A DNA stretch of 64,000 nt. Origin: Hymenobacter sublimis (GTDB lineage: Bacteria; Bacteroidota; Bacteroidia; Cytophagales; Hymenobacteraceae). This document shows, one piece after another, positions 1 to 64,000 of this stretch. The notes under the pieces are model-generated. The model worked only from the letters and a program-made list of their open reading frames with translations. It ran no database searches and was not told where the DNA came from. The stretch covers positions 371,501-435,500 of the forward strand of contig NZ_CP095848.1 in NCBI RefSeq assembly GCF_023101345.1. The letters are read 5' to 3'. Numbering within the stretch: the stretch's first letter is position 1; every line of letters starts with the position of its first letter. The position numbers were made by a program, and so were the translations under genes.

Positions 1-124
1 GGAAGCGCAGGAAGTGTACCTCTACTTCAACAACGGCATCGGTGGGGTAGGAGCCCTGAATGCCCAGCAGATGCAGCAGCTGTTCAAGCAGAGCACCCAG
101 GAACAGGCCACGTGCGCAAATTGA
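1..124 (+). CDS. DUF72 (YecE-like) protein, C-terminal end only
   Basis: The window opens inside a reading frame (frame starting at base 2) that ends with TGA at 122-124. The 40 visible residues contain EVYLYFNNGIGG followed by a Gln-rich tail. The motif matches the C-terminal strand and helix of DUF72 proteins and closely resembles the end of the complete DUF72 gene at 1845-2615 (EAYLYFNNDIDA). DUF72 proteins have a TIM-barrel-like fold and no settled biochemical role. Two copies within 2.6 kb suggest a local duplication. The family call rests on a short segment and on this resemblance. Confidence 0.7.
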   Translation, partial: EAQEVYLYFNNGIGGVGALNAQQMQQLFKQSTQEQATCAN

Positions 125-215
125 CGGGCGTTTGCTACCCTAAAACGCCCCGACATACTTTCTAGCGCGTTATTTCAGCCGGAACTGAAGAAGCCCACCT
201 GTACCCCAAAAACAC

Positions 216-316
216 GTCATCCTGCGCAGCGCGAAGGACCTTATCATGCCTGGACAAGTTTCGTAATAACGGGCTCGTTCAAACATGATAAGGTCCTTCG
301 CGCTGCGCAGGATGAC
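216..316. repeat. Hairpin repeat with 33-bp perfect inverted arms
   Basis: The arms at 216-248 and 284-316 are perfect reverse complements separated by 35 bp. The outer ends read GTCATCCTG and CAGGATGAC. The same end pattern (GTCAT...ATGAC) is seen in the hairpins at 37684-37778 and 40925-41012, so this is one member of a dispersed intergenic repeat family. It sits between the DUF72 tail and a minus-strand small gene and has no coding content. A non-autonomous mobile element or REP-like unit is the most likely explanation, which is an inference. Confidence 0.8.
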
Positions 317-351
317 AGGTAGAAAAGTGCGGTTGCCGTCTAGCGGTAGGT

Positions 352-420
352 CACCCGTCGTGCCTTCTATACCCTGGTAGTAGGATATTTTCTGCTGGCG
401 TATAGAAGGCACGGCGGGTA
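352..420. repeat. Second inverted repeat, 20-bp arms
   Basis: Bases 352-371 and 401-420 form a near-perfect inverted repeat (CGTGCCTTCTATA paired with TATAGAAGGCACG) with a 29-bp spacer. It lies just downstream of the stop codon of the minus-strand gene at 441-791, so it could fold in that transcript's 3' end. There is no clear T run. Its sequence is unlike that of the adjacent hairpin at 216-316. Confidence 0.55.
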
Positions 421-440
421 GCGGCGTCGAGAGGCGCAGC

Positions 441-791
441 TTAGTCGTTTCCTGCGGTGGGATTCTTGCCAGAGGACGTGTTCATAGCAGTTTCACCGGT
501 TTGGCCTTCGCCGCTCTTCATGCCGGCCCGGTTGCCTTTCTCAGTAGGAGCCGTCATGCCAGTACCACTATTCATGTCGCCGGCTATTTGGTTTTCAAAG
601 GACTCAGGTCGGTTACCCACGGCTACGTGGGGCTGGCTGGCCTGGCCCGGCAAGCCACTGCGCACCGACCGGTCCTGATCGGTGGAGCCTAGGTGCTGGG
701 CCTGTTCCGAAGACTGGTTGCTGATTTTGTCGTTGGCGTTGGCCCCGGAGTTGGGGTCGTGCTGGCTGCGTTTTCCAGATTGCTTAGACAT
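441..791 (-). CDS. Small hydrophilic Ser/Gly/Asn/Gln-rich protein of unknown function
   Basis: The predicted protein has 116 residues and begins MSKQSGKRSQHDPN. It is highly polar, with runs of Ser, Gly, Asn, Gln and Thr, almost no long hydrophobic residues, no signal peptide and no membrane segment. It looks intrinsically disordered, like stress-type hydrophilic proteins, but I do not recognise a family. An in-frame extension to base 911 exists; I chose the ATG at 789-791 because the composition upstream of it changes to ordinary mixed sequence. Coding status is supported only by an open frame with a consistent composition, so it could be spurious. Confidence 0.5.
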   Translation of the reverse strand: MSKQSGKRSQHDPNSGANANDKISNQSSEQAQHLGSTDQDRSVRSGLPGQASQPHVAVGNRPESFENQIAGDMNSGTGMTAPTEKGNRAGMKSGEGQTGETAMNTSSGKNPTAGND

Positions 792-1114
792 GCTCGTAAG
801 GATTAGGTGGTGGGAATATGGCCGACAGACCAGTCCGTTAATTCCAGCGTCGGGCCCGTTAGTGGTACGCTGCCCGGCAGGCGCAGTTGCGTTAGGAGCG
901 GAAAAACCCACGGCAGTACTGTTAAGCTCATCTGTTGTTAATCAATGGGTTAGATAGGCGAACTTGGGGAACCGTCGATCTGGCTTCGCGCTACGTAAGC
1001 AGCGGCAGTTTGGCGCCCTCCGGTATGGGTAGGCACCGGGCGCGGCTAGCTCGACATAACTTTCCGGCCCGGGTGCTACGTACGCTTCAGGTACCCTTAC
1101 GTATCTGTTCGGCC
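792..1114. other. Intergenic region between divergent small genes
   Basis: This 323-bp gap separates the minus-strand gene ending at 791 from the plus-strand gene starting at 1115. The segment around 915-960 is somewhat AT-rich and could carry promoters, but no convincing TAnnTTTG element is visible. The frame of the downstream gene is open back to 935, without a signal-like N-terminus in that part. Confidence 0.4.
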
Positions 1115-1351
1115 ATGATGAAACGGGTAGTTGCTACCTGGCTTGCCAGTTTACTTCTGCTGACGGGCCCGGCGGCCTGGGCCTGCCAGGTGTGCCGCCC
1201 CCGGGTGCACGCCGGGATTCACAACGCCGAGTACACCGCCAACCTACTCCTGTTGCTGCTGCCCGTGGCGGTAGTGCTCCTCGTAGGGTTGGGCTTGTTC
1301 TACGCTCCGACCCTCAAAGCTCGCCTAACTTCTCCCTCCGCCCATGACTGA
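1115..1351 (+). CDS. Small exported/membrane protein with ACQVCRP motif
   Basis: A 78-residue product begins MMKRVVATWLASLLLLTG, a clear signal peptide or membrane segment, followed by ACQVCRPRVHAGIH. A second strongly hydrophobic helix of Leu and Val lies around residues 45-65. The CxxC pair just after the first helix could bind metal or heme or form a disulfide; this is inference. The last 8 bp overlap the DUF2243 gene, so the two are almost certainly translated together. I chose the double ATG at 1115/1118 because it places the start directly before the signal peptide. The family is not recognised. Confidence 0.65.
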   Translation: MMKRVVATWLASLLLLTGPAAWACQVCRPRVHAGIHNAEYTANLLLLLLPVAVVLLVGLGLFYAPTLKARLTSPSAHD

Positions 1352-1841
1352 GCCCCTACACCGTACCCCTCTAATTGCCGCCGGCCTGCTGATGGGGGCT
1401 GGGCTGGGTGGCTTCGTGGATGGCATTGTGCTGCACCAAATTCTGCAGTGGCACAACATGCTCTCCAACCAATTGCCGCCCAACACCTTGGTAGCCGCTA
1501 AAGTAAACATGTACTGGGACGGGGTATTTCACGCGGCGGTGTGGGTGCTCACGGCCATCGGGCTGCGGGTGCTGTGGGCCGCCAGCCGGCGCCTGGATGT
1601 AGCATGGTCGGGGCGCACGTTGGTGGGTGGGCTGCTGCTGGGGTGGGGCCTGTTCAATGTGGTGGAAGGCCTGATTGACCACACCCTGCTCGGGCTCCAT
1701 CACGTGTATGAGTACACCGATGAGAAGCTGCCCTGGGATATGGCTTTCCTGGCTTTTGGGGCCTTGCTGCTGCTGGCGGGCTGGGGCTTCATTCGGGCGG
1801 GCCGCCGGGATGTTAGGCCGCGCACCGCTTACCAGGCTTAA
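1344..1841 (+). CDS. DUF2243 integral membrane protein
   Basis: The 165-residue protein has four hydrophobic helices and the characteristic segment GGFVDGIVLHQILQWHNM near the N-terminus, plus NVVEGLIDHTLLGLHHV in the third helix. These His- and Asp-containing helices are the hallmark of DUF2243, a bacterial inner-membrane family without an assigned reaction. The conserved His residues within helices suggest metal or heme binding, which is inference. It overlaps the small Cys-containing membrane protein upstream by 8 bp, and the DUF72 gene follows 3 bp after its stop, so a three-gene transcript is likely. Confidence 0.85.
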   Translation: MTEPLHRTPLIAAGLLMGAGLGGFVDGIVLHQILQWHNMLSNQLPPNTLVAAKVNMYWDGVFHAAVWVLTAIGLRVLWAASRRLDVAWSGRTLVGGLLLGWGLFNVVEGLIDHTLLGLHHVYEYTDEKLPWDMAFLAFGALLLLAGWGFIRAGRRDVRPRTAYQA

Positions 1842-1844
1842 GGT

Positions 1845-2615
1845 ATGCCGATGCTTTCTTCAGGCGCTGCTGCGCCACCTTCAACCACCTACCACATTGG
1901 CTGCTCGGGTTTTCACTACAAGCACTGGAAAGGCGTATTCTACCCCGAAAAGCTACCCCAGCGCCGCTGGTTCGAGTTTTACCACCAGCACTTCCGCACC
2001 CTGGAGCTGAACGTGACCTTTTACCGGTTTCCTCAACTTTCAGCCCTAGAAAGCTGGTACCAGCAAAGCCCCGCAGACTTCCGGTTTTCGGTGAAGGCGC
2101 CCCGCCTAATTACCCACTACAAGCAGTTCCACGACTGCGCCCAACTGCTCGCCGACTTCTATGGTACGGTACAGGAGGGTCTGCGCGAAAAGCTGGGGCC
2201 TGTGCTCTTTCAATTGCCCCCGCGCCTCACGTACTCGGAGGAGCGGCTGGCGCGCATCGTGGAAAGCCTCGACCCGAGCTTCCGCAACGTAGTGGAGTTT
2301 CGGCACCCTAGCTGGTGGCTGGGCCACGTGTACCAGGAGCTGGCCCGGCGGCGCATTGCCTTTGTAGGCCAAAGCCACCCGGCCCTACCCGACGAGGTAG
2401 TAACCAACACGGAAGTGGTGTACTACCGCTTCCATGGCGTGCCAGAGCTGTATAAGTCGCCGTATCCGGAGGAATTTCTGCGCCGGGTGCTGGGCCAGAT
2501 TCAGGCCGCCGGACAAGTAAGGGAAGCCTACCTCTACTTCAACAACGACATCGACGCCTCCGCCATCGGCAACGCCCGCCAGATGCAGGGAGTAGTCGGG
2601 GCAGCTAACGAGTAG
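1845..2615 (+). CDS. DUF72 (YecE-like) family protein
   Basis: The 256-residue protein starts with a short linker, then YHIGCSGFHYKHWKGVFYP, the typical first strand of DUF72. LELNVTFYRFP, FRFSVKAPRLITH, VLFQLPPR, VVEFRHPSWW and YYRFHG follow in family order, and it ends with EAYLYFNND. The length is normal for the family. DUF72 proteins adopt a TIM-barrel-like fold resembling xylose-isomerase-type enzymes, but no reaction has been established. The gene follows the DUF2243 gene by 3 bp. The C-terminus resembles that of the partial copy at 1-124, implying paralogues. Confidence 0.93.
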   Translation: MPMLSSGAAAPPSTTYHIGCSGFHYKHWKGVFYPEKLPQRRWFEFYHQHFRTLELNVTFYRFPQLSALESWYQQSPADFRFSVKAPRLITHYKQFHDCAQLLADFYGTVQEGLREKLGPVLFQLPPRLTYSEERLARIVESLDPSFRNVVEFRHPSWWLGHVYQELARRRIAFVGQSHPALPDEVVTNTEVVYYRFHGVPELYKSPYPEEFLRRVLGQIQAAGQVREAYLYFNNDIDASAIGNARQMQGVVGAANE

Positions 2616-2716
2616 CGGGTAGCAGTAGCTTTAGGTAGGTTATAATAAGGTGGTTGGGGTAGGATTTGTCTGGTGAAAAATATATCTTAACAGGCACGCA
2701 CTTAACCAGATACACC

Positions 2717-2857
2717 ATGGAAACAAGACCAAGACGATACATGGGCATGGGCTACCGCCTGACGCACATGCCCTGGTGGGCCTACGTGCTGGTAATCATA
2801 GGCGTCTATCTGCTGGGTTGGGTAATGCGCCTGACGGGCATCATCCCCGGTCACTAG
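2717..2857 (+). CDS. Single-pass small membrane protein, 46 residues
   Basis: The product begins METRPRRYMGMGYRL and has one membrane helix, WWAYVLVIIGVYLLGWVMRL, near the C-terminus, with a basic N-terminal side. An upstream in-frame TTG at 2666 would add 17 residues; I prefer the ATG at 2717. No family is recognised. Small one-helix proteins of this form are common in Bacteroidota and often go unannotated. It stands alone about 100 bp after the DUF72 gene. Confidence 0.55.
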   Translation: METRPRRYMGMGYRLTHMPWWAYVLVIIGVYLLGWVMRLTGIIPGH

Positions 2858-3016
2858 TCTTTACCACAAAACGAACCCAGGAGCGGGTTCCCGGTAGCGT
2901 AACGCACCGCCCGGCTAGAAACCGGCGCAGCGTTGCTGTTCCTGCCGTTACGCGAAAGCTGCGGAGCCCGTTTCCTGTCGTACCTGGTCGGAGCACGGAC
3001 TACAGCACGGCGCGCG

Positions 3017-3694
3017 TTACCAGGCGGCGCCAATCCGGAAACCCAGCGGAATGTAGCTTCCCTCATGGCCATAGTCGCTCATGCCACTCGCGTAACGGGG
3101 CCCGTTTACGGTAGAGCGGGAGGATGCCTTGCGCAGCCCTATGCCAATGAAAGCGTCAATAAAAAGAGGTGTGCGGGGCAAAAATGCTTGGGTGCCCACC
3201 ACGGCGCATATCCCGTACCGGTCAATTACCTCAGTTTGGGGGCGCAAACGGTACTCGTAGTAGGTGAGGCCGTTGGCTGCCAGTTCCGGCGCCCAACTGC
3301 GACTCTCGAACGCCAAACGAAAATGCTGGTAACTCGGGCCGTAGGCTACGTAAAAGCCCTCGACCCCAGCGGTTTGCTCACCCAGGTAGATGCGGTGCTG
3401 CACCTCCAGGCCGTAGCCACGCACCCGGTCCTGTGGTCCCTCACTCAGGTCGGAAGTGAAGTCGGAAACGGGACCGTAATAGAGTTGGGGTGTAACTACC
3501 CACGCGTTGCGGGAGGTAGGCCCCCACATTTTCTCCCCACTAATATGAAACCCTCCGGCTGCCACAGGAGTCATGCCTAACTTTACGCTGTGCAGCCGCG
3601 CCGGCTGGCCCGGTGCCCCCGACTGGGCCGCTGCCATAGTGCTCAGGCGCAGCAGCCCCGCACCCAGTACTCCCCACATAAGCAAGCCGCGCAT
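3017..3694 (-). CDS. Exported protein, probable outer-membrane beta-barrel
   Basis: The 225-residue protein has an N-terminal signal peptide (MRGLLMWGVLGAGLLRLSTMAAAQ). The mature part alternates polar and hydrophobic residues with many Tyr and Gly (for example TPQLYYGPV, VEGFYVAYGPSY, LTYYEYRLRPQ) and ends in the aromatic residue Trp (FRIGAAW). This pattern is typical of small outer-membrane beta-barrels of Bacteroidota, though no specific family is recognised. Its start codon overlaps the stop of the upstream LVIVD-type lipoprotein gene by one base (TAATG), indicating translational coupling. Confidence 0.7.
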   Translation of the reverse strand: MRGLLMWGVLGAGLLRLSTMAAAQSGAPGQPARLHSVKLGMTPVAAGGFHISGEKMWGPTSRNAWVVTPQLYYGPVSDFTSDLSEGPQDRVRGYGLEVQHRIYLGEQTAGVEGFYVAYGPSYQHFRLAFESRSWAPELAANGLTYYEYRLRPQTEVIDRYGICAVVGTQAFLPRTPLFIDAFIGIGLRKASSRSTVNGPRYASGMSDYGHEGSYIPLGFRIGAAW

Positions 3695-4458
3695 TAGTTG
3701 GTCGGGATAATGGGTAGGTGGCTCAGACGGGTGAGCGTGCTGCCGCTGTAGCGGTATTGGTACAGCCCGCCGGGCCCAATGGCTAGCAGCAGCCCACGGT
3801 GCGGAATAACGTCGGACACGCTGACGTTAAACGTTTGCGGGGACGGTAGCACCGGCGCCGTGCGGGTGCTGAACACTTTCAGTTGGTCTTTATCGCACAC
3901 GAATAGCAACGTACTATCCACGCCCAATCCCAACGGGTGCGTCATGGGGTAGGACTGGGCCAGACGTGGGGCGCGTAGGTTGTTCAGGTCGATAACCTGG
4001 AGCTGGTTGGGGCCACCCCCGCAGGTGCGGCCGTCGCGCAAGGTTACGTAAGCATACCGGTCGTCCACTACCACTGGGTCGCAGCTGATAACGTGCTGGT
4101 AGAAAGCGAGCTGCTGGGGCTGGGCCGGCTGGCTGGCATCGAAGATGTACATGCCCCGCTGGGTGCCCAGAAATAGGTAGGGCGCGCGCGGGTAGATGGT
4201 TTCAATGCCAAAACCCAGAGGCACTACCGTGCTGCGGACCGGGGTAGTGGGCGTGGTCAGGTCGAAGAGACGCAGGCTCTGGTTGTCGACGACGTAGAGC
4301 GTGTTGTTGAGCACGGTAAAGCGGGCCAGGGACCCACCTTTGCCGTCGCCCCCGTCGGCGCTAGTGGGGCTGGCGTCGTTCTGCGCCGAGCATCCGCTCA
4401 ACGCTAAGCCGAAAATGCCGGCCAGGGCAGTAGATATAAGAGTAGAAAGTAGACGCAT
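3694..4458 (-). CDS. LVIVD-repeat lipoprotein
   Basis: The 254-residue protein begins with a lipoprotein signal whose lipobox is ALSGC. The mature part contains repeats of the form LYVVDNQSLRLFDLTTPTTP, YLFLGTQRGMYIFDASQPAQP and LQVIDLNNLRAPRLA, which match the LVIVD repeat seen in beta-propeller-like surface proteins of Bacteroidota. It is expected to be anchored to the periplasmic or outer membrane. The next gene upstream (4478-4993) encodes a shorter protein with the same repeat style, and the downstream gene encodes the putative beta-barrel; the three read as one operon. The function is unknown. Confidence 0.8.
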   Translation of the reverse strand: MRLLSTLISTALAGIFGLALSGCSAQNDASPTSADGGDGKGGSLARFTVLNNTLYVVDNQSLRLFDLTTPTTPVRSTVVPLGFGIETIYPRAPYLFLGTQRGMYIFDASQPAQPQQLAFYQHVISCDPVVVDDRYAYVTLRDGRTCGGGPNQLQVIDLNNLRAPRLAQSYPMTHPLGLGVDSTLLFVCDKDQLKVFSTRTAPVLPSPQTFNVSVSDVIPHRGLLLAIGPGGLYQYRYSGSTLTRLSHLPIIPTN

Positions 4459-4477
4459 AGTGGCAGAGAAAATAGGA

Positions 4478-4993
4478 TTATAGCTTCTGCCAGCCGACGA
4501 CTACGGCATCGGCGGGACGGTTTTTTACCTGGTATTCAGCGGGTACCTGGGCGGTTTCGGGCATGGGTAGCTCCGGCACGGCCTCGCGCACGCGGTGGAG
4601 CAAGCGGGCAGCTCGCACGTTGGCAAGGTCGAAGGTGAGCAGGTCCGGGCCGCTGTCGGCGTACAGCAAATTGCCTTTCATGGCCACGTCCACGTTACCC
4701 GGAATACGCAAAAAGGCTACCGGCTGAGGACGGCTGGGGTCGTGGTTGTCGATAATGTGCACTCCCTGATACTGCTCATTAATAAGGATGTACGGGTCGC
4801 GCAGATAGATTTTGCCGGTATTGTGCATTTCCTGGGGCGGCAGCACGGCCACGGCTTGCTCCAGCTGAGTTCGGGCCATCAGCAGGGGCTTATAGGAGGG
4901 GAGCGGCACCCGGTCAATCGGCTCCACCATGGGGCAGGCCGTAAGACTCAGCAGAAACGTGCCGCCTACTAGGAGGGAGTACAGTTGGCGCAT
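4478..4993 (-). CDS. LVIVD-type lipoprotein, short paralogue
   Basis: The 171-residue protein starts MRQLYSLLVGGTFLLSLTAC, a lipoprotein signal with lipobox LTAC. It carries the repeats YILINEQYQGVHIIDNHDPSRPQPV and LLYADSGPDLLTFDLANVRAARLL, the same style as the neighbour at 3694-4458 but with fewer units. I chose the ATG at 4993 over an upstream one at 5056 because it places the signal peptide at the N-terminus. It lies 19 bp upstream of the longer paralogue and probably heads the operon. It may have arisen by duplication and shortening. The function is unknown. Confidence 0.75.
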   Translation of the reverse strand: MRQLYSLLVGGTFLLSLTACPMVEPIDRVPLPSYKPLLMARTQLEQAVAVLPPQEMHNTGKIYLRDPYILINEQYQGVHIIDNHDPSRPQPVAFLRIPGNVDVAMKGNLLYADSGPDLLTFDLANVRAARLLHRVREAVPELPMPETAQVPAEYQVKNRPADAVVVGWQKL

Positions 4994-5072
4994 AGCAAAC
5001 AGTAAAGAGTGGGTAACGGCAAGAGTATTCCCACCCGCGAAATGGTTGCACTGCAACGCAAGAATAGCAACT

Positions 5073-6014
5073 TCAATAGCCCCGCCGCAAATCCACCTGA
5101 TTCTCTAGGGGCTGCTGCTGGCGTAGGTGGTCAAGGTTGCGTAGGAACACGTCCACTTTACCCTCATCTTCGCCGGGCTGACCGCCGCCACTATGCTGCG
5201 TGAGCAGCACGCGCGGCAAATCCCAAAGGGGATTGTTGGTAGGCAGCGGTTCTTGGGCCGTTACATCCAGCACAGCACCCCCGAGCCGGCCCGCTCGCAG
5301 GGCGGCAATTAGGGCGGGCTCATCGGTGGTGTTGCCGCGGCCTACGCTGGCGTAGAGGGCCTCCGGGGGCATGGTAGCAATCAGGTCAGCGGAGAAAAAC
5401 CCCTCGGCACTACCCGGCAAGCAATTCACCACTATGTCGGTAGTGGGCAAAGCAGCGCGCAGTTCTTCCTTGGAATGCAGGTGGGCCTGCGGATCGGTGC
5501 GAGCCAGAAACTGCACGGCGCACCCGAAACCTGTGAGTTGTTGAGCCACGGCTTGCCCAATGGCGCCGCTACCCAGAATGAGGACGCGCTTGCCGCGGAG
5601 TAACCCTAGCTTCGGGCGCAAGGGGCCACCTATCCACTGTTTCTGGTCCTGTAATACTGCCAGCTCGGGCACGTAGCGCAGCAGCCCTAATAGGCCCGCT
5701 ACCATTGTTTCGGCGCAGGGCCAGGCGAAAAAGTCGCCCATGTTAGCAACCGGGCAGCTAAGCTGCAGCTGTTGATACCGCTCAATTCCGGCCGAATCAA
5801 TCTGCCAGAACCGGAGCCGGGATGGTGCGGGCGTCAGCCATGCGGCCGGTGGGTTGCCTAGCAGTACGTCCGCCGCCTGCAATTCTTCCTGTTGGGCCGA
5901 GGCGGCCAGTTCAGAGCGGAAGGAAACGGTAACATCTGGGGGCAGTTGCGCCAGCAGGCGAGCTTGCGCTTCGGGGTTCAGGTCAGAATAAACGAATACG
6001 TGCATAGTAGCCAT
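5073..6014 (-). CDS. D-2-hydroxyacid dehydrogenase family protein
   Basis: The 313-residue protein is an NAD(P)-dependent reductase of the D-isomer 2-hydroxyacid dehydrogenase family, interconverting 2-ketoacids and D-2-hydroxyacids in the cytoplasm. The Rossmann motif is VLILGSGAIGQAVAQQL around residue 140. The catalytic residues are visible as Arg in ASVGRGN, Glu in AQEPLP and His in LTQHSGGG. Two nearby ATGs exist (6014 and 6005); the first has a GGAG sequence nine bases upstream and is preferred. The substrate cannot be deduced, and glyoxylate/hydroxypyruvate-type reduction is one possibility. The gene appears monocistronic, as the upstream gene ends in a terminator. Confidence 0.88.
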   Translation of the reverse strand: MATMHVFVYSDLNPEAQARLLAQLPPDVTVSFRSELAASAQQEELQAADVLLGNPPAAWLTPAPSRLRFWQIDSAGIERYQQLQLSCPVANMGDFFAWPCAETMVAGLLGLLRYVPELAVLQDQKQWIGGPLRPKLGLLRGKRVLILGSGAIGQAVAQQLTGFGCAVQFLARTDPQAHLHSKEELRAALPTTDIVVNCLPGSAEGFFSADLIATMPPEALYASVGRGNTTDEPALIAALRAGRLGGAVLDVTAQEPLPTNNPLWDLPRVLLTQHSGGGQPGEDEGKVDVFLRNLDHLRQQQPLENQVDLRRGY

Positions 6015-6098
6015 ACTCGCTAACTCCGCTCGGGGGTTGCACGCGGAGGGGCTGGTAGCTGATTGGTACGGTGCCAGCGTAGGCGGCTGGCCTGCCCA

Positions 6099-6132
6099 CA
6101 AAAAAGCCCCGAATCGGGTGATTCGGGACTTT
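6099..6132 (-). terminator. Intrinsic terminator after the glycine-zipper gene
   Basis: On the minus strand an 11-bp stem (AGTCCCGAATC / GATTCGGGGCT, one mismatch) is followed by TTTTTT. It lies 27 bp beyond the stop of the glycine-zipper gene at 6159 and separates it from the dehydrogenase. Confidence 0.8.
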
Positions 6133-6158
6133 GTAAGGTTGCTACAGCAACATTGTCA

Positions 6159-6452
6159 TTAGTCTCTACGCGAGTATTGGTCGTAGCGAACGGGGTCTTT
6201 TTTCTTGTCTTTCTTACGACCGATAATGCCGCCGGCCGCTGCTCCGGCCACGCCGCCTAGTACGGCACCTTTGCCGCCGCCGATTACGGCTCCGGTTACA
6301 GCTCCGGCGCCACCGCCAATGGCGGCACCCTTAGCTTTTTTGCTCCAGGTTTTTCTGGGAGTGGTCTGCGCCTCGGCAGTTGACGTTACCACAGTGCTTT
6401 CCATCACGAAAAGGGCCGAAAGCATGGCCGCATATAGCTTGAACGTTTTCAT
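6159..6452 (-). CDS. Glycine-zipper (YMGG-like) exported protein
   Basis: The 97-residue protein has a signal peptide (MKTFKLYAAMLSALFVM to AEA), a short basic linker, and then an alternating Gly/Ala helix-forming region (GAAIGGGAGAVTGAVIGGG and VLGGVAGAAAGGIIG). This is a typical glycine-zipper membrane insertion segment. The C-terminus is strongly basic then Tyr/Arg-rich (KKDKKKDP, YDQYSRRD). Related small proteins sit in the envelope and may stabilise it under stress; the exact role is unknown. The gene is flanked by terminators and is probably transcribed alone. Confidence 0.8.
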   Translation of the reverse strand: MKTFKLYAAMLSALFVMESTVVTSTAEAQTTPRKTWSKKAKGAAIGGGAGAVTGAVIGGGKGAVLGGVAGAAAGGIIGRKKDKKKDPVRYDQYSRRD

Positions 6453-6584
6453 GGTCAGTATGATAAATCCTGAATGGATGAATTTTAGCTTTATAACGAA
6501 GCACTAAAACCCGGGTTTCATACTGGATGAAATTTTACACAATTAGGTATTGTATAGTATATAAAAAGCTATATGCAGTAACCG

Positions 6585-6619
6585 TAAAAAAATACCCCCG
6601 AACCGACGGTCCGGGGGTA
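6585..6619 (-). terminator. Intrinsic terminator after the S9 peptidase gene
   Basis: On the minus strand a 12-bp stem (TACCCCCGGACC / GGTTCGGGGGTA) with loop GTC is followed by a run of T residues. It begins about 24 bp after the stop codon at 6643. Confidence 0.85.
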
Positions 6620-6642
6620 GTGTACGCGACGAAAAGCAGCGC

Positions 6643-9090
6643 TTACCGAACGTCGGCCTTGGTATTTTCCGCGGCGGGCGTGGTGCTGGCTTTCTTCACG
6701 TAGGTGTCAAGCCAGATATTCATCTCCCACAGCATGTGCATGATGGACTCGCGGGCCGCGTAGCCGTGCGACTCGGCAGGTAGCACCACGTAGCGCACGG
6801 TAGCGCCGTGGCCCTTCAGGGCGTTATAGAACCGCTCACTCTGAATGGGGAAGGTGCCGGAGTTGTTGTCCGCCTCCCCGTGAATCAGCAGAATAGGGGT
6901 TTTGATCTTGTCAGCAAAGTTGAAAGGCGACATAGTGTTGTACACCTCCGGGGCCTGCCAGTAAGTCCGCTCCTCGCCCTGGAACCCGAAGGGCGTCAGG
7001 GTGCGGTTATAAGCGCCGCTCCGGGCAATACCCGCCTTAAACAAGTTGGTGTGAGCCAGCAAATTGGCCGTCATGAACGCTCCGTAGCTGTGGCCCATTA
7101 CGGCCACCCGCTTGGGGTCCACCACACCCAGGCGCTGCCCTTCGTCGATGGCCGCCTTAGCCGAAGCCGTGAGCTGCTCCACATAGGTGTCATTGGGCTC
7201 CTTCGTGCCTTCGCCCACGATTGGAATGCTAGTGCCTTGCAGCACGGCGTAGCCCTGGGTTACCCAGTACACCGGCGAGCCCCAGTTCAAACGGGCAAAA
7301 GTGTAGGGCGAGCCTTTTACCTGGCTGGCGTCCTTCTTGTCCTTGAACTCTACCGGATAGGCCTCCATCAGGGTCGGCAGCGGGCCGTCTTCCTTCTTGT
7401 AGTTCGGGGGCAGGTAGAGGTTGGCCGTCAGCTCTACCCCGTCGGCGCGCTTGTACTTCAGCACTTGCTTCTGCAAGTTGCCGAGGCTAGCGTAGGGATT
7501 CGGGAATTTGGTAAGCGGGGTAAGCTTCAGGCTTGGGGCGTCGCGCAGGAAGTAGTTCGGTGACTCCTGAGCTGACTCCCGCCGGGTTACAAACGTGCGC
7601 TTGCCGGGGTCCAAAATCGTGACGGGCATCTCGTAATAAGGCGCCTCAGAACGCCACCACCGGGCGCTCTTCTTCGTTCGCACGTTTAGCTCGTCGATAA
7701 ACGGCCGGTCGCCCTCGGGTGAGGCACCCGCCCCAATGAAGTACACCACGTCGCCGGCTCCATCGGTAGTCAGTACCTGACGGCCCTGGCTGTTGCGGTG
7801 CAAGTACGGGGTGCCTGGGTCGGTGTAGGTGTCCTGGGAAGAACGCTCGAACAGGGGCGTGAGCGAGGTTTTGGTGGCCAAGTCCAGGGTCCAGGTGGTT
7901 TCCTTGCGGTCAGCCCACCGGTAGCCTTCTACCAGGGCCAGCTTGTCGGTACCCCAGTGAATGTTGCGGAAGCGCAGGGGCAGGGCCGCTAACTCCTGGG
8001 GCTGCCCGTCGAAGGGGGCCAGCAGGGCGAAAAGCTTGTCACGTACCGGAGCTTCGGTTTTGGGGTTGCCGCCATCCTGAGCTTCCACCCAGAACACGGT
8101 ATTGGGGGCATCCTCGCGCCAGCCAAACTGACGGCGCCCGGTAGGCACGGCGTCAAAGCTGGTAGGCACGTTATCGGCCAAGGGCAGCTCGGCTAGCTCC
8201 TTTACTACCAGCCCTTCTAAATTCAGTACTTCCACCCGCTGCGGGAAGCTGCTTACGGGCAGGGTGTAGGAGTAAGGACGGTGGCGGGTGCGCACTAGCA
8301 CGTAGCGGCCATTCGGGGAAGGCACGGCCTGCTGAATCATGCCGGGCTGACCCAGCGGCGCCATGCGGCCATCAAGGCCCACCTTTACTACCTGAGACAG
8401 GGCAAAGTAATCAAACAACCGCTCGTCGGTCGGGCTTTTCAGTAAATCCTGGTAGGTGCGGGCGGCGGCAGTGCGGCCGATGTTCTGCTGAATAGCCGGG
8501 CCTTTGGGTACTTCAGTGGCGCTGGGAGCCTCCCCCCGGCCGCCTACCACCGCGCGGGCAATGATGGTTTTGTTGTCAGAAACCCACTCGAACGGGGTGC
8601 CGAAAACGCTGTTCAAAAACAGATTGGGCACCAGCCGGGCCGAGGCCGAAGCTACATCCGCAATCCACAGCTCCACGTGGTTGCTGGTGGTGTGGGTGAA
8701 GGCAATTTTGGTGTTGTCCGGCGACCATTGCACGTCGCTGATGCGGGCGTTGGCGGGCAGGCCCGTAACCAGCAGTTCCTTGCCATCGGGTAGCTTGCGC
8801 AAGCGCAGGGAAGAAACGTAGGCCGCCCGGCTGGGGCCGTTGGTGCGCGGGTTGATGCGCAAGCCCGCTAGACGCAGTTCCGGCTGGCTTAGCTCGGCAA
8901 TAGACGGCATGTCGCGCACATCCATTAGCAGCATCCACTGCCCGTTGGAGGCAAAGCTAACCCGCGGGGTAGGGGCAGCATCGGCCAACGCGGCAATGGC
9001 CCTGGGGGGCGTTTGGTACGGCAAGTCTTGCGCCGTAGCCAGGCTCAGTGTGCTCACGCACAAGGCCAGGGTGAGTCGAAATATTTTCAT
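6643..9090 (-). CDS. S9 family (prolyl oligopeptidase-type) secreted peptidase
   Basis: The 815-residue protein has a Sec signal (MKIFRLTLALCVSTLSLATAQ), an N-terminal beta-propeller-like half of about 520 residues containing WD/PD40-type segments (VQWSPDNTKIAFTH, AVPSPNGRYVLVR), and a C-terminal alpha/beta hydrolase domain. The catalytic triad is visible: Ser in GHSYGAF (about residue 667), Asp in HGEADNN (about 737) and His in AESHGY (about 774). It resembles glutamyl-endopeptidase-like S9 enzymes of Bacteroidota that degrade peptides in the periplasm. Substrate specificity is not visible from sequence. It is transcribed alone, with a terminator downstream. Confidence 0.93.
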   Translation of the reverse strand: MKIFRLTLALCVSTLSLATAQDLPYQTPPRAIAALADAAPTPRVSFASNGQWMLLMDVRDMPSIAELSQPELRLAGLRINPRTNGPSRAAYVSSLRLRKLPDGKELLVTGLPANARISDVQWSPDNTKIAFTHTTSNHVELWIADVASASARLVPNLFLNSVFGTPFEWVSDNKTIIARAVVGGRGEAPSATEVPKGPAIQQNIGRTAAARTYQDLLKSPTDERLFDYFALSQVVKVGLDGRMAPLGQPGMIQQAVPSPNGRYVLVRTRHRPYSYTLPVSSFPQRVEVLNLEGLVVKELAELPLADNVPTSFDAVPTGRRQFGWREDAPNTVFWVEAQDGGNPKTEAPVRDKLFALLAPFDGQPQELAALPLRFRNIHWGTDKLALVEGYRWADRKETTWTLDLATKTSLTPLFERSSQDTYTDPGTPYLHRNSQGRQVLTTDGAGDVVYFIGAGASPEGDRPFIDELNVRTKKSARWWRSEAPYYEMPVTILDPGKRTFVTRRESAQESPNYFLRDAPSLKLTPLTKFPNPYASLGNLQKQVLKYKRADGVELTANLYLPPNYKKEDGPLPTLMEAYPVEFKDKKDASQVKGSPYTFARLNWGSPVYWVTQGYAVLQGTSIPIVGEGTKEPNDTYVEQLTASAKAAIDEGQRLGVVDPKRVAVMGHSYGAFMTANLLAHTNLFKAGIARSGAYNRTLTPFGFQGEERTYWQAPEVYNTMSPFNFADKIKTPILLIHGEADNNSGTFPIQSERFYNALKGHGATVRYVVLPAESHGYAARESIMHMLWEMNIWLDTYVKKASTTPAAENTKADVR

Positions 9091-9210
9091 AGAAAGAGGT
9101 AAGCAACAGAAAATTACTACAAAGGACGGTACAATCCGGCAGATTTTCTAAAGGATGTACAACTCCTTGCCTCATTACCACGTAGCGCCGAGCTTTCTTA
9201 TTCGGCCGCA

Positions 9211-9247
9211 AACAAGAAAGCCCCCACCCAAGGGCAGAGGCTTTGTT
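9211..9247 (-). terminator. Probable terminator after the pirin gene
   Basis: An imperfect stem with AACAA-AAAGCC arms pairing GGCTTTGTT lies 44 bp beyond the stop of the pirin gene at 9291 (minus strand). The T run is weak, so this is a moderate call. Confidence 0.5.
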
Positions 9248-9290
9248 CGTGCAGTGCGCATTTTTAGGGAATGCGCTGGCTTCTAAAGGC

Positions 9291-10001
9291 TTAGTGATTG
9301 ATGGGCGCTTCAATCAGGACAAAGTGACTAGCGGCTTCCACTTTAATAGCCACCAAGTCAGTTTCCCACAGCCCAATGCTTTCCCGTGCGGCTATGGTCT
9401 GTCCATTTACGGTGAGCTGGCCTTCCATTACGAATACAAACACGCACTTATTCACCGGGTTCAGGCGGTACTCCAGGTGCTGTCCAGCGTCGTAAAACCC
9501 TAGGCTGAGCCGGGCGTTCTGGTTAATCCAGCAGTGGGCGGTGCCTTCCTCGTTGCTGACAATGGTAGTGAGCTGGTTACGACGTTTTTCGCGGGGGAAG
9601 GAGCGGCGCTGGTAGCGGGGCGTCACGTTCTGAAGCTTGGGCTCAATCCAGATCTGCAGAAAATTCACTTGGTCCTCGCCAATGTTGTGCTCCTCGTGGC
9701 GCAGGCCGCTGCCGGCGCTCATAATCTGCACCGAGTCGGGGCCTACCTCCTCGGAGTAACCCAACGAGTCTTTGTGGTTCATGCGCCCGGCCAGCATCAC
9801 GGAAATGATTTCCATATTGGCGTGAGCATGCAGCCCGAAGCCGTTGCCAGGCTGCACAAAGTCATCGTTGAATACTCGCAGCAGCCCGAAGCCAGCACGC
9901 TCGGGGTTGGCGTAGGGGCCGAAGCTCAAGGAAAAATGGCTTTGCAGCCATCCAATGTCTTTCAGGCCGCGGTCGGCGGCTCGGGTGAGGCGAAAGGGCA
10001 T
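9291..10001 (-). CDS. Pirin family protein (copy 1)
   Basis: The 236-residue protein is a bicupin of the pirin family. The N-terminal cupin holds the metal-binding set: His and His in GLHAHANMEIISV, then Glu in the same stretch, with RMNHKDSLG and SAGSGLRHEEHN following. Bacterial pirins can act as quercetin 2,3-dioxygenases or redox-sensing co-regulators; which applies is unknown. The nitroreductase gene ends 4 bp upstream, so the pair is co-transcribed. I start at the ATG at 10001 because longer starts would run into the nitroreductase frame. A second pirin lies at 10782-11495. Confidence 0.92.
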   Translation of the reverse strand: MPFRLTRAADRGLKDIGWLQSHFSLSFGPYANPERAGFGLLRVFNDDFVQPGNGFGLHAHANMEIISVMLAGRMNHKDSLGYSEEVGPDSVQIMSAGSGLRHEEHNIGEDQVNFLQIWIEPKLQNVTPRYQRRSFPREKRRNQLTTIVSNEEGTAHCWINQNARLSLGFYDAGQHLEYRLNPVNKCVFVFVMEGQLTVNGQTIAARESIGLWETDLVAIKVEAASHFVLIEAPINH

Positions 10002-10005
10002 AACG

Positions 10006-10584
10006 TTAGGCGGGTAGGCTTTCGTGGAACACAATTTCACTGAGCGACTTGCGCTGGCGCGGGGCTTTTTCCCGGCTCAAAAAGGGCTCCTCCAACTGCT
10101 CGGCCGCTCCCATGTAGCCTAGGGCAATGAACGTCACGGGCTGCAAACTCTCCGGAAGCTGAAAGGCCTCCCGAGTTTTGGCCGCGTCAAAGCCGCCCAT
10201 GAAGTGGCCGTGCAGGCCCAGGGCAGTAGCCTCCAGAATAAGGTTGGCGTTGGCCAGGCCCAGGTCGTGGAGGGCGGCGCCGTTGGGGTTGCCGTTGTCG
10301 TAGTGAGTTTTGGCCAGAGCCAGAATCAGGACGGGCGCATGTTGGGCCCAGGGCTGGTTGCCCGGCAGCAGGCAGTCCACCATCTTCTGGAAGGTCTCCT
10401 GATTGGCGTGATGGGCGTAGATGTAGCGCCAGGGCTGCTCGTTCATGGCGCTGGCGGCCCAAGAGGCGGCTTCAAACACCTGCTGAAGCGTTTCCGGGGC
10501 CACGGGGTAGCTGGCAAAGGCCCGCGGGCTCCAGCGTTTGCGGATGGTTTCCTGCACGGGGAAAGTAGTGGGGGCGTGTTTCAT
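10006..10584 (-). CDS. Nitroreductase family protein
   Basis: The 192-residue protein is a flavin-dependent nitroreductase. Family features include the N-terminal FMN-binding RKRWSPRAF, AASWAASAMNEQPWRYIYA, the central HDLGLANANLILEATALGLHGHFMGGF and the terminal VTFIALGYMG. Such enzymes reduce nitro compounds, quinones or enals with NAD(P)H in the cytoplasm. The start at 10584 (MKHAPTTFPV) is preferred to one at 10653. It precedes the pirin gene by 4 bp, and a second pirin and an HxlR regulator lie upstream; together these suggest a response to quinones or other electrophiles, which is inference. Confidence 0.92.
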   Translation of the reverse strand: MKHAPTTFPVQETIRKRWSPRAFASYPVAPETLQQVFEAASWAASAMNEQPWRYIYAHHANQETFQKMVDCLLPGNQPWAQHAPVLILALAKTHYDNGNPNGAALHDLGLANANLILEATALGLHGHFMGGFDAAKTREAFQLPESLQPVTFIALGYMGAAEQLEEPFLSREKAPRQRKSLSEIVFHESLPA

Positions 10585-10688
10585 GGTAGCTAGTAAACCG
10601 TACTTCCCGCCATTGTTTAGGCCGAGGCAAAACAAAGAGCGGGAAGTAGGCAAAAACAGGTGTGTAGCAGTGAATGTAGAACGAGCAC

Positions 10689-10712
10689 GCCGACCCCCAA
10701 CGGGGAGTCGGC
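10689..10712 (-). terminator. GC-rich hairpin downstream of pirin copy 2
   Basis: The 10-bp stem GCCGACTCCC/GGGGGTCGGC-type hairpin (one mismatch) lies about 70 bp past the stop of the pirin gene at 10782 on the minus strand. It has no strong T run, so termination is only possible, not clear. Confidence 0.35.
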
Positions 10713-10781
10713 AGACGCCGCTGTTTTGTTGGTGAAGCCTACGCGCCGGCCCGCCGGAATGATGCAGGCCTCTGCGTGGCT

Positions 10782-11495
10782 TTACAGCGTCATGGGTACT
10801 TCCATCAGCAGCAGACGGGTAGTAGAGTCAGCCTGTACTGTGAAAGAATCCGTGTCCCAGATGCCGAATCCGTCGCGGCGGTGCAAGGCCTGCCCGCCTA
10901 CCGTGGCGTCGCCTTCCAGCACGAACACGTACACGCCGTTACCGGGCTTTTTCACTTGATACGCAGCGGCAAAACCCGCATCGAAATCAGCCAAGTGAAA
11001 CCAGGCGTCTTGGTGAATCCACACGCCTGCGTCGTCGGGGTTCGGCGACAACACTTGCTGGAAGCGGTTGTGGCGGTCCTCGACCCGGAAGGTCTGCTGG
11101 TCGTAGCGCGGGGTAACGTTGCGCTTGTTCGGGAACACCCAAATCTGCAGAAACTTCACTTCCTCCTGCCGGCTGTGGTTTTTCTCGCTGTGGGCAATGC
11201 CCGTGCCGGCGCTCATCACCTGCACGTCGCCGCTCCGGATAATGCCGTGGTTGCCGGCGCTGTCCTTGTGCTCCAGCGTGCCAGACAGAGGAATACTAAT
11301 GATTTCCATGTTGTCGTGGGGATGGGTGCCGAAGCCCATGCCGCCCGCCACGGTGTCATCATTGAGCACGCGCAGCACCCCAAAATGCACCCGCTCCGGG
11401 TTCTGGTACCCCGCAAAGCTGAATGTGTGGTAGGAAGTAAGCCAGCCGTGGCTAGCGTGGCCCCGGGAGGCGGCCGTATGAAGCAAGGTCTGCAT
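10782..11495 (-). CDS. Pirin family protein (copy 2)
   Basis: The 237-residue bicupin carries the pirin signature FGTHPHDNMEIISIPLSG followed by LEHKDSAGNHGIIRSGDVQVMSAGTGIAHSEKNHS, giving the His/His/Glu/His metal site in the N-terminal cupin. It is clearly paralogous to copy 1 at 9291-10001, but unlike it lies directly opposite an HxlR-type regulator, with 157 bp between the two starts. HxlR regulators often control a divergent redox gene and respond to electrophiles, so this pirin is the likely target. The start at 11495 gives MQTLLHTAASRG. The exact enzymatic activity is unknown. Confidence 0.93.
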   Translation of the reverse strand: MQTLLHTAASRGHASHGWLTSYHTFSFAGYQNPERVHFGVLRVLNDDTVAGGMGFGTHPHDNMEIISIPLSGTLEHKDSAGNHGIIRSGDVQVMSAGTGIAHSEKNHSRQEEVKFLQIWVFPNKRNVTPRYDQQTFRVEDRHNRFQQVLSPNPDDAGVWIHQDAWFHLADFDAGFAAAYQVKKPGNGVYVFVLEGDATVGGQALHRRDGFGIWDTDSFTVQADSTTRLLLMEVPMTL

Positions 11496-11652
11496 GGTAA
11501 GTAAAGGAGTAAAGTGAATCGAAACGCACAATCATATGTACATACATGGATTGTGTGTCAAAGATTCACCTCTTACTATACTTTTGCAAGTAGGCACACA
11601 CCTGTATATTAATATCCTTATTGTAACCTTTGCTGAAAATCAAGCAGATACC
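11496..11652. promoter_or_regulatory. Divergent pirin/hxlR promoter region with candidate operator
   Basis: For the minus strand, TTTG at 11562-11559 and TATGATTG at 11536-11529 are 22 bp apart and fit the Bacteroidota TTTG/TAnnTTTG promoter with one mismatch. For the plus strand, TACTTTTG at 11579-11586 is a perfect -7 match, though the -33 element is weak. Between them, 11530-11552 forms an imperfect palindrome (AATCAT ... ATGGATT around GTAC) that overlaps the pirin promoter and is the best candidate HxlR operator. No binding data exist here. Confidence 0.45.
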
Positions 11653-11991
11653 ATGGCTACTCGCGCAAAAGAATTTCCGCAGTGCGCATTCCGCCAGACG
11701 CTGGATGTGCTGGAGGGCAAATGGAAGTTTGCCATCATCGACAGTTTGCTTCAGCACGAGGTGTTGCGTTTCAAGGAGTTGGAGCGCGACGTCGCCGGCA
11801 TTACGGCCCGCATGCTGGTGAAGGAGCTGAAGCTGCTGGAGGCCCACGGCATTGTACGGCGTCAGCCCTACGCCACCGTGCCACCCACCGTAGAATACTC
11901 CCTCACCGACTGCGGACGAAGCCTGCACCCCGTCATCGAGGCCATCCGGACCTGGGGCGAACAGAACAAGGCCGTGCTGCGGGCTGCCTAG
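11653..11991 (+). CDS. HxlR-type winged-helix transcriptional regulator
   Basis: The 112-residue protein has the HxlR layout: a Cys near the N-terminus (EFPQCAFRQTLDVLEGKWKFAI), the recognition region LRFKELERDVAGITARMLVKELKLLEAHGIV, and the wing PPTVEYSLTDCGRSLHPVI. The N-terminal Cys is the usual redox or electrophile sensor in this family. It is transcribed divergently from the pirin gene and probably controls it and itself. The start at 11653 is preferred over an upstream in-frame start because it begins just before the family core. GluQRS follows 33 bp downstream. Confidence 0.92.
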   Translation: MATRAKEFPQCAFRQTLDVLEGKWKFAIIDSLLQHEVLRFKELERDVAGITARMLVKELKLLEAHGIVRRQPYATVPPTVEYSLTDCGRSLHPVIEAIRTWGEQNKAVLRAA

Positions 11992-12024
11992 CAGGGTAGG
12001 GTGTTGCTTTCTTGATTCTCGCCC

Positions 12025-12930
12025 ATGCACCTGCCTAATTTTCCAGTTGTTTCGCGGTTGGCGCCTACCCCTAGCGGGTTTCTGCACCTGGGCAACGCCA
12101 TCAACTTCACCCTGACCTGGCTGCTCACCCGCCAGGCCGGCGGCACCCTGCACCTCCGCATTGATGATCTAGACCGGGCCCGGTTCCGGCCCGCCTATCT
12201 CGACAATATCTTCCGTACTCTGGAGTGGCTGGGCCTCTACTATGACCACGGCCCCACGGGCCCCGATGACTTCGAGCGGTATTTCTCACAGCGTCATTTT
12301 CTGGCCGACTACGAGGCCGTGTTGCAGGCCGCTCAACAGGCCCACCCCGCCGTGTTCTACGCCTGCCGCTGCTCCCGCTCCGAACTCGCCCGCCTGGCCT
12401 TACCCGACGGCCGCTACCCTGGCACCTGCCAGCATCAGCCACTACCCCTTACAAGGCCCAACACGGCTTGGCGGGCCCACGTACCCACGCCTACCCCCGT
12501 CCACTTCCCCGATGGGCTACAAGGCCCAGTGTCACTCCGGCTGGACGAAAGCCTGGGCGACTTTGTGGTGCGCAAAAAGGATGGCGCGGCCGCCTACCAG
12601 GTCGCCTCCGTCGTGGACGATGTGCGCCTGGGTACTACGCTTATCATCCGAGGGCTAGACCTGCTGCCTAGCACCGCGGCCCAACTCTGGCTAACGCAAT
12701 ATCTGCCTGGGCAAGAAAGCTTCGCGGCAACTCAGTTTGTCCACCACGGCCTAGTCCTGAACGCAGCCGGTCAGAAATTATCTAAATCAACCCAAGCCGG
12801 AGAGCAGCGCGGAGTGATGGAGGAAGTAGGAACTCCGCAAGTAGTATACCAGGCAGTAGCGCAGTTACTGGCTCTACCCGCAGCAGCTGGGGAGTCATTG
12901 CTTTCTATGTTACATGAGTTACAACTTTAA
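12025..12930 (+). CDS. gluQRS: Glutamyl-Q tRNA(Asp) synthetase
   Basis: The 301-residue protein is a truncated GluRS-like enzyme that glutamylates queuosine at position 34 of tRNA(Asp). It shows the HIGH-class motif APTPSGFLHLGNA near the N-terminus, LRIDDLDRAR, a zinc site formed by YACRCSRSEL and YPGTCQ, and the KMSKS-like QKLSKS near residue 253. It lacks the anticodon-binding domain of full-length GluRS, as expected at this length. It lies behind the HxlR gene, but this is probably not a functional link. A bidirectional terminator follows. Confidence 0.93.
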   Translation: MHLPNFPVVSRLAPTPSGFLHLGNAINFTLTWLLTRQAGGTLHLRIDDLDRARFRPAYLDNIFRTLEWLGLYYDHGPTGPDDFERYFSQRHFLADYEAVLQAAQQAHPAVFYACRCSRSELARLALPDGRYPGTCQHQPLPLTRPNTAWRAHVPTPTPVHFPDGLQGPVSLRLDESLGDFVVRKKDGAAAYQVASVVDDVRLGTTLIIRGLDLLPSTAAQLWLTQYLPGQESFAATQFVHHGLVLNAAGQKLSKSTQAGEQRGVMEEVGTPQVVYQAVAQLLALPAAAGESLLSMLHELQL

Positions 12931-12984
12931 CTCTACAATACCTTATCAGCAGTAATGCGTTGGTGATTGGATAGTTGGGTTAAT

Positions 12985-13019
12985 AAAAAAAGCCTGACTG
13001 GAGTCAGTCAGGCTTTTTT
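12985..13019. terminator. Bidirectional intrinsic terminator
   Basis: The stem GCCTGACT/AGTCAGGC is extended by A/T runs on both sides with loop GGAGTC. It serves both the plus-strand gluQRS and the minus-strand SusD gene, which converge here. Confidence 0.92.
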
Positions 13020-13038
13020 GCAATTGTACTCTTAAGGG

Positions 13039-14703
13039 TTAGTAACCAGGGTTCTGCTGGCTAGCTAGTGTTGGGTTGTTAGCCACTTCAATAGCCGGGA
13101 TGGGCCACAGGAACAGACTGCTACTATATGGTACAGCGGTTACCGAGGGCGTTGCTAGAACAGTAGTATTGTTGCAGGCATAACGAGCCAGGGTTACCTG
13201 ACCTGAAACCAAGCCGCTAAATTTAGCAGGGATGCCTCCCGGGCTGTAAGCAGGATCTGGCGACAGGCGGGAAATGTCTCCCCAGCGCTTGCCTTCACCC
13301 ACGAACTCAATGCGGCGCTCGTTGAGGATAGCACGCACCAACGCAGCACCAGTGAGCGAGCCAGCAGCATACTGGTCAGCAGCAGTGGTAACCGAACGGT
13401 TACGAACGGCATTGAGCAGTTGCAAGGCTAGTGCATCGTTAGTACCAGCGCGAGCAATAGCCTCAGCTTGATTCAACAGCACCTCAGCGTAACGGATGAT
13501 GGGCGCAAAGTCAGAGCTAGTGGCTGCGTCAGTGTACTTGCGGAGCACGTAGGCCGGACGGACTCCGTCTTGCTGCATCATCACCGTACGGCGTAGGTCG
13601 CCGCAGGTGAAGAAAGGAGCGTTGTACAGATTGGGGCTTACTGCCAGTAGTGCCCGACCGTTGATACCTCCGTTTGCAGGGCTGGCCGACGAGCCATAAA
13701 CGTTTGCTAACGCGCCATTCACCCCCGGGTTGTCATTGTTACTGTTTTCGACGGAGAATATATTTTCGGCTGTTACACCAGTTAGACCTGGGAAAGCAGC
13801 CCTTTGAGTCGCGGCCAATGCATAACTACCAATTGGGCTGGTAAAAGGAGCTGTAGTGCCCGAAATTAGCTTGTTGCCTTCGGCAGCAGCAGCAGTCCAA
13901 TTGGCTTGGTGTAGACGCAGACGCTGCTTAAGGGCAATAACCGCGCCTTTAGTAGCACGTGTTACGGATGGAGCCGTTGCTCCAGTGATGGAGCGAGTAG
14001 CGGGTAGGCTGTTTTCTGCAAAATCTAGGTCAGCCAACATCTTGGTATAAACATCGGCCACTGTACCCCGGCCTACTTCACGACCGGCATTTACGCCAGC
14101 AATGGTGTTGGCTGCTACATCGCGGTAGGGCACGCCCGGTTTAGATCCGTTGTTGTCAGTATAAGGCCGTGAAAAATGGATGACCAACTCGTGGTGCGAG
14201 AGGGCTCGTAAGAAACGCAACTCTCCTTCATACACTTGAGCTACCGCTGCAGTAATAACTCCAGCAGCGGCGGCTTGACGTACTCCTTCGAGCGTTACGT
14301 TGGCTTGGTTGATTACTGCATAACAGTTCGACCACATATTCACAACGTTCGGGCTAGAAGGAGTAATCTGATTCTGAAATACCAGACCAAAGAAACCTGC
14401 CATATCCGAAACGTCCTCTCCGCGGGCATCATCTAATGCGTTAGTAGCGGCCCCAAAAGGATAGCCCCGTACGGCCAGTCCACTACCGTTTAGCGGATCG
14501 TAAAAACCCGACTGAGCAGCGTTATATACCCCAGCTACAGCTAATGCAATGCGGGCAGGGTCATTGTAAACAGCGGCTTCAGACAGCTGGTTTTGAGGTT
14601 GTAAGTCTGTAACCTCACACGAACTGAAACCTAGAGTAGAAAGAAAGGCCAACGCTAGTACGCGCTGACGGTTAGGAGCAAACACAGTTAGAAAATTTTT
14701 CAT
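13039..14703 (-). CDS. SusD/RagB family outer-membrane lipoprotein (pair 1)
   Basis: The 554-residue protein has a lipoprotein signal with Cys in TLGFSSCEVTDL, then the N-terminal TPR-like SusD region (NDPARIALAVAGVYNAAQSG; YEGELRFLRALSHHELVIHFSRPY), and the C-terminal part with YAEVLLNQAEAIARAG and LNERRIEFVGEGKRWGDISR. SusD proteins cap the SusC channel and bind glycans or peptides at the cell surface. The SusC partner lies 21 bp upstream in the same operon. No degradative enzyme is adjacent, so the substrate cannot be predicted. Confidence 0.96.
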   Translation of the reverse strand: MKNFLTVFAPNRQRVLALAFLSTLGFSSCEVTDLQPQNQLSEAAVYNDPARIALAVAGVYNAAQSGFYDPLNGSGLAVRGYPFGAATNALDDARGEDVSDMAGFFGLVFQNQITPSSPNVVNMWSNCYAVINQANVTLEGVRQAAAAGVITAAVAQVYEGELRFLRALSHHELVIHFSRPYTDNNGSKPGVPYRDVAANTIAGVNAGREVGRGTVADVYTKMLADLDFAENSLPATRSITGATAPSVTRATKGAVIALKQRLRLHQANWTAAAAEGNKLISGTTAPFTSPIGSYALAATQRAAFPGLTGVTAENIFSVENSNNDNPGVNGALANVYGSSASPANGGINGRALLAVSPNLYNAPFFTCGDLRRTVMMQQDGVRPAYVLRKYTDAATSSDFAPIIRYAEVLLNQAEAIARAGTNDALALQLLNAVRNRSVTTAADQYAAGSLTGAALVRAILNERRIEFVGEGKRWGDISRLSPDPAYSPGGIPAKFSGLVSGQVTLARYACNNTTVLATPSVTAVPYSSSLFLWPIPAIEVANNPTLASQQNPGY

Positions 14704-14724
14704 GGTTGCAGCGAAAGCGAGGAA

Positions 14725-17700
14725 TTAGAAGGCAACGTTTATACCGCCCGTGAACACTCGCTGTTGGGGGTTACTGTTATAGTCAACACCAATTTGAGTG
14801 TTGGTGGTGAAGTTGGTGTTCACCTCTGGATCTACTCCTTTGTACTTAGTAAAGGTGGCCACGTTCTGGGCTTGTACGAAGATGCGTACTCGGCTCAGGT
14901 TAATGGGGGTAATAAAACGGGTAGGAATGCTGTAGCCCAACGTGATATTTTGCAGACGAACAAAGTCACCGCTTTCCACAAAACGCGTCGAAGCGTTGTT
15001 GTCTTGATTTACGAAAGCGCTGGTGCCGGACGCAATGCGCGGCGTCTGTCCATCACCTGGGTTTTCTGGCGACTGCCAACGGCCTAAGATCTCGGTACCA
15101 TTGTTTAAGAAGTCGGTGCGCAGCAATTGCTGACGCGTTACGTTCATGATTTTGTTACCAAAATTGTAGCGGAAGAACACGTCCAGGTCAAAACCCATGT
15201 ACGATACGGTGTTACCGAATCCCCCAAATATTTTTGGGTTGGTCTGCCCCAGAATTTTCTTATCTGCAACTGTCAGTGTTCTCTCATTAGCCGCCACGAG
15301 GGCGGCACCCGGATTAGCTGCATCATAGAGGTAATAGCGACCTTGGGTGGCACCCGAAGCGGCCGTGCTACCTTGCACTAGCGTTGCCCCATCAGCTTTG
15401 CGGTAGATTGGGTTACCGTTGGCTTGGTTTACCCCAACATATTCGAAACCGAATAGAGCGCCGATTGATTCGCCTACGCGCGTAATGTTGTAAGTCTCAA
15501 TGATATCCTCGTTATTATTGAGGGCCGTGATTTCATTTTTATTAGTGGACAAGTTAAAGTTGGTTGTCCAGCTAAAATTATCCTTGCGAATATTTTCCGT
15601 CGTTAGGGTAAACTCTAAACCTCTGTTATACAGGGAGCCGATGTTATCGCTGTAGCGGTTGTTGGGTACCCCAATCGACAATGGCGTCCGCACGCCTAGA
15701 ATCAGGTCGTCAACGTTATTCTTGTAGTAGTCAACGGTGAAGTTCACCCGTCCACCAAAGAAACCTAAGTCAACACCGAAGTCGGTTTTCTTTGACGTCT
15801 CCCATTTCAACTGATCATTGCCGAAACGACCGTAGGCAATACCAGCTTGCGAGGCGTACTGTGCCGGCGAGTAAGCGCCTACGTAAGGGAAGTTGCCGAT
15901 GTCAACGTTACCTACCCGGGCATACGACGCCCGCAGTTTGAAATCCGTCAGTGTGCTCGACAGGCCTAGGCCTTTGAAAAAGGGTTCCTCCGAAATACGC
16001 CAGCCGATAGAACCGCCTGGGAACAAGCCTCGGCGGTTGGCAGCCGGTAGGGAAGACAAGGCGTCTGAACGGAGCGTAAAGCTTAACAGATACCGATCTT
16101 TGAGTGAGTAGTTTAAACGGCCGAAGTACGACTGCAGTCCATTCTCCTGGAAATCACCACCAAGGCTAGGAGTAGCCAGCGTAGAGCTAATGATGCCATT
16201 TTCACCCAACGTACGGTCTGAAATACCCGTACCGTTGGCAGAGAAATAAGAGGTAGTGGTCTTTTGATATTCAGCACCTACTACCGCATTGATTTTGTGG
16301 TTTTCGCCGATGACATTGCTGTAAGTGGCCGTATTAACCCAGTTCCAGCGGATGCTAGGACCGAACAGTTGATATACTGAGCCATTAACGCCCCGCCCGT
16401 CGCCTTGGCGCGGATCTAGGTACTGGAAGTCATCCTGCAACTGAGAGTCGGTGCTCAGCGTGGTGCGCAACCGTACGTTCTTCACGGGCTCCACTTCCAA
16501 GTAGCCACTACCCAGAATGCGGTAACTGACGGAGCGGTATATGTTATTCTCCAGCGGGAAAATAATGTTTGGGTAGTTAAAAGCAATACCGGAAGTATTG
16601 TTACCCTGGCCGATAATACCCGCGGCATTCACATAAGCGGTACCATCAGGATTGCGGGCTGGCACGTTCGGGAAAAGAGCCAAGGCCCCGGCTACGTTGC
16701 CAGAAAGACCATTTACGCTTGTGTTCAAGCCGAAAGTACGAGTACGAGTTAGACCTAAGCTAAGGCCCACACGCAGCCACTTCTTTACCTCCGTATCAAT
16801 GTTAGAGCGGAAGCTCAGACGCTGTAATTCGTTGCTCTTAATTACTCCTTTTTGATCGGTAAAACCGCCCGAAAAGTAGTAGTTAGTCTTTGCCGAAGCG
16901 CCTGATACTGAGACTACGTGGTTTTGTTGGAAGCCCGTGCGAAAGATTTCGTCTTGCCAATCCGTTTCTACCAAATTACCATTCTCAAATAAAGGGGCTG
17001 CAATAGTTCCAGCACCACCAGCATTACGGTCCTTCTCGTTACTGATAGTGATGAAATCCTGGGCACCGAGTACGTCGTAACGCTTCAGTGTTCTAGCAAC
17101 ACCCAAGTAGGTATCGTAGGTAACTACCGCTTTGCCTTCACGGCCGCGCTTAGTAGTAATCAGGATTACCCCGTTGGCAGCACGCGAGCCATAAATTGCA
17201 GTAGCTGAGCCGTCCTTCAGAACCTCATAAGATTCAATATCCGAAGGGTTAATATCAGCCAAAGGGTTTGAGCCGTTAGCAAAGGCGCTAGTATTACCCG
17301 TGAAAATCGGCTGACCATCCACAACAACCAGCGGATATGAACCCGAGGAAATAGAGTTGGTTCCTCGAATTTGGATGCGAGGCTGTTGCCCAAGCAAGCC
17401 CGAAGGAGTCTGTACGTTAACACCGGCTGAGCGCCCCGCCAACTGCTGAGCAAAGCTGGGGGTAGCCAAGTTGGCAATAGCCTCACCTTGTACTGTGGTG
17501 ATAGAGCCCGTTAAATCACGGCGCTCCTGCGTGCCATAGCCCGTAACTACTACCTCGCTCAGAGCTTTCGTGTCAGAGGCCAGACCAATGTTTAGGGAGT
17601 TGTCAGATCCAATGGCCCGTTCCAGGGGGACGTAACCAACGGAGGAGAAAACTAGTGTGCCACCATCCGCGGGTACCGTAAGTGTATACGTACCATCAGA

Positions 17701-17868
17701 GTTAGTAGAAACACCATTTGTGGTGCCTTTAACTAAAACTGTTACTCCCGGCAGACCTTCGCCAGTAGAGCGGTCTGTAACTCGACCAGATAGGCTCCGG
17801 GTTTGAGCTACCCCCTGCACAACAACCAGTGCAGCCAGAGGGATACCCATGAGTAATGATTTTCTCAT
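14725..17868 (-). CDS. SusC/RagA family TonB-linked outer-membrane transporter (pair 1)
   Basis: The 1047-residue protein has a signal peptide, a carboxypeptidase-regulatory-like domain (RSLSGRVTDRSTGEGLPGVTVLVKG is split across residues 23-47), a TonB-box region (LSEVVVTGYGTQERRDLTGS), the plug with IYGSRAANGVILITTKRG, and a beta-barrel ending in GGINVAF. It imports large nutrients across the outer membrane with TonB energy. It pairs with the SusD gene 21 bp downstream. The 480-bp AT-rich leader upstream may carry regulation. No sigma/anti-sigma or hybrid sensor gene is nearby, so this is an orphan pair. Confidence 0.97.
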   Translation of the reverse strand: MRKSLLMGIPLAALVVVQGVAQTRSLSGRVTDRSTGEGLPGVTVLVKGTTNGVSTNSDGTYTLTVPADGGTLVFSSVGYVPLERAIGSDNSLNIGLASDTKALSEVVVTGYGTQERRDLTGSITTVQGEAIANLATPSFAQQLAGRSAGVNVQTPSGLLGQQPRIQIRGTNSISSGSYPLVVVDGQPIFTGNTSAFANGSNPLADINPSDIESYEVLKDGSATAIYGSRAANGVILITTKRGREGKAVVTYDTYLGVARTLKRYDVLGAQDFITISNEKDRNAGGAGTIAAPLFENGNLVETDWQDEIFRTGFQQNHVVSVSGASAKTNYYFSGGFTDQKGVIKSNELQRLSFRSNIDTEVKKWLRVGLSLGLTRTRTFGLNTSVNGLSGNVAGALALFPNVPARNPDGTAYVNAAGIIGQGNNTSGIAFNYPNIIFPLENNIYRSVSYRILGSGYLEVEPVKNVRLRTTLSTDSQLQDDFQYLDPRQGDGRGVNGSVYQLFGPSIRWNWVNTATYSNVIGENHKINAVVGAEYQKTTTSYFSANGTGISDRTLGENGIISSTLATPSLGGDFQENGLQSYFGRLNYSLKDRYLLSFTLRSDALSSLPAANRRGLFPGGSIGWRISEEPFFKGLGLSSTLTDFKLRASYARVGNVDIGNFPYVGAYSPAQYASQAGIAYGRFGNDQLKWETSKKTDFGVDLGFFGGRVNFTVDYYKNNVDDLILGVRTPLSIGVPNNRYSDNIGSLYNRGLEFTLTTENIRKDNFSWTTNFNLSTNKNEITALNNNEDIIETYNITRVGESIGALFGFEYVGVNQANGNPIYRKADGATLVQGSTAASGATQGRYYLYDAANPGAALVAANERTLTVADKKILGQTNPKIFGGFGNTVSYMGFDLDVFFRYNFGNKIMNVTRQQLLRTDFLNNGTEILGRWQSPENPGDGQTPRIASGTSAFVNQDNNASTRFVESGDFVRLQNITLGYSIPTRFITPINLSRVRIFVQAQNVATFTKYKGVDPEVNTNFTTNTQIGVDYNSNPQQRVFTGGINVAF

Positions 17869-18349
17869 TGAAAGTGGAGTGTTTGAGTGACTATTGCAAT
17901 GAAGTAAACATTGCGTCTATGTGTCGATAAAAATAGGGTGCTATTGTTAATATTTATGCATCCAACCCAATCTTACTTTATATAATTTAGGGTGATTATT
18001 AAAATAGTTATAAATATGAATCGTTCTTTGACAATTTCTTTTGAAGCAAAGAAAATGCGCGAACGACATGTTATAACTAATTCAAACATGGATGGTCTGT
18101 GATTTTAAAATCATGCTAAATAGTGTATAATTAGAATAGTTATAAAATTAGTGTTTTAAAAAATTGTACATATTGAATCACGCAAAACAGTTACTAGCAC
18201 AAAAACCTTAGTAGCTCATTTGGTTCAGCAGTAGTAATCGAGTTACAGCTTCAGTCCAAGGCGTAACTATGAACTGTGAGCGGTTGAAAACTATGAAACA
18301 CATAAACTTTCCTGCATACAAGTGTAGCTGTTGGTTATTCTCTACAGCA
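17869..18349. other. AT-rich leader upstream of SusC pair 1 with spaced 9-bp motifs
   Basis: This 481-bp region is markedly more AT-rich than its surroundings. TAGTTATAA occurs at 18005-18013 and 18137-18145 on the plus strand and as its reverse complement at 18071-18079, each 66 bp apart. The two plus copies extend to the 12-mer AATAGTTATAAA. A small hairpin (TTTCTTT ... AAAGAAA) lies around 18036-18056. No open frame or clear promoter is visible. It probably holds the susC promoter; the motifs may be regulator sites or chance in AT-rich DNA. Confidence 0.45.
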
Positions 18350-19036
18350 CTACCGCAACTCCTTTTTAAACTCCTCCGCCCAATGGTCGGCTAGGCGGGT
18401 GGGCTCCGGGAGTTTATAGCCGCGCAGGCAGGCCAGCGTGAGGCGGGTAGAGGTGGCTTGGTCGCAGCGGTGGCCAGGGCTCACGAAGAGCGGATTCACC
18501 TTGTCCTTGGAACGAATTACTTCCCCTAGTAGCTCCCCACCTTTCTCGGTGAGGGGGGTGATGCTACCCTTCGTCAGAGCAGGTTCTTGGTAAGTGCCAG
18601 TGAGCCGCTGTTTGGCTACTCCAAACGTGGGAACATCGAGCAGCACACCTAAGTGGGCAGCTATGCCCACGCGGCGCGGATGCGCAATGCCATGACCATC
18701 TACCATAATTACGTCGGGCTTCCGTTGGAGCTTGTCGTAGGCTAGTAACAGGTTAGGAGCTTCCCGGAAAGCCAGCAAGCCCGGAATGTAAGGCAACGTA
18801 ACCGGGCTAGTGTGGTACACTTTCTCTACAATTTCCAGGGTAGGAAACCGCAACACCACAAAAACAGATAATACAGTTTCCGGCGTGGGGAAAGAGGAGT
18901 CGCAGCCGGCAATGAGCTGGGGCTCTTGGGGGAGCGGTTGCAGGCGAACCTGGGTGCGCAGCTCATCCTGCTGGCGCGTAAGGTCGCGGACGATAATGGG
19001 GTCGGCGGGTGGGCCGGGCGGGCGGTAATAGGCCAT
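18350..19036 (-). CDS. nfi: Endonuclease V (deoxyinosine 3' endonuclease)
   Basis: The 228-residue protein matches endonuclease V, which cuts DNA (or RNA) one base 3' of deoxyinosine for repair. Diagnostic segments are IAGCDSSFP (first catalytic Asp), LPYIPGLLAFREAPNLL (substrate wedge PYIP and catalytic Glu), and VDGHGIAHPRRVGIAAHLGV (catalytic Asp with the His-rich loop). SPGHRCDQATS lies near the C-terminus. The length is normal. It stands alone, with divergent genes on one side and the AT-rich leader on the other. Confidence 0.95.
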   Translation of the reverse strand: MAYYRPPGPPADPIIVRDLTRQQDELRTQVRLQPLPQEPQLIAGCDSSFPTPETVLSVFVVLRFPTLEIVEKVYHTSPVTLPYIPGLLAFREAPNLLLAYDKLQRKPDVIMVDGHGIAHPRRVGIAAHLGVLLDVPTFGVAKQRLTGTYQEPALTKGSITPLTEKGGELLGEVIRSKDKVNPLFVSPGHRCDQATSTRLTLACLRGYKLPEPTRLADHWAEEFKKELR

Positions 19037-19161
19037 CAGGAGAAGGGCAAGGTGAAGATTACTTGTACTAGCCCAGTGCTGGTGGGGTTGTAGGCTGGCC
19101 GGTGAGGGGCTACAACCCGCGTGGGCTCGGTACGTTAGTTTACCAACTATTCTTCCCTATT

Positions 19162-19731
19162 ATGTCTAAAGCTGAGCAACCTGCCCACACTGGCAGCGGC
19201 CCGTTTTTCGAGCGTCGCTACTGGGTTGATGTGCAGCACCCGCGCCAACCGGCGACCGAGTTGCTGCAACACATCAAGTACCACCTACCCGAATACTCAC
19301 CCGATTTGCTGGCCGATTTCGAGAAAAAGCAGGGCGCGGCTGGTAATCTGCAAGTAGGCGACGAATTCCGGATCAAGATTCTGGGCCCCTGGAACGGAGA
19401 GGTACGCGTGACGGAAATTGGCTCGGATTATTTTGAGTTGACTACCCTGGAAAACCACCCGGAAGCCGGTAAAATCTGCTTTTCGTTGCGACCCCACGAA
19501 GGGCTACCCGACACGCTGCGGTTTGAGATTCACTCCCGGGCCCGCTCCCGCGACGGGCTGGTAGCCCTGACCTACGACACGCTGGGCATTGGGCGGAAAG
19601 TGCAGCAGCAGACCTGGGAAACATTTTGCCAGCGCGTAGCCGAGCACAGCGGCGGCCTGCAGCTGGTGCCGGTGCAGGTTGAAACCATCAAGCAGGGTAG
19701 TGCCGGAACCCACGTCAGCCACGATGCCTAA
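19162..19731 (+). CDS. DUF1990-like protein, first of overlapping pair
   Basis: The 189-residue protein contains FFERRYWVDVQHPRQPATELLQHI at the N-terminus, VGDEFRIKILGPWNGEVRVTEI in the middle and LRFEIHSRARSRDGLVAL followed by WETFCQRVAEHSGG at the C-terminus. This resembles DUF1990/START-like hydrophobic-pocket proteins, but my family call is not firm. It overlaps the next gene by 8 bp, so the two are translationally coupled. The start at 19162 (MSKAEQPAH) is used rather than 19102 because the upstream residues look non-conserved. The function is unknown. Confidence 0.7.
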   Translation: MSKAEQPAHTGSGPFFERRYWVDVQHPRQPATELLQHIKYHLPEYSPDLLADFEKKQGAAGNLQVGDEFRIKILGPWNGEVRVTEIGSDYFELTTLENHPEAGKICFSLRPHEGLPDTLRFEIHSRARSRDGLVALTYDTLGIGRKVQQQTWETFCQRVAEHSGGLQLVPVQVETIKQGSAGTHVSHDA

Positions 19732-20449
19732 GCTACCGCCGCATGAGCTGCAGAAAACTCGGCTGGCGGCCTACACCCAGGCGAACTACAACTTTGACTT
19801 AACGCGCACGGCCGAGTACACCCCCGAGAATGGTTGGCGCGTGGATGACTACGAAACGGAGCTACCCTTGGAGGCGCCCGGCCCACCCGATGCGCACGGT
19901 TCTTGGGCCGCCGCCCGGGAAGTACTGCGCAACTATACCTTTCCGCCGCCCGACCTGATTACCGGCATTTTCCTGCCCGACCAGCCCCTGGAGCAGCGCG
20001 TGATGGTGTTGCGGGGGCGGTTTCTGCTGTTCACTTTCTGGTTTGGGGTGCGCATCGGGGGCGTGACCGACGAGGTGCGTACGCTCCCAGACGGGCAGCA
20101 GGAACACGTGTGGGGCTATAATTACCGCACCTTAGAAGGACATTTTGAGCGGGGCCAAATCGACTTTACCATTCATAAAAACCTCACCACGGGCCGGGTC
20201 CGGTTTCACATCCACGCGTTTTCCCAAACGGGCCGCATTAGTAACCCGTTTTACTGGTTGGGATTCAAGCTGTTTGGGCGACGGCTGCAGCGCAAGTTCT
20301 CCACGGAGTCGTTGAAGCGGATGCAGGCGCAGGTGACGGAAATGCTGCGCAAGGGCTGGCGGGCCCCAGCCGCGCAGGCTGGCCCGCCGGTGCAGTCCGT
20401 ATCTAGTCAGCCCAGCGCCCAGGAGCAGCTTCGCAAGGCCGGAGGGTAA
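19724..20449 (+). CDS. DUF1990-like protein, second of overlapping pair
   Basis: The 241-residue protein shows typical DUF1990 segments: YTPENGWRVDDYETELP, WAAAREVLRNYTFPPPDLITGIF, WFGVRIGGVTDEVRTLPDG, WGYNYRTLEGHFERGQIDFTIHK and VRFHIHAFSQTGRISNPFYW. These proteins are thought to have a lipid- or small-molecule-binding pocket, with no proven role. It starts inside the upstream gene (8-bp overlap), and its stop lies 9 bp from the convergent transporter gene. The C-terminal 30 residues are low-complexity (Ala/Pro/Gln-rich) and probably disordered. Confidence 0.8.
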   Translation: MPKLPPHELQKTRLAAYTQANYNFDLTRTAEYTPENGWRVDDYETELPLEAPGPPDAHGSWAAAREVLRNYTFPPPDLITGIFLPDQPLEQRVMVLRGRFLLFTFWFGVRIGGVTDEVRTLPDGQQEHVWGYNYRTLEGHFERGQIDFTIHKNLTTGRVRFHIHAFSQTGRISNPFYWLGFKLFGRRLQRKFSTESLKRMQAQVTEMLRKGWRAPAAQAGPPVQSVSSQPSAQEQLRKAGG

Positions 20450-20458
20450 CCCGAGCGG

Positions 20459-21400
20459 CTACAGGCGGCTGTACAGCACAATGCCTACTACCACCAGGCC
20501 CATTCCAACCCAACTGATAACTGGCGGCAATGGGGCCCCAAGCAAGGTGACTTCCAGGGTTACAGTAGCCAACAGCTCCACGGTTTGGGTTGCTTCCACG
20601 GCTCCAAGGTGGGTGGCGTTGTGGCCTACCAGCGCCAAGGCGTAGTAAAATAGCCCCGTGGCCAGCACGCCCGCTAGCAGCGCCACCACAAAGGTATAAC
20701 CCCACTGCTGGGGGGTAGGGCCGGGGCCACTCAGGCTGCCCCAGATGCTCAGGAGCGCCCAGAAGGGCAAGCTACCCAGGGTAAGGCCCAGCACCATTTG
20801 CGCGGCGGAAATCCGGGCGCCCGTTGTTTCCAAGTACACCAGCACCTTGCGGTTGGCCAAGGGGTAGAGAACAGTAGACAGCACCACCAGCGCAAAGCCC
20901 AGTAGCGCCCGGCCCGAGAACCCCTCCACTAGGTTAGGCACCTGCATCAAGAGTACCCCTATCACTACCAGCCCGGCCATCCGCATGGCCGGGAAGTTGA
21001 GTGCAGCCCGGTGGTCAGTGTAAATGACGGGCGTAAGTAGCAGGCCTGAAAGCAGCACGAGCTGAAAGGAACCCGCTATCAGCCAGGCCGGGCTAAACTG
21101 CGCCGCCACAGCAATGAGGGAGTAGAAGACACCGATACCCACGCTCCCCCAGAGCACCCATATCCGCCAGGAGCCCCGCCAGAACAGCCAGAACGGACCC
21201 CACTCCCGGCGCACCAGCAGCCACCCCACCAGCAGCAAGGCCGTGTAAGCGTAGCGGAGCACCGCCGTCCAGACCCACGGACCACCGGTAGTGGCCATGA
21301 GGCGGTTAAGCAAGAAGGTAGATGAAAACAGCACCGCTCCCAGCGTTGCCAGTAGCATAGCGCGGTAGGGGAGGGCAGCAGCGGGAGGCGAGGAACTCAT
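20459..21400 (-). CDS. EmrE-type multidrug resistance efflux transporter family protein
   Basis: The 313-residue integral membrane protein has about ten hydrophobic helices, starting MLLATLGAVLFSSTFLLNRLMA and ending ISWVGMGLVVVGIVLYSRL. The layout fits the drug/metabolite transporter superfamily, and the sequence GGPWVWTAVLRYAYTALLL resembles the multidrug-resistance efflux (EmrE-like) group with ten helices. The transported compound is not predictable. It converges with the DUF1990 pair at only 9 bp and has no obvious terminator between. The cytochrome gene lies upstream on the same strand, 41 bp away. Confidence 0.85.
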   Translation of the reverse strand: MSSSPPAAALPYRAMLLATLGAVLFSSTFLLNRLMATTGGPWVWTAVLRYAYTALLLVGWLLVRREWGPFWLFWRGSWRIWVLWGSVGIGVFYSLIAVAAQFSPAWLIAGSFQLVLLSGLLLTPVIYTDHRAALNFPAMRMAGLVVIGVLLMQVPNLVEGFSGRALLGFALVVLSTVLYPLANRKVLVYLETTGARISAAQMVLGLTLGSLPFWALLSIWGSLSGPGPTPQQWGYTFVVALLAGVLATGLFYYALALVGHNATHLGAVEATQTVELLATVTLEVTLLGAPLPPVISWVGMGLVVVGIVLYSRL

Positions 21401-21441
21401 ACGTGAGAAACGGCTTGCGGCCGCTGCCGCAAGGTAGCGCC

Positions 21442-22116
21442 CTACGCTTGCTCCGCGGGGCTGCCCCCATGAATCATATCCGAAACGATGCCCCGGTTCT
21501 TGGTCAGCTCGGCGTAAACAACTCCCGCTAGGTGGCCGGCGGTAAAAGCCAGCACGAGGTACATCGTGATGTTGTGCACTTCTTCCGTGGTGTGCTCAAT
21601 CCGGTGGAGGACTTCTACGTCGTCGGCGTACAGCAGCACCAGCCCGGTTACTACCATCACGACCAGCATCAGGTAGAAGGCGAGGTAGGAATATTTCACC
21701 AGCAGGGAGTGGCGAGAGTCTTGCAACTCGGGGCCGCGCTGCTGGAAAACGCGGCGCGCTACGGCTAGCTTCACGCCGAAGCGCTGCCCGCCCTTCTGCA
21801 CCACTTCCACCACTATGCGCAGCACCAGCAACACCGTAAGGGCCACACCTAGCCCAATGTGCCAGTCCCAGATGCGGTGCGACACGATGCGCGTCAGGCC
21901 CCGCACCTGCTCCCGCGAAAACGTAACGCCTTCTGCGGCCAGCACCTTCTGAAACTCCGAGCCTACCGTCTTCATCTGCACAATAACGAACAGAAACAGG
22001 ATGGTGAGCAGCAGGCCACTGACAACGGCGGTGTTGGCCCAATGCCAGAGGCGCAGGCCCAAGGAGTTGCGTTTCGGGCCCGTAGCTAGTGGGGCTTGTT
22101 CGGTTTGCGGAGTCAT
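21442..22116 (-). CDS. Cytochrome b561-type (cytochrome b/b6 domain) membrane protein
   Basis: The 224-residue protein has four or five membrane helices with His residues placed as b-type heme ligands: RLWHWANTAVV, WDWHIGLGVALTV, EEVHNITMYLVL and FTAGHLAGVVYAEL. This matches the cytochrome b561 / Ni-Fe-hydrogenase cytochrome b family, which passes electrons between the quinone pool and a partner. No partner oxidoreductase is adjacent. The start at 22116 (MTPQTEQAP) is chosen because the 22 upstream residues are unlike the family. It lies opposite the alcohol dehydrogenase gene. Confidence 0.88.
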   Translation of the reverse strand: MTPQTEQAPLATGPKRNSLGLRLWHWANTAVVSGLLLTILFLFVIVQMKTVGSEFQKVLAAEGVTFSREQVRGLTRIVSHRIWDWHIGLGVALTVLLVLRIVVEVVQKGGQRFGVKLAVARRVFQQRGPELQDSRHSLLVKYSYLAFYLMLVVMVVTGLVLLYADDVEVLHRIEHTTEEVHNITMYLVLAFTAGHLAGVVYAELTKNRGIVSDMIHGGSPAEQA

Positions 22117-22249
22117 GGAGCAGTAAAAGAGGGCGGATAGTAGGTTCCGTAAGGTAGCGCTTGCCAACAGCTTCTTAAACAATCAGCCCCTGAAACCGTT
22201 GTTGCGGTTCGTTCTCGCGTCTTAATCCTCTACAACCAACCCTTCTCTT

Positions 22250-23290
22250 ATGGCAGAAGCAAAAGGCTATGCTGCTCCGGCAGTAAATGCTCCCCTCGTC
22301 CCCTTTGATTTTCAGCGCCGCGAGGTTGGCGCCCACGATGTGCGCATCGAAATCCTGTTCTGCGGCGTCTGCCACTCTGATCTGCACCAGGTGCGCGACG
22401 AGTGGGGCGGCTCAGTATTCCCCATGGTGCCCGGCCACGAAATTGTGGGCCGCGTGACCGAGGTAGGCGCCCACGTGAAAGGCTTTAAAGCCGGCGACCT
22501 GGCCGGCGTAGGCTGTATGGTCAACTCCTGCCAGCACTGCCCCGAGTGCAACCAAGGCCTAGAGCAGTACTGCGACGAAGGCTTCGTGGGTACCTACGGC
22601 GCTACTGACCGCGACGGCACGGTAACCTACGGCGGCTACTCCAACAGCATTGTAGTGACGGAAAAATTCGTGCTGCACGTATCCGAAAAGCTGGATTTGG
22701 CCCGCGTGGCCCCGTTGCTGTGCGCCGGCATTACCACCTGGTCGCCGCTGCGCCAGTGGAATGCCAAAGCCGGCGACCGGGTAGCGGTAATGGGCCTGGG
22801 CGGCCTGGGCCACATGGCCGTAAAATTCGCCGCCGCCATGGGCTGCGAGGTAACCGTGTTCAGCACCTCGCCTAACAAGGAAGCCGATGCCAAAGCCCTG
22901 GGCGCCCACAAGTTTGTGGTAACCAAGGATAAGGAGTCGATGAAATCCGTGTCGAATTACTTCGACCTGATCATCAACACCGTATCGGCACCTATGGATT
23001 TGGCCCCTTACATCAACACCCTGCGCGTGGATGGCACCATGGTGCTGCTAGGCGTACCGCCAGAAGCGCCTCAACTGCATGCCTTCAACCTCATTGCCAA
23101 GCGCCGCCGCATTGCCGGCTCCCTAATTGGTGGCATTCAGGAAACGCAGGAAATGCTGGATTTTTGCGCCGAACACAACGTCATGAGCGACATTGAGCTC
23201 ATCCGTATGGACTACATCAACGAGGCTTACGAGCGGATGCTTAAGTCCGATGTGAAGTACCGCTTCGTGCTGGATTTGGCGACTATCTAG
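22250..23290 (+). CDS. NAD(P)-dependent zinc alcohol dehydrogenase
   Basis: The 346-residue protein is a medium-chain zinc alcohol dehydrogenase of the cinnamyl-alcohol/YahK type, reducing aldehydes to alcohols. The catalytic zinc ligands are Cys41 in CGVCHSDLHQ and His in PGHEIVG. The structural zinc is held by the cluster CQHCPECNQGLEQYC. The coenzyme motif is GLGGLGHMAVKFA near residue 185. The length is standard. It is read divergently from the cytochrome b561 gene with a 133-bp gap and ends at a bidirectional terminator. Broad aldehyde detoxification is the usual role. Confidence 0.94.
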   Translation: MAEAKGYAAPAVNAPLVPFDFQRREVGAHDVRIEILFCGVCHSDLHQVRDEWGGSVFPMVPGHEIVGRVTEVGAHVKGFKAGDLAGVGCMVNSCQHCPECNQGLEQYCDEGFVGTYGATDRDGTVTYGGYSNSIVVTEKFVLHVSEKLDLARVAPLLCAGITTWSPLRQWNAKAGDRVAVMGLGGLGHMAVKFAAAMGCEVTVFSTSPNKEADAKALGAHKFVVTKDKESMKSVSNYFDLIINTVSAPMDLAPYINTLRVDGTMVLLGVPPEAPQLHAFNLIAKRRRIAGSLIGGIQETQEMLDFCAEHNVMSDIELIRMDYINEAYERMLKSDVKYRFVLDLATI

Positions 23291-23307
23291 TTGACATGAG
23301 CTAGAAT

Positions 23308-23344
23308 AAAAAAGCCCGGCTGCCATAAGGTAGTCGGGCTTTTT
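23308..23344. terminator. Bidirectional intrinsic terminator
   Basis: The stem AAAAGCCCG... / ...CGGGCTTTTT, with internal GGCTGCC ataa GGTAGT, lies between the converging alcohol dehydrogenase gene and the membrane-protein gene at 23358. Confidence 0.9.
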
Positions 23345-23357
23345 GCTGAAGAATACT

Positions 23358-23975
23358 CTAGCTAGCTGTCGCAAGGTGGTTTTTCAACGAGAAGAGGCGG
23401 CCTAATAGCGTGGCGAGTAAGATTATACTGCTGACTGTGAGCATATTAGAAAGCCAGCTACCCAGTTCATTAAGCGTATAGCCCGCTACAGCGGCCTCAA
23501 TGCGGCCAGACATATCTACGGCGGTAAAGTCTTGTGGAAAAATGATTTCGGTCTGGTAAGAGTCATTAAACTCGATAGGAGCGTAGTGCCATTTGCCACT
23601 GTGTTGGTAAGCTACTTCCAAACCATTTTGACTTTCTGTTTCCAGAACTATTTCCTTGTCAGAAGTTAACAAATACTCTATCCAATCTACCTGCCATGTT
23701 CCTTTAGGGTATTGCCGAAGGAAATACAGCTTGTTCATGTGGTACTCCGGGTTTTTGATTATAACCGAACCAGGCGTAGAAGCCGCTGTACCCGGTGAGC
23801 TTAACAGAAGCTTAATTCCGGTTAGCGGTATGGCCAGTACGATAAGGGTAAGAATAACAGGCCACTTGACCAATAGCCTACGCGGCCTCAAAAGCAATGT
23901 GGCTAGTAGGCCCACGATGAGAAAGTCTGCAGCAATAATCAGAATAGCTAGAGGCGAGTTTAGCTGATACAGCAT
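23358..23975 (-). CDS. Membrane protein of unknown function
   Basis: The 205-residue protein has two hydrophobic helices at the N-terminus (LAILIIAADFLIVGLLATLLL and WPVILTLIVLAIPLTGIKLLL), an extracytoplasmic domain of about 100 residues with many aromatic residues, and one C-terminal helix (LTVSSIILLATLLGRLF). No family is recognised. The codon choice and base composition are more AT-rich than in flanking genes, which could indicate recent acquisition or relaxed selection. The start is taken at the ATG at 23975 rather than a TTG six bases upstream. Confidence 0.7.
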   Translation of the reverse strand: MLYQLNSPLAILIIAADFLIVGLLATLLLRPRRLLVKWPVILTLIVLAIPLTGIKLLLSSPGTAASTPGSVIIKNPEYHMNKLYFLRQYPKGTWQVDWIEYLLTSDKEIVLETESQNGLEVAYQHSGKWHYAPIEFNDSYQTEIIFPQDFTAVDMSGRIEAAVAGYTLNELGSWLSNMLTVSSIILLATLLGRLFSLKNHLATAS

Positions 23976-24010
23976 AAGCAATAATAGGTTTAACAGGTAT
24001 CATCAACGTC

Positions 24011-24499
24011 CTATTCCTTTTCCACCGGATACCGGAACGTGCCTTCCAAGGTCAGGCGCTTGCCGCCGCGGCCCGACTCGCAGACCTGGCAGCGGTAAGT
24101 GCCCATCAGCCAGTGGCGAGCCGCATTGACGCCGGTAATCGTTACGGAACCGGGGTTGTCGGGGCAGGATTTGGAGTAGGCGGCGGTACTGCCGTAGCGG
24201 TAGGAGGCGTCGCGGTTGCGGCCACTCAGGATTTCCTGGAAGCTGTAGGTGCCCGCCTGAATCGGGAACCGGTCGATAATGATGGTCAGGCCTTCTCCAT
24301 CGGGGTCATCAGCCCGCACAATGTTGAGACGCAGGGCCCGGTCGGCGCCCAAGTAAAAGCGGGAGCTAATAGTGTCCGTTTGTACTGACTGCCCGTTGAT
24401 GCGCAGGGTAAGTAGGCGGGCCGAGTCGGGGGTAAGGCGACCGGGCTTGGGAGCTAGCCCCAGCAGCGGAAGTAGCAGAAGAAGTAGGGAGCGGTTCAT
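24011..24499 (-). CDS. Exported protein of unknown function
   Basis: The 162-residue protein begins MNRSLLLLLLPLLGLAPKPG, a secretion signal. The mature part contains RLLTLRINGQSVQT, DRFPIQAGTYSFQEIL and, near the end, LMGTYRCQVCESGRGGKRLTLEGTFRYP. The pattern GTY...C..C...GTF resembles the small beta-sandwich exported proteins of Bacteroidota with a terminal GTF segment, but no named family can be assigned. Two Cys in CQVCE plus one earlier suggest a disulfide. It lies 35 bp upstream of the membrane-protein gene on the same strand. Confidence 0.65.
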   Translation of the reverse strand: MNRSLLLLLLPLLGLAPKPGRLTPDSARLLTLRINGQSVQTDTISSRFYLGADRALRLNIVRADDPDGEGLTIIIDRFPIQAGTYSFQEILSGRNRDASYRYGSTAAYSKSCPDNPGSVTITGVNAARHWLMGTYRCQVCESGRGGKRLTLEGTFRYPVEKE

Positions 24500-24626
24500 T
24501 GGGCCACGAAAAGGCAAGAATCAGCCCAGAAGATACTGAAAAAAGGCGTTGGGTAGCAATTAGCTGTCCAGCCTTGGCTAACCGCCGTTGGTCTGAATCT
24601 TTCCATATCCTACCAACCTGTAAACG

Positions 24627-24671
24627 CAACCCGCCGGTCATTCTCCCTTCATCAGGATGATCGGCGGGTTG
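24627..24671 (-). terminator. Hairpin terminator after the aminotransferase gene
   Basis: A 10-bp perfect GC-rich stem (CAACCCGCCG/CGGCGGGTTG), extended inside by GTCAT/ATGAT pairing, lies 54 bp past the stop of the minus-strand aminotransferase gene at 24725. Confidence 0.7.
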
Positions 24672-24724
24672 AGTTTAGTGGTAGCTCACGGCCGCTACCT
24701 GTTCTGCGTCAGGCCTAAACTGGT

Positions 24725-25921
24725 TTACTCCGGCCGGCCGGGGTACTGCTGCAGGGCTACCTCCAAGCAGTCCATGGCTTGGTTGATGACGTGCTGATTT
24801 ACCACATAGGCTAGGCGCATCTGCTGACGGCCTAGGTGGGCAGAAGCGTAGAAACCTGCCGCCGGCGACACCATTAGGGTTTGTCCTTGGTACTGAAACT
24901 CCTCCAGTAGCCACTGAGCAAAGCGCTCGGCATCATCAACGGGGAGATGGCAGAGAACGTAAAATGCGCCGCGGGGTAGGGGGCACTGCACGCCCGGCAT
25001 GGCCCGCAGGCGGCGTACCATTAGGTCGCGGCGGGCCTGGTATTCGGCTTTGGTGTAGTCGAAATAGTCCTCGGGTAAGTCGGCAGCGGCTTCGGCCAGC
25101 AGCTGGCCCAGGCCCGGCGGACAAACCCGCAGTTGAGCCAGCTTGAAAATAACGTCGCGCAGAGCCTTGTTCTTCGTGACCAAGGAGCCGATACGGGCCC
25201 CGCAGGCGCTGTAGCGCTTCGAAATCGTGTCGAGGAGTACGATGTGGTTATCAGCACCTTGCAGGTGTAGGGCGCTGGTGTACGCGTCGTCGTAGCAAAA
25301 CTCCCGGTAGGCTTCGTCGGAAAGCAGGTAGAGGTTATGGCGTACGCACAGGTCCTTGAGCTGCTCCATTTCCTGGCGGCTGTACACGTAGCCGGTCGGG
25401 TTGTTGGGGCTGCAGATGAGGATGGCCTTGGTACGGGGCGTAATTTTCTGCTCAAATTCAGCAATGGGGGGCAAGGCAAAATCTTGCTCCAGGTGCGCGG
25501 CAACCGGCACTACGTGCGTACCCGTGGAAATGGCAAAAGCCTGATACGGCCCGTAAAATGGCTCGGGCACGATGAACTCGTCGCCGGGGTTTAGGCAGGC
25601 TAGCAGGGCAAAGGAAATGGATTCGCTGCCCCCAGTAGTAACCAATATATCGTCGGCGGCTACGGGTAGGCCCAGGCGCTGGTAATACTCGGCCAGCTTT
25701 TGGCGGTAGCTGAGGTTGCCGGCCGTGGGGCCGTATTCCAGCACCCGAATATCAGCCTGCTGCACGGCTGCCAGCATGGCCGGGGGCGTCTCGATATCGG
25801 GCTGACCGATGTTGAGCGGATGCACCGTGATGCCGCGCTGCCGGGCCGCGTCGGCGTAAGGAGTGAGTCGGCGGTAAGGAGAGGGGGGCAGAGCCAGCCC
25901 ACGCTGCGAAATCTGAAGCAT
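24725..25921 (-). CDS. Pyridoxal-phosphate aminotransferase, class I/II
   Basis: The 398-residue protein is a fold-type I aminotransferase. Key segments are NIGQPDIETPP near the N-terminus, VTTGGSESISFALLACLNPGDEF (phosphate/cofactor loop), CSPNNPTGYVYS (substrate-carboxylate and cofactor Asn), LLSDEAYREFCYD (Asp to pyridine N), and the Schiff-base Lys in DTISKRYSACGARIGS. The amino-acid substrate cannot be assigned; aspartate, aromatic or alanine transamination are all possible. The start at 25921 (MLQISQRGLALPPSP) is preferred to 25957. It is transcribed alone, with a hairpin terminator downstream. Confidence 0.93.
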   Translation of the reverse strand: MLQISQRGLALPPSPYRRLTPYADAARQRGITVHPLNIGQPDIETPPAMLAAVQQADIRVLEYGPTAGNLSYRQKLAEYYQRLGLPVAADDILVTTGGSESISFALLACLNPGDEFIVPEPFYGPYQAFAISTGTHVVPVAAHLEQDFALPPIAEFEQKITPRTKAILICSPNNPTGYVYSRQEMEQLKDLCVRHNLYLLSDEAYREFCYDDAYTSALHLQGADNHIVLLDTISKRYSACGARIGSLVTKNKALRDVIFKLAQLRVCPPGLGQLLAEAAADLPEDYFDYTKAEYQARRDLMVRRLRAMPGVQCPLPRGAFYVLCHLPVDDAERFAQWLLEEFQYQGQTLMVSPAAGFYASAHLGRQQMRLAYVVNQHVINQAMDCLEVALQQYPGRPE

Positions 25922-26129
25922 GGGCTTAAAGATAAGCCTCCGGGCTAGAAGCCCCACTTATTTGCAAGTTCTCGACAGCCTAGTAGCTCCTCATAACCAA
26001 GCAAAAAGTGTCATTTTCAGGCAGTTGAAAACGAAAAATTGCAGGGTGCTGCGGGGCCAATGACAGGTAAGCAGCCTTCCGCGGGTGCCACGGGCCAAAC
26101 TCCGTGGCCTGCTAGCCGGTTATGCTGCC

Positions 26130-26663
26130 ATGACTGCATCCGCTGCTAATCTGCCGGAAGTGTGGCTGCGTGGCCCGCTGCCCGATGTACCGCCCTTGCT
26201 CCAGCCCGTAGCCCACGCCCTGCTGCAGGCCCGCGAGGAACTCCAGGCCATCCTCCTCGATTTTCCCGACCAGCTGCTGTCGGTCCAGCCGGCTGGGGTA
26301 GCGTCGGTAGGGTTTCACCTGCGCCATTTGGCCGGCGTGCTCGACCGGATGCAGACCTACGCCCGCCACCAGCCGCTTACGGAAGCCCAGTTCACGTTTC
26401 TCGCCGCGGAAAAAGAAGGCTCCGTACCGCCAGAAAGCACCCAGGATTTGCTCCAGGCGTTTTCTCGGCAAGTAGAAGTTATGCTGGCTACCCTGCGCGC
26501 TACCTCTGAGAGCACGCTGCTGGAGTTCCGGCCGGTGGGGCGGGCCGGGCTGCCCAGCACCGTAATCGGGCTGCTGGTGCACGCTGCGGAGCACACCACC
26601 CGCCACACGGGCCAGCTGCTGGTAACGGTCCAGGTGGTACGGACTGGGGTAGGAGTAGGGTAA
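26130..26663 (+). CDS. DinB family protein
   Basis: The 177-residue four-helix-bundle protein has the DinB metal-site pattern: His in VGFHLRHLAGVLDRM and the pair in HAAEHTTRHTGQLLVT. DinB/YfiT-like proteins bind a divalent metal and include thiol transferases, but most members, as here, lack a known substrate. The start at 26130 (MTASAANLPEVW) is preferred over 26085. It reads divergently from the aminotransferase gene, and a terminator-like hairpin follows it. Confidence 0.85.
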   Translation: MTASAANLPEVWLRGPLPDVPPLLQPVAHALLQAREELQAILLDFPDQLLSVQPAGVASVGFHLRHLAGVLDRMQTYARHQPLTEAQFTFLAAEKEGSVPPESTQDLLQAFSRQVEVMLATLRATSESTLLEFRPVGRAGLPSTVIGLLVHAAEHTTRHTGQLLVTVQVVRTGVGVG

Positions 26664-26706
26664 AAAGAAGCCGCTTATTCAGTTATGCTACTCTGAAGCG
26701 GCTTGA
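26662..26706 (+). terminator. Hairpin after the DinB gene
   Basis: The perfect 9-bp arms AAGCCGCTT (26668-26676) and AAGCGGCTT (26696-26704) overlap or directly follow the DinB stop codon. The T run is absent on the plus strand, so termination efficiency is uncertain. Confidence 0.5.
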
Positions 26707-26768
26707 TCATTGGATAATTTCTGGGTAGGTTGCAGTAGTACGCGTTGCCCCATCCTCAGTTGTCCGCT

Positions 26769-27203
26769 ATGATTACTCCGCTTTCATCCCCCGATTTTCT
26801 AGAGCTGCACTACCGCGATGATTTATTGATTTTGCTGGGCCGCTGGACCCGACCTATTACCCTGGAGGAGTCAAGGAAGGGGTACACCCGTATGCTAGAA
26901 GCGGCGCGCCAGCACCACGCCCGGTTCTGGCTGCTGGATATCCGGCGGCGTCCGCGGGTAGATTCTGCCAATGTGGAGTGGCTGGTAGGTAGCTACTACC
27001 CGGAGTTGCCTTTGGCGCTAGGTGGCACGGTGTACCTGGCTTACCTGCTGGCCCCAGACCTGAAGCGCGAGCTGGCAGCGAGCGGGCTAGTTCCGGCCGA
27101 TGAAGCGTACGAAGGTCAATCCTTCCAGATGGGAAAATTCACGGCCGAGCAGGAAGCTACTGCGTGGCTACAAGCGAAGCAAGTAGCTGAAAAGCAACTC
27201 TAA
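26769..27203 (+). CDS. Protein of unknown function, 144 residues
   Basis: The protein begins MITPLSSPDFLELHYRDDLLILLGRW and contains ITLEESRKGYTRMLEAARQHHARFWLLDIRRRP, then VEWLVGSYYPELPLALGG. The strand-helix-strand layout with WLLDIRRR resembles small alpha/beta STAS- or SpoIIAA-like folds seen in Cytophagales, but this is a fold impression only. No signal peptide or membrane segment is present, so it is cytoplasmic. The start at 26769 is used. The next gene, an SDR oxidoreductase, begins 69 bp downstream. Confidence 0.65.
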   Translation: MITPLSSPDFLELHYRDDLLILLGRWTRPITLEESRKGYTRMLEAARQHHARFWLLDIRRRPRVDSANVEWLVGSYYPELPLALGGTVYLAYLLAPDLKRELAASGLVPADEAYEGQSFQMGKFTAEQEATAWLQAKQVAEKQL

Positions 27204-27271
27204 ACCCGGACTCCACCATAACCCCTGGGGCCTTCCTGGCGTTGGGTAGAGCTCAATCCTTTACCACTGCT

Positions 27272-28135
27272 ATGGAAAATAAACCAACCACCCTGCCCCC
27301 GCAAGCGCAAGATCAGCAACCGGGAATTGAACAGGAAATGACACCCCAGCCGGAATACATCCGGGCTAATTACAAGGGTAGCGAGAAGCTGCAAGGCAAA
27401 GTAGCCCTGATTACGGGCGGCGACTCCGGTATTGGTCGGGCCGTGTCCGTGCACTTTGCCCGCGAAGGTGCTGATGTGGCCTTTACCTATCTTCCCGAGG
27501 AAGAGCAGGATGCCTACGAAACCCGCCAACTGGTGGAAGCCGAAGGCCGCCGTTGCCTGACGCTGCCCGGCGACCTGCGCGACCCGCAGTTCTGCCAGTC
27601 CATCGTGGACCAGACGGTGCAGGAGCTGGGCCAGCTCAACATCCTGGTGAACAATGCCGCCGAACAGTTCGTGAACCAGGATGTGGCCGACATACCGGAC
27701 GAGCAGTGGCTGGACACGTTCCAGGTTAACTTCTTCTCCTTTGTGCGCGTGACCAAAGCTGCGCTGGCTCATCTGAAAGAGGGCGACTCCATCATCAACA
27801 CGTCCTCTATCAACGCCTACCGTGGCAACCAGCAGCTCGTGGATTATACCTCGACCAAGGGCGCCATTACGGCCTATACCCGCTCCATTGCCCAGCAGCT
27901 AGCCGAGAAGAAAATCCGGGTTAACTCGGTGGCGCCCGGCCCCATCTGGACGCCGCTCATCCCGGCCTCTTTCCCCGCCGAAAAGGTCGCCTCCTTCGGC
28001 AAGGATACCACCATGAAGCGCCCCGGCCAGCCCTCCGAGGTAGCGCCCGCCTACGTGTTTCTGGCCTCCGAAGACGCCTCCTATATCACGGGCCAGGCCA
28101 TTCACCCGAATGGGGGCGAGGTGCTCAATACCTAA
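27272..28135 (+). CDS. SDR family oxidoreductase
   Basis: The 287-residue protein has an N-terminal 40-residue extension rich in Pro and Gln and then a short-chain dehydrogenase domain: TGGDSGIGRAVS (coenzyme glycine motif), NNAAEQ, catalytic Ser in INTSSINAYRG, and YTSTKGA (Tyr-x-x-x-Lys). It closely resembles the YghA / general-stress-protein-39 type of SDR, which reduces small aldehydes or ketones with NAD(P)H and is often stress-induced. A strong bidirectional terminator follows. The substrate is unknown. Confidence 0.93.
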   Translation: MENKPTTLPPQAQDQQPGIEQEMTPQPEYIRANYKGSEKLQGKVALITGGDSGIGRAVSVHFAREGADVAFTYLPEEEQDAYETRQLVEAEGRRCLTLPGDLRDPQFCQSIVDQTVQELGQLNILVNNAAEQFVNQDVADIPDEQWLDTFQVNFFSFVRVTKAALAHLKEGDSIINTSSINAYRGNQQLVDYTSTKGAITAYTRSIAQQLAEKKIRVNSVAPGPIWTPLIPASFPAEKVASFGKDTTMKRPGQPSEVAPAYVFLASEDASYITGQAIHPNGGEVLNT

Positions 28136-28157
28136 TATTGGGTAAGGCGTATCGCAT

Positions 28158-28190
28158 AAAAAAGGGCACCCGAAACCGGGTGCCCTTTTT
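28158..28190. terminator. Bidirectional intrinsic terminator
   Basis: The near-perfect stem AAAAGGGCACCCG / CCGGGTGCCCTTTT, with a short loop and T run, ends the SDR gene and may also serve the converging metalloprotease gene. Confidence 0.92.
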
Positions 28191-28292
28191 TATTAGTATA
28201 GACTATTACAGGCCTAAGTCGTGCGAACAGGTAGAGCATTTGCGTGGCAGAATGCTCTGCACGACAATCGTTGAGCTACCTGATAACAACTC

Positions 28293-29147
28293 CTAGTACA
28301 TGGCATCAATGCCCGTCTTGTCGCCGGCCGAGAGGCCCGTGCGCTGGATGTTAAACGTGGAGCCGTCTTTTTTCGTGATGGTGGGCTGCCCGTTCGAGGA
28401 GAACGAGAAGGAACCGTACATCATAATGGAGCCGAAGTCGAGCATGCCGTAATCGGTGCCGCCGTAGCCCAGCGCCGAGTACTTCGAGAAGTTGCTCTCG
28501 TAGCCCGACTGAATATTTTGGGTGAGGATGTTTACGTAGGTATCCCGGTCGTTGCGGGTCTGCTCATGGAACAGGCCTAGGGCGTGGCCAATTTCGTGGA
28601 TGTTGTTACCCGTAGTGCAGCCCGAGGCCAGGTTGATGTACTGGCGCCCGCCTACCATTCCAATGTTGGAAGAGCAGCCCGAACCTACCCGGAAGGTAAC
28701 GTAGTTGGCCTGGGTGGTGCGCTTCACAAAGCGAATAGGCGTGTTGGCCTGCCAGTGGGCAATAGCGTCGGTTACGCGGGCCTGGTTGGGAAGGGCGGCG
28801 TCAATGGTGTAGTACACAACCGCCGAGGGCCACCGGCCTGAGGTGCGACCAGCACTTTCCGGCCGGGCCGTTCCGGTGGACTTTGCCACTTGGTCGGCCG
28901 TCAGAATAATGTCGCCTTCGTAAATCAATTCGCCGTTAATGCTGCGGTATTCAATAGGCTGGCCGCCGAGGTAGCCCGCCTGGCTTTCGCCGGTCTGGCC
29001 GGGGTAGGCCTGCTCTACTTTTGCGTCTTGCTGGTGGCTAGCGACTGGCTGTACAGCCGCCGACTCCTGGTCTTTGCTGCAGCTAAAAACCGAAAAAGTG
29101 CCTAGAGTAGCCAAGAAAGCCAAGCGAGAGAAACGGGGTGCGCGCAT
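28293..29147 (-). CDS. Astacin-like (M12) metallopeptidase lipoprotein
   Basis: The 284-residue protein starts with a lipoprotein signal (FSVFSCSKDQ), has a propeptide-like region of about 80 residues, then an M12 zinc protease domain. The zinc motif is HEIGHALGLFHEQTRNDRD, and the Met-turn is SIMMYGSFSFS. Cys residues in SGCSSN and SGCTTG probably form the conserved disulfide. Related bacterial enzymes are secreted or surface-anchored astacins that cut extracellular proteins. The 230 bp upstream (29148-29377) are AT-rich and probably hold its promoter. No T9SS signal is visible. Confidence 0.93.
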   Translation of the reverse strand: MRAPRFSRLAFLATLGTFSVFSCSKDQESAAVQPVASHQQDAKVEQAYPGQTGESQAGYLGGQPIEYRSINGELIYEGDIILTADQVAKSTGTARPESAGRTSGRWPSAVVYYTIDAALPNQARVTDAIAHWQANTPIRFVKRTTQANYVTFRVGSGCSSNIGMVGGRQYINLASGCTTGNNIHEIGHALGLFHEQTRNDRDTYVNILTQNIQSGYESNFSKYSALGYGGTDYGMLDFGSIMMYGSFSFSSNGQPTITKKDGSTFNIQRTGLSAGDKTGIDAMY

Positions 29148-29377
29148 GCAAATTGGGTTTTGGTTGTGGTAGAAGGGACATCAAGAAAGTCAAATACTTT
29201 CTTCCATAATGCGAGCAAAGTAGTATCAATAATTCAAAACTATACCACAACAGATGTATTATTTTTATTAAAAGTGCTTATATATTATAAGTTTAATAAA
29301 CTGCCCAGACGAGTAAAGCTATTTTTATTTGCCTCTTTGATGGGTTCAGAAGGCAGATAGTGGACTAGGTCAATAGC

Positions 29378-29418
29378 AAAAAAGGCAGCCGTTCCTACCA
29401 GGAACGGCTGCCTTTTTT
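29378..29418. terminator. Intrinsic terminator after the DUF3817 gene
   Basis: A perfect long stem (AAGGCAGCCGTTCCT / AGGAACGGCTGCCTT), flanked by A and T runs, lies 34 bp past the stop at 29452 of the minus-strand DUF3817 gene. Confidence 0.93.
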
Positions 29419-29451
29419 GGTGGCATAAAGCAAGGGGCAGGCACTACAGCG

Positions 29452-29751
29452 CTACTCCCGAAACAGCTTCATATCGGCCCAGAACGTGCCAAACGGTACC
29501 AGCGAAAGGGCTAGGGCCAACAGGGCCTTCCGCCACGACCAGCTCCGCTCCAGGCTCACCTGTAGCACCAGCAGCACGTAGGCCACAAAAAGCACCCCGT
29601 GGGCCATGCCCACGATGCGCACTGCCGCCGGCTGCCCGAAAAAGTATTTCAGCGGCATAGCAATGCCCAGCAGCACCAGGAAGGAAACTCCCTCTAGGAA
29701 ACCCACCGCGCGTAAGCGGCCTAACGAAGTGCGTAGCAACGAAGAAAGCAT
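29452..29751 (-). CDS. DUF3817 membrane protein
   Basis: The 99-residue protein has three hydrophobic helices and the DUF3817 features LRAVGFLEGVSFLVLLGIAMPLKYFFG, VRIVGMAHGVLFVAYVLLVL and LALSLVPFGTFWAD. The family is a small inner-membrane family of unknown role. The start at 29751 (MLSSLLRTSLGR) is preferred over alternative upstream codons. It is flanked by strong terminators on both sides and is likely expressed alone. Confidence 0.88.
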   Translation of the reverse strand: MLSSLLRTSLGRLRAVGFLEGVSFLVLLGIAMPLKYFFGQPAAVRIVGMAHGVLFVAYVLLVLQVSLERSWSWRKALLALALSLVPFGTFWADMKLFRE

Positions 29752-29855
29752 AGGATGAACCATCAATGAAGTGGCAAGTTACGCTGCGGTCGGCTAAGGC
29801 AATAGTGGCACTGCCTAGGGAGGCGGGTAACGCAGCTGTTCGGCAGCCAACGGCT

Positions 29856-29907
29856 ACTGCACAAACAAAAAGGAAGCCCTGACGAGCTTCCCTTTTGTTT
29901 GTGCAGT
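29856..29907 (-). terminator. Long hairpin terminator after the giant T9SS protein gene
   Basis: The perfect 15-bp outer arms ACTGCACAAACAAAA and TTTTGTTTGTGCAGT enclose a second GC stem (GGAAGC/GCTTCC). It lies 13 bp past the stop at 29920 on the minus strand. Confidence 0.85.
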
Positions 29908-29919
29908 AACCCCGAAAAG

Positions 29920-32900
29920 CTACTTATTCAGCAATATGCGCAAAGTTTGCACTTTGCCGTCGAGTAGCAGCTTGCTGATGTAGAGGCCCGACGTGAGGTT
30001 GGTGCCATCTACCGTAAACTCGTACACCTGGCCGCGCTGAGCGGTGGCGTTGTAGTACGTTTTCACTAGTTGGCCAAGCGGGTTGTAGAGCTGCAGCTGG
30101 GCCGGAGCCGTGCTGCCGGCCCGGAAGCGAATGACAGTGCGTTCGGTGAAGGGGTTGGGGTAAGCCTCGAACACCGGCTCCAGGGTAGTGGTAGGTTCGG
30201 ACGCCTCGGCCAGTTGAGCCGAAGAAGTGTTCGTAGCCGTTAGCGAAGCGGTTGTGCAGTCGCCAAGCTGGTCGCCGTGGGCAAGGTGTACCGCTACGGC
30301 ATTGTCGGAAAGGCAGAGGGCCTTGCCGTTGTGGCACACGCTCACCATATCGTTCTTGTTGCCGCAGCGGGCATCCACTACGCGCAGGGTTATGCTCTTG
30401 GTGGCCGTGCAGCCGGAAGCAGAAGTCACGGTGACCGTATACGTGAACGTACCAGCCGTTTGGGCCGTGAACACGGGGTTAGCACTAGCCGCATTGCTGA
30501 GGCCAGCCGCTGGGCTCCAGCTGTAGCTGTCGCCGCCCGATGCGGCAAGCGTTGCGCTTTGCGGTCCGTAACCCAAGTATAGGGTAGAAGCCACGCCGCC
30601 GGTGTACACTTTGGAAGCCGGAATGATGGCAATAGCGGGTGTTGGTACCGTGCCGGTAACCGTTACGGTAGTCGTGTGGCTAGCGATGTTGCCGTGCGTA
30701 TCAGTCACGGTCAGGGTTACGGTGTTGGCTCCTATGTTCTCGCAGCTAAACGCCGTTTGGCTTAGCACCATCGACGCAATGCCACAGGCATCGGAGCTGC
30801 CGTTGTTCACCTGGTCGGCCGTGATGGTGGCAGAGCCGGCGTTGAGGGCTACCGTTAAGTTTTGCGTCTGTACAATGGGGGCTTGCTTGTCTTCTACGGT
30901 CACCACAAATGTCTTGGTGTCAGTACCGCAGGGGTTCGTGACGCTAGCCGTAACGGTGGTTGTCCCTACCGGAAAGAAGTAGGGCGAGGTAATAGGAGTA
31001 GCAACGCCATCCTTCACAATAGAATAGGTAATGGGAGCCGCCGGAACGCCGGTAGCCGTTGCGGCAAACGCCACCGAAGCACCACATTCTGTAGCGCTGG
31101 TTTGCACCGTAGCCAGGGTGGGCACAGTCAGCTCCGGGTCGGTGCAGGCCACGCCGGTTTTCACGGCCCGGTACGAGGTGCCCACGCGTATGCCATCAAC
31201 TACCAGCACCGGCGAAGCCGAGCCCTGGCGCAAAGCCACTGAACCGATGTTGTCGTTGGGGGCAGCGGGAGTGGTGCCGGTTTCAGTGGAGCTGGCCGAG
31301 GCCGTAGCTGGCTCCGCGAGGGTAGTGGTAGGGTTGAGGAACAGCTGACTGACGCTGCCGGTCTCATCAAACGAGTACTTCACCACCACCAAGTGGGTCG
31401 TGTTTAGCTCGTATTCTCCCGGGGCGTAGGTAGCGGCGCCGGAGCCACTAATACCAAATTGCAGCTTGCCCGTCGCTGTTTTGCGCACAAACACGCGGCT
31501 GCGGAACGTGGTACCAATAACTTTCGGGCCCAAGTGGAAGAAGTAGTCGCCGGCAGCGGAAACGTTGGAGACGTTCACCAGGAAGGAGGCGTACACCGGC
31601 GTGCGGCCATATACGGGCTCGAAGGAACGGTTTACGTCTTCGCCGCTGGCGGTCAGGGCTGCGGCCTTACCAGTTCCGGTGCTGTAGTTGGGGTAGGAAA
31701 GGCCACTTGCCGTTACTGCCACCGGCTTGGAACCCGCGCCACTGTGGGCCGACCAGTAGTTGGCGGTCAGCAAAGACGCAGACGTGTACTCGAAGTTTTC
31801 TTCCAGCAACAGGGCTACCGGAACTGCAGGCGTGGTTTGGGTGAGAGTGCCGGGCGTGGTTGTCAGGTAGTTCTCGGCGTAGGGCGTGCCGTTGTCGTTG
31901 AAGGCGAAAACGGTGAAATAGTATGGCGTATTCGGCCGCAAATTCGTGACCGTAACGTTAGTGCCGGTGCCATTATACACCACATAATTGCCCTTGCCTA
32001 GCTGCTTGCCGGCGCCAAACGCGGCGTCAGCGGCGTAGGTAATGGCATCAACGGGCTCGGCATCAACGGCGCTGCCCAGGCGGGCTACTACCAGGCGCTT
32101 GGTGGCATTGTCGCCCGCTAGGGTTAGTTGCAGCGAGGTAGTGGTTACTTGGCTGGCAGTAAGCGTGCCGGCAACGGTGGGCTCGGGAGCCAACGGCACC
32201 GTAACCGTTGTAAAGGAAAGCTCCTCGCCGTAGGCAGTACCGGCCGCGTTGGTGGCATAGGCCCGCACGAAATAAGTAGTGCCGGGCAGCAGGTTGCTGA
32301 TGGTGCTCGTGAAAGCCTCAGTGCCGGCGCCATCCTCGGTTTTGGTGATGCCCAGCACGGGGTTGGCCGTTTTCGACCACACTACGCCGCGGGCCGTAAT
32401 GGCGCTACCACCATCAGAAACCACGCTACCGCCGGTTGTGGCGCTGGTAGGCGTAAGGCCAGATACTGCCGTCGTGCTCAGGGTAACGGGGTAGGCAGCT
32501 ACTCTGCCCGTCCCGGAAACCGTTACGGCTTGCTCCGGTAGGCCAGCGGTAGCAACCGGAATAGACGCCTGCGCCGCCTGAGTAGTGGTAGGGGCAAACC
32601 GAACGTCGATGGTAGTGCTGGGCACGGTGCCGCCCACCGGCTCCAGCACAATGGCACAGCAGGCAAACGGGCTGTTACCGGTCCGGATTTCAAAGCCTGT
32701 CGGGGGCGTAATGGTGAGGCTGCTGGTTAGGTTGCTGCCACTCACGGTGAAGCTTTTCGGCTGGCTACCCGCGCCAACTTCCACGGCGCCAAATGCAGGT
32801 AGGCTGGACTGCGAAACTTGTACACCCGGCGGAACCACCGGCGCCGCTACCGTCACGGCAACGGGTGCACTAACGCTGCTTACCGTGCCGCAGGAGGTAA

Positions 32901-34233
32901 TAACGGTAGCCCGTGCCACCACAAAGTAGCTTCCGGCGCTCGGGAAGTCACTGCCTTTCAGCTGATACGTGGCTGAGGCTGCGCCCCCAATGCTAGTATA
33001 GGGCCCAGTGTCGCTGGTGCCGTACTGCCAGGTGAACGTAGCGCCAGCGACCCCCGAAGCGGTAAGCGTGGCCCCCGTGCCGTTAACTGGCAGCGTCTGA
33101 ACGGAAGCGGGAAAAACGGTAACGGGGCTGGCTTCCGGCGTCAAGCTAACGCTCAGGTTAGCGCCATTATCGGAGCCGAAGGTAGCCGGCGCATCGTTCA
33201 GCACCCGCAAGCGGTAGCCGCTACCGCTAGGCGTACCGGCCGGAATTACAGCCGAAATTGGCGAGCTAGTGCCCGTCCCGATGATGCCTGTAGAGGTGCT
33301 GGCCGCGAAAACGCCGTTGGCATCAGAAAGCTGCACTTTGTAGCTGCCAGTGTAAGTGCCGCTGCTGGTATAGGCCACAGGAAAAGCAGTGCTACCCGCC
33401 GTGCTCGTCACGCAGAAAGCGGCGCTGGGCACGCTGCCAGTGGTAATAGTTGCGGCTGGCGCTGGGTTAGCGGTGCCCGAGAGGGTAGGAGTAAGGCTCA
33501 GGTTGTCGAGGCCCAAGGCTTGGGCGTTGCCACTGCCCAGGGTGCCCACGTACGACCAGCGTAGGTAGGTAGTCGCCCCGTTGGCTAGGTTCAGGTCGCT
33601 CAGGACTGTGCTCTTGGATGTGCTGCTCGGCGGATTGACAACCGCATTGGCGCCATCGGAGCCGTAGGTTACCGTCAGGCTGGTTTGAGGAGTCCAGGTA
33701 GCACCATCGGGGCTGGTGTAAAACTGCCACTCGAAGGGGTTAGTACCAGTGCGGTACTTCTCCACATCATAGGCCACGGCCAGCTCCGTAATGGTAGCGC
33801 CCGTGTTGTTGCGCACGGCCAGCAGCAAGTGGCGCGGCGCTAAGTAGCTACCGGAAGACAGGAAACCCAAGGCCCGGTCGGTGGCCGTAGCCGTGGTGCC
33901 GTTGCCAAAATTGTAGGCCGCGCCGGCAGAGTTGCTAGCCAGGGCGCCGGGGGCTACAGTGCCGCTGGCCCGGGTAGTAACGGCCACATTGGCCGCGTTG
34001 AAGTAGTTGATGTTCGTTGTGCCGGCCGCCAGCACAAAGCCTGCCGGAACGGCACCCGCGGCGTTGCCCTGGCCGTCAAAGGTTTCGGTAACCGGTGTGG
34101 CGTTGGTTAGAATGAGTTGCGCCTGCGCGGTGGTAGCAGTGGTTAGGAGTCCTGCTGTTGCTAGGCCTGTCAGAAGCCCAGTCATCAGCTTTCTTACCCG
34201 CCCGGCAACGTGGTGCTTAGAAATGTAATTCAT
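29920..34233 (-). CDS. Giant multidomain secreted protein with T9SS type A sorting domain
   Basis: The 1437-residue protein has an N-terminal signal (MTGLLTGLATAGLLTTATTAQAQ) and many beta-sandwich modules. In order these are an N-terminal lectin- or discoidin-like region opening with PVTETFDGQGN, Ig-like segments, a module starting VQVSQSSLPAFGAVEVG, fibronectin type III-like repeats (LLPGTTYFVRAYATNAAGTAYGEELSF is split over two strands), a LamG-like region (VYASFLVNVSNVSAAGDYFF), HYR-like repeats (PITYSIVKDGVATPI), a PKD-like module, a Cys-rich VCHNGKALCLSDNAV motif, and the terminal sorting domain (AYPNPFTERTVIRF ... GLYISKLLLDGKVQTLRI). It is predicted to be exported by the type IX system and attached to the cell surface or released. 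It lies 47 bp from the upstream endonuclease gene. The role is probably adhesion or binding. Confidence 0.88.
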   Translation of the reverse strand: MNYISKHHVAGRVRKLMTGLLTGLATAGLLTTATTAQAQLILTNATPVTETFDGQGNAAGAVPAGFVLAAGTTNINYFNAANVAVTTRASGTVAPGALASNSAGAAYNFGNGTTATATDRALGFLSSGSYLAPRHLLLAVRNNTGATITELAVAYDVEKYRTGTNPFEWQFYTSPDGATWTPQTSLTVTYGSDGANAVVNPPSSTSKSTVLSDLNLANGATTYLRWSYVGTLGSGNAQALGLDNLSLTPTLSGTANPAPAATITTGSVPSAAFCVTSTAGSTAFPVAYTSSGTYTGSYKVQLSDANGVFAASTSTGIIGTGTSSPISAVIPAGTPSGSGYRLRVLNDAPATFGSDNGANLSVSLTPEASPVTVFPASVQTLPVNGTGATLTASGVAGATFTWQYGTSDTGPYTSIGGAASATYQLKGSDFPSAGSYFVVARATVITSCGTVSSVSAPVAVTVAAPVVPPGVQVSQSSLPAFGAVEVGAGSQPKSFTVSGSNLTSSLTITPPTGFEIRTGNSPFACCAIVLEPVGGTVPSTTIDVRFAPTTTQAAQASIPVATAGLPEQAVTVSGTGRVAAYPVTLSTTAVSGLTPTSATTGGSVVSDGGSAITARGVVWSKTANPVLGITKTEDGAGTEAFTSTISNLLPGTTYFVRAYATNAAGTAYGEELSFTTVTVPLAPEPTVAGTLTASQVTTTSLQLTLAGDNATKRLVVARLGSAVDAEPVDAITYAADAAFGAGKQLGKGNYVVYNGTGTNVTVTNLRPNTPYYFTVFAFNDNGTPYAENYLTTTPGTLTQTTPAVPVALLLEENFEYTSASLLTANYWSAHSGAGSKPVAVTASGLSYPNYSTGTGKAAALTASGEDVNRSFEPVYGRTPVYASFLVNVSNVSAAGDYFFHLGPKVIGTTFRSRVFVRKTATGKLQFGISGSGAATYAPGEYELNTTHLVVVKYSFDETGSVSQLFLNPTTTLAEPATASASSTETGTTPAAPNDNIGSVALRQGSASPVLVVDGIRVGTSYRAVKTGVACTDPELTVPTLATVQTSATECGASVAFAATATGVPAAPITYSIVKDGVATPITSPYFFPVGTTTVTASVTNPCGTDTKTFVVTVEDKQAPIVQTQNLTVALNAGSATITADQVNNGSSDACGIASMVLSQTAFSCENIGANTVTLTVTDTHGNIASHTTTVTVTGTVPTPAIAIIPASKVYTGGVASTLYLGYGPQSATLAASGGDSYSWSPAAGLSNAASANPVFTAQTAGTFTYTVTVTSASGCTATKSITLRVVDARCGNKNDMVSVCHNGKALCLSDNAVAVHLAHGDQLGDCTTASLTATNTSSAQLAEASEPTTTLEPVFEAYPNPFTERTVIRFRAGSTAPAQLQLYNPLGQLVKTYYNATAQRGQVYEFTVDGTNLTSGLYISKLLLDGKVQTLRILLNK

Positions 34234-34280
34234 ATAGTGACGGAAACGCCGCAAAATCAATGAGAAAGTAGGACTGAAGA

Positions 34281-35582
34281 CTACAGGACCGGGCCGGCAT
34301 CAACCTTCGATTCGATGGCCGTCTGTACTTCTATCGGGAGCTTCGAGAGCAGGTCGTAGCCAGTGGCGGCCTCAATGGCGTCCACGGTCGTGCGGTAGGT
34401 GCTCCAGTCCTGATTCAGGGTGTTGATGTTGGGCATATCCACGGCAATGACGCGGGTAGCGGCCGTAATGCGGGCCACGTCATTGTCGCCCACGGGTAGA
34501 ACCACAATCACCTTCCAGGTACGGTTAGGCACCGTGAGGCGGCCCTGGTCGAGGGTAGTGGTCAGGCCGCCGTTGCTGCCGGTGCCGCCTACCCCGTAGC
34601 TGCCGCAGACGATGTACACCTCATTGTTGGGTAAGAAAGTACGCGCGTAGCCTTCCAGCGTAGCCCAGGGCCCCTGGTTGTTTTGCGGGGCCTGGGGCAT
34701 CATGTTGGTCATCAGGAAGGTAGCCGAGTTGTTTTCATCCGAAGAAGTGCGGTCGGCGCTGGGGCAGTTATGGCCCCGGTCGAAGCCCGAACCCGAGTAG
34801 CTGGTGCTTTGCACCTGGTACCACCCCTGGGGTAGGGAGGTATCGTTGCGGAAGTCGTCCTGCCGGTCGCTGCTACCACGGTCCGAGATGTCGAGGTGCC
34901 AGCTTACCCAGTTGGGCTTGCCCTGGTCGCGGTTGTAGCCCACGGCAAATTGGGGCTTGAGCAACAGGTAGTTGTTCGGGTAGCTGGGGTCGGCGGTAGC
35001 GCCGCTGGGGTTGCCCAGGGCCAAGTGGTCGTTGTCGAGGGAGGGCTGGGCAACGCCGTAGTCAGTAACGGCAAAATCGTCCAGATTCAGGCGAGCCGCC
35101 CCACCCGACGTTTTCCGAATCTCAAACTTCACCTTGCCCGGAATATTCACCGTAAAGGCCGCCGTTTGCAGCGTAGCAGTGGTCGTGAATACGGTGTTGC
35201 CCACCTTCGTCCACTTGTTGCAGTTGCAGGCCTCCGATTGCGCCCACAGCTCCCAGCTGCTGCTGGCGTCGGTGCCATAAATGGCGTGCTGCACGGTTAC
35301 CGTATTGGCGCCATTAGGCAGGAAGAAGGCCATGCTGAGCGTTCCGTTCTGCTGCAGGCGTACGGCTTGCGCTCCATTTTTACGGTCGGCCTCCGCGCTG
35401 CCGAGCACGGCATCCGTCAGAATCCAGTCGCCAGAGGTGAGGCTTACGGTGCCAGCAGGGTAGGCCAACTTGGTGCCAGTGTCAAAAGGTTCTTGAACGT
35501 TGGCCGCAGCCAGAAGAGGTTGAAGCGCCAGGCACGGCAATAGCAACCAAGCGTGCAAAGCACGTCGTAAAATTTTTGGCAT
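34281..35582 (-). CDS. Secreted DNA/RNA non-specific endonuclease (NUC1 type)
   Basis: The 433-residue protein has a signal peptide (ILRRALHAWLLLPCLALQPLLAAA), an N-terminal beta-sandwich of about 150 residues that may bind polymers, and a C-terminal nuclease domain with the DRGH motif in SGFDRGHNCPSADRT (catalytic His), followed by Asn-rich FLMTNMMPQAPQNNQGPW (metal-binding Asn). This matches the DNA/RNA non-specific endonuclease family (Serratia nuclease-like). It would degrade extracellular nucleic acid. The giant T9SS protein gene follows 47 bp downstream on the same strand. No T9SS C-terminal domain is visible in this protein itself. Confidence 0.92.
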   Translation of the reverse strand: MPKILRRALHAWLLLPCLALQPLLAAANVQEPFDTGTKLAYPAGTVSLTSGDWILTDAVLGSAEADRKNGAQAVRLQQNGTLSMAFFLPNGANTVTVQHAIYGTDASSSWELWAQSEACNCNKWTKVGNTVFTTTATLQTAAFTVNIPGKVKFEIRKTSGGAARLNLDDFAVTDYGVAQPSLDNDHLALGNPSGATADPSYPNNYLLLKPQFAVGYNRDQGKPNWVSWHLDISDRGSSDRQDDFRNDTSLPQGWYQVQSTSYSGSGFDRGHNCPSADRTSSDENNSATFLMTNMMPQAPQNNQGPWATLEGYARTFLPNNEVYIVCGSYGVGGTGSNGGLTTTLDQGRLTVPNRTWKVIVVLPVGDNDVARITAATRVIAVDMPNINTLNQDWSTYRTTVDAIEAATGYDLLSKLPIEVQTAIESKVDAGPVL

Positions 35583-36286
35583 ATACCCGCAAGAAGAAAA
35601 CAAGAAAACAAGTTCCAGACTAAATCCCGGCCCTACAGATTCGCAAAAATACGCCTGTTTTAGGACTACTTTATTTCTAAATTGTTAATAAAATGCTGTC
35701 ATAAATATAATATATGTAAATAGTGCAACATATAAGCTCTGAGTAATGCTACATCCCTGCAGGATATTCTAGTACGTCAAACCATCATTACCGCCAACAA
35801 CACTAGCTCAAGCCGTTTAAAAGGAAGTTAATTCTATATAGTTTTAATGTAATATAATTGATATAATTAAAAGGAATAGTGCAAAATTATTGAATTATGC
35901 ATGGTGCCTTATTTGGTACATCCTCCTGTCTGTTCTAGAGACCATTACTACACCTATGGAGCCGTCAGTAACTGGATGCTGCCTCACATACCTTCAAGAT
36001 GTGATGGTAGGGCCTGCCCTCGGACTACTCGCACGGTCGTTATCTCACACGCAACCTGTTATTTGAAAAGACGAAGCCCCGGCTGCAGGGACAACCGGAG
36101 CTTCAGGAAGTGAGTGGTTTGCACGCCACTAACTCAGTATGGTTGTGGGTAAGCAAATTTGGGTGCTGTTGAATGCTACACAAACGCAGCTGTAGTTGGT
36201 AAGTAAGGTACATACAGGAATGTAGTTGCGCCCATTCGGTACACTTACTTGCTGTAATGTAAGAATACACTCGTGACTTAATTAAT
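35583..36286. other. AT-rich intergenic region without a recognised gene
   Basis: The 704-bp gap is AT-rich between about 35640 and 35900, as expected for promoters of the divergent neighbour. It includes a hairpin around 36070-36112 (GAAGCCCCGG ... CCGGAGCTTC) and an imperfect inverted repeat at about 36198-36251 (AAGTAAGGTAC ... GTACACTTACTT). A 70-codon open frame at 35901-36113 has no family features and atypical composition, so I do not call it a gene. Confidence 0.5.
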
Positions 36287-36340
36287 TAAACCACAAAACC
36301 CCGCGCCGGCCTTGCAGCCAACGCGGGGTTTCGTGGTTTA
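36287..36340 (-). terminator. Strong terminator after icd
   Basis: A nearly perfect stem (TAAACCAC-AAACCCCGCG paired with CGCGGGGTTT-GTGGTTTA, one bulge pair) lies just past the icd stop at 36360 on the minus strand. Confidence 0.9.
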
Positions 36341-36359
36341 GTTGGCTAGTGCCAAGCTA

Positions 36360-37622
36360 CTACATCCGGCTGATAATTTCGTCGCCGAATTCGCTGCACT
36401 TCAGCAGGGTAGCACCGTCCATCAGACGCTCGAAGTCGTAGGTTACGCGCTTCGAGGCAATAGCGGCTTCTAGGCCTTTGTAGATCAGGTCGGCGGCTTC
36501 CTGCCAGCCCAGGTGCTCTAGCATCAGGGCACCCGAGAGGATAACCGAGCCGGGGTTCACTTTGTCGAGACCAGCGTACTTGGGCGCGGTGCCGTGGGTA
36601 GCTTCGAAGATGGCGTGGCCGGTTACGTAGTTGATGTTGGCACCGGGCGCAATGCCGATACCACCCACGATGGCGGCCAGGGCGTCGGAGATATAGTCGC
36701 CGTTCAGGTTCAGGGTAGCTACTACTGAGTAGTCGGCGGGACGGAGCAGGATCTGCTGGAGGAAAGCATCGGCAATGCTGTCTTTCACCAGGATCTTGCC
36801 GCTTTCCAGCGCCGCTTTCTGCTGAGCATCGGCTACTTCCTGGCCTTGCTTGGCCGCTACTTTGTCGTACTGAGCCCAAGTGTACACTTTGTCGCCGAAC
36901 TCCCGCTCCGCCAGCTCGTAACCCCAGGTTTTGAAGGCACCCTCAGTGAACTTCATGATGTTGCCTTTGTGCACGATGGTCACCGAAGGCTTGTTGTTGT
37001 CGATGGCGTACTGAATAGCCGCGCGTACCAGCCGCTCGGTGCCCTCTTTCGATACGGGCTTAATGCCGAAAGAAGACGACTCGGGGAAGCGGATTTTCTT
37101 CACGCCCATCTCATCCTGCAGGAATTCCAGCATTTTCTGCGCCTGGGGCGTGCCGTTCATGTACTCGATGCCAGCGTAGATGTCCTCGGTGTTCTCACGG
37201 AAGATCACCATGTCGGTCAGGTTCGGCTGCTTCACCGGCGAGGGTACGCCTTCAAACCAGCGCACGGGGCGTACGCAGGCGTATAGGTCCAGCTCCTGGC
37301 GCAGGGCCACGTTCAGGGAACGAATACCGCCACCCACGGGGGTAGTCAGGGGGCCTTTGATGCCCACGAGGTAGTCGCGGAAAGCATCCAGGGTTTCGTT
37401 GGGCAGCCAGTTACCAGTCTGCTTGAACGACTTCTCGCCGGCCATTACTTCCTTCCACTCCAGCTTGCGCGAACCACCGTAGGCTTTCTCTACAGCCGCG
37501 TCGAATACGCGGACGGAAGCCGCCCAGATGTCCGGACCCGTGCCGTCGCCTTCGATGAACGGGATGATAGGTTGGTCCGGCACATTCAGCTTGCCGTTCT
37601 TGATGGTGATTTTCTCTGCCAT
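36360..37622 (-). CDS. icd: NADP-dependent isocitrate dehydrogenase
   Basis: The 420-residue protein is a type I isocitrate dehydrogenase, converting isocitrate to 2-oxoglutarate and CO2 with NADP in the TCA cycle. Seen in sequence are [37 protein letters not shown] (isocitrate-binding Ser and Arg residues), [29 protein letters not shown] (catalytic Lys region), [27 protein letters not shown] (metal-binding Asp) and [22 protein letters not shown] (NADP site). The length matches the E. coli enzyme. It is flanked by a strong terminator and a hairpin repeat and is probably transcribed alone. Confidence 0.97.
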
Positions 37623-37683
37623 TGTTGAAAAGGTACTTTGGGTACTTAGGGTTGTTGTGGTTGAGTAGAAAAAGCCATCTGGC

Positions 37684-37778
37684 CGTCATGCTGAGCTTGC
37701 CGAAGCATCTCTACCTCTAATAATCAGAAGGTCTAACAACGAAGCGGGAGAGATGCTTCGGCTCCGTTCAGCATGACG
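37684..37778. repeat. Hairpin repeat, second member of the GTCAT/ATGAC family
   Basis: The left arm 37684-37712 begins CGTCATGCTGA and ends CGAAGCATCTCT; the right arm 37749-37778 begins AGAGATGCTTCGG and ends TCAGCATGACG. The outer 11 and inner 12 bases pair perfectly and the middle differs. It lies between icd and the M16 peptidase gene. The arm ends resemble those of the hairpins at 216-316 and 40925-41012. Confidence 0.75.
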
Positions 37779-37791
37779 TTCACATGGGACA

Positions 37792-40761
37792 CTAATAGCC
37801 GAAGATTTCTTTCAGCGTGAGTTGCTGGACCTGGCCGTACTTGGCCAACTCCTTAAAGTTGAGGCGGTCTTTGGAACCGATAACCAGAATCGTTTGGGGC
37901 TGGCCTTTCACGCGGGCCTGCTGGAATTTCTGCAGGTCCTGGAAGCTCATGTTGGAGGTCTGCTCGTACACATCGCGGCGCACATCGTAGTCGAGGCCGA
38001 GGCGCTTGGCCCGCTCGTAGCTGAACAGAATGTCGGACTTGGTGATGCGCTCCGTAGCAATGCTGTTGCGAATGCTTTGCTTGGCAATCTGCAGGTTGGC
38101 TTCGGCCACGGGCATGTCGTTGAGCAGGGTATTCATGCCGGCCATGGCCTCGGGCAGCTTGTCGCTCTGGGTGCCGATGTAGCTGAGGTTGTAGGAGCTG
38201 CGCCCTACCTTATCGGCCGAGGCAAACCGCGAGGAAGCCGAGTACGCTAGCGCCTTGGACTCGCGCAGCTCCTGGAACACAATGCTCCCCATGCTACCCC
38301 CGAAATACTCGTTGTAGAGGCTGGTCGTCGGCAGCAGACCTTTGTCAAACACGGGTCCTTTGCTCAGGAACAAGATTTCGGCCTGCACCATGTTATAGTC
38401 CACCCAGTACACTTTGCGGTCCGTCATCGGCTGCTCGGCAAAGTCCTTGTTGGCGGGTACGGGTGTGAGCTTGGCGGGTACGCGGTGGGTAGTGTTTAGC
38501 GTAGAAGCTAACCCATCGGTCTTGCGCGGCCCGTAGTACAGCACACGGTGCTGGTAGGTCGGGAGTTTCTGAATGAGGGCGGTGAGCTGCTCGGGCTTCA
38601 GAGCCTTCAGCTCTTTCTCGCTGAGCTGGCTGGTGAAGGGGTTTTTCGCACCGTACTTGGCGTAGTTTACCAAAGCCTGATTCAGAATTACGCCTTTATT
38701 CAACTTGGCATCCTGGCGGGCTTTGAGTACACCTGCTACCATGTTCTTAAGGGCCGCCGCATCGGGCTTGGGCGCGGCCAGCAGGCTTTCAAACAGCTGC
38801 AACGCTTGCTCAAAGTTGCTGTCGAGGCCGGAGAGGCTGACGAAGGTGCGGTCCTGGCCGCTTTGCACCGAGAAAGAGCAGCCGAGCTTGTAGAACTCCT
38901 GCTGGAGCTGTGCGGCGTTGTACTTGCCGGTGCCCAGGTACTGCAGGTAATCGGTGGCGAGGCCCAGCTTGGGGTCGTGGTTCGTGCCCAGGTCGAGCAC
39001 GTAGTACAGGTTGAAGAGGTTGTTCTCGGCGTTGTGGGTGTAGTACACCGGTAGGCCCGAGGCCAGCTTCGTTTCCTGAATGTCCTTCTTATAATCCAGG
39101 AACACCGGCTGCAGCTCCGGCGAGGTCATGCTGGTGACCTGCTTGTAAAAGTCGGAGGCCGCTTCGCGGTTCACCGGTACGGGCGTAATGGCGGGCTTCA
39201 CCACTTTCACCGTGTTCGGGTCTTTACCGGTGCGCTTGTACACCAGGGCGTAGCCGGGGCCGTAGTACTGGTTGGCCACGCGCATCACTTCTTCTTTCGT
39301 GATGGTCGCGAAGTCATCGAACTGCTTGAGGTAGTCTTTCCAGTCCTCGCGGGCCACGAAAGCCGCCACGAAAGCGCCGGCGCGGGCCTCGTTGCTCTCG
39401 TAGCTTTTGGTGCGCTGCAGCTGCTCGTTGTTGATAATGGCCGGAATCAGCCACTCCGGAAAATCACCCTTTTTTACTTTGTTCAGCTCGCCCAGCAGCA
39501 AGTCGCGCACCTGATTAAGGCTCTGGCCTTGGCGGGGGGTAGCGTACAGGATGTGGGTGGAGTAATCGTTGTTGAGGTCCGTGAACGAGGCGGCACTCAG
39601 TACGGCCTGCTTCTGGTTCAGGTCCAGGTCGATGAGGCCGGCCTGCCCGTTGCTCAGGATTTTATCTACCATGCGCAGCACCAGCGCGTCGCGGGTGGCC
39701 GTGCCAGGGAAGCGGAACCCGACCATTACATTTTCGGCGTCCGGGCCCAGCACTTCCTTCACAATAGGCGCCGTAATGGGCGCTTCCTGGGCGGCAGTAA
39801 AGGCCGGCACCGGCTTGCTCTGCAGCTTGCCGAAGTACTGGTCGATAATGCGGATAGTTTGGTCGTAGTCCAGGTCACCGCTCAAGCACAGAGCCACGTT
39901 GTTCGGCACGTAGTACTGACCGAAATACTTCTTAATCTCGGTAATGGAGGGGTTCTGCAGGTGCTCGATGGTCCCGATGGTGGTCTGGGTGCCGTACTCG
40001 TGCTTCTGAAACAGGCTGCTGTTCATGGCCTCAAACTCCTTGCGGAAGTCGGAGTCCAGACCGCGGTTTTTCTCCTCATATACCGCCTCCAGCTCGGTGT
40101 GGAACAGGCGCGGCACCATTTCCTGCATGCGCTCGGCCTGAATGGCGGCCCATTTCTCCAGCTGGTTGCTCGGAATGTCCTCCTGGTATACCGTCTGCTC
40201 GACCGAGGTGTAGGCGTTAGAGCCCTTGGCCCCAATGGCGCCCATCACTTTGTCGTACTCGTTGGCCACGGCGTACTTGGCCGCTACGCTGGAAATCGAG
40301 TCGATCTGGTGGTAGGTGCGCTTGCGGGCGGCGGGGTCGTTGCGCTGGGCGCGGTACTGCTCGTAGAGGGCCTCAATTTTGTCTAGCTCCACTTTCTCGG
40401 CGGCCCAGTTCTGGGTGCCCAGCCGGGAAGTACCCTTAAACACCATGTGCTCCAGATAGTGCGCCAGGCCGGTAGCGGTGCTGGGGTCGTTCTTGGAGCC
40501 AGCGCGCACGGCCAGGTAGGTCTGGATGCGTGGGGCGTCGTCGTAGTCGGAGAGGTAAACGGTCAGGCCGTTGTCCAGGGTGTAGATGCGCGCTTTCAGC
40601 GGGTCGCCCTCTACGGTCTGGTAGGTATATTCTTTCTGCTGAGGAGCTGGCGCGGCAGCCGTAGTGGGGGGAGCTACCGCGGCAGTGGGCTTACTGGTTT
40701 GGCACTGGGTCAGGCCCAGGGTGGCCAGGGCCGGAATCAAAAGCAAGTGGTTTTTTTTCAC
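37792..40761 (-). CDS. M16 (insulinase/pitrilysin) family peptidase lipoprotein
   Basis: The 989-residue protein begins at a GTG (bases 40761-40759) that gives MKKNHLLLIPALATLGLTQC, a lipoprotein signal with lipobox LTQC. Longer in-frame starts add about 48 residues without signal character, so I reject them. The first M16 domain has the inverted zinc motif HYLEHMVFKG (HxxEH) with the third ligand Glu in YEEKNRGLDSDF. Later domains include VALCLSGDLDYDQTIRIIDQYFGKL and a second M16-like pair. It degrades peptides in the periplasm or at the outer membrane. Confidence 0.92.
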   Translation of the reverse strand: MKKNHLLLIPALATLGLTQCQTSKPTAAVAPPTTAAAPAPQQKEYTYQTVEGDPLKARIYTLDNGLTVYLSDYDDAPRIQTYLAVRAGSKNDPSTATGLAHYLEHMVFKGTSRLGTQNWAAEKVELDKIEALYEQYRAQRNDPAARKRTYHQIDSISSVAAKYAVANEYDKVMGAIGAKGSNAYTSVEQTVYQEDIPSNQLEKWAAIQAERMQEMVPRLFHTELEAVYEEKNRGLDSDFRKEFEAMNSSLFQKHEYGTQTTIGTIEHLQNPSITEIKKYFGQYYVPNNVALCLSGDLDYDQTIRIIDQYFGKLQSKPVPAFTAAQEAPITAPIVKEVLGPDAENVMVGFRFPGTATRDALVLRMVDKILSNGQAGLIDLDLNQKQAVLSAASFTDLNNDYSTHILYATPRQGQSLNQVRDLLLGELNKVKKGDFPEWLIPAIINNEQLQRTKSYESNEARAGAFVAAFVAREDWKDYLKQFDDFATITKEEVMRVANQYYGPGYALVYKRTGKDPNTVKVVKPAITPVPVNREAASDFYKQVTSMTSPELQPVFLDYKKDIQETKLASGLPVYYTHNAENNLFNLYYVLDLGTNHDPKLGLATDYLQYLGTGKYNAAQLQQEFYKLGCSFSVQSGQDRTFVSLSGLDSNFEQALQLFESLLAAPKPDAAALKNMVAGVLKARQDAKLNKGVILNQALVNYAKYGAKNPFTSQLSEKELKALKPEQLTALIQKLPTYQHRVLYYGPRKTDGLASTLNTTHRVPAKLTPVPANKDFAEQPMTDRKVYWVDYNMVQAEILFLSKGPVFDKGLLPTTSLYNEYFGGSMGSIVFQELRESKALAYSASSRFASADKVGRSSYNLSYIGTQSDKLPEAMAGMNTLLNDMPVAEANLQIAKQSIRNSIATERITKSDILFSYERAKRLGLDYDVRRDVYEQTSNMSFQDLQKFQQARVKGQPQTILVIGSKDRLNFKELAKYGQVQQLTLKEIFGY

Positions 40762-40924
40762 AGGAAGGCCAGCGCGGAAAGCAAAGCAGAAAGGACAAGA
40801 AGCCAAAGATAGGCGGCCCCCCTGGGAATAAAAAGCTTGACGAAGCCGCTGCAGCCTCAAAGTGCGGATTTTTGCGTATGAGAAGTTGTAAGAACTGCTG
40901 ATCAAGATGATTCAGCCAAGCCAC

Positions 40925-41012
40925 GAACTGTCATTCCGAGTGCCGCGAGGAATCTGAGGTAGCTATTCAATGGATCAGCTCAGATTCCTCGCGGCACTCG
41001 GAATGACAGTTC
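40925..41012. repeat. Hairpin repeat with 34-bp perfect arms
   Basis: The arms 40925-40958 and 40979-41012 are perfect reverse complements with a 20-bp spacer. The outer sequence is GAACTGTCATTCCGAG. It lies between the M16 gene and dnaX and belongs to the same family as the hairpins at 216-316 and 37684-37778. Confidence 0.85.
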
Positions 41013-41041
41013 TCTATTGATTTATCAGGAAAGCCTTACGG

Positions 41042-43219
41042 TTAAAAATCCGCGTCCAGGCCCAGCTTTTGCTTCATGGCCGTGAGCATGGGGTACTTCT
41101 CCATTAAGTATTCCAGCTTGTCGTTGGAGGTATAGAGCTTGCGGCCCGTTTCGATGCGCTCCACTACCTCGGCCTGCACGTTGAGGCGAGGGTAGCCAGT
41201 GCGGCGGCGCAGCTCACCTAAGAATTCGGCCCGGAACTCATTGAACTGGTCCTCCTGCACCGGGTTGTCCACCCGGAGCATGATGAGGTGGTTTTCGTTG
41301 GCCTGCACTGGCCGGTTCAGCAGGCTGTAGTGCATCATGCTGATGGCCTTCCGTTCCTCGGTCAGCTCTTTCCATACCCGCTGCAGCACCTCATCGTTGA
41401 TGGCTGGTAAGCCCGTAACGGGCCCACTGGGCTCTGTATCAACGGCCGCTTTACCGGCGGCGGCTTGCTGTTCTAGCTGAGCCTTCATGGCCGCTAGGTT
41501 GCCCAAGCCTGGCAACTTGCTGCCCAGGCCTATCGGTTTGCCGGTGGGCATGCCGGGGCGGGGCGGGGGTAGGGGAGCGGCCGTAACCGGCAGCTGGCCC
41601 GGCTCGTGGCCGGCTACGCTGGGCTTGCCAATTTCCACGTGGGGCACCGAGTCGCGGAGCTGGGGCGTAGGGGGCACTTGGGTAGCCGCTTCGTCCTCGA
41701 TGCTGGGAGTACCGTGCAACTCTTCTACCCCGCTTTCAATGGGTACAATTGGCTCAGGGTCAGCAGGAGCTGATTTTGGCTGCGAACTAGCGGCCGGGAC
41801 CGGGGTGGGTGCCGGCGTTGCGGGTAACGGAACGGTGCCACTTGCCCCAGGGGCAGAGGTAACCGGCACTTCAGCGCTACCAGTGGGGGCAGGCGGGCTG
41901 CTGGCGGGAACCGGAGAAGTAGTTACGCTACTTTTTTTTTTCGCCTCGCCGTTATCCGACGATGCCCGTTGGGTGCTGGCAGCAGCAGCCGGCGCGGCGC
42001 TCAGGTCGCGGGCAAACTGCACGGCGCTGTTGAGGTAGGCCAGCTTCATGAGCATCAGCTCCACGTGGAGGCGCTGGTTTTTGGCCTGCTTGAATTCCCG
42101 GTCGCACTGGCTTACCAGGTTCAAAGCCGAGAGCAGGAAGGGTAGCGGGGCCGCCTGGGCCTGCTGCACGTACTTCTGCCGGATATTGTCCGAGACTTCC
42201 AGTAGCTGCACCGTCACGGGGTCCTTGCACACGAGCAGGCCGCGCAGGTGCTCGGCCGCGCCTACCACAAAGTTGTGCAGGTCGAAGCCGTTCTGCATTA
42301 CCTCTTCCAGTAGCAGCAGCGTGCCCGATAGGTTTTCGGTCAGCAAGGCATCTATTAGCCGGAAGTAGTACTCATAATCCAGAATGTGCAGGTTCTGGAT
42401 GACGTCTTTGTAGCTCAGGTTGTGACCCGAAAACGTGACCATTTGGTCGAACATGCTCAGGGCGTCGCGCAGGCCGCCGTCGGCCTTCTGAGCCAGTAGG
42501 TGCAGGGCATCGTCCTCGGCCTGAATCTGCTCCTGGGTGGCTACGTAGCGCAAATGCCCGCGAATGTCATCGACCCGAATCCGGTTAAAATCGAAGATCT
42601 GGCAGCGCGAAAGAATGGTGGGGATAATCTTGTGCCGCTCAGTGGTAGCCAGAATAAAAATGGCGTAGGAAGGCGGCTCCTCTAGGGTTTTGAGGAAGGC
42701 ATTGAAGGCCGCATTCGAGAGCATGTGCACCTCGTCGATGATGTACACCTTAAAGCGGCCCTGCTGGGGAGCGTAGCGCACCTGTTCCACAAGGCTGCGG
42801 ATGTCCTCCACGGAGTTGTTGGAGGCCGCATCCAGCTCATGCACGTTAAACGAGGCGTTTTCCTGAAAGGCGCGGCAGGATGAGCACTTGCCGCAAGCCT
42901 CTAGCTCGAAGGGTGTATTATCAGGGTCAGCGGCCTTCTGCAGAGCGTCGGGCACGATGCCAGGCTGAGTTTGCAGCAGCTCCGAAACCGGGCGGCCCTT
43001 GCGCACGTGCTCCTCCACAAACTCGCAGTTGATGGTTTTGGCCAGAATGCGGGCGCAGGTGGTTTTGCCCACGCCCCGCGGCCCGCAGAACAGGAACGCC
43101 TGGGCCAGGTGCTGGCTGACAATGGCATTCTGCAGGGTGGTAGTAACGTGCTGCTGCCCCACTACGCTGCGGAACGTGGCGGGCCGGTACTTGCGGGCTG
43201 AAACAACGAAATTCTCCAT
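41042..43219 (-). CDS. dnaX: DNA polymerase III subunit gamma/tau
   Basis: The 725-residue protein is the clamp-loader ATPase subunit. Seen are SARKYRPATFRSVVGQQHV, the Walker A motif FCGPRGVGKTTCARIL, the zinc module with CGKCSSCRAF, Walker B VYIIDEVHML, and ATTERHKIIPTILSRCQIFDF with sensor residues. After residue 380 there is a long low-complexity Pro/Ala/Thr linker, then a C-terminal domain (EVLQRVWKELTEERKAISMMHYSLL) typical of tau in Bacteroidota. The start at 43219 (MENFVVSARKY) is chosen because residues before it are unlike the family. The C-terminus ends with KQKLGLDADF. Confidence 0.96.
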   Translation of the reverse strand: MENFVVSARKYRPATFRSVVGQQHVTTTLQNAIVSQHLAQAFLFCGPRGVGKTTCARILAKTINCEFVEEHVRKGRPVSELLQTQPGIVPDALQKAADPDNTPFELEACGKCSSCRAFQENASFNVHELDAASNNSVEDIRSLVEQVRYAPQQGRFKVYIIDEVHMLSNAAFNAFLKTLEEPPSYAIFILATTERHKIIPTILSRCQIFDFNRIRVDDIRGHLRYVATQEQIQAEDDALHLLAQKADGGLRDALSMFDQMVTFSGHNLSYKDVIQNLHILDYEYYFRLIDALLTENLSGTLLLLEEVMQNGFDLHNFVVGAAEHLRGLLVCKDPVTVQLLEVSDNIRQKYVQQAQAAPLPFLLSALNLVSQCDREFKQAKNQRLHVELMLMKLAYLNSAVQFARDLSAAPAAAASTQRASSDNGEAKKKSSVTTSPVPASSPPAPTGSAEVPVTSAPGASGTVPLPATPAPTPVPAASSQPKSAPADPEPIVPIESGVEELHGTPSIEDEAATQVPPTPQLRDSVPHVEIGKPSVAGHEPGQLPVTAAPLPPPRPGMPTGKPIGLGSKLPGLGNLAAMKAQLEQQAAAGKAAVDTEPSGPVTGLPAINDEVLQRVWKELTEERKAISMMHYSLLNRPVQANENHLIMLRVDNPVQEDQFNEFRAEFLGELRRRTGYPRLNVQAEVVERIETGRKLYTSNDKLEYLMEKYPMLTAMKQKLGLDADF

Positions 43220-43346
43220 ACGACTAGCCACAAAGATACCCCGAAAAGCCGGGGTTTGGAAGGACGAAGTGGGTAGGTTGCCGGCAGGAAATACAACTGT
43301 CATGCCTATCGTAGAAAGCAAACGGGGCTAGCCTCCGCTTAGGCAC

Positions 43347-43376
43347 TCTAATCCCTCGCTCCGCTCGGAATGACAG
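43347..43376. repeat. Single arm resembling the GTCAT/ATGAC hairpin family
   Basis: The sequence ATCCCTCGCTCCGCTCGGAATGACAGG resembles the right arm of the repeat at 40925-41012 (ATTCCTCG...CTCGGAATGACAG), but no paired left arm is present. It lies between dnaX and the tmRNA promoter and is likely a decayed or half copy. Confidence 0.55.
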
Positions 43377-43428
43377 GTGAAAACGGGAACAATTTTGCCC
43401 CTACACAACGTTTTTCTGCTGATGTGCG

Positions 43429-43436
43429 TACATTTG
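43429..43436 (+). promoter_or_regulatory. Candidate -7 element for ssrA
   Basis: TACATTTG matches the Bacteroidota -7 consensus TAnnTTTG perfectly and lies 40 bp before the mature tmRNA 5' end. The -33 element is not clear (TTTG at 43394-43397 is about 31 bp away). It would give a short 5' leader to be removed by RNase P. Confidence 0.45.
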
Positions 43437-43475
43437 CACCCCGCTACTTGTGGCGGGAACCGTTCTTTAAAAATT

Positions 43476-43843
43476 GGGGCTGACCGGAATTGACAGCTTG
43501 TGCAGGTCGCGAGTAAGCGTGTCGGGAGTTGGATGAATCTCCCGTTAAAAAGTCGTCCAAACAACAACCGGCGAGTATAGCTACGCCATGGCTGCCTAAT
43601 CTAGGTATTAGGTAATTGCCATCGTCCCGCATCCGTCTTCCTTTTCACGGGTGAGTTCGGGGCGTCGTAAGTATTAGGATAGTCTTGGGGGCGCTGCGAC
43701 TCCAAGGCGAAACTCAAGCAGATAAGGACAAACCAAGGGCCTGATGTGCGCCTGGAATGTCTCGAAAATTCAAGCATAGATACACACGTAGAAAGCTCGA
43801 CGGCTTCCTTGTCTGGACCAGGGTTCGAATCCCTGCAGCTCCA
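43476..43843 (+). ncRNA. ssrA: Transfer-messenger RNA (tmRNA)
   Basis: The 5' end GGGGCTGACCGGAATTGAC and the 3' end GACCAGGGTTCGAATCCCTGCAGCTCC pair as a 7-bp tRNA-like acceptor, with a T-arm of GGTTCGAATCC. The encoded tag at 43555-43599, translated from a GTC resume codon, is VQTTTGEYSYAMAA followed by TAA. The resume codon is inferred from the preceding AAGTC, as in other tmRNAs. The tag rescues stalled ribosomes and marks proteins for proteolysis; AMAA at the end replaces the common ALAA. The 3' CCA is not encoded (ACT follows), so it is added later. A terminator begins 4 bp downstream. Confidence 0.95.
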
Positions 43844-43846
43844 CTG

Positions 43847-43881
43847 AATCCCGCCTTACGATATCGTAGGGCGGGATTTTT
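43847..43881 (+). terminator. Intrinsic terminator of ssrA
   Basis: The stem AATCCCGCCTTACGAT paired with ATCGTAGGGCGGGATT (one wobble pair), followed by TTTT, lies four bases after the tmRNA discriminator base. Confidence 0.92.
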
Positions 43882-44038
43882 AGTTTCTGCCCAACAGTGT
43901 TGCCAATACACTACGCCTTTGTTATGATTGCAAAGCCGCGTAGCGGGGCGGGCATGATGCTAGGTGCTAGCACGTAGTGGCCGGGAGAGGGAAGTAAGAA
44001 AGCGCCGGAAGTCAGGAGCCGGGTCAACTCCGGTCAGG

Positions 44039-46627
44039 CTAGGCCGGACCCAGGGCAACGCGGAAAGTCGCGCCTTCGCCAACCCGGCTTTCTACCGCAA
44101 CGTGGCCGCCCTGGGCCTGTACAATGCGGTGAACTAAGTAAAGGCCCACGCCGGTACCGGGCGTGTGGGTGTGAAAGCGGCGGAAAAGCTGAAACAGCTC
44201 CGGACCATGCTTGTCCGCATCGAAGCCCAGCCCATTGTCCTGAACCATAAGTACGGGCTGACTGGCCTCCAGCCACGCCGTGACCTGGATGCGGGCCGGC
44301 CGGGTCGGATCCGCGTACTTAAGCGAGTTGCCCAGCAGATTAAGCAGGATGGTACGCAGGTTGGTTCGGGCGTACTTCAGGGTGGGCAGACGCTCAAAGT
44401 CGGTGGTAATACGGGCTTGGGTGGCTTTTATCTGCGGTTTTAGCGTCTGGAGAACTTCCTCTACCACGCGGCTCAGCGCTACCCTTTCGGTGGGGGCCAA
44501 AACTTGTTGGGTCTGGCCCAGGGCCGCCAAGTCGTCGATAGTGGCGCTGAGCTGATGCAGGGCGCCGTCGATGAGCGGAACGAGCAGCTGCTCCTCGGCG
44601 GGGTCGTGGAAAGTTACGCCCCGGCGCACCTCGGCAAACAGTCCGGCCAAGTTGTTCACCGGCTGCTTGAGGTCGTGAGAGGCAGCGTACACGAAATTAT
44701 CAAGGTCCTGGTTGGTGCGCGTAAGCTGCTGGTTGGTCTCGCTTAACTCCTCGTTGGAGGCCGTTAGCTCCTCGTTGATGGCAGCCAGTTCCTCATTCAG
44801 GGCCTGGACCTGCTCGCGGGCCTGCACCTGTTCCGTAATATCGGTTACCAGAGTGTAGAAACCCACCACCTGACCCTCGCGCACATCGGGCACGTAACTG
44901 GTATGAATGTGCTTGGTTAAGTCCTGGCGGTAGGGCATTTGGGCCTCAAAGCTCAGATGCTCGCCGGCCAGGGCTCGGTCCATGTAGCCCTTTGTTACCG
45001 CGTAGGCCTTTTCCCCCACTATTTCGCGGACGGGTTGGCCTAGTAACTTGGCAGGGTCTTGCCGAAACCACGCCCGGTAGGCCTCGTTGGCAAATTGGTA
45101 GCGCCGGTCCTGGTCGAGGTAGCCAATGAGCACGGGCAGAGAATCAGTAAGAACCTGCAGGCGCCGGGCCGTGGCGGCGCTGGCGTGCTGGGCCTGCACC
45201 TGGGCCGTGACGTCAAAGGCAAAAACTACTACCCCGTCAATGGCGCCGTGCTCATCAAAGCGGGCCTGCTGAATGTAGTTGAAGTAGAAGTCCTCCAGCG
45301 GGGCTCCTTCGTACTTGGCTACCGGAATCCGGATGGCCATTTCCGCGTGCGATACGCCCGTTTGGTAAACCTTGCGCAGAGTTTGCCAAACCCGCTGGCC
45401 CGCCAGTTCAGGCAAGGCTTCGAGCAGGGGCTTGCCTAGCAGGCTGCGACCCGGAAACAGCTGCTGATACGCTGGGTTCACTAGCTCGTACACCAACTCG
45501 GGGCCGTTGAGCATGCAAATAGCGGCTGGTGCTTGCTGAAAAAGCCGCTCCAGACGCTGCTGTTGATGCTCCGCTTTCTGCTGGGCCCGCAGCAGCGCGG
45601 CGGTGCGCTCGGCCACGCGGGCTTCAAGTATCTGGTTTAGGTGTTGAAGCTCAAGCTGGGCCCGAACCAACTCGTTGTTGTTAGCCAGCACTTCTTCATT
45701 GGCCGCCGTGAGTTCTTCATTAATGGAGGCTAGCTCCTCGTTGAGGTGGGCGGTGTGGCGCTCCTGCTGCTCCATCTGCTGGCGGGCTATCACCTGCTCC
45801 GTGACGTCGTTGGCAACCACCAACACCCCCGTTATTTCTCCCTGCCCGGAGCGCTGGGGCTGGTAGACAAAGTTGAAGTAGATGGTTTCGATGTGGCCGT
45901 GGCGCAGCAACTGTACGGGTAGCTCGGTGCCAACGTAGGGTGTGCCCGTGCGCCGTACGCCATCCAGCAGTTCATCAATTCCCTGGCCTTGCAACTCGGG
46001 TAGGGCCTCTAGCAGGGGCAGCCCCATAACTTGCTGCTGGGTACGGGCCCAAATCTCGCACACGGTAGCGTTGGCCAGGGTAATTAGGTAACCGGGGCCT
46101 TCTAAGTATGCAATGGCAACGGGGGCCTGGTGCAGCACATTGTGCAGGAGTTGGTCCTGAACTTCGGCCGTATCCCGAGCCGATTGCTCCCGGGTCTGGC
46201 TGGAACGTAGCTGCGCCTCGTGGCGTATCTGGGGTGTTGCGTCTTGCGCCACATGCAGCAGGTACAGCAGCCGGCCTTCCTCATCGAGGATGGGAATAGT
46301 ACGCGGCGCCCAGTGGCGCTCCACAAAGTGGCCGGGGCGGTTCGGGTCGGGTACGTCGTAGCGCTGGCGCTCCATCTGGTGGGGTTGCCCCGTGGCGGCG
46401 GCCTGTGCCAGGGAGGCCTGCAAGTCGCGCACGAAGCCAGCGTCCGGCGCATCAGCCGTAGCCCGATAAACGTCGAACAACGGCCGCCCAACCAAACGGC
46501 CACGCTCCATCAGAACTGCGGCCAGGTAGGCGTCGCTGGCTGCCTCAATCCGCAGGTCGGGGGAGAGCAGCAGATAGGCGTCGGGCAAGGCATGAAAGAG
46601 GGGCAGCAGGGAGTCAGGTAGCGGCAT
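44039..46627 (-). CDS. Multi-PAS sensor histidine kinase
   Basis: The 862-residue protein has no membrane helix and carries four PAS-like domains at about residues 10-130, 160-290, 350-470 and 490-610. Glu/Asn-rich coiled-coil linkers (LNEELASINEELTAANEEV; LNEELAAINEELTASNEEL) separate the second and third and follow the fourth. The kinase core shows the H box YAASHDLKQPVNNLAG, N box LLNLLGNSLKYADP, G1 VQDNGLGFD and G2 GTGVGLYLV. It is a cytoplasmic sensor kinase; some PAS domains may bind flavin, heme or small ligands. No response regulator is adjacent, so the partner is unknown. Confidence 0.93.
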   Translation of the reverse strand: MPLPDSLLPLFHALPDAYLLLSPDLRIEAASDAYLAAVLMERGRLVGRPLFDVYRATADAPDAGFVRDLQASLAQAAATGQPHQMERQRYDVPDPNRPGHFVERHWAPRTIPILDEEGRLLYLLHVAQDATPQIRHEAQLRSSQTREQSARDTAEVQDQLLHNVLHQAPVAIAYLEGPGYLITLANATVCEIWARTQQQVMGLPLLEALPELQGQGIDELLDGVRRTGTPYVGTELPVQLLRHGHIETIYFNFVYQPQRSGQGEITGVLVVANDVTEQVIARQQMEQQERHTAHLNEELASINEELTAANEEVLANNNELVRAQLELQHLNQILEARVAERTAALLRAQQKAEHQQQRLERLFQQAPAAICMLNGPELVYELVNPAYQQLFPGRSLLGKPLLEALPELAGQRVWQTLRKVYQTGVSHAEMAIRIPVAKYEGAPLEDFYFNYIQQARFDEHGAIDGVVVFAFDVTAQVQAQHASAATARRLQVLTDSLPVLIGYLDQDRRYQFANEAYRAWFRQDPAKLLGQPVREIVGEKAYAVTKGYMDRALAGEHLSFEAQMPYRQDLTKHIHTSYVPDVREGQVVGFYTLVTDITEQVQAREQVQALNEELAAINEELTASNEELSETNQQLTRTNQDLDNFVYAASHDLKQPVNNLAGLFAEVRRGVTFHDPAEEQLLVPLIDGALHQLSATIDDLAALGQTQQVLAPTERVALSRVVEEVLQTLKPQIKATQARITTDFERLPTLKYARTNLRTILLNLLGNSLKYADPTRPARIQVTAWLEASQPVLMVQDNGLGFDADKHGPELFQLFRRFHTHTPGTGVGLYLVHRIVQAQGGHVAVESRVGEGATFRVALGPA

Positions 46628-46844
46628 ACGCAGGGGAAAGGCGGAAAGGGAAGCTGCGCCCCAAGAGCAGGAAGCGGACGAACCGTGCCTTTACGCAAAA
46701 AGTTGTCGTCGTGATTCGTGCTTTCTGTAACAACCTAGGAAAAGTCCTGCTCAGGCAGTAAACCAGCTGGAGTAGGGTAGGACAATGGGTTGCAACTAAC
46801 TGCGTAACACTTTCTGCATGGCGGCCGGCAAACCACCCCAGCCG

Positions 46845-47870
46845 TTATTTGGGGCGCTGGGAGGAGGCCCGGATAAGTAACTCGGGGGGCAGCACAATGC
46901 GACGGGGCGAGAAATTGGCCTCGCGCTCCTCGCGCATTTCCAAAAACAAGCGCACCGCTGACTGGCCCATCTGCTCGCAACGCTGATCCACGGAGGTCAG
47001 CATGGGCTCGGTCAGGGAAGTAAAGGTTTCGTTGCTGAAGCCGGCCAGGGCAAGGTCTTGGGGTACGCGCAAGTTGTGTCGCTTCAACTCCTGCAAGGCT
47101 CCCACGATGGAAAAGTCGCTGGCCGAAAACACGGCGTCTGGCCGCTGCCGGAGGGCCAGAAGCTGCTGCATGCCGCGCACGCCATCCTCCACCGTCATGT
47201 CGCAGTGAAAGATGAGGTTTTCTTCCACGGGTAGGCCGTGCTCAAGCAGGGCATCAATGTAGCCCAGCCGGCGGTTCTTGTAGATGTTCAGATGAAGCGG
47301 TCCGCAGAAGTGAGCAATCCGGCGGCAGCCTTGCGCAATTAGGTGCTTGGTAGATTGGTAGCCTCCCTCCCGGTCGTCGAGGACCACGGCGCTAACGTTG
47401 AGCCCATCCAGCACCCGGTCAAAAAACACCAGCGGAATCTCCTGTTTATTCACCTTTTCGAAGTGCTTGAAGTCGCGGGTAGTACGCGCCAATGACACCA
47501 GAATGCCCTCTACCTGGGCGCTGAGCAGCGTTTCGATATTTTTGCGCTCGTGAGCCACATCTTCGTTCGACTGGCAGATCAGCACGTTGAAGCCCGCCTT
47601 GGTGGCTACGGTTTCTATGCCTTTGACCACCAGCGTAAAAAAGTGTCCATCAATGTGCGGCACAATAACCCCGAGCAAATTGCTACGTCCTTTGCGCAAG
47701 CCCGCGGCCAGATGGTTGGGCTGGTAATGCAACTCCTTGGCCAGCTTCCAGACCCTCTTTTTGGTAGCGTCGCTGATGCTAGGATGGTCGCTGAGGGCCC
47801 GGGAAATGGTGGAAACGGAAACCCCTAGCTGCTGAGCCAGATCAGAAATGGAAGCTTTTGCGCGGGCCAA
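46845..47870 (-). CDS. LacI-type transcriptional regulator of the polysaccharide locus
   Basis: The 341-residue protein has the N-terminal helix-turn-helix SISDLAQQLGVSVSTISRALSDHPSIS, the hinge helix region PNHLAAGLRKGRSNLLGVIVPHID and a periplasmic-binding-protein-like sensor domain (FFTLVVKGIETVATKAGFNVLICQ; PQDLALAGFSNETFTSLTEPMLTSV). I start it at a TTG (47870-47868) that lies six codons before the helix-turn-helix; an ATG at 47960 would add 30 residues unlike the family. It probably binds the GCAAACGTTTGC palindromes in the locus and releases them on binding a sugar. Its own upstream region has GCGCAAATTTGACGC, a possible degenerate site. Confidence 0.9.
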   Translation of the reverse strand: MARAKASISDLAQQLGVSVSTISRALSDHPSISDATKKRVWKLAKELHYQPNHLAAGLRKGRSNLLGVIVPHIDGHFFTLVVKGIETVATKAGFNVLICQSNEDVAHERKNIETLLSAQVEGILVSLARTTRDFKHFEKVNKQEIPLVFFDRVLDGLNVSAVVLDDREGGYQSTKHLIAQGCRRIAHFCGPLHLNIYKNRRLGYIDALLEHGLPVEENLIFHCDMTVEDGVRGMQQLLALRQRPDAVFSASDFSIVGALQELKRHNLRVPQDLALAGFSNETFTSLTEPMLTSVDQRCEQMGQSAVRLFLEMREEREANFSPRRIVLPPELLIRASSQRPK

Positions 47871-48059
47871 AATCTCGTGGTATTGAAATGAAAGGAGATG
47901 GGTAAACAACAATATGCGCAAATTTGACGCAAATACTTGACCAATTGCAGCAAACCTCATCCAGTTTTTGCGCAAAAGCTAGCAACTCACAAGCCCATCC
48001 AACCTTTCTCCACTTCAGCGTGAGGCGGGGCAGCTTTCTTGGGCCGCACGCTCACCCAT

Positions 48060-49133
48060 TTAGCGCGGCAAGGGCTGTGGCGTGTAGGTAGGACCCTGGC
48101 AACGCGGGCCTTGCGCCGTCCAGGCTAGTTTATCGATGCACAACTGCCGCTCCTTCATGGCCTTGTCCCAGGCGTGGTAAACGAGGTATTCGGTTTTGCC
48201 ATCGGGGCTAAGCACGTGGGAGTGGTGCCCTGGGCCGCGTACGTGGCCCTCTACCGCGTGCAGGACGCGGGCACCCTTGTTGGCTCCGGCGTCGGAGTAC
48301 GGACCCATGATGGAATCGGCCACGCAATAATCCACGCCGTAGCGGGAAGTCAGGAAGTTGGCGCCGCTGTAGAAGCAGTAGTACTTGCCGTTGCGTTTGC
48401 GCATGAATGGACCTTCCAGGGTGTGCCACTCGGGAAAGGTTTTGCCGCCGTACAGCGGCATAGTGCGGTTTTTCTCGAACACCGTCCAGTCGTGGCGGGC
48501 ACGCATGACGGTGCGACTTTCGCCAGCCAAGCGGGTCATATCTAGCAGCCGGTCGACTACTAGGCCGGTGCCAGGGCGGTAGCCATTGTCCGAATCGATA
48601 AAGTCGCGGGCGTAAAACAGGTACCACTTCCCGTCGGTGTCCTGAAACGGGTGGGCGTCGATGGTAAACTTGCTATCCGGCACATCCAGCAGGGCCACTT
48701 GCGTATAGGGCCCCTGCGGAGTTTTGCTGGTTGCCACGTGCAAGCGGTGGCCCACCGTGGCCCCAATGGCCCCACCGCCCATGGAGTAGTACATGTAAAA
48801 TGTGCCGTTGTGGAATATTACCTCGGGCGCCCAAAAATCTGCCCCCTCGGCTCCGGCAGGCGGTGTGAGAGCCCCGCCAGCCTGTTTCCAATCGACTAGG
48901 TTGGTGGAGGTGAGCAGGGTGAAAATGCGGCCGTCTGGGGTGCGGCCCGTGCCCGTAGTGCCAAAAGCGTAGTAGCGGCCCTGGTGGCGCAGCACAAATG
49001 GGTCGGGAAACTGTCCGGCGTACACCGGATTGGTATACGTGCGAGCCGCCGCCTGGGCCGCGGCCTGGTGCATCAGCGCGAGGGAAGCCAGGCCAGCGGT
49101 AGCCTGTTGCAGGAAATGACGACGGGAAGGCAT
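48060..49133 (-). CDS. Glycoside hydrolase family 43 enzyme (secreted)
   Basis: The 357-residue protein begins MPSRRHFLQQATAGLASLALM, a Tat-like signal with paired Arg. The five-bladed beta-propeller of GH43 is supported by FPDPFVLRHQGRYYAFGT (catalytic base Asp), WAPEVIFHNGTFYMYYS, FTIDAHPFQDTDGKWYLFYARD (pKa-modulating Asp) and WHTLEGPFMRKRNGKYYCFYSG (acid Glu). GH43 enzymes release arabinose, xylose or galactose from plant glycans; I cannot fix the subfamily. It is read divergently from the clan-A hydrolase, with the GH172 remnant and operators between. Confidence 0.92.
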   Translation of the reverse strand: MPSRRHFLQQATAGLASLALMHQAAAQAAARTYTNPVYAGQFPDPFVLRHQGRYYAFGTTGTGRTPDGRIFTLLTSTNLVDWKQAGGALTPPAGAEGADFWAPEVIFHNGTFYMYYSMGGGAIGATVGHRLHVATSKTPQGPYTQVALLDVPDSKFTIDAHPFQDTDGKWYLFYARDFIDSDNGYRPGTGLVVDRLLDMTRLAGESRTVMRARHDWTVFEKNRTMPLYGGKTFPEWHTLEGPFMRKRNGKYYCFYSGANFLTSRYGVDYCVADSIMGPYSDAGANKGARVLHAVEGHVRGPGHHSHVLSPDGKTEYLVYHAWDKAMKERQLCIDKLAWTAQGPRCQGPTYTPQPLPR

Positions 49134-49434
49134 ACTGGGAAGAAGTAAGGTTGAGTAGAAGCTAAGATAGAAGAAGGAGGTAGTAGCTCTGACTTTGCTG
49201 GACCATGTTCTGCTTGATTTGATGTCCGTAGGGCCGGAGCATCTATGGTGTTAAATTGCTAACAGAGAACATCTTGCAGAGTGAAGCGAATTATCTGTTT
49301 GATGCTGCGGGACATTGCAAGTTTGGTCGAGCACGAATACAGGCTTGCTATTCATGGCTTCGAGTGCTAGTTCAGTTGTTTTATTAGCATCATAACAAAG
49401 TAGCTGCCTACCACGGCGCAGGCCCGGAAACTAG

Positions 49435-49693
49435 CTAGCGGGCCGGGCCGAGGTTTACTTCCAAGTCATCCTTGGAAGGTAGGGTGGGGAAGGGGCGTGG
49501 GGCTTGGTTTGGTACCAGTAAGCCACGGAGGCCACATCGTCTTGCCGGGGCAAGTAGCGGCCGTTGTAGCGCCAGGTTTTAGCCGGTATAGGTTACCTAT
49601 CTCTGTACCGAGGCCATTGAATTTTTGGGCTCAGGTAAAGCCTGGCATGCTGAGCAACAGCAGCAGAAGCAGGTGGCATAAGATATGAGTCAT
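49435..49693 (-). pseudogene. GH172 (DUF2961) gene remnant: both ends kept, core deleted
   Basis: On the minus strand an ATG at 49693-49691 opens MTHILCHLLLLLLLSMPGFT, a signal peptide. An in-frame TGA interrupts before AQKFNGLGTEIGNLYRL, the typical N-terminus of DUF2961/GH172 proteins. The frame then jumps (around 49575) into the GH172 C-terminal pattern RYLPRQ plus DDVASVAYWYQTKPHAP and, after a one-base frameshift, FPTLPSKDDLEVN, ending with TAG. About 300 or more central codons are missing. This is a decayed gene with a stop, a frameshift and an internal deletion. Operator 49759-49772 is still placed 66 bp upstream of its start. Confidence 0.75.
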
Positions 49694-49758
49694 AGCAGGG
49701 TAGGAGTAGAAGCGAGAGCAAGTAGCGCAGGAACCAAGTCTCAATATGCGGAGAAACC

Positions 49759-49772
49759 TGCAAACGTTTGCA
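49759..49772. promoter_or_regulatory. LacI-type operator (14-bp perfect palindrome)
   Basis: The sequence TGCAAACGTTTGCA is a perfect palindrome with the central CG typical of LacI-family sites. It is one of five copies of GCAAACGTTTGC in the locus and lies upstream of the GH172 remnant and the GH43 gene at 48060. Confidence 0.75.
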
Positions 49773-50032
49773 TGATAAAGGATACAAAAGTGAATTGTGT
49801 TTAACGTCCAGTCCTAGCTAATATGTGTTAGGTACTACTTATTGCAGTTCTATTTCCCTATTACCAAGTAGGTAAATAACCATAAGAATTGGAGGTAAAC
49901 AAGAATTGCTGTATACCTTAGCACTATGACGCCTGGTTAATCTTCGCCGGCTTGTATTATTTTCTCCTTTCAAATAAGTTATCCTATGACTTCGGATCAG
50001 CTTATGCCTATGATTCAGGTTATGATAACCAA

Positions 50033-50054
50033 CAGATGCAAACGTTTGCATCTG
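50033..50054. promoter_or_regulatory. LacI-type operator (22-bp perfect palindrome)
   Basis: The core GCAAACGTTTGC (50038-50049) is extended by CAGAT on the left and ATCTG on the right to give a 22-bp perfect palindrome. It lies about 380 bp upstream of the clan-A hydrolase gene and 278 bp centre-to-centre from the site at 49759-49772, which could allow DNA looping. Confidence 0.75.
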
Positions 50055-50432
50055 CGGGTTTTGAGAGTTGTGAAGTGCCTTGTTACTATCACACCTAAGT
50101 ACCTCTCCAGTCCAATTCTTTCCAACTAATTACCACTATACCCATGAAGCACACGCCAAACTAGGGCTGCACTATATCAACGGCCGCTACTCTATCTACC
50201 GGCCGCTAGGTTAAAGCAGCTTCCAACGGTAGGTGTATTAGTAGTACAGTCCGCGCCCTACTCTTTGTGTAGAGCCACGACAACTTCTTCTCCAACTTCG
50301 AGGTGCCGTGTTTTTGCAATAACTCCAGCTTGAGCTCTCTAGTGATAAGCTAGCTGCTTTACGAGGTCATCTGCTGCCGGGCATTCGTTTTACATTTCGC
50401 TTTCTACTTCCTCTCCCAATTTTCATTTTCGC
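50055..50432 (+). other. Gene-poor stretch with short decayed frames
   Basis: No intact gene is present. An ATG at 50144 opens MKHTPN and then stops. In the same frame, after the stop, GLHYINGRYSIYRPLG appears and stops again. Another short frame reads HDNFFSNFEVPCF around 50277-50315. These look like remnants of a lost coding sequence, but I cannot name its family. The stretch also holds the promoter of the hydrolase at 50433. Confidence 0.35.
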
Positions 50433-51530
50433 ATGAAGAATCTGTTGCTCTTTCTGCTGCTGCTCGGTGCTACTACCGGCTCCTTTGCGCAGAAAACTAA
50501 AATCAAAACCAAGGGACCGGCCGCCACGGTCGCTCTGCAAGAACGGCGCTGGTCGGCTGAAAAAGCTACTGCCTGGTATAAGGCTCACCCCTGGATGACG
50601 GGGGCCAACTTCACCCCCAGCACCGCCATCAACCAGTTGGAAATGTGGCAGGCCGACACCTTCGACCCCACTACCATCGACCGGGAGTTGGGCTGGGCTG
50701 AGGGTATCGGCTTTAACACCATGCGCGTGTTTTTGCACAGCCTGGCCTGGCAGCAGGATCCTAAGGGCTTCAAGGAGCGCCTAAATACCTACCTCGGCCT
50801 AGCCGACAAGCATCGTATCCAAACCATTCTGGTGTTCTTCGATGACTGCTGGAACAAAGAGTCGAAAATTGGCCCCCAGCCGGCGCCCAAGCCCGGCATT
50901 CACAACTCGGGGTGGCTGCAGGATCCCGGCGACCCCGCCTCCCGCGACTCGGCTACTTTCGTGAAACTCAAGCCCTACGTGCAGGATGTAATGCGCAGCT
51001 TCGCCACCGATAAGCGGGTGCTGCTCTGGGACTTGTACAATGAGCCCGGCAACAATGGTAAGCTAACCTCCTCCCTGCCCTTGGTGCGCAACGTGTTTGC
51101 CTGGGCCCGCGAGGTGAACCCAGACCAGCCCCTGAGCGTGGGCCTCTGGAACTGGGATTTTGAAGCCTTGAACAAGTACCAAGCCCTGCACTCTGACGTC
51201 ATTACCTACCACAACTACGACGATGTAGCTGCTCACCAGCGCGTGATTGAGCTGCTGGAAACCCACGGCCGCCCCCTCATTTGCACCGAGTACATGGCCC
51301 GGCCCCGCAACTCTCGCTTCGTAACCATTCTGCCTCTGCTTAAAAAGCAGAACGTGGGCGCCATCAACTGGGGCCTCGTCGATGGCAAAACCAACACGAA
51401 GTACCAGTGGGAGGTACCCATTGCCGATGGGGGCGAGCCAGTAGAGTGGTTCCACGAGGTCTTCCGTCGCGACGGCACGCCCTACCACCCAAACGAAACC
51501 GATTTAATCAAGAAGCTCAATGGCCGGTAG
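50433..51530 (+). CDS. Clan-A (beta/alpha)8 glycoside hydrolase, cellulase-like
   Basis: The 365-residue protein has a Sec signal (MKNLLLFLLLLGATTGSFAQ) and a TIM-barrel of the cellulase superfamily. Visible are GFNTMRVFLHSLAWQQDP, WDLYNEPGNNG (acid/base Glu after Asn) and ICTEYMARPRNSRF (nucleophile Glu). Homologues in Bacteroidota are often labelled 1,4-beta-xylanase, but the family number is unclear to me; galactosidase or galactanase activity is equally possible given the gal genes. It is followed at 51669 by a GH43 gene on the same strand. It is exported, probably to the periplasm or surface. Confidence 0.85.
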   Translation: MKNLLLFLLLLGATTGSFAQKTKIKTKGPAATVALQERRWSAEKATAWYKAHPWMTGANFTPSTAINQLEMWQADTFDPTTIDRELGWAEGIGFNTMRVFLHSLAWQQDPKGFKERLNTYLGLADKHRIQTILVFFDDCWNKESKIGPQPAPKPGIHNSGWLQDPGDPASRDSATFVKLKPYVQDVMRSFATDKRVLLWDLYNEPGNNGKLTSSLPLVRNVFAWAREVNPDQPLSVGLWNWDFEALNKYQALHSDVITYHNYDDVAAHQRVIELLETHGRPLICTEYMARPRNSRFVTILPLLKKQNVGAINWGLVDGKTNTKYQWEVPIADGGEPVEWFHEVFRRDGTPYHPNETDLIKKLNGR

Positions 51531-51546
51531 GCTTTTTGTGCTCTTC

Positions 51547-51590
51547 ACAAGCACGTGCTGCTGAGCGCCGCCGAAGCAGTACGTGCTTGT
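51547..51590 (+). terminator. Hairpin between clan-A hydrolase and GH43 genes
   Basis: The arms ACAAGCACGT-CTGCT and AGCAG-ACGTGCTTGT form a 15-bp stem with one bulge pair. No T run follows, so it may be a partial terminator or an mRNA processing/stability element. Confidence 0.5.
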
Positions 51591-51668
51591 TAGTAACGCT
51601 GGGCGTTGTTCCTTTTGCTTCCTTGGCAGCGTAGCGCTAACGTGACCTACTTTTCTGCTTTGAGTTCT

Positions 51669-52724
51669 ATGAAGAAACCTTACTTCGGATGGCTGCTTGG
51701 CCTCATGCTGCTGCAGGCCGCCCCAGCCTGGGCCCAGCAGACGACCTCGGCTACTACCTTTTCTAACCCCCTGCTACCTTCCGGGGCCGATCCGTGGAGC
51801 ATCTACCATGAGGGCTACTATTACTACACTCACACCACGGGCCGCAACATCACGCTCTGGAAAACCACGTCTCTGAGCCAGCTGAAAACGGCCCCGCACA
51901 AAGTAGTCTGGACGCCGCCCGCCACCGGCCCTAACTCCCGCGACATCTGGGCTCCGGAGCTGCACCGCATCAACAACAAGTGGTACCTGTACTACGCCGC
52001 CGACGCGGGTACTAACCAAACGCACCGGCTTTGGGTACTGGAGAACAGCTCCGCGGACCCCTTGGAAGGCACCTGGATTGACAAAGGCCAAGTGCGAGAC
52101 ATCACCAACAAATGGGCTATTGATGGCTCCGTGTTCGAGAACAACGGTCAGCTTTATTTCGTGTGGTCGGGGTGGGAAGGGGACGAAAATGGTCGCCAGG
52201 ACATTTATCTGGCCCGGCTGAAAAACCCCTGGACCGTGGATGGCCCGCGCCTCAAGGTTTCGACGCCGGTGTATAGCTGGGAGCGAAACGGCGACCTAAA
52301 CAATCCTCAGGACCCGCCCCACGTCGATGTAAACGAAGGCCCCGAGGTACTGCGCCACGGCAACAAACTGGTGCTCATTTACTCCGCCAGTGGCTGCTGG
52401 ACCGATTTCTACGCCCTGGGCATGCTCACAGCTTCCGCCGACAGCGACCTGCTCCAGCCCGGTTCCTGGGCTAAGTCGTCGGTGCCGGTGTTTCAGCAGG
52501 ACCCGGCGGCTAAGGTGTACGCGCCCGGTCATAACTCCTTCTTCAAGTCGCCGGACGGCACGCAGGACTGGATTCTTTACCATGCCAACGACGAGCCCGG
52601 CCAGGGGTGCGGCAGGTTCCGCTCGCCCCGGGCCCAGCCCTTCACCTGGAACCCCGATGGTACGCCCAACTTTGGCAAGCCAATACCACCCGGCCAGCTC
52701 TTGGCCCGCCCTTCGGGCGAGTAA
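51669..52724 (+). CDS. GH43 enzyme, arabinofuranosidase-like (copy A)
   Basis: The 351-residue protein has a signal peptide (WLLGLMLLQAAPAWAQ) and a GH43 propeller: FSNPLLPSGADPWSIYHEGYY is split at SGAD (catalytic base Asp in GADPW), IWAPELHRINNKWYLYYAAD, KWAIDGSVFENNGQLYFVWSG (Asp) and VNEGPEVLRHGNKLVLIYS (acid Glu). The layout, with HRLWVLENSSADPLEGTW, resembles GH43 subfamily 26 exo-alpha-1,5-arabinofuranosidases; the subfamily is an inference. It is a close paralogue of the enzyme at 60844-61908. The start at 51669 is chosen because it begins the signal peptide. Confidence 0.9.
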   Translation: MKKPYFGWLLGLMLLQAAPAWAQQTTSATTFSNPLLPSGADPWSIYHEGYYYYTHTTGRNITLWKTTSLSQLKTAPHKVVWTPPATGPNSRDIWAPELHRINNKWYLYYAADAGTNQTHRLWVLENSSADPLEGTWIDKGQVRDITNKWAIDGSVFENNGQLYFVWSGWEGDENGRQDIYLARLKNPWTVDGPRLKVSTPVYSWERNGDLNNPQDPPHVDVNEGPEVLRHGNKLVLIYSASGCWTDFYALGMLTASADSDLLQPGSWAKSSVPVFQQDPAAKVYAPGHNSFFKSPDGTQDWILYHANDEPGQGCGRFRSPRAQPFTWNPDGTPNFGKPIPPGQLLARPSGE

Positions 52725-52735
52725 GAAAGCCTGCA

Positions 52736-52780
52736 ACACGACAACGCCCCGCCATGTAAACTGGCGGGGCGTTGTCGTGT
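52736..52780 (+). terminator. Perfect 19-bp stem hairpin after GH43 copy A
   Basis: Bases 52736-52754 and 52762-52780 are exact reverse complements with a 7-base loop, starting 12 bp after the GH43 stop. There is no T run on either strand, so it may act as a stability hairpin as well as a terminator. Confidence 0.65.
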
Positions 52781-52981
52781 GGGCTACTACGCGTTCTGCT
52801 CGTCACGTTAGGATGACACTGTACTAACAGCTCGATTAGGCGTGGTAGCATCTTTCATAAGCTCAGAATGATAGGCTTTGGGCTATCATGGGAAACGAGC
52901 ATTATGCAAAAGAGCATGACGTGATGCACCCCAATGCCAGAGCAAGACAGATGGCGCGGTCAGTACAATTGAGCAGCCCGT

Positions 52982-54046
52982 TTACACTCCTTCCTGCGCT
53001 ATTGTTTCCTTATAATGTACCTCCGGTAGCTCGCGTAGGCGCTGGGCGGCGTACTCGGGGGTGATGTCGCGCTGGGGGTTGGCCAGCAGCTCATAGCCCA
53101 CCATGAACTTGCGCACGGTGGCCGAGCGTAGCAGGGGCGGGAAGAAGTGCATGTGCAGGTGCCACGCCGGATGCTCCTGCCCGTCGGTGGGGCGCTGGTG
53201 CAGGCCCGCTGAGTAGGGGAAGGAGGTCTGGAACAGGTTGTCGTAGCGAATGGTGAGGCGGCGGATGGCATCCGCGAAACTGTCGCGCTCCGCGTCCGTG
53301 AGCTGAGTTACGTCCTGTACAGCGCGGCGCGGCAGCACCAGCGTCTCGAAGGGCCAGGCGGCCCAGAACGGCACTAGCACCACGAAATGCTCGTTTTCCA
53401 GCACTATCCGTTGCTGCTCTTTCAGCTCAATGTCGAGGTAGTCGGCAAGCAGACTGCGGCCATGTTGCTGGAAGTAGGCGTGCTGCTGCACGGTTTCCTT
53501 GGCCGGGTCGCCGGGCACGGTGCGCTGGGCCCAGATCTGCCCGTGCGGGTGCGGATTAGAGCAGCCCATCACCTGACCCTTGTTCTCGAAAATCTGTACG
53601 TAGTTGATATCTGGGCGGGCGCCCAGGCTCGCAAACTCTTCAGCCCACACGTCCACTACCCCTCGAATTTCGGCCGTGCTCATTTCCGGCAGGGTCAAGT
53701 CGTGGCGCGGGGAGAAGCAGATAACCCGTCCTACCCCTGATTCGGCTTCGGCCCGCAGCAGCCCCCCAACCTCCACTGTACCGGCCGGAGCATCGGGGGT
53801 AAGGGCGGCAAAGTCATTGTCGAATACGAAGGTGCCCGTGTAGGCCGGGTTCACTGCCCCGTTCGCGCGGGTATTGCCGGCGCAGAGGTAGCAGGTTGGG
53901 TCGTAAGCGGGACGCTGGGTGCGGTCGGGCGCTTCCTGCTGGCCCTGCCAGGGCCGCAGTGCCCGGTGCGGCGACACGAGCAGCCACTCGCCAGTAAGTG
54001 GGTTAAAACGACGGTGGGGCTGCTGGGCGAGGTCAAATGAGGCCAT
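52982..54046 (-). CDS. galT: Galactose-1-phosphate uridylyltransferase
   Basis: The 354-residue protein transfers UMP between UDP-glucose and galactose-1-phosphate, the second Leloir step. The active-site motif is [12 protein letters not shown] (HPH with nucleophilic His), a zinc site is formed by CYLCAGN and later His residues, and [17 protein letters not shown] is at the N-terminus. [24 protein letters not shown] completes the C-terminal fold. The start at 54046 ([10 protein letters not shown]) is preferred to 54058. The galK gene lies 204 bp upstream on the same strand and is probably co-transcribed. Confidence 0.96.
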
Positions 54047-54250
54047 GCGAAAAGTCAAAAAGTGAGAAACCAGAGTGCCAGTTCAGGAGAAATTCTCTGC
54101 GAAACAGGTTCGCAGCTCACTCTAACGGTTTTTGGGTATTCCTGGTCGTGCGGCCGCCTTACGGGCGCCGCGCTAAGGCTGCTCCAGACCCGGCCAGATG
54201 CGGCGGTTCCCACTCCCCCCATCCAGCGGCCGGGCCCGAAACAACCGATA

Positions 54251-55417
54251 TTAGTGGAGCGCTACCAGTTCCAGCGTGTCTACTCCACTGACAATGGTGG
54301 CCGTGTACGTTTCCAGGGGTAGGCCCAACTGCTGTTGATAAGCGGCGGTTTGGTGGGCAATGAACTGCTCTACCTGGTCCGGGGCTACCAGGTTGATGGT
54401 GCAGCCGCCGAAGCCGCCGCCCATCATGCGGGCCCCGAACACACCCGGCGCCTGCTGGGCCGCGGCCACCAGCACGTCCAGCTCGCGGCAGCTTACTTGG
54501 TAATCGTCGCGCAGCCCGGCGTGAGAGGCGTACATTTGCTGGCCGAAGGCGCGCAGGTCGCCGGCCAGTAAGTGCTGGCAGGCTGCTTCTACCCGTAGGT
54601 TTTCCTCCACTACGTAGCGGCAGCGCCGGTACACCACGTCGCCCAATGCAGCCCGGTGGGTTTCCACGTGCGCTAGCGTGGCATCGCGCAGGCTCTGCAG
54701 CTGGGGGTAGTGCCCCCGCAGTACGGCCACGCCCTGCTCGCACTCCTGGCGGCGGGTGTTGTACTCGGAGCTGGCCAACGAGTGCTTCACGCCGGAGTTG
54801 CAGAGCACGACCTGGGCCGCGCGGGTATCGAAGGGGAAGTATTCGTAGTCCAGGGAACGGCAGTCCAGGCGCACTACCTGCCCGTCTTGGCCGAACAAGC
54901 TAGCAAACTGGTCCATCAGCCCACACTGTACCAGGGCAAATTCGTGCTCGGCTTTCTGGGCCATGTGCGCCAACGTCATCCGGTCCAGGTGGGTGTGCAG
55001 CAGCGTGTTCAGGGCAAAGGCCAGCCCGCACTCCACCGCCGCCGAGGACGAGAGCCCGGCTCCCATTGGAATGTCGCCTCCGAATACACAGTCGAAGCCC
55101 GGTACCGCAATACCTCGCTTCTGAAACTGCGCCACCACGCCTAGCAAATAGTTGGCCCACAAGAGGGTAGAAGGTTGTATGGAGTCGGCTTCCGTAGTGT
55201 AGAGCTGCTGCTTATCGTGGGAATAAAGACGAATAGCAGAGCTGCCATTCAACCCCACCGCAAAGAAAATAGCCTTGTTGATGGCTGCGGGCAGCACAAA
55301 CCCGTGGTTGTAATCAGTATACTCGCCAATCAGGTTTACCCGACCGGGCGCACGCACCACCAGAGGCGCATAATGGAACTGCTGCTGAAAGGCAGCGGCG
55401 AGTATATCAGGTAGCAT
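54251..55417 (-). CDS. galK: Galactokinase
   Basis: The 388-residue protein is a GHMP-family kinase that phosphorylates galactose with ATP. Visible are the galactokinase signature GRVNLIGEYTDYNHGFVLP (substrate binding), the ATP loop PMGAGLSSSAAVECG around residue 123, and MGGGFGGCTINLV near residue 335. It heads the galK-galT pair on the minus strand. Operator copy 55490-55501 lies 73 bp upstream of its start, so it is probably repressed by the same LacI-type protein as the divergent SusC gene. Its presence next to glycan-degrading genes implies galactose in the substrate. Confidence 0.97.
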   Translation of the reverse strand: MLPDILAAAFQQQFHYAPLVVRAPGRVNLIGEYTDYNHGFVLPAAINKAIFFAVGLNGSSAIRLYSHDKQQLYTTEADSIQPSTLLWANYLLGVVAQFQKRGIAVPGFDCVFGGDIPMGAGLSSSAAVECGLAFALNTLLHTHLDRMTLAHMAQKAEHEFALVQCGLMDQFASLFGQDGQVVRLDCRSLDYEYFPFDTRAAQVVLCNSGVKHSLASSEYNTRRQECEQGVAVLRGHYPQLQSLRDATLAHVETHRAALGDVVYRRCRYVVEENLRVEAACQHLLAGDLRAFGQQMYASHAGLRDDYQVSCRELDVLVAAAQQAPGVFGARMMGGGFGGCTINLVAPDQVEQFIAHQTAAYQQQLGLPLETYTATIVSGVDTLELVALH

Positions 55418-55489
55418 AGGGTAGAAGAAAAGAGGCAGGATAAGCCGCGCCGACCAGAAACCATAGAGTTGGAACTGCTGTGCAATTGC

Positions 55490-55501
55490 GCAAACGTTTG
55501 C
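55490..55501. promoter_or_regulatory. LacI-type operator near galK
   Basis: GCAAACGTTTGC, a perfect 12-bp palindrome, sits 73 bp upstream of the galK start in the divergent galK/susC intergenic region. It overlaps a TTGCGCAA palindrome on its left side. Confidence 0.75.
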
Positions 55502-55770
55502 AACAATACGCCTAGTTTTTGGAAATAGTAACCTTCACTTGACTAAATACGCAAAAACGGTGTGCGCCAGGCTCAACGATAACCCGATTAAAATAGAATT
55601 TAGACGGTACGTAGTTGGATATGATGTGCATGATGGTGACAACTAATCTTATTAATTTCTTGGCATTTCCTGAAATCGTGCTTATTCTTACGCTGCCATT
55701 CCGGGTTTCGTAAAGAGCAATAGCGGCCTGTTGTGCTCTAAATCCGCCTTGGAAGCCTGATTTACTGGTT

Positions 55771-55803
55771 TTTGACTTTTGCGTTTCTAGGTCTTTACTT
55801 TCC
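55771..55803 (+). promoter_or_regulatory. Candidate susC promoter (pair 2)
   Basis: TTTG at 55771-55774 and TACTTTCC at 55796-55803 are 21 bp apart and partly match the Bacteroidota TTTG/TAnnTTTG promoter. The first downstream operator (55806-55817) would cover the transcription start. The -7 match is imperfect, so this is tentative. Confidence 0.35.
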
Positions 55804-55805
55804 TC

Positions 55806-55844
55806 GCAAACGTTTGCTTGCCGTGTAGTGGCGCAAACGTTTGC
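55806..55844. promoter_or_regulatory. Two tandem LacI-type operators before SusC
   Basis: GCAAACGTTTGC occurs at 55806-55817 and again at 55833-55844, with centres 27 bp apart. The second copy ends 40 bp before the SusC start codon, placing both sites in the promoter or leader region where bound repressor would block transcription. Confidence 0.78.
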
Positions 55845-55884
55845 AGTGAGTACCTCCACCAAATTCCCACCTCACTATTTTCCC

Positions 55885-58800
55885 ATGAAAAATTCCTACC
55901 TCAGATTGCGCCGACCAGCCGAGCTGGCGTTGCGCTGTATTCTGCCTCTTTCGGCTTTGGCCAGCACCGGGGCGGTGTCTGCTGAGTTGCCCAAGGTTGA
56001 TATTCGCCGCAACGGGGTTGCTGCCCAAACCATTACGGGTCGAGTTATTGATGAGAAAGGACAGGGGATGCCCGGCGTTACGGTGCTGGAAAAAGGCACT
56101 TCCAACGGTGCCACCACCGATGCCGATGGCCGCTACTCCCTCACCGTAGCCGACAATGCTACCCTTACTTTCTCCTTTGTCGGCTACCTCACCCAAGAGG
56201 TACCTGTTAGTGGCCGCACTAGCGTCAACATCAGCCTCGCCCCCGACTCAAAGGCCCTCAACGAGGTAGTAGTAGTCGGCTACCTCACCCAAGAACGTCA
56301 GAATGTAACCGGTTCAGTAGCCAGCGTAGGCGCCCAAGAAGTGCGCCGCGCGCCGGTTGCCTCGGTAGGGGAGGCCATTCAGGGCCGTCTGCCGGGCGTA
56401 ACTGTTACCAACTCCGGCGCCCCGGGCCAGGCTCCAAACATTAACATTCGTGGCCTGGGCACTATTGCCAGTGGTAGCGGCCCACTTTACGTTATTGACG
56501 GACTGTGGGTGCAAGGACAGGGCGGACAGCGCGACTTCAACCCCGCCGACGTGGAATCGGTGCAGGTATTGAAAGATGCGGCGGCTTTGGCGCCTTATGG
56601 CGCTTCGGGTGCTAATGGAGTAATTATTATTACGACCAAAAAGGGCAAGGCCGGGATTCCCAGCATCTCTTTTAGTGCCAACGGTGGGGTGCAACGCCTG
56701 GTGAACACGCTGGACCTGACGAATGCCGCCGAATGGGCCGCCATCAACCGGCAGGCCTATCAAAATGCCGGTCTTGCACCTCAGCCCTATGCGGCCAACC
56801 CGCCCGCTGGTATTGATACTGACTGGCAAGCCGAGCTGTTTAAAGAGAATGAGAACTTCTTCAAGCGCGGCTCCATTCAGGACTACAACTTAGGCTTCTC
56901 TGGGGGCGGACCTAATTCAAACTTCAACGTGTCGGGGGGCTACTTTAAGCAAGATGGTACCGTGCGGGGGCCCAAGTTCGAGCGGTACAGCTTGCGCGTG
57001 AACACGGGCTTTACGCGCGGACGGCTGAAATTCGGCCAAAACGCTTTGCTCACGCGTACCAACCAAACCCGCCTCAACGGTCTGCCCTTCATTGATGTGG
57101 TGAGGATGCTGCCGGTGATTCCAGTGTATGATGCTACCACGCCCGGAGGCTTTGGTATTGGCAACGATAACGCCATTACGTTTGGCACCAACCCCATTGC
57201 GCTGCAAACCTTGCTCAACGATACCGGCACTTCCAACCGCCTGCAGGGCAATGTGTACGGTGAATTATCCCTTTTCGACTTCCTGCGCTACCGCCTGAAC
57301 TTGGCTACCGAATACCACGGGTTCCATGACCAGCAGAAGCGGCAGTTCGGCATTTGGCGCCGCAACGACGCCACTAACCCTTCCAACTTCGGCGAAAGCC
57401 AGGGCAATGAGCTGTTCGGCATGGCCGAAAACACGCTTACCTTCGACAAGGACTTTGGCAAGCACAACCTGACGGCCGTAGCAGGCTACAGCCAGCAGCG
57501 TTTCCGCCAGGAGTTTACTCGTGGCGTCAACTTTGGGTACGGCACCGGACCTACTTATTACTGGGCGTTGGACGCCGGCAGCCAGACCCCACAGGCCATC
57601 GGCTCGTCCTACGTCTGGGCTAAGCAGTCCTTCTTCGGGCAGCTCACCTACGACTACGACCAGCGCTACCTGGTTACGGCCGCCTTCCGCCGTGACGGCT
57701 CCTCGCGCTTTGACCCGGATAATCGGTGGGGCAATTTTGGCGCGGCCTCCCTGGGCTGGCGCGTTTCGAAGGAGAACTTCTTCCAAGGTGTAACTGCTAT
57801 TTCCGATCTGAAGCTGCGAGCCTCCTACGGCCGCCTGGGCAACGACTTAGTAAACGGGGCGTATGGCGGTTCCTACCTATCGCAAGGCTTTATTAACACC
57901 AACGCCAACTACGCTCTGAACGGCTCGGTAGTGAACGGCAACGGGGCTATTCAAACGACTTACGCCAGCGACAATATTCGGTGGGAAGACCGGCGCACCA
58001 CCAACGTTGGCTTCGACGCGGGCTTCCTGGAAGACCGCCTGATACTGTCGGCCGATTACTACGTGTCGCAGACGTACAACGCCTTGATTAACCCTGATCT
58101 GCCCCTGACTTTCGGCAACGCCGGCCCTAATCCGTTCCGGAATCTAGGTAAGCTGGAAAATAAAGGCTTTGAGTTGCAACTGGGCTATAACGAAAACCGC
58201 ACAAAGTTTCGCTACGGAGCCAGCGCCAACCTGACTACTATTAAAAATACAGTGCTCGATTTGGGCACGGTAGGCGGCGAAGCTACGGGAGCTACCAACT
58301 TCTTCAATGGCGGACCTAATGGTATTACCCGCACCGAGGTAGGTCACGAGATTGGTTCTTTCTACCTCTACCAGTTTGATGGCATTTATCAGAGCGGCGA
58401 CTCCAATATTCCGGCTGGCTTGCAGGCGGGTGATGTGCGCTATAAGGACATCAACGGCGATGGTACCATTAATGACTTCGACCGAGCCCACGTAGGCAAT
58501 GTCTTCCCAAAACTCCAGTATGGCCTGAACCTGAACCTGGGCTACGGCGGCTTTGATGTGACGGCCTTCTTCCAAGGCGTGCAGGGCAATGACGTGTTCA
58601 ACACGACCAAGTACTGGTTGGACCGGACCGACGACAACGGAAACTACCGGGCTGATTTCAGCCCCTGGACGCCCACTAATCCCTCTACTACCACCCCCCG
58701 TGCCCTGATAGCGGGCGGTAATTCGGGTAGGGCTCCTGGTAATAACGCCCTGTTTAATACTACCCGCTGGCTGGAAGACGGCTCCTACTTGCGCCTGAAA

Positions 58801-59043
58801 AATTTGCAAGTGGGCTTCACGGTGCCCAAGCCCCTGCTGGAGCGCACCAAGTACGTGGCCTCCCTGCGCATCTTCGCTACGGGCCAGAACCTGTTCACCA
58901 TCACCGACTACAGCGGCTATGACCCCGAAACGGTGGGTAGCGGGGCCTTCAATACCTTGGGCAACAACTTGGCCCGCGGCGTTGATGAAGGCTCTTACCC
59001 CAACCTGCGCTCGTTCACGCTAGGTATTCAGGCCGGTTTCTAG
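55885..59043 (+). CDS. SusC/RagA family TonB-linked outer-membrane transporter (pair 2)
   Basis: The 1052-residue protein has a signal peptide, a carboxypeptidase-regulatory-like domain (ITGRVIDEKGQGMPGVTVLE), a TonB-box region (LNEVVVVGYLTQERQNVTGS), plug motifs ADVESVQVLKDAAALAPYG and GANGVIIITTKKGKAG, and a barrel ending FTLGIQAGF. It imports oligosaccharides across the outer membrane together with the SusD protein 36 bp downstream. The plug has APYGASGANG where IYGSRGANG is more usual, a small variation. The start at 55885 (MKNSYLRLRRPAE) is preferred. Two operators lie just upstream. Confidence 0.97.
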   Translation: MKNSYLRLRRPAELALRCILPLSALASTGAVSAELPKVDIRRNGVAAQTITGRVIDEKGQGMPGVTVLEKGTSNGATTDADGRYSLTVADNATLTFSFVGYLTQEVPVSGRTSVNISLAPDSKALNEVVVVGYLTQERQNVTGSVASVGAQEVRRAPVASVGEAIQGRLPGVTVTNSGAPGQAPNINIRGLGTIASGSGPLYVIDGLWVQGQGGQRDFNPADVESVQVLKDAAALAPYGASGANGVIIITTKKGKAGIPSISFSANGGVQRLVNTLDLTNAAEWAAINRQAYQNAGLAPQPYAANPPAGIDTDWQAELFKENENFFKRGSIQDYNLGFSGGGPNSNFNVSGGYFKQDGTVRGPKFERYSLRVNTGFTRGRLKFGQNALLTRTNQTRLNGLPFIDVVRMLPVIPVYDATTPGGFGIGNDNAITFGTNPIALQTLLNDTGTSNRLQGNVYGELSLFDFLRYRLNLATEYHGFHDQQKRQFGIWRRNDATNPSNFGESQGNELFGMAENTLTFDKDFGKHNLTAVAGYSQQRFRQEFTRGVNFGYGTGPTYYWALDAGSQTPQAIGSSYVWAKQSFFGQLTYDYDQRYLVTAAFRRDGSSRFDPDNRWGNFGAASLGWRVSKENFFQGVTAISDLKLRASYGRLGNDLVNGAYGGSYLSQGFINTNANYALNGSVVNGNGAIQTTYASDNIRWEDRRTTNVGFDAGFLEDRLILSADYYVSQTYNALINPDLPLTFGNAGPNPFRNLGKLENKGFELQLGYNENRTKFRYGASANLTTIKNTVLDLGTVGGEATGATNFFNGGPNGITRTEVGHEIGSFYLYQFDGIYQSGDSNIPAGLQAGDVRYKDINGDGTINDFDRAHVGNVFPKLQYGLNLNLGYGGFDVTAFFQGVQGNDVFNTTKYWLDRTDDNGNYRADFSPWTPTNPSTTTPRALIAGGNSGRAPGNNALFNTTRWLEDGSYLRLKNLQVGFTVPKPLLERTKYVASLRIFATGQNLFTITDYSGYDPETVGSGAFNTLGNNLARGVDEGSYPNLRSFTLGIQAGF

Positions 59044-59079
59044 GCCCTTCCTCTTTTCCGACTTCCATACCATACCGAT

Positions 59080-60684
59080 ATGAAATCCGCTTTTTTAACC
59101 CGGCTGGGCTTGGCTGGAGCACTGCTAATTAGTGCCACAGCCTGCGAAAAAGACTTACTCGACCAAGTAAACCCAAACCTTCCTACCACGGAATCATCCT
59201 GGAAAAGCAGCGACGATGCCGTGAGGGCTTCCACGGCCACTTATGCCGGTCTGCAAGGGCTGGGCATGTACCGCCGCTGGCTCAATTTTGCTTTTGACTT
59301 ACGCGACGACACCGGTTTCAGCCAAAGCCCCTGGGGTGAACTGGCCGACTTCACGCGCTTTGTGCAAACGAACTACAACTTTGAAGTATCGCAGAACATC
59401 TGGCGCGACCACTACCGCACAATTTACCGCTGCAACCAGGTGCTAGCTTATGTGCCCGCCATTCAGGGCATGGATGCTACCTTGCAGAAGCGGGTGCTAG
59501 CCGAGGCTCGGTTTCTGCGTGCCCTGAGCTACTTCAACCTCGTTTCGCTCTATGGTAACGTACCCCTAGCTCTGGCCCCGCCTACCAGTTTGGACCAGGT
59601 ATATCCGCAGGGCACGGAGGCTGAAGTGTGGGCTCAGGTAATTGCCGATCTGCAGGCCGCCCAGCCCGACTTACCCACTGCCTACACCGGCAACGATGTC
59701 GGCCGGGCTACCAAAGGCGCCGCAACCACGCTGCTCGGTAAAGCCTACATGCAGAACAAGCGGTGGGCCGATGCGCAGGCACAGTTTGCCCAGGTTATTA
59801 GTTCCGGCACCTACCGGCTAACTGCCGATTACACCGATAACTTCCGCCACACTACCGAGAACAACTCAGAGTCCATCTTTGAGGTACAGTTTACGGATGA
59901 AAAGAAAGGCGGTAACGATGCTGGCAACGGCCCCGATGCTACCTCCTCGCAGGGCGGCCAACGTTCCCAATTCTGGGGTGTGCCGGGTGCCGGCTTCAAC
60001 GATGGTGAAATTCGGCCCTGGGTAGTACGGGAAATGCTGCAAGAGCCCACTGCCGCCGGACAGCGCGACCCTCGGCTGGCGGCAACGGCCTTCTACAACC
60101 GCCGCGACCAAGCCCAATTTTCTACTACCCTGCCGGTTGACGCCGACACTCTGGCCTATGGAATAGGATTCCTGAACCGTACCAAGCCGGCTGACAGCAA
60201 GCCAGAGGCAATTGCCGTATCCGTGCGCAACCGGGCCCGCGTGTACTGGCGCAAATACGCCACCGACTACTACCGCACCTTCGAAGACTTCGACTCCCCG
60301 ATTAACCACCGGGTAATGCGCTACGCCGATGTGCTCCTGCTGCAAGCCGAAGCCCTGAATGAGCAGGGGCAGATGGCCGCCGCCATCCCGCTGATCAACC
60401 AGGTGCGGCAGCGCGCCGGGCTAGCCCCACTTTCGGCCGGTAGCTTTACCCAGGCCTCCCTGCGTACCCAACTCATGCACGAGCGGGTAACGGAGCTGAC
60501 GGGTGAGGGCGTCCGGTGGTTCGACTTGCAGCGCTGGGGCCTGCTCGACAACCAGACGGGCCTCAATCTGCTGAAGGCGCGCGACTCGGACTTCAACAAC
60601 TTCGTGATTGGCAAATCCCGCCTGCTCCCCTTAGTGCAGAGCGACGTGGACCTGGGCCGCTTAAAGCAAAACCCCGGATGGTAA
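59080..60684 (+). CDS. SusD/RagB family outer-membrane lipoprotein (pair 2)
   Basis: The 534-residue protein has the lipobox SATAC near residue 22, the N-terminal region DAVRASTATYAGLQGLG, RFLRALSYFNLVSLYGNVPLAL, ATKGAATTLLGKAYMQNKRWADAQ, and the C-terminal MRYADVLLLQAEALNEQGQM and ELTGEGVRWFDLQRW. It is the surface glycan-binding partner of the SusC protein encoded just upstream. An intrinsic terminator follows, separating it from the next GH43 gene. Confidence 0.96.
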   Translation: MKSAFLTRLGLAGALLISATACEKDLLDQVNPNLPTTESSWKSSDDAVRASTATYAGLQGLGMYRRWLNFAFDLRDDTGFSQSPWGELADFTRFVQTNYNFEVSQNIWRDHYRTIYRCNQVLAYVPAIQGMDATLQKRVLAEARFLRALSYFNLVSLYGNVPLALAPPTSLDQVYPQGTEAEVWAQVIADLQAAQPDLPTAYTGNDVGRATKGAATTLLGKAYMQNKRWADAQAQFAQVISSGTYRLTADYTDNFRHTTENNSESIFEVQFTDEKKGGNDAGNGPDATSSQGGQRSQFWGVPGAGFNDGEIRPWVVREMLQEPTAAGQRDPRLAATAFYNRRDQAQFSTTLPVDADTLAYGIGFLNRTKPADSKPEAIAVSVRNRARVYWRKYATDYYRTFEDFDSPINHRVMRYADVLLLQAEALNEQGQMAAAIPLINQVRQRAGLAPLSAGSFTQASLRTQLMHERVTELTGEGVRWFDLQRWGLLDNQTGLNLLKARDSDFNNFVIGKSRLLPLVQSDVDLGRLKQNPGW

Positions 60685-60712
60685 GCTTACCTTACTGACT
60701 GGGTAGTGTACC

Positions 60713-60747
60713 ACAGCCGCTGTACCTTCCGGTGCAGCGGCTGTTTG
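60713..60747 (+). terminator. Intrinsic terminator after SusD (pair 2)
   Basis: The stem ACAGCCGCTGTACC / GGTGCAGCGGCTGT (one wobble pair) with loop TTCC is followed by TTT. It begins 29 bp after the SusD stop. Confidence 0.75.
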
Positions 60748-60843
60748 GCTTAAAGTGAAGGGGTAGGGTAACGCTACTATGGCTTCTCTGCTTGGCCTTT
60801 TATTGCTACTATCCGGTTTTCTTTTCCATTCCCGCCTGTCGTT

Positions 60844-61908
60844 ATGTTGTTTCTCCGTTCCTCCTTCTGGGCTTCCCTGCTGCTGGTCGGCACTCTGGCT
60901 TGCTCCAAAAGCTCTCCATCAGTAACGCCCACCCCGACCCCGCCAACCGCGCCTACCACTACCACCTTCACGAACCCACTGCTGTCGGTGGGGCCTGATC
61001 CGTGGGTGGTGCGCCGGGGCGACGTGTACTACTACATGAGCACGACGGGCGGCAACTTGGTCATCCGCAAGACGGCAAAAATGTCGGAGCTGGGTTCGGC
61101 CGTGAGCACCGTGGTCTGGACGCCCCAGCAGGCTGGCATCAACCAAATTGAAATCTGGGCCCCGGAGCTGCACTTTCTGGACGGGAAGTGGTACATCTAT
61201 TACTCGGCTAACCCGCTCTGCTGCGACGGGCACCGTATTTTCGTGTTGGAAAATTCTTCTGCTGACCCTACCACAGGCACTTGGGTTGATAAGGGCCGCA
61301 TTGCCGTGCCGGGTCAGGATTTGTGGGCCATTGATGGTACTGTACTGGAGCAGAACGGTAAGCGCTACCTGCTGTGGTCGGGCCATGAAGTAGCCCGCGC
61401 CCAAACCCAGCGCATTTACATAGCCGAAATGAGCAACCCCTGGACCCTGGTAGGGCCGCGGGTGGAGCTCTCGAAACCCGAGTTCAGCTGGGAGCAGCTT
61501 GGTGACCCGGATGTGAACGAGGGGCCGGAAATCCTGAAGCGCGGCGACAAAACCTTTGTGGTGTACTCGGCCAGCCACTGCAGCACCGACGACTACGCCC
61601 TGGGCTTGCTCACGGCTTCCGCTACCGCCGACCCGCTGAAGCTTAGCTCCTGGACCAAAACGCCCACCCCCGTATTCGTGAAGAACCCCGCGGGCCGCGC
61701 TTTTGGGCCGGGCCATAACGGCTTTTTCCAGTCTAAAGACGGCACCGAGGACTGGATTATTTACCATGCCAACCCCCAAGCCGGCCAGGGCTGCGGCGAC
61801 AACCGGAGCCCGCGCATGCAGAAGTTTACCTGGAAAGCCGACGGCACGCCCGATTTTGGGACGCCCGTGGCCCTAGGCACGGCCCTGCCGAAACCCGCCG
61901 GCGAATAA
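60844..61908 (+). CDS. GH43 enzyme, arabinofuranosidase-like (copy B), lipoprotein
   Basis: The 354-residue protein has a lipoprotein signal (LLLVGTLACSKSSPS) and a Pro/Thr linker, so it is membrane-anchored. The propeller has NPLLSVGPDPWVVRRGDVYYY (catalytic base Asp), IWAPELHFLDGKWYIYYSAN, LWAIDGTVLEQNGKRYLLWSG (Asp) and DVNEGPEILKRGDKTFVVYS (acid Glu). It is clearly paralogous to copy A at 51669-52724, sharing HR..VLENSSADP..GTW.DKG. Copy A is a soluble exported form and copy B an anchored form. GH43 subfamily 26 is likely but inferred. Confidence 0.9.
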   Translation: MLFLRSSFWASLLLVGTLACSKSSPSVTPTPTPPTAPTTTTFTNPLLSVGPDPWVVRRGDVYYYMSTTGGNLVIRKTAKMSELGSAVSTVVWTPQQAGINQIEIWAPELHFLDGKWYIYYSANPLCCDGHRIFVLENSSADPTTGTWVDKGRIAVPGQDLWAIDGTVLEQNGKRYLLWSGHEVARAQTQRIYIAEMSNPWTLVGPRVELSKPEFSWEQLGDPDVNEGPEILKRGDKTFVVYSASHCSTDDYALGLLTASATADPLKLSSWTKTPTPVFVKNPAGRAFGPGHNGFFQSKDGTEDWIIYHANPQAGQGCGDNRSPRMQKFTWKADGTPDFGTPVALGTALPKPAGE

Positions 61909-61961
61909 TCGGCAACTTTAGCGCTGAGTATCCCACCTACCCGATTGTAGCTTCCTGATCT

Positions 61962-63617
61962 ATGGTTCTGAAAACGAAAACCCACCTAGTGGCCGGACTG
62001 GCGTTGAGCCTGCTGGGCGCCTGCCAGTCTGCCACCACTACAAGCGTCAGCACGCCCACAGCTACTACCGCCGAAACCGTGGCGGAGGCGGAAACCCCAG
62101 CTATTTCCATTACCAACCCGGTGCTACCCGGCGACTTTCCCGACCCGTCCATCGCCAAAGTAGGCGACACGTACTGGGCCACGGCTACGTCCTCGAACTG
62201 GGGGCCAGTCTTTCCCCTGCTCAAATCCACGAATCTGACTGACTGGGAGCTGGCCGGCCACGTATTCCCGAACGAGCTACCTGCCTGGGCCGATTACTAC
62301 TTCTGGGCCCCGGAAATCAGCCAGGAAGGCGACAAAACCTACATCTACTACACGGCCCACAAAAAGGGCGGCAACCTGGCCGTGGGCATTGCAGTAGCCG
62401 ACAGCCCCGCCGGTCCGTACCGCGACCTGGGGCCGCTGGTGGGTCAGCCTCACGGCTCCATCGATGGGTTTCCGATGCGTGATGAAAAGGGCGAGCTGTA
62501 CCTAATCTGGAAAGAAGATGGTAACAGCGTGAACGAGCCTACCCCCATCTGGGCCCAGCGCCTGAACGAGGAGCATACGGCTCTAATCGGCGAGAAAAAA
62601 GAGTTGTTCCGCAACACGGCCCCTTGGGAAGGCAACCTGGTGGAGGGCGTGAGCATGGTCAAGCGCAACGACTACTTCTACGCCTTTTATGCCGGCAACG
62701 GCTGCTGCGGGCATAATTGCACCTACGGCATTGGGGTAGCCCGCTCCAAAAGCCTGCTGGGTCCCTGGGAAAAGTATGAGAAGAACCCCATTCTGACCAA
62801 GGGCGAGAAGTGGACCTGCCCCGGCCACGGCACCGTGTTCAACCGCGGCAACCGCTGGTACATGCTGCACCACGCCTACGACACCCGCAGTTTCGAGTTT
62901 GTGGGCCGGCAGGGCGTTATCAGCGAGTTTGCCTGGACGGCCGGCGGCTGGCCCGAGTTCCGGGGGGGTAGCTCGATGCCCGCCACCAAAGCTCCCGTGG
63001 CCACGGCCCGTACTTTCCGCGACGAGTTCAACCAAACTACCCTGCTACCTTCCTGGCAGTGGCCAGTGGAGGAGCGGCCCACCGTGGCCGTGCGTAGCGG
63101 CCGGCTAGAGCTAACGGCCCGGCCCCAGCACAGCGGCGCGGTGCTCGGCCAGCACACCACTTCCGCCGACTACAGCGCCACGACTACCCTGCTGAACCCC
63201 GCCAAACTGCCTGCGGGCACCGTAGCGGGCATTGCCGCCCACGGCGACCCGGAAAACACGTTGGCCCTCACGGCCGGCGGCGGCAAGCTCCAGCTCTGGC
63301 AACTCGAGAAAGGCAAGCAGAAGAATATTGGCGAAGTAAAGCTGCCAGCCGCCACAGCCCTGACCTTGCGCCTGCAGGCGCAGAACAGCACGCAGTTCCG
63401 CTTTGATTGGAGCGCCGATGGAGGGAAAACCTGGCAGAGCCTGCCGGGTGGCAGTGGCCCCATCAGCGGTGCTTACCTGCCACCCTGGGACCGGGGCGTG
63501 CGGGTAGGGGTGCTAGCTAAAGGGCCCGCTACGGCTACCGTGGCTTTTGAAGATTTTAGCCTGGAAAACCAGCTGCTCTCTGCCCAGGCCGGGGGCAATG
63601 CGCCAGCGGGCAAATAG
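61962..63617 (+). CDS. GH43 enzyme with C-terminal beta-sandwich domain, lipoprotein
   Basis: The 551-residue protein starts with a lipoprotein signal (LALSLLGACQSATTT). The GH43 propeller shows LPGDFPDPSIAKVGDTYWATA (base Asp), YFWAPEISQEGDKTYIYYTAH, GSIDGFPMRDEKGELYLIWKED (Asp) and NLVEGVSMVKRNDYFYAFYAG (acid Glu). From about residue 345 a concanavalin-like beta-sandwich follows (FRDEFNQTTLLPSWQWP; WDRGVRVGVLAKG), as in two-domain GH43 beta-xylosidase/arabinofuranosidase types. Two adjacent Cys in GNGCCGHNC are unusual. It lies 53 bp after copy B, likely in the same transcript. Confidence 0.9.
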   Translation: MVLKTKTHLVAGLALSLLGACQSATTTSVSTPTATTAETVAEAETPAISITNPVLPGDFPDPSIAKVGDTYWATATSSNWGPVFPLLKSTNLTDWELAGHVFPNELPAWADYYFWAPEISQEGDKTYIYYTAHKKGGNLAVGIAVADSPAGPYRDLGPLVGQPHGSIDGFPMRDEKGELYLIWKEDGNSVNEPTPIWAQRLNEEHTALIGEKKELFRNTAPWEGNLVEGVSMVKRNDYFYAFYAGNGCCGHNCTYGIGVARSKSLLGPWEKYEKNPILTKGEKWTCPGHGTVFNRGNRWYMLHHAYDTRSFEFVGRQGVISEFAWTAGGWPEFRGGSSMPATKAPVATARTFRDEFNQTTLLPSWQWPVEERPTVAVRSGRLELTARPQHSGAVLGQHTTSADYSATTTLLNPAKLPAGTVAGIAAHGDPENTLALTAGGGKLQLWQLEKGKQKNIGEVKLPAATALTLRLQAQNSTQFRFDWSADGGKTWQSLPGGSGPISGAYLPPWDRGVRVGVLAKGPATATVAFEDFSLENQLLSAQAGGNAPAGK

Positions 63618-63689
63618 CCCGACGTAAACCGTGTGCCTCTCTGCCTGCCAACATCCCTCTCTGTTACCTCCCGTTATTTTTTGCGTTTT

Positions 63690-64000
63690 ATGATGGATTT
63701 CCCCCGGAACGGTGCCCTAGCCGGTTTGCTGCTACTAGCGGCTTGCAATCAGCCCTCTGCTTCTGAACAGGCCGCCGGTAGTGCCCGTACCACTGCCATC
63801 CCCGATTCAACCCAAGCTGCCACCACCACCGCTATGCCCACCTCCACCTCATTCGGTACCACCCAGGACGGCACCGAAGTACAGCTCTACACGCTCACGA
63901 ACGCCCACGGCCTGAAATCCACCATCACGAACTACGGCGGCACGCTCACCAGCCTGCTCACGCCCGACAAAAATGGCCAGCTCGGCGACGTAGTGCTGGG
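63690..64000 (+). CDS. galM: Aldose 1-epimerase (galactose mutarotase), 5' end only
   Basis: The frame opens with MMDFPRNGALAGLLLLAACNQ, a lipoprotein signal with lipobox LAAC, followed by a Ser/Thr/Ala-rich linker and then the mutarotase start GTTQDGTEVQLYTLTNAHG, STITNYGGTLTSLLTPDKNGQLGDVVLG. It runs off the window at 64000. The enzyme interconverts alpha- and beta-galactose (or glucose) and feeds galactokinase; being exported, it probably acts in the periplasm. It is the last visible gene of the locus. Confidence 0.9.
   Translation, partial: MMDFPRNGALAGLLLLAACNQPSASEQAAGSARTTAIPDSTQAATTTAMPTSTSFGTTQDGTEVQLYTLTNAHGLKSTITNYGGTLTSLLTPDKNGQLGDVVL

Follow-up and report, generated by a model that had tools for sequence, protein, structure and literature searches.

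A ghost GH172 gene beside a retained operator pair in an apparently shrunken sugar-utilisation locus of Hymenobacter sublimis

Background

In the stretch of Hymenobacter sublimis DNA analysed here (64,000 nucleotides; hereafter the window) a GH172 gene is represented by little more than its two ends, and a palindromic operator stands upstream of it. This raises the question of which enzyme was lost, whether it was lost alone, and what the operator now serves. A search of titles and abstracts for Hymenobacter utilisation loci returned no literature on this locus.

Results

A GH172 gene reduced to its two ends

The remnant of the GH172 (DUF2961) gene occupies 259 nt of the minus strand (49693 -> 49435). 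Frame 1, read from the ATG at 49693, translates as MTHILCHLLLLLLLSMPGFT*AQKFNGLGTEIGNLYRL, where the asterisk marks a TGA (49631-49633) lying in frame inside the signal peptide; the second frame gives AKTWRYNGRYLPRQDDVASVAYWYQTKPHAPSP and the third LPSKDDLEVNLGPAR*, terminating at 49435. Followed along the gene, the translation runs to AQKFNGLGTEIGNLYRL, jumps to WRYNGRYLPRQDDVASVAYWYQTKPHAP and, after a frameshift of one missing base, continues as LPSKDDLEVNLGPAR to the stop. Alignment with the intact genes of relatives, which are 1161 bp long and code for 386 aa, reveals a net loss of 902 bp that took residues ~53-339 together with the WWGEG and GTEDYF motifs. The sequence-only reading had described a signal peptide and GH172 N-terminus passing abruptly into the C-terminus, with a stop, a frameshift and a deleted core; translation and alignments bear out all of this, coordinates included.

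Each of the three pieces finds its match in full-length GH172 proteins from Hymenobacter, as had been supposed for both ends. The 5' end recovers the intact gene of Hymenobacter sp. HSC-4F20 (tblastn E 5e-11), and the C-terminal 141 bp are identical at the DNA level to 89% with HSC-4F20 and 87% with H. sediminis. Searching the genome of the window strain with the H. sediminis GH172 protein recovered residues 340-378 (E 2.6e-14), 7-52 (8e-6) and 373-393 (1e-4), and no further GH172 at significant E; the Pfam model PF11175 likewise found no match anywhere in this genome. Chance similarity of the remnant is excluded. The catalytic glutamates reported for alphaFFase1 (E270 and E291; PMC8605356) fall, when placed via PDB alignment, in the WWGEG and GTEDYF motifs, and both lie within the deleted core. 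The TGA stop, the frameshift and the ~0.9 kb core deletion with both of these residues make the gene dead, and the window copy is a relic and no functional member of its family.

The probable activity of the lost enzyme

The closest solved structure to the intact Hymenobacter GH172 proteins is 8ic8 (E 1.5e-134), that of ExoMA1, a GH172 enzyme with exo-alpha-D-arabinofuranosidase activity (PMC10509167); the alpha-D-fructofuranosidase structure 7v1v is much farther away (E 1e-42). With 8ic8 as the closest solved relative, an exo-alpha-D-arabinofuranosidase is the most likely identity of the lost enzyme. The intact Hymenobacter orthologues align with ExoMA1 (PDB 8ic8; PMC10509167) over nearly the full length and keep WWGEG and GTEDYF, whereas the window copy is without residues ~53-339 and both motifs. 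ExoMA1 further differs in having no signal sequence (PMC10509167), whereas the Hymenobacter genes start with a signal-peptide-like stretch. The family and the catalytic motifs are also common to the intact Hymenobacter relatives and alphaFFase1 (PDB 7v1v; PMC8605356), but the latter is much more distant. The window strain probably no longer trims a D-arabinofuranosyl linkage, and given that no other GH172 was found in its genome, it is plausible that the loss narrowed its substrate range. The GH172 genes of Hymenobacter are thus candidate D-arabinofuranosidases, which is testable.

The locus and the collapse of a block

Surviving genes and the fossils described below are collected in Table 1. 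GH43a shares 98% amino acid identity with its counterpart in H. glacieicola, and the nearest solved relative of GH43b is an alpha-L-arabinofuranosidase (3akf). A SusC/SusD-like pair at 55828-60684 (PF07715/PF13715 and PF07980/PF14322) stands beside the glycoside hydrolases. The window thus combines a LacI-type regulator with nearby palindromic operators, as in a LacI-family regulon, and a SusC/SusD-like pair beside GH43 and GH5 genes, as in a polysaccharide utilisation locus. With the Bacteroidota polysaccharide utilisation loci it shares this pair, GH43 and GH5 and a local regulator; it differs from them in being reduced, with fossils of three genes, and in its apparent regulation by a LacI-type protein, which may also control the galactose and SusC/D genes.

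Table 1. Positions of surviving genes, gene fossils and operators in the window
Feature	Position	Strand	Evidence
LacI-family regulator, surviving, presumed operator binder	46845..47975	-	Pfam PF00356, PF13377; synteny
GH43a, surviving GH43, downstream of operator 1	48060..49133	-	Pfam PF04616 E 1e-50
Glutaminase-A-like fossil, last ~22 codons	49349..49434	-	tblastx, ASFRACAVVGSYFVMMLIKQLN versus SGFQARSVVGGYFIKMLEKRLS; shuffle test
Ghost GH172 3' end, WRYNGRYLP..LEVNLGPAR*, 1-nt frameshift near 49491	49435..49574	-	DNA identity; alignment; protein search
Ghost GH172 deletion junction (approximate), ~0.9 kb of coding sequence gone	49575..49586	-	alignment with intact 1161-nt genes
Ghost GH172 5' end: start codon, signal peptide with TGA, AQKFNGLGTEIGNLYRL	49581..49693	-	translation; tblastn; protein search
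Operator 1, TGCAAACGTTTGCA	49759..49772	.	exact copy
GH43-lectin fossil: promoter region, start codon, codons ~34-49 (HAKLGLHYINGRYSIY)	50034..50199	+	blastn, tblastx
Operator 2, TGCAAACGTTTGCA	50037..50050	.	exact copy, 278 bp from operator 1
GH5-like gene, surviving, downstream of operator 2	50433..51530	+	Pfam PF00150 E 1e-6
GH43b, surviving GH43	51606..52724	+	Pfam PF04616 E 8e-65

An intact gene of 386 aa between the same neighbours, which the sequence-only reading had proposed to look for in relatives, is present in HSC-4F20 (L015), H. sediminis (L016) and H. mucosus (L017). These three species have a longer form of the locus: on the minus-strand side LacI - GH43a - glutaminase-A-like gene (PF16335/PF17168/PF16334) - GH172, and on the divergent side, past two operators, GH43-lectin gene - (GH127) - GH43x - GH5 - GH43b. 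The GH43-lectin gene codes for a GH43 domain with ricin-type lectin repeats and a T9SS tail, while GH127 is intact in HSC-4F20, internally deleted in H. sediminis and was not seen in H. mucosus. The H. sediminis version (L016 4056-5159), still open, joins residues 1-224 to 542-684 and is a second remnant with two ends, in a relative's version of the same locus.

In the window both neighbours of GH172 have left fossils, standing in the same order as the genes do in relatives. The glutaminase-A-like fossil directly follows the stop of the ghost GH172, just as the gene follows GH172 in relatives, and its score was reached by 0/200 shuffles. On the plus-strand side, the segment 50034-50152 aligns with the start codon of the H. 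sediminis GH43-lectin gene and the region upstream of it (blastn 72%/121 bp, E 1e-9), and further on HAKLGLHYINGRYSIY takes the place of the relatives' HADPEMNYFNGRYYIY (tblastx); this fossil is short, and its protein score alone was reached by 3/200 shuffles. Similarity to a later portion of the GH43-lectin gene, seen at 50274-50330, is too weak to claim. The glutaminase-A-like gene had no match in the strain's own genome (a search run without a positive control), for GH127 and GH43-lectin that genome holds distant relatives only, and GH127 and GH43x are gone from the locus. The earlier claim that the locus once had another enzyme and lost it therefore stands for GH172, but not for a single enzyme: the event is best described as the collapse of a block, from which at least two further genes appear to have left fossils and two more to have vanished.

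The operator pair as a probable live control region

The perfect palindrome that had been claimed at operator 1 is exact, and TGCAAACGTTTGCA has only two exact copies in the whole 4.78 Mb genome, both at this locus (49759 and 50037), the second of which the sequence-only reading did not mention. The two sites are 276, 277 and 277 bp apart in the three longer-form relatives, two of which carry a mismatch in one site, and 276 bp apart in H. glacieicola, which is without those genes. The sequence between the operators is poorly conserved and much diverged despite this kept spacing. The 276-278 spacing would be consistent with helical phasing of the operators, but the sites found at other spacings have two mismatches each, and no phasing is claimed. 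Where the gap between GH43a and GH5 is short, most species show just one good site in it. The window holds five operator-like sites against 0.44 expected. Near-matches with one or two mismatches (55489, 55805 and 55832) adjoin the galactokinase and SusC genes, and several relatives have two operator-like sites 27 bp apart with a third about 285-300 bp away.

The sequence-only reading had placed the intact operator above a ghost gene, a description that could mislead. We reject the idea of a useless relic: surviving genes lie downstream, and the pair and its spacing are kept, even in H. glacieicola, which lacks GH172. On the simplest reading the pair most likely still controls the two divergent units that survive, GH43a-LacI and GH5-GH43b, and the ghost GH172 now forms only leader sequence of the GH43a unit. 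A dead adjacent gene is accordingly no ground for annotating an operator as a relic. That the two-operator divergent segment of ~277 bp is itself selected, for example as a repression loop, is an unlikely extension; if true, a selected segment would have kept its length while its sequence drifted, with its original client genes deleted separately in sister species.

GH172 across the genus and the timing of the losses

PF11175 matches 14 of 120 Hymenobacter genomes (13 strongly and one weakly), so absence of GH172 is common in the genus. GH172 is intact in the compact locus of H. wooponensis (L020; GH5 - GH172 - GH43a - LacI), and H. latericoloratus has a short intergenic region in its place. 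H. glacieicola has a GH172 remnant of its own (L097 12181-12340), much more decayed, with breakpoints different from those in the window; its preserved 5' end reaches ..AKTR, and the C-terminus is missing. In four genomes GH172 lies away from this locus (G106, G019, G055 and G105; L019, L021, L025 and L026), and in two more (G062 and G061; L024 and L022) frameshifts, perhaps sequencing errors, split the GH172, GH43 and GalK/GalT genes. On a tree built from the genes of the locus only, the window species and H. glacieicola are sisters (100/99), several forks are weak, and GH172 presence is patchy, taking four changes (gains or losses); given this patchiness, part of the history of GH172 could be transfer.

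Identity at fourfold-degenerate sites of the window GH43a is only 0.66 to H. glacieicola and 0.62 to HSC-4F20, so unconstrained sequence of such age should be heavily changed. The C-terminus of the ghost nevertheless retains its 89% identity to HSC-4F20, which is the level seen between two intact GH172 genes, and it would therefore have been under selection until recently. A hand count from alignments, restricted to residues that are the same in all three longer-form relatives, gives 3/46 changes for the ghost GH172, as against 14/31 for the other two fossils (Fisher p 1e-4; 7/15 in the glutaminase-like tail and 7/16 in the GH43-lectin piece). That its remnant has changed least suggests that GH172 was the last gene lost from the block, although few sites bear on this order and the fossil tails may be protein ends under weaker constraint.

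Discussion

We consider it highly probable that this is a shrunken arabinose-polymer utilisation locus, from which a block was deleted, GH172 last, with the operators kept for the flanking survivors. The starting form would be the longer locus seen in the three related species. GH127 and GH43x would have been deleted entirely, and the glutaminase-like, GH172 and GH43-lectin genes would have lost their bodies, so that gene ends now flank a divergent promoter region that is itself intact. Both LacI-type operators would have been retained because they still control the survivors on each strand, GH43a-LacI on the minus and GH5-GH43b on the plus.

Among the alternatives, the one that deserves most attention is a single loss of GH172 and its neighbours in the common ancestor with H. 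glacieicola, both remnants then descending from one dead gene. The locus tree joins the two species as sisters and the whole block is absent from both, yet the breakpoints differ, H. glacieicola keeping the 5' end alone and the window both ends, and the window C-terminus shows the conservation seen between intact genes, in contrast to the strongly diverged neutral sites of the two species. We regard a single loss as somewhat unlikely, and favour separate losses in the two species on account of the differing breakpoints and the timing of the ghost C-terminus, though the two remnants may share a first lesion. The remnant might instead have been co-opted as a leader or short peptide tuning GH43a expression, since it still holds a 20-codon signal-peptide ORF and sits where the 5' leader of the GH43a-LacI unit is presumed to be; the leader of H. 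glacieicola is different, however, L098-L100 have only a short one and no leader is conserved, which makes this improbable.

Import of a fragment from another genome, such that the gene was never resident, would fit the patchy occurrence of GH172 in the genus and its position elsewhere in some species. We think it very improbable, as fossils of the correct neighbours flank the remnant in the correct order and the operator spacing is conserved. Least credible of all is an artefact of assembly or sequencing hiding an intact GH172 in the organism: the deletion is accompanied by a stop, a separate 1-nt frameshift and amino acid changes at invariant positions, the neighbouring genes have decayed too, so that one misjoin is insufficient for all lesions, and the genome is in three contigs and 99.99% complete. 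As the sole cause, an assembly error is rejected on these several independent lesions.

Overall, loss by collapse of the block is well supported, and as decay of genes in a locus for carbohydrate utilisation it is of an ordinary kind. The ghost shares with other internal-deletion pseudogenes in operons the two kept gene ends, the stop and the frameshift; what is unusual is only that its relatives display the stages as a clear series. Long locus, compact locus of H. wooponensis, ghost in the window, differently broken ghost in H. glacieicola and short intergenic region in H. latericoloratus form well-resolved stages of a sugar-utilisation locus shrinking while its control region survives. Elsewhere in the window, the sole Rfam match is a tmRNA gene (43476-43846).
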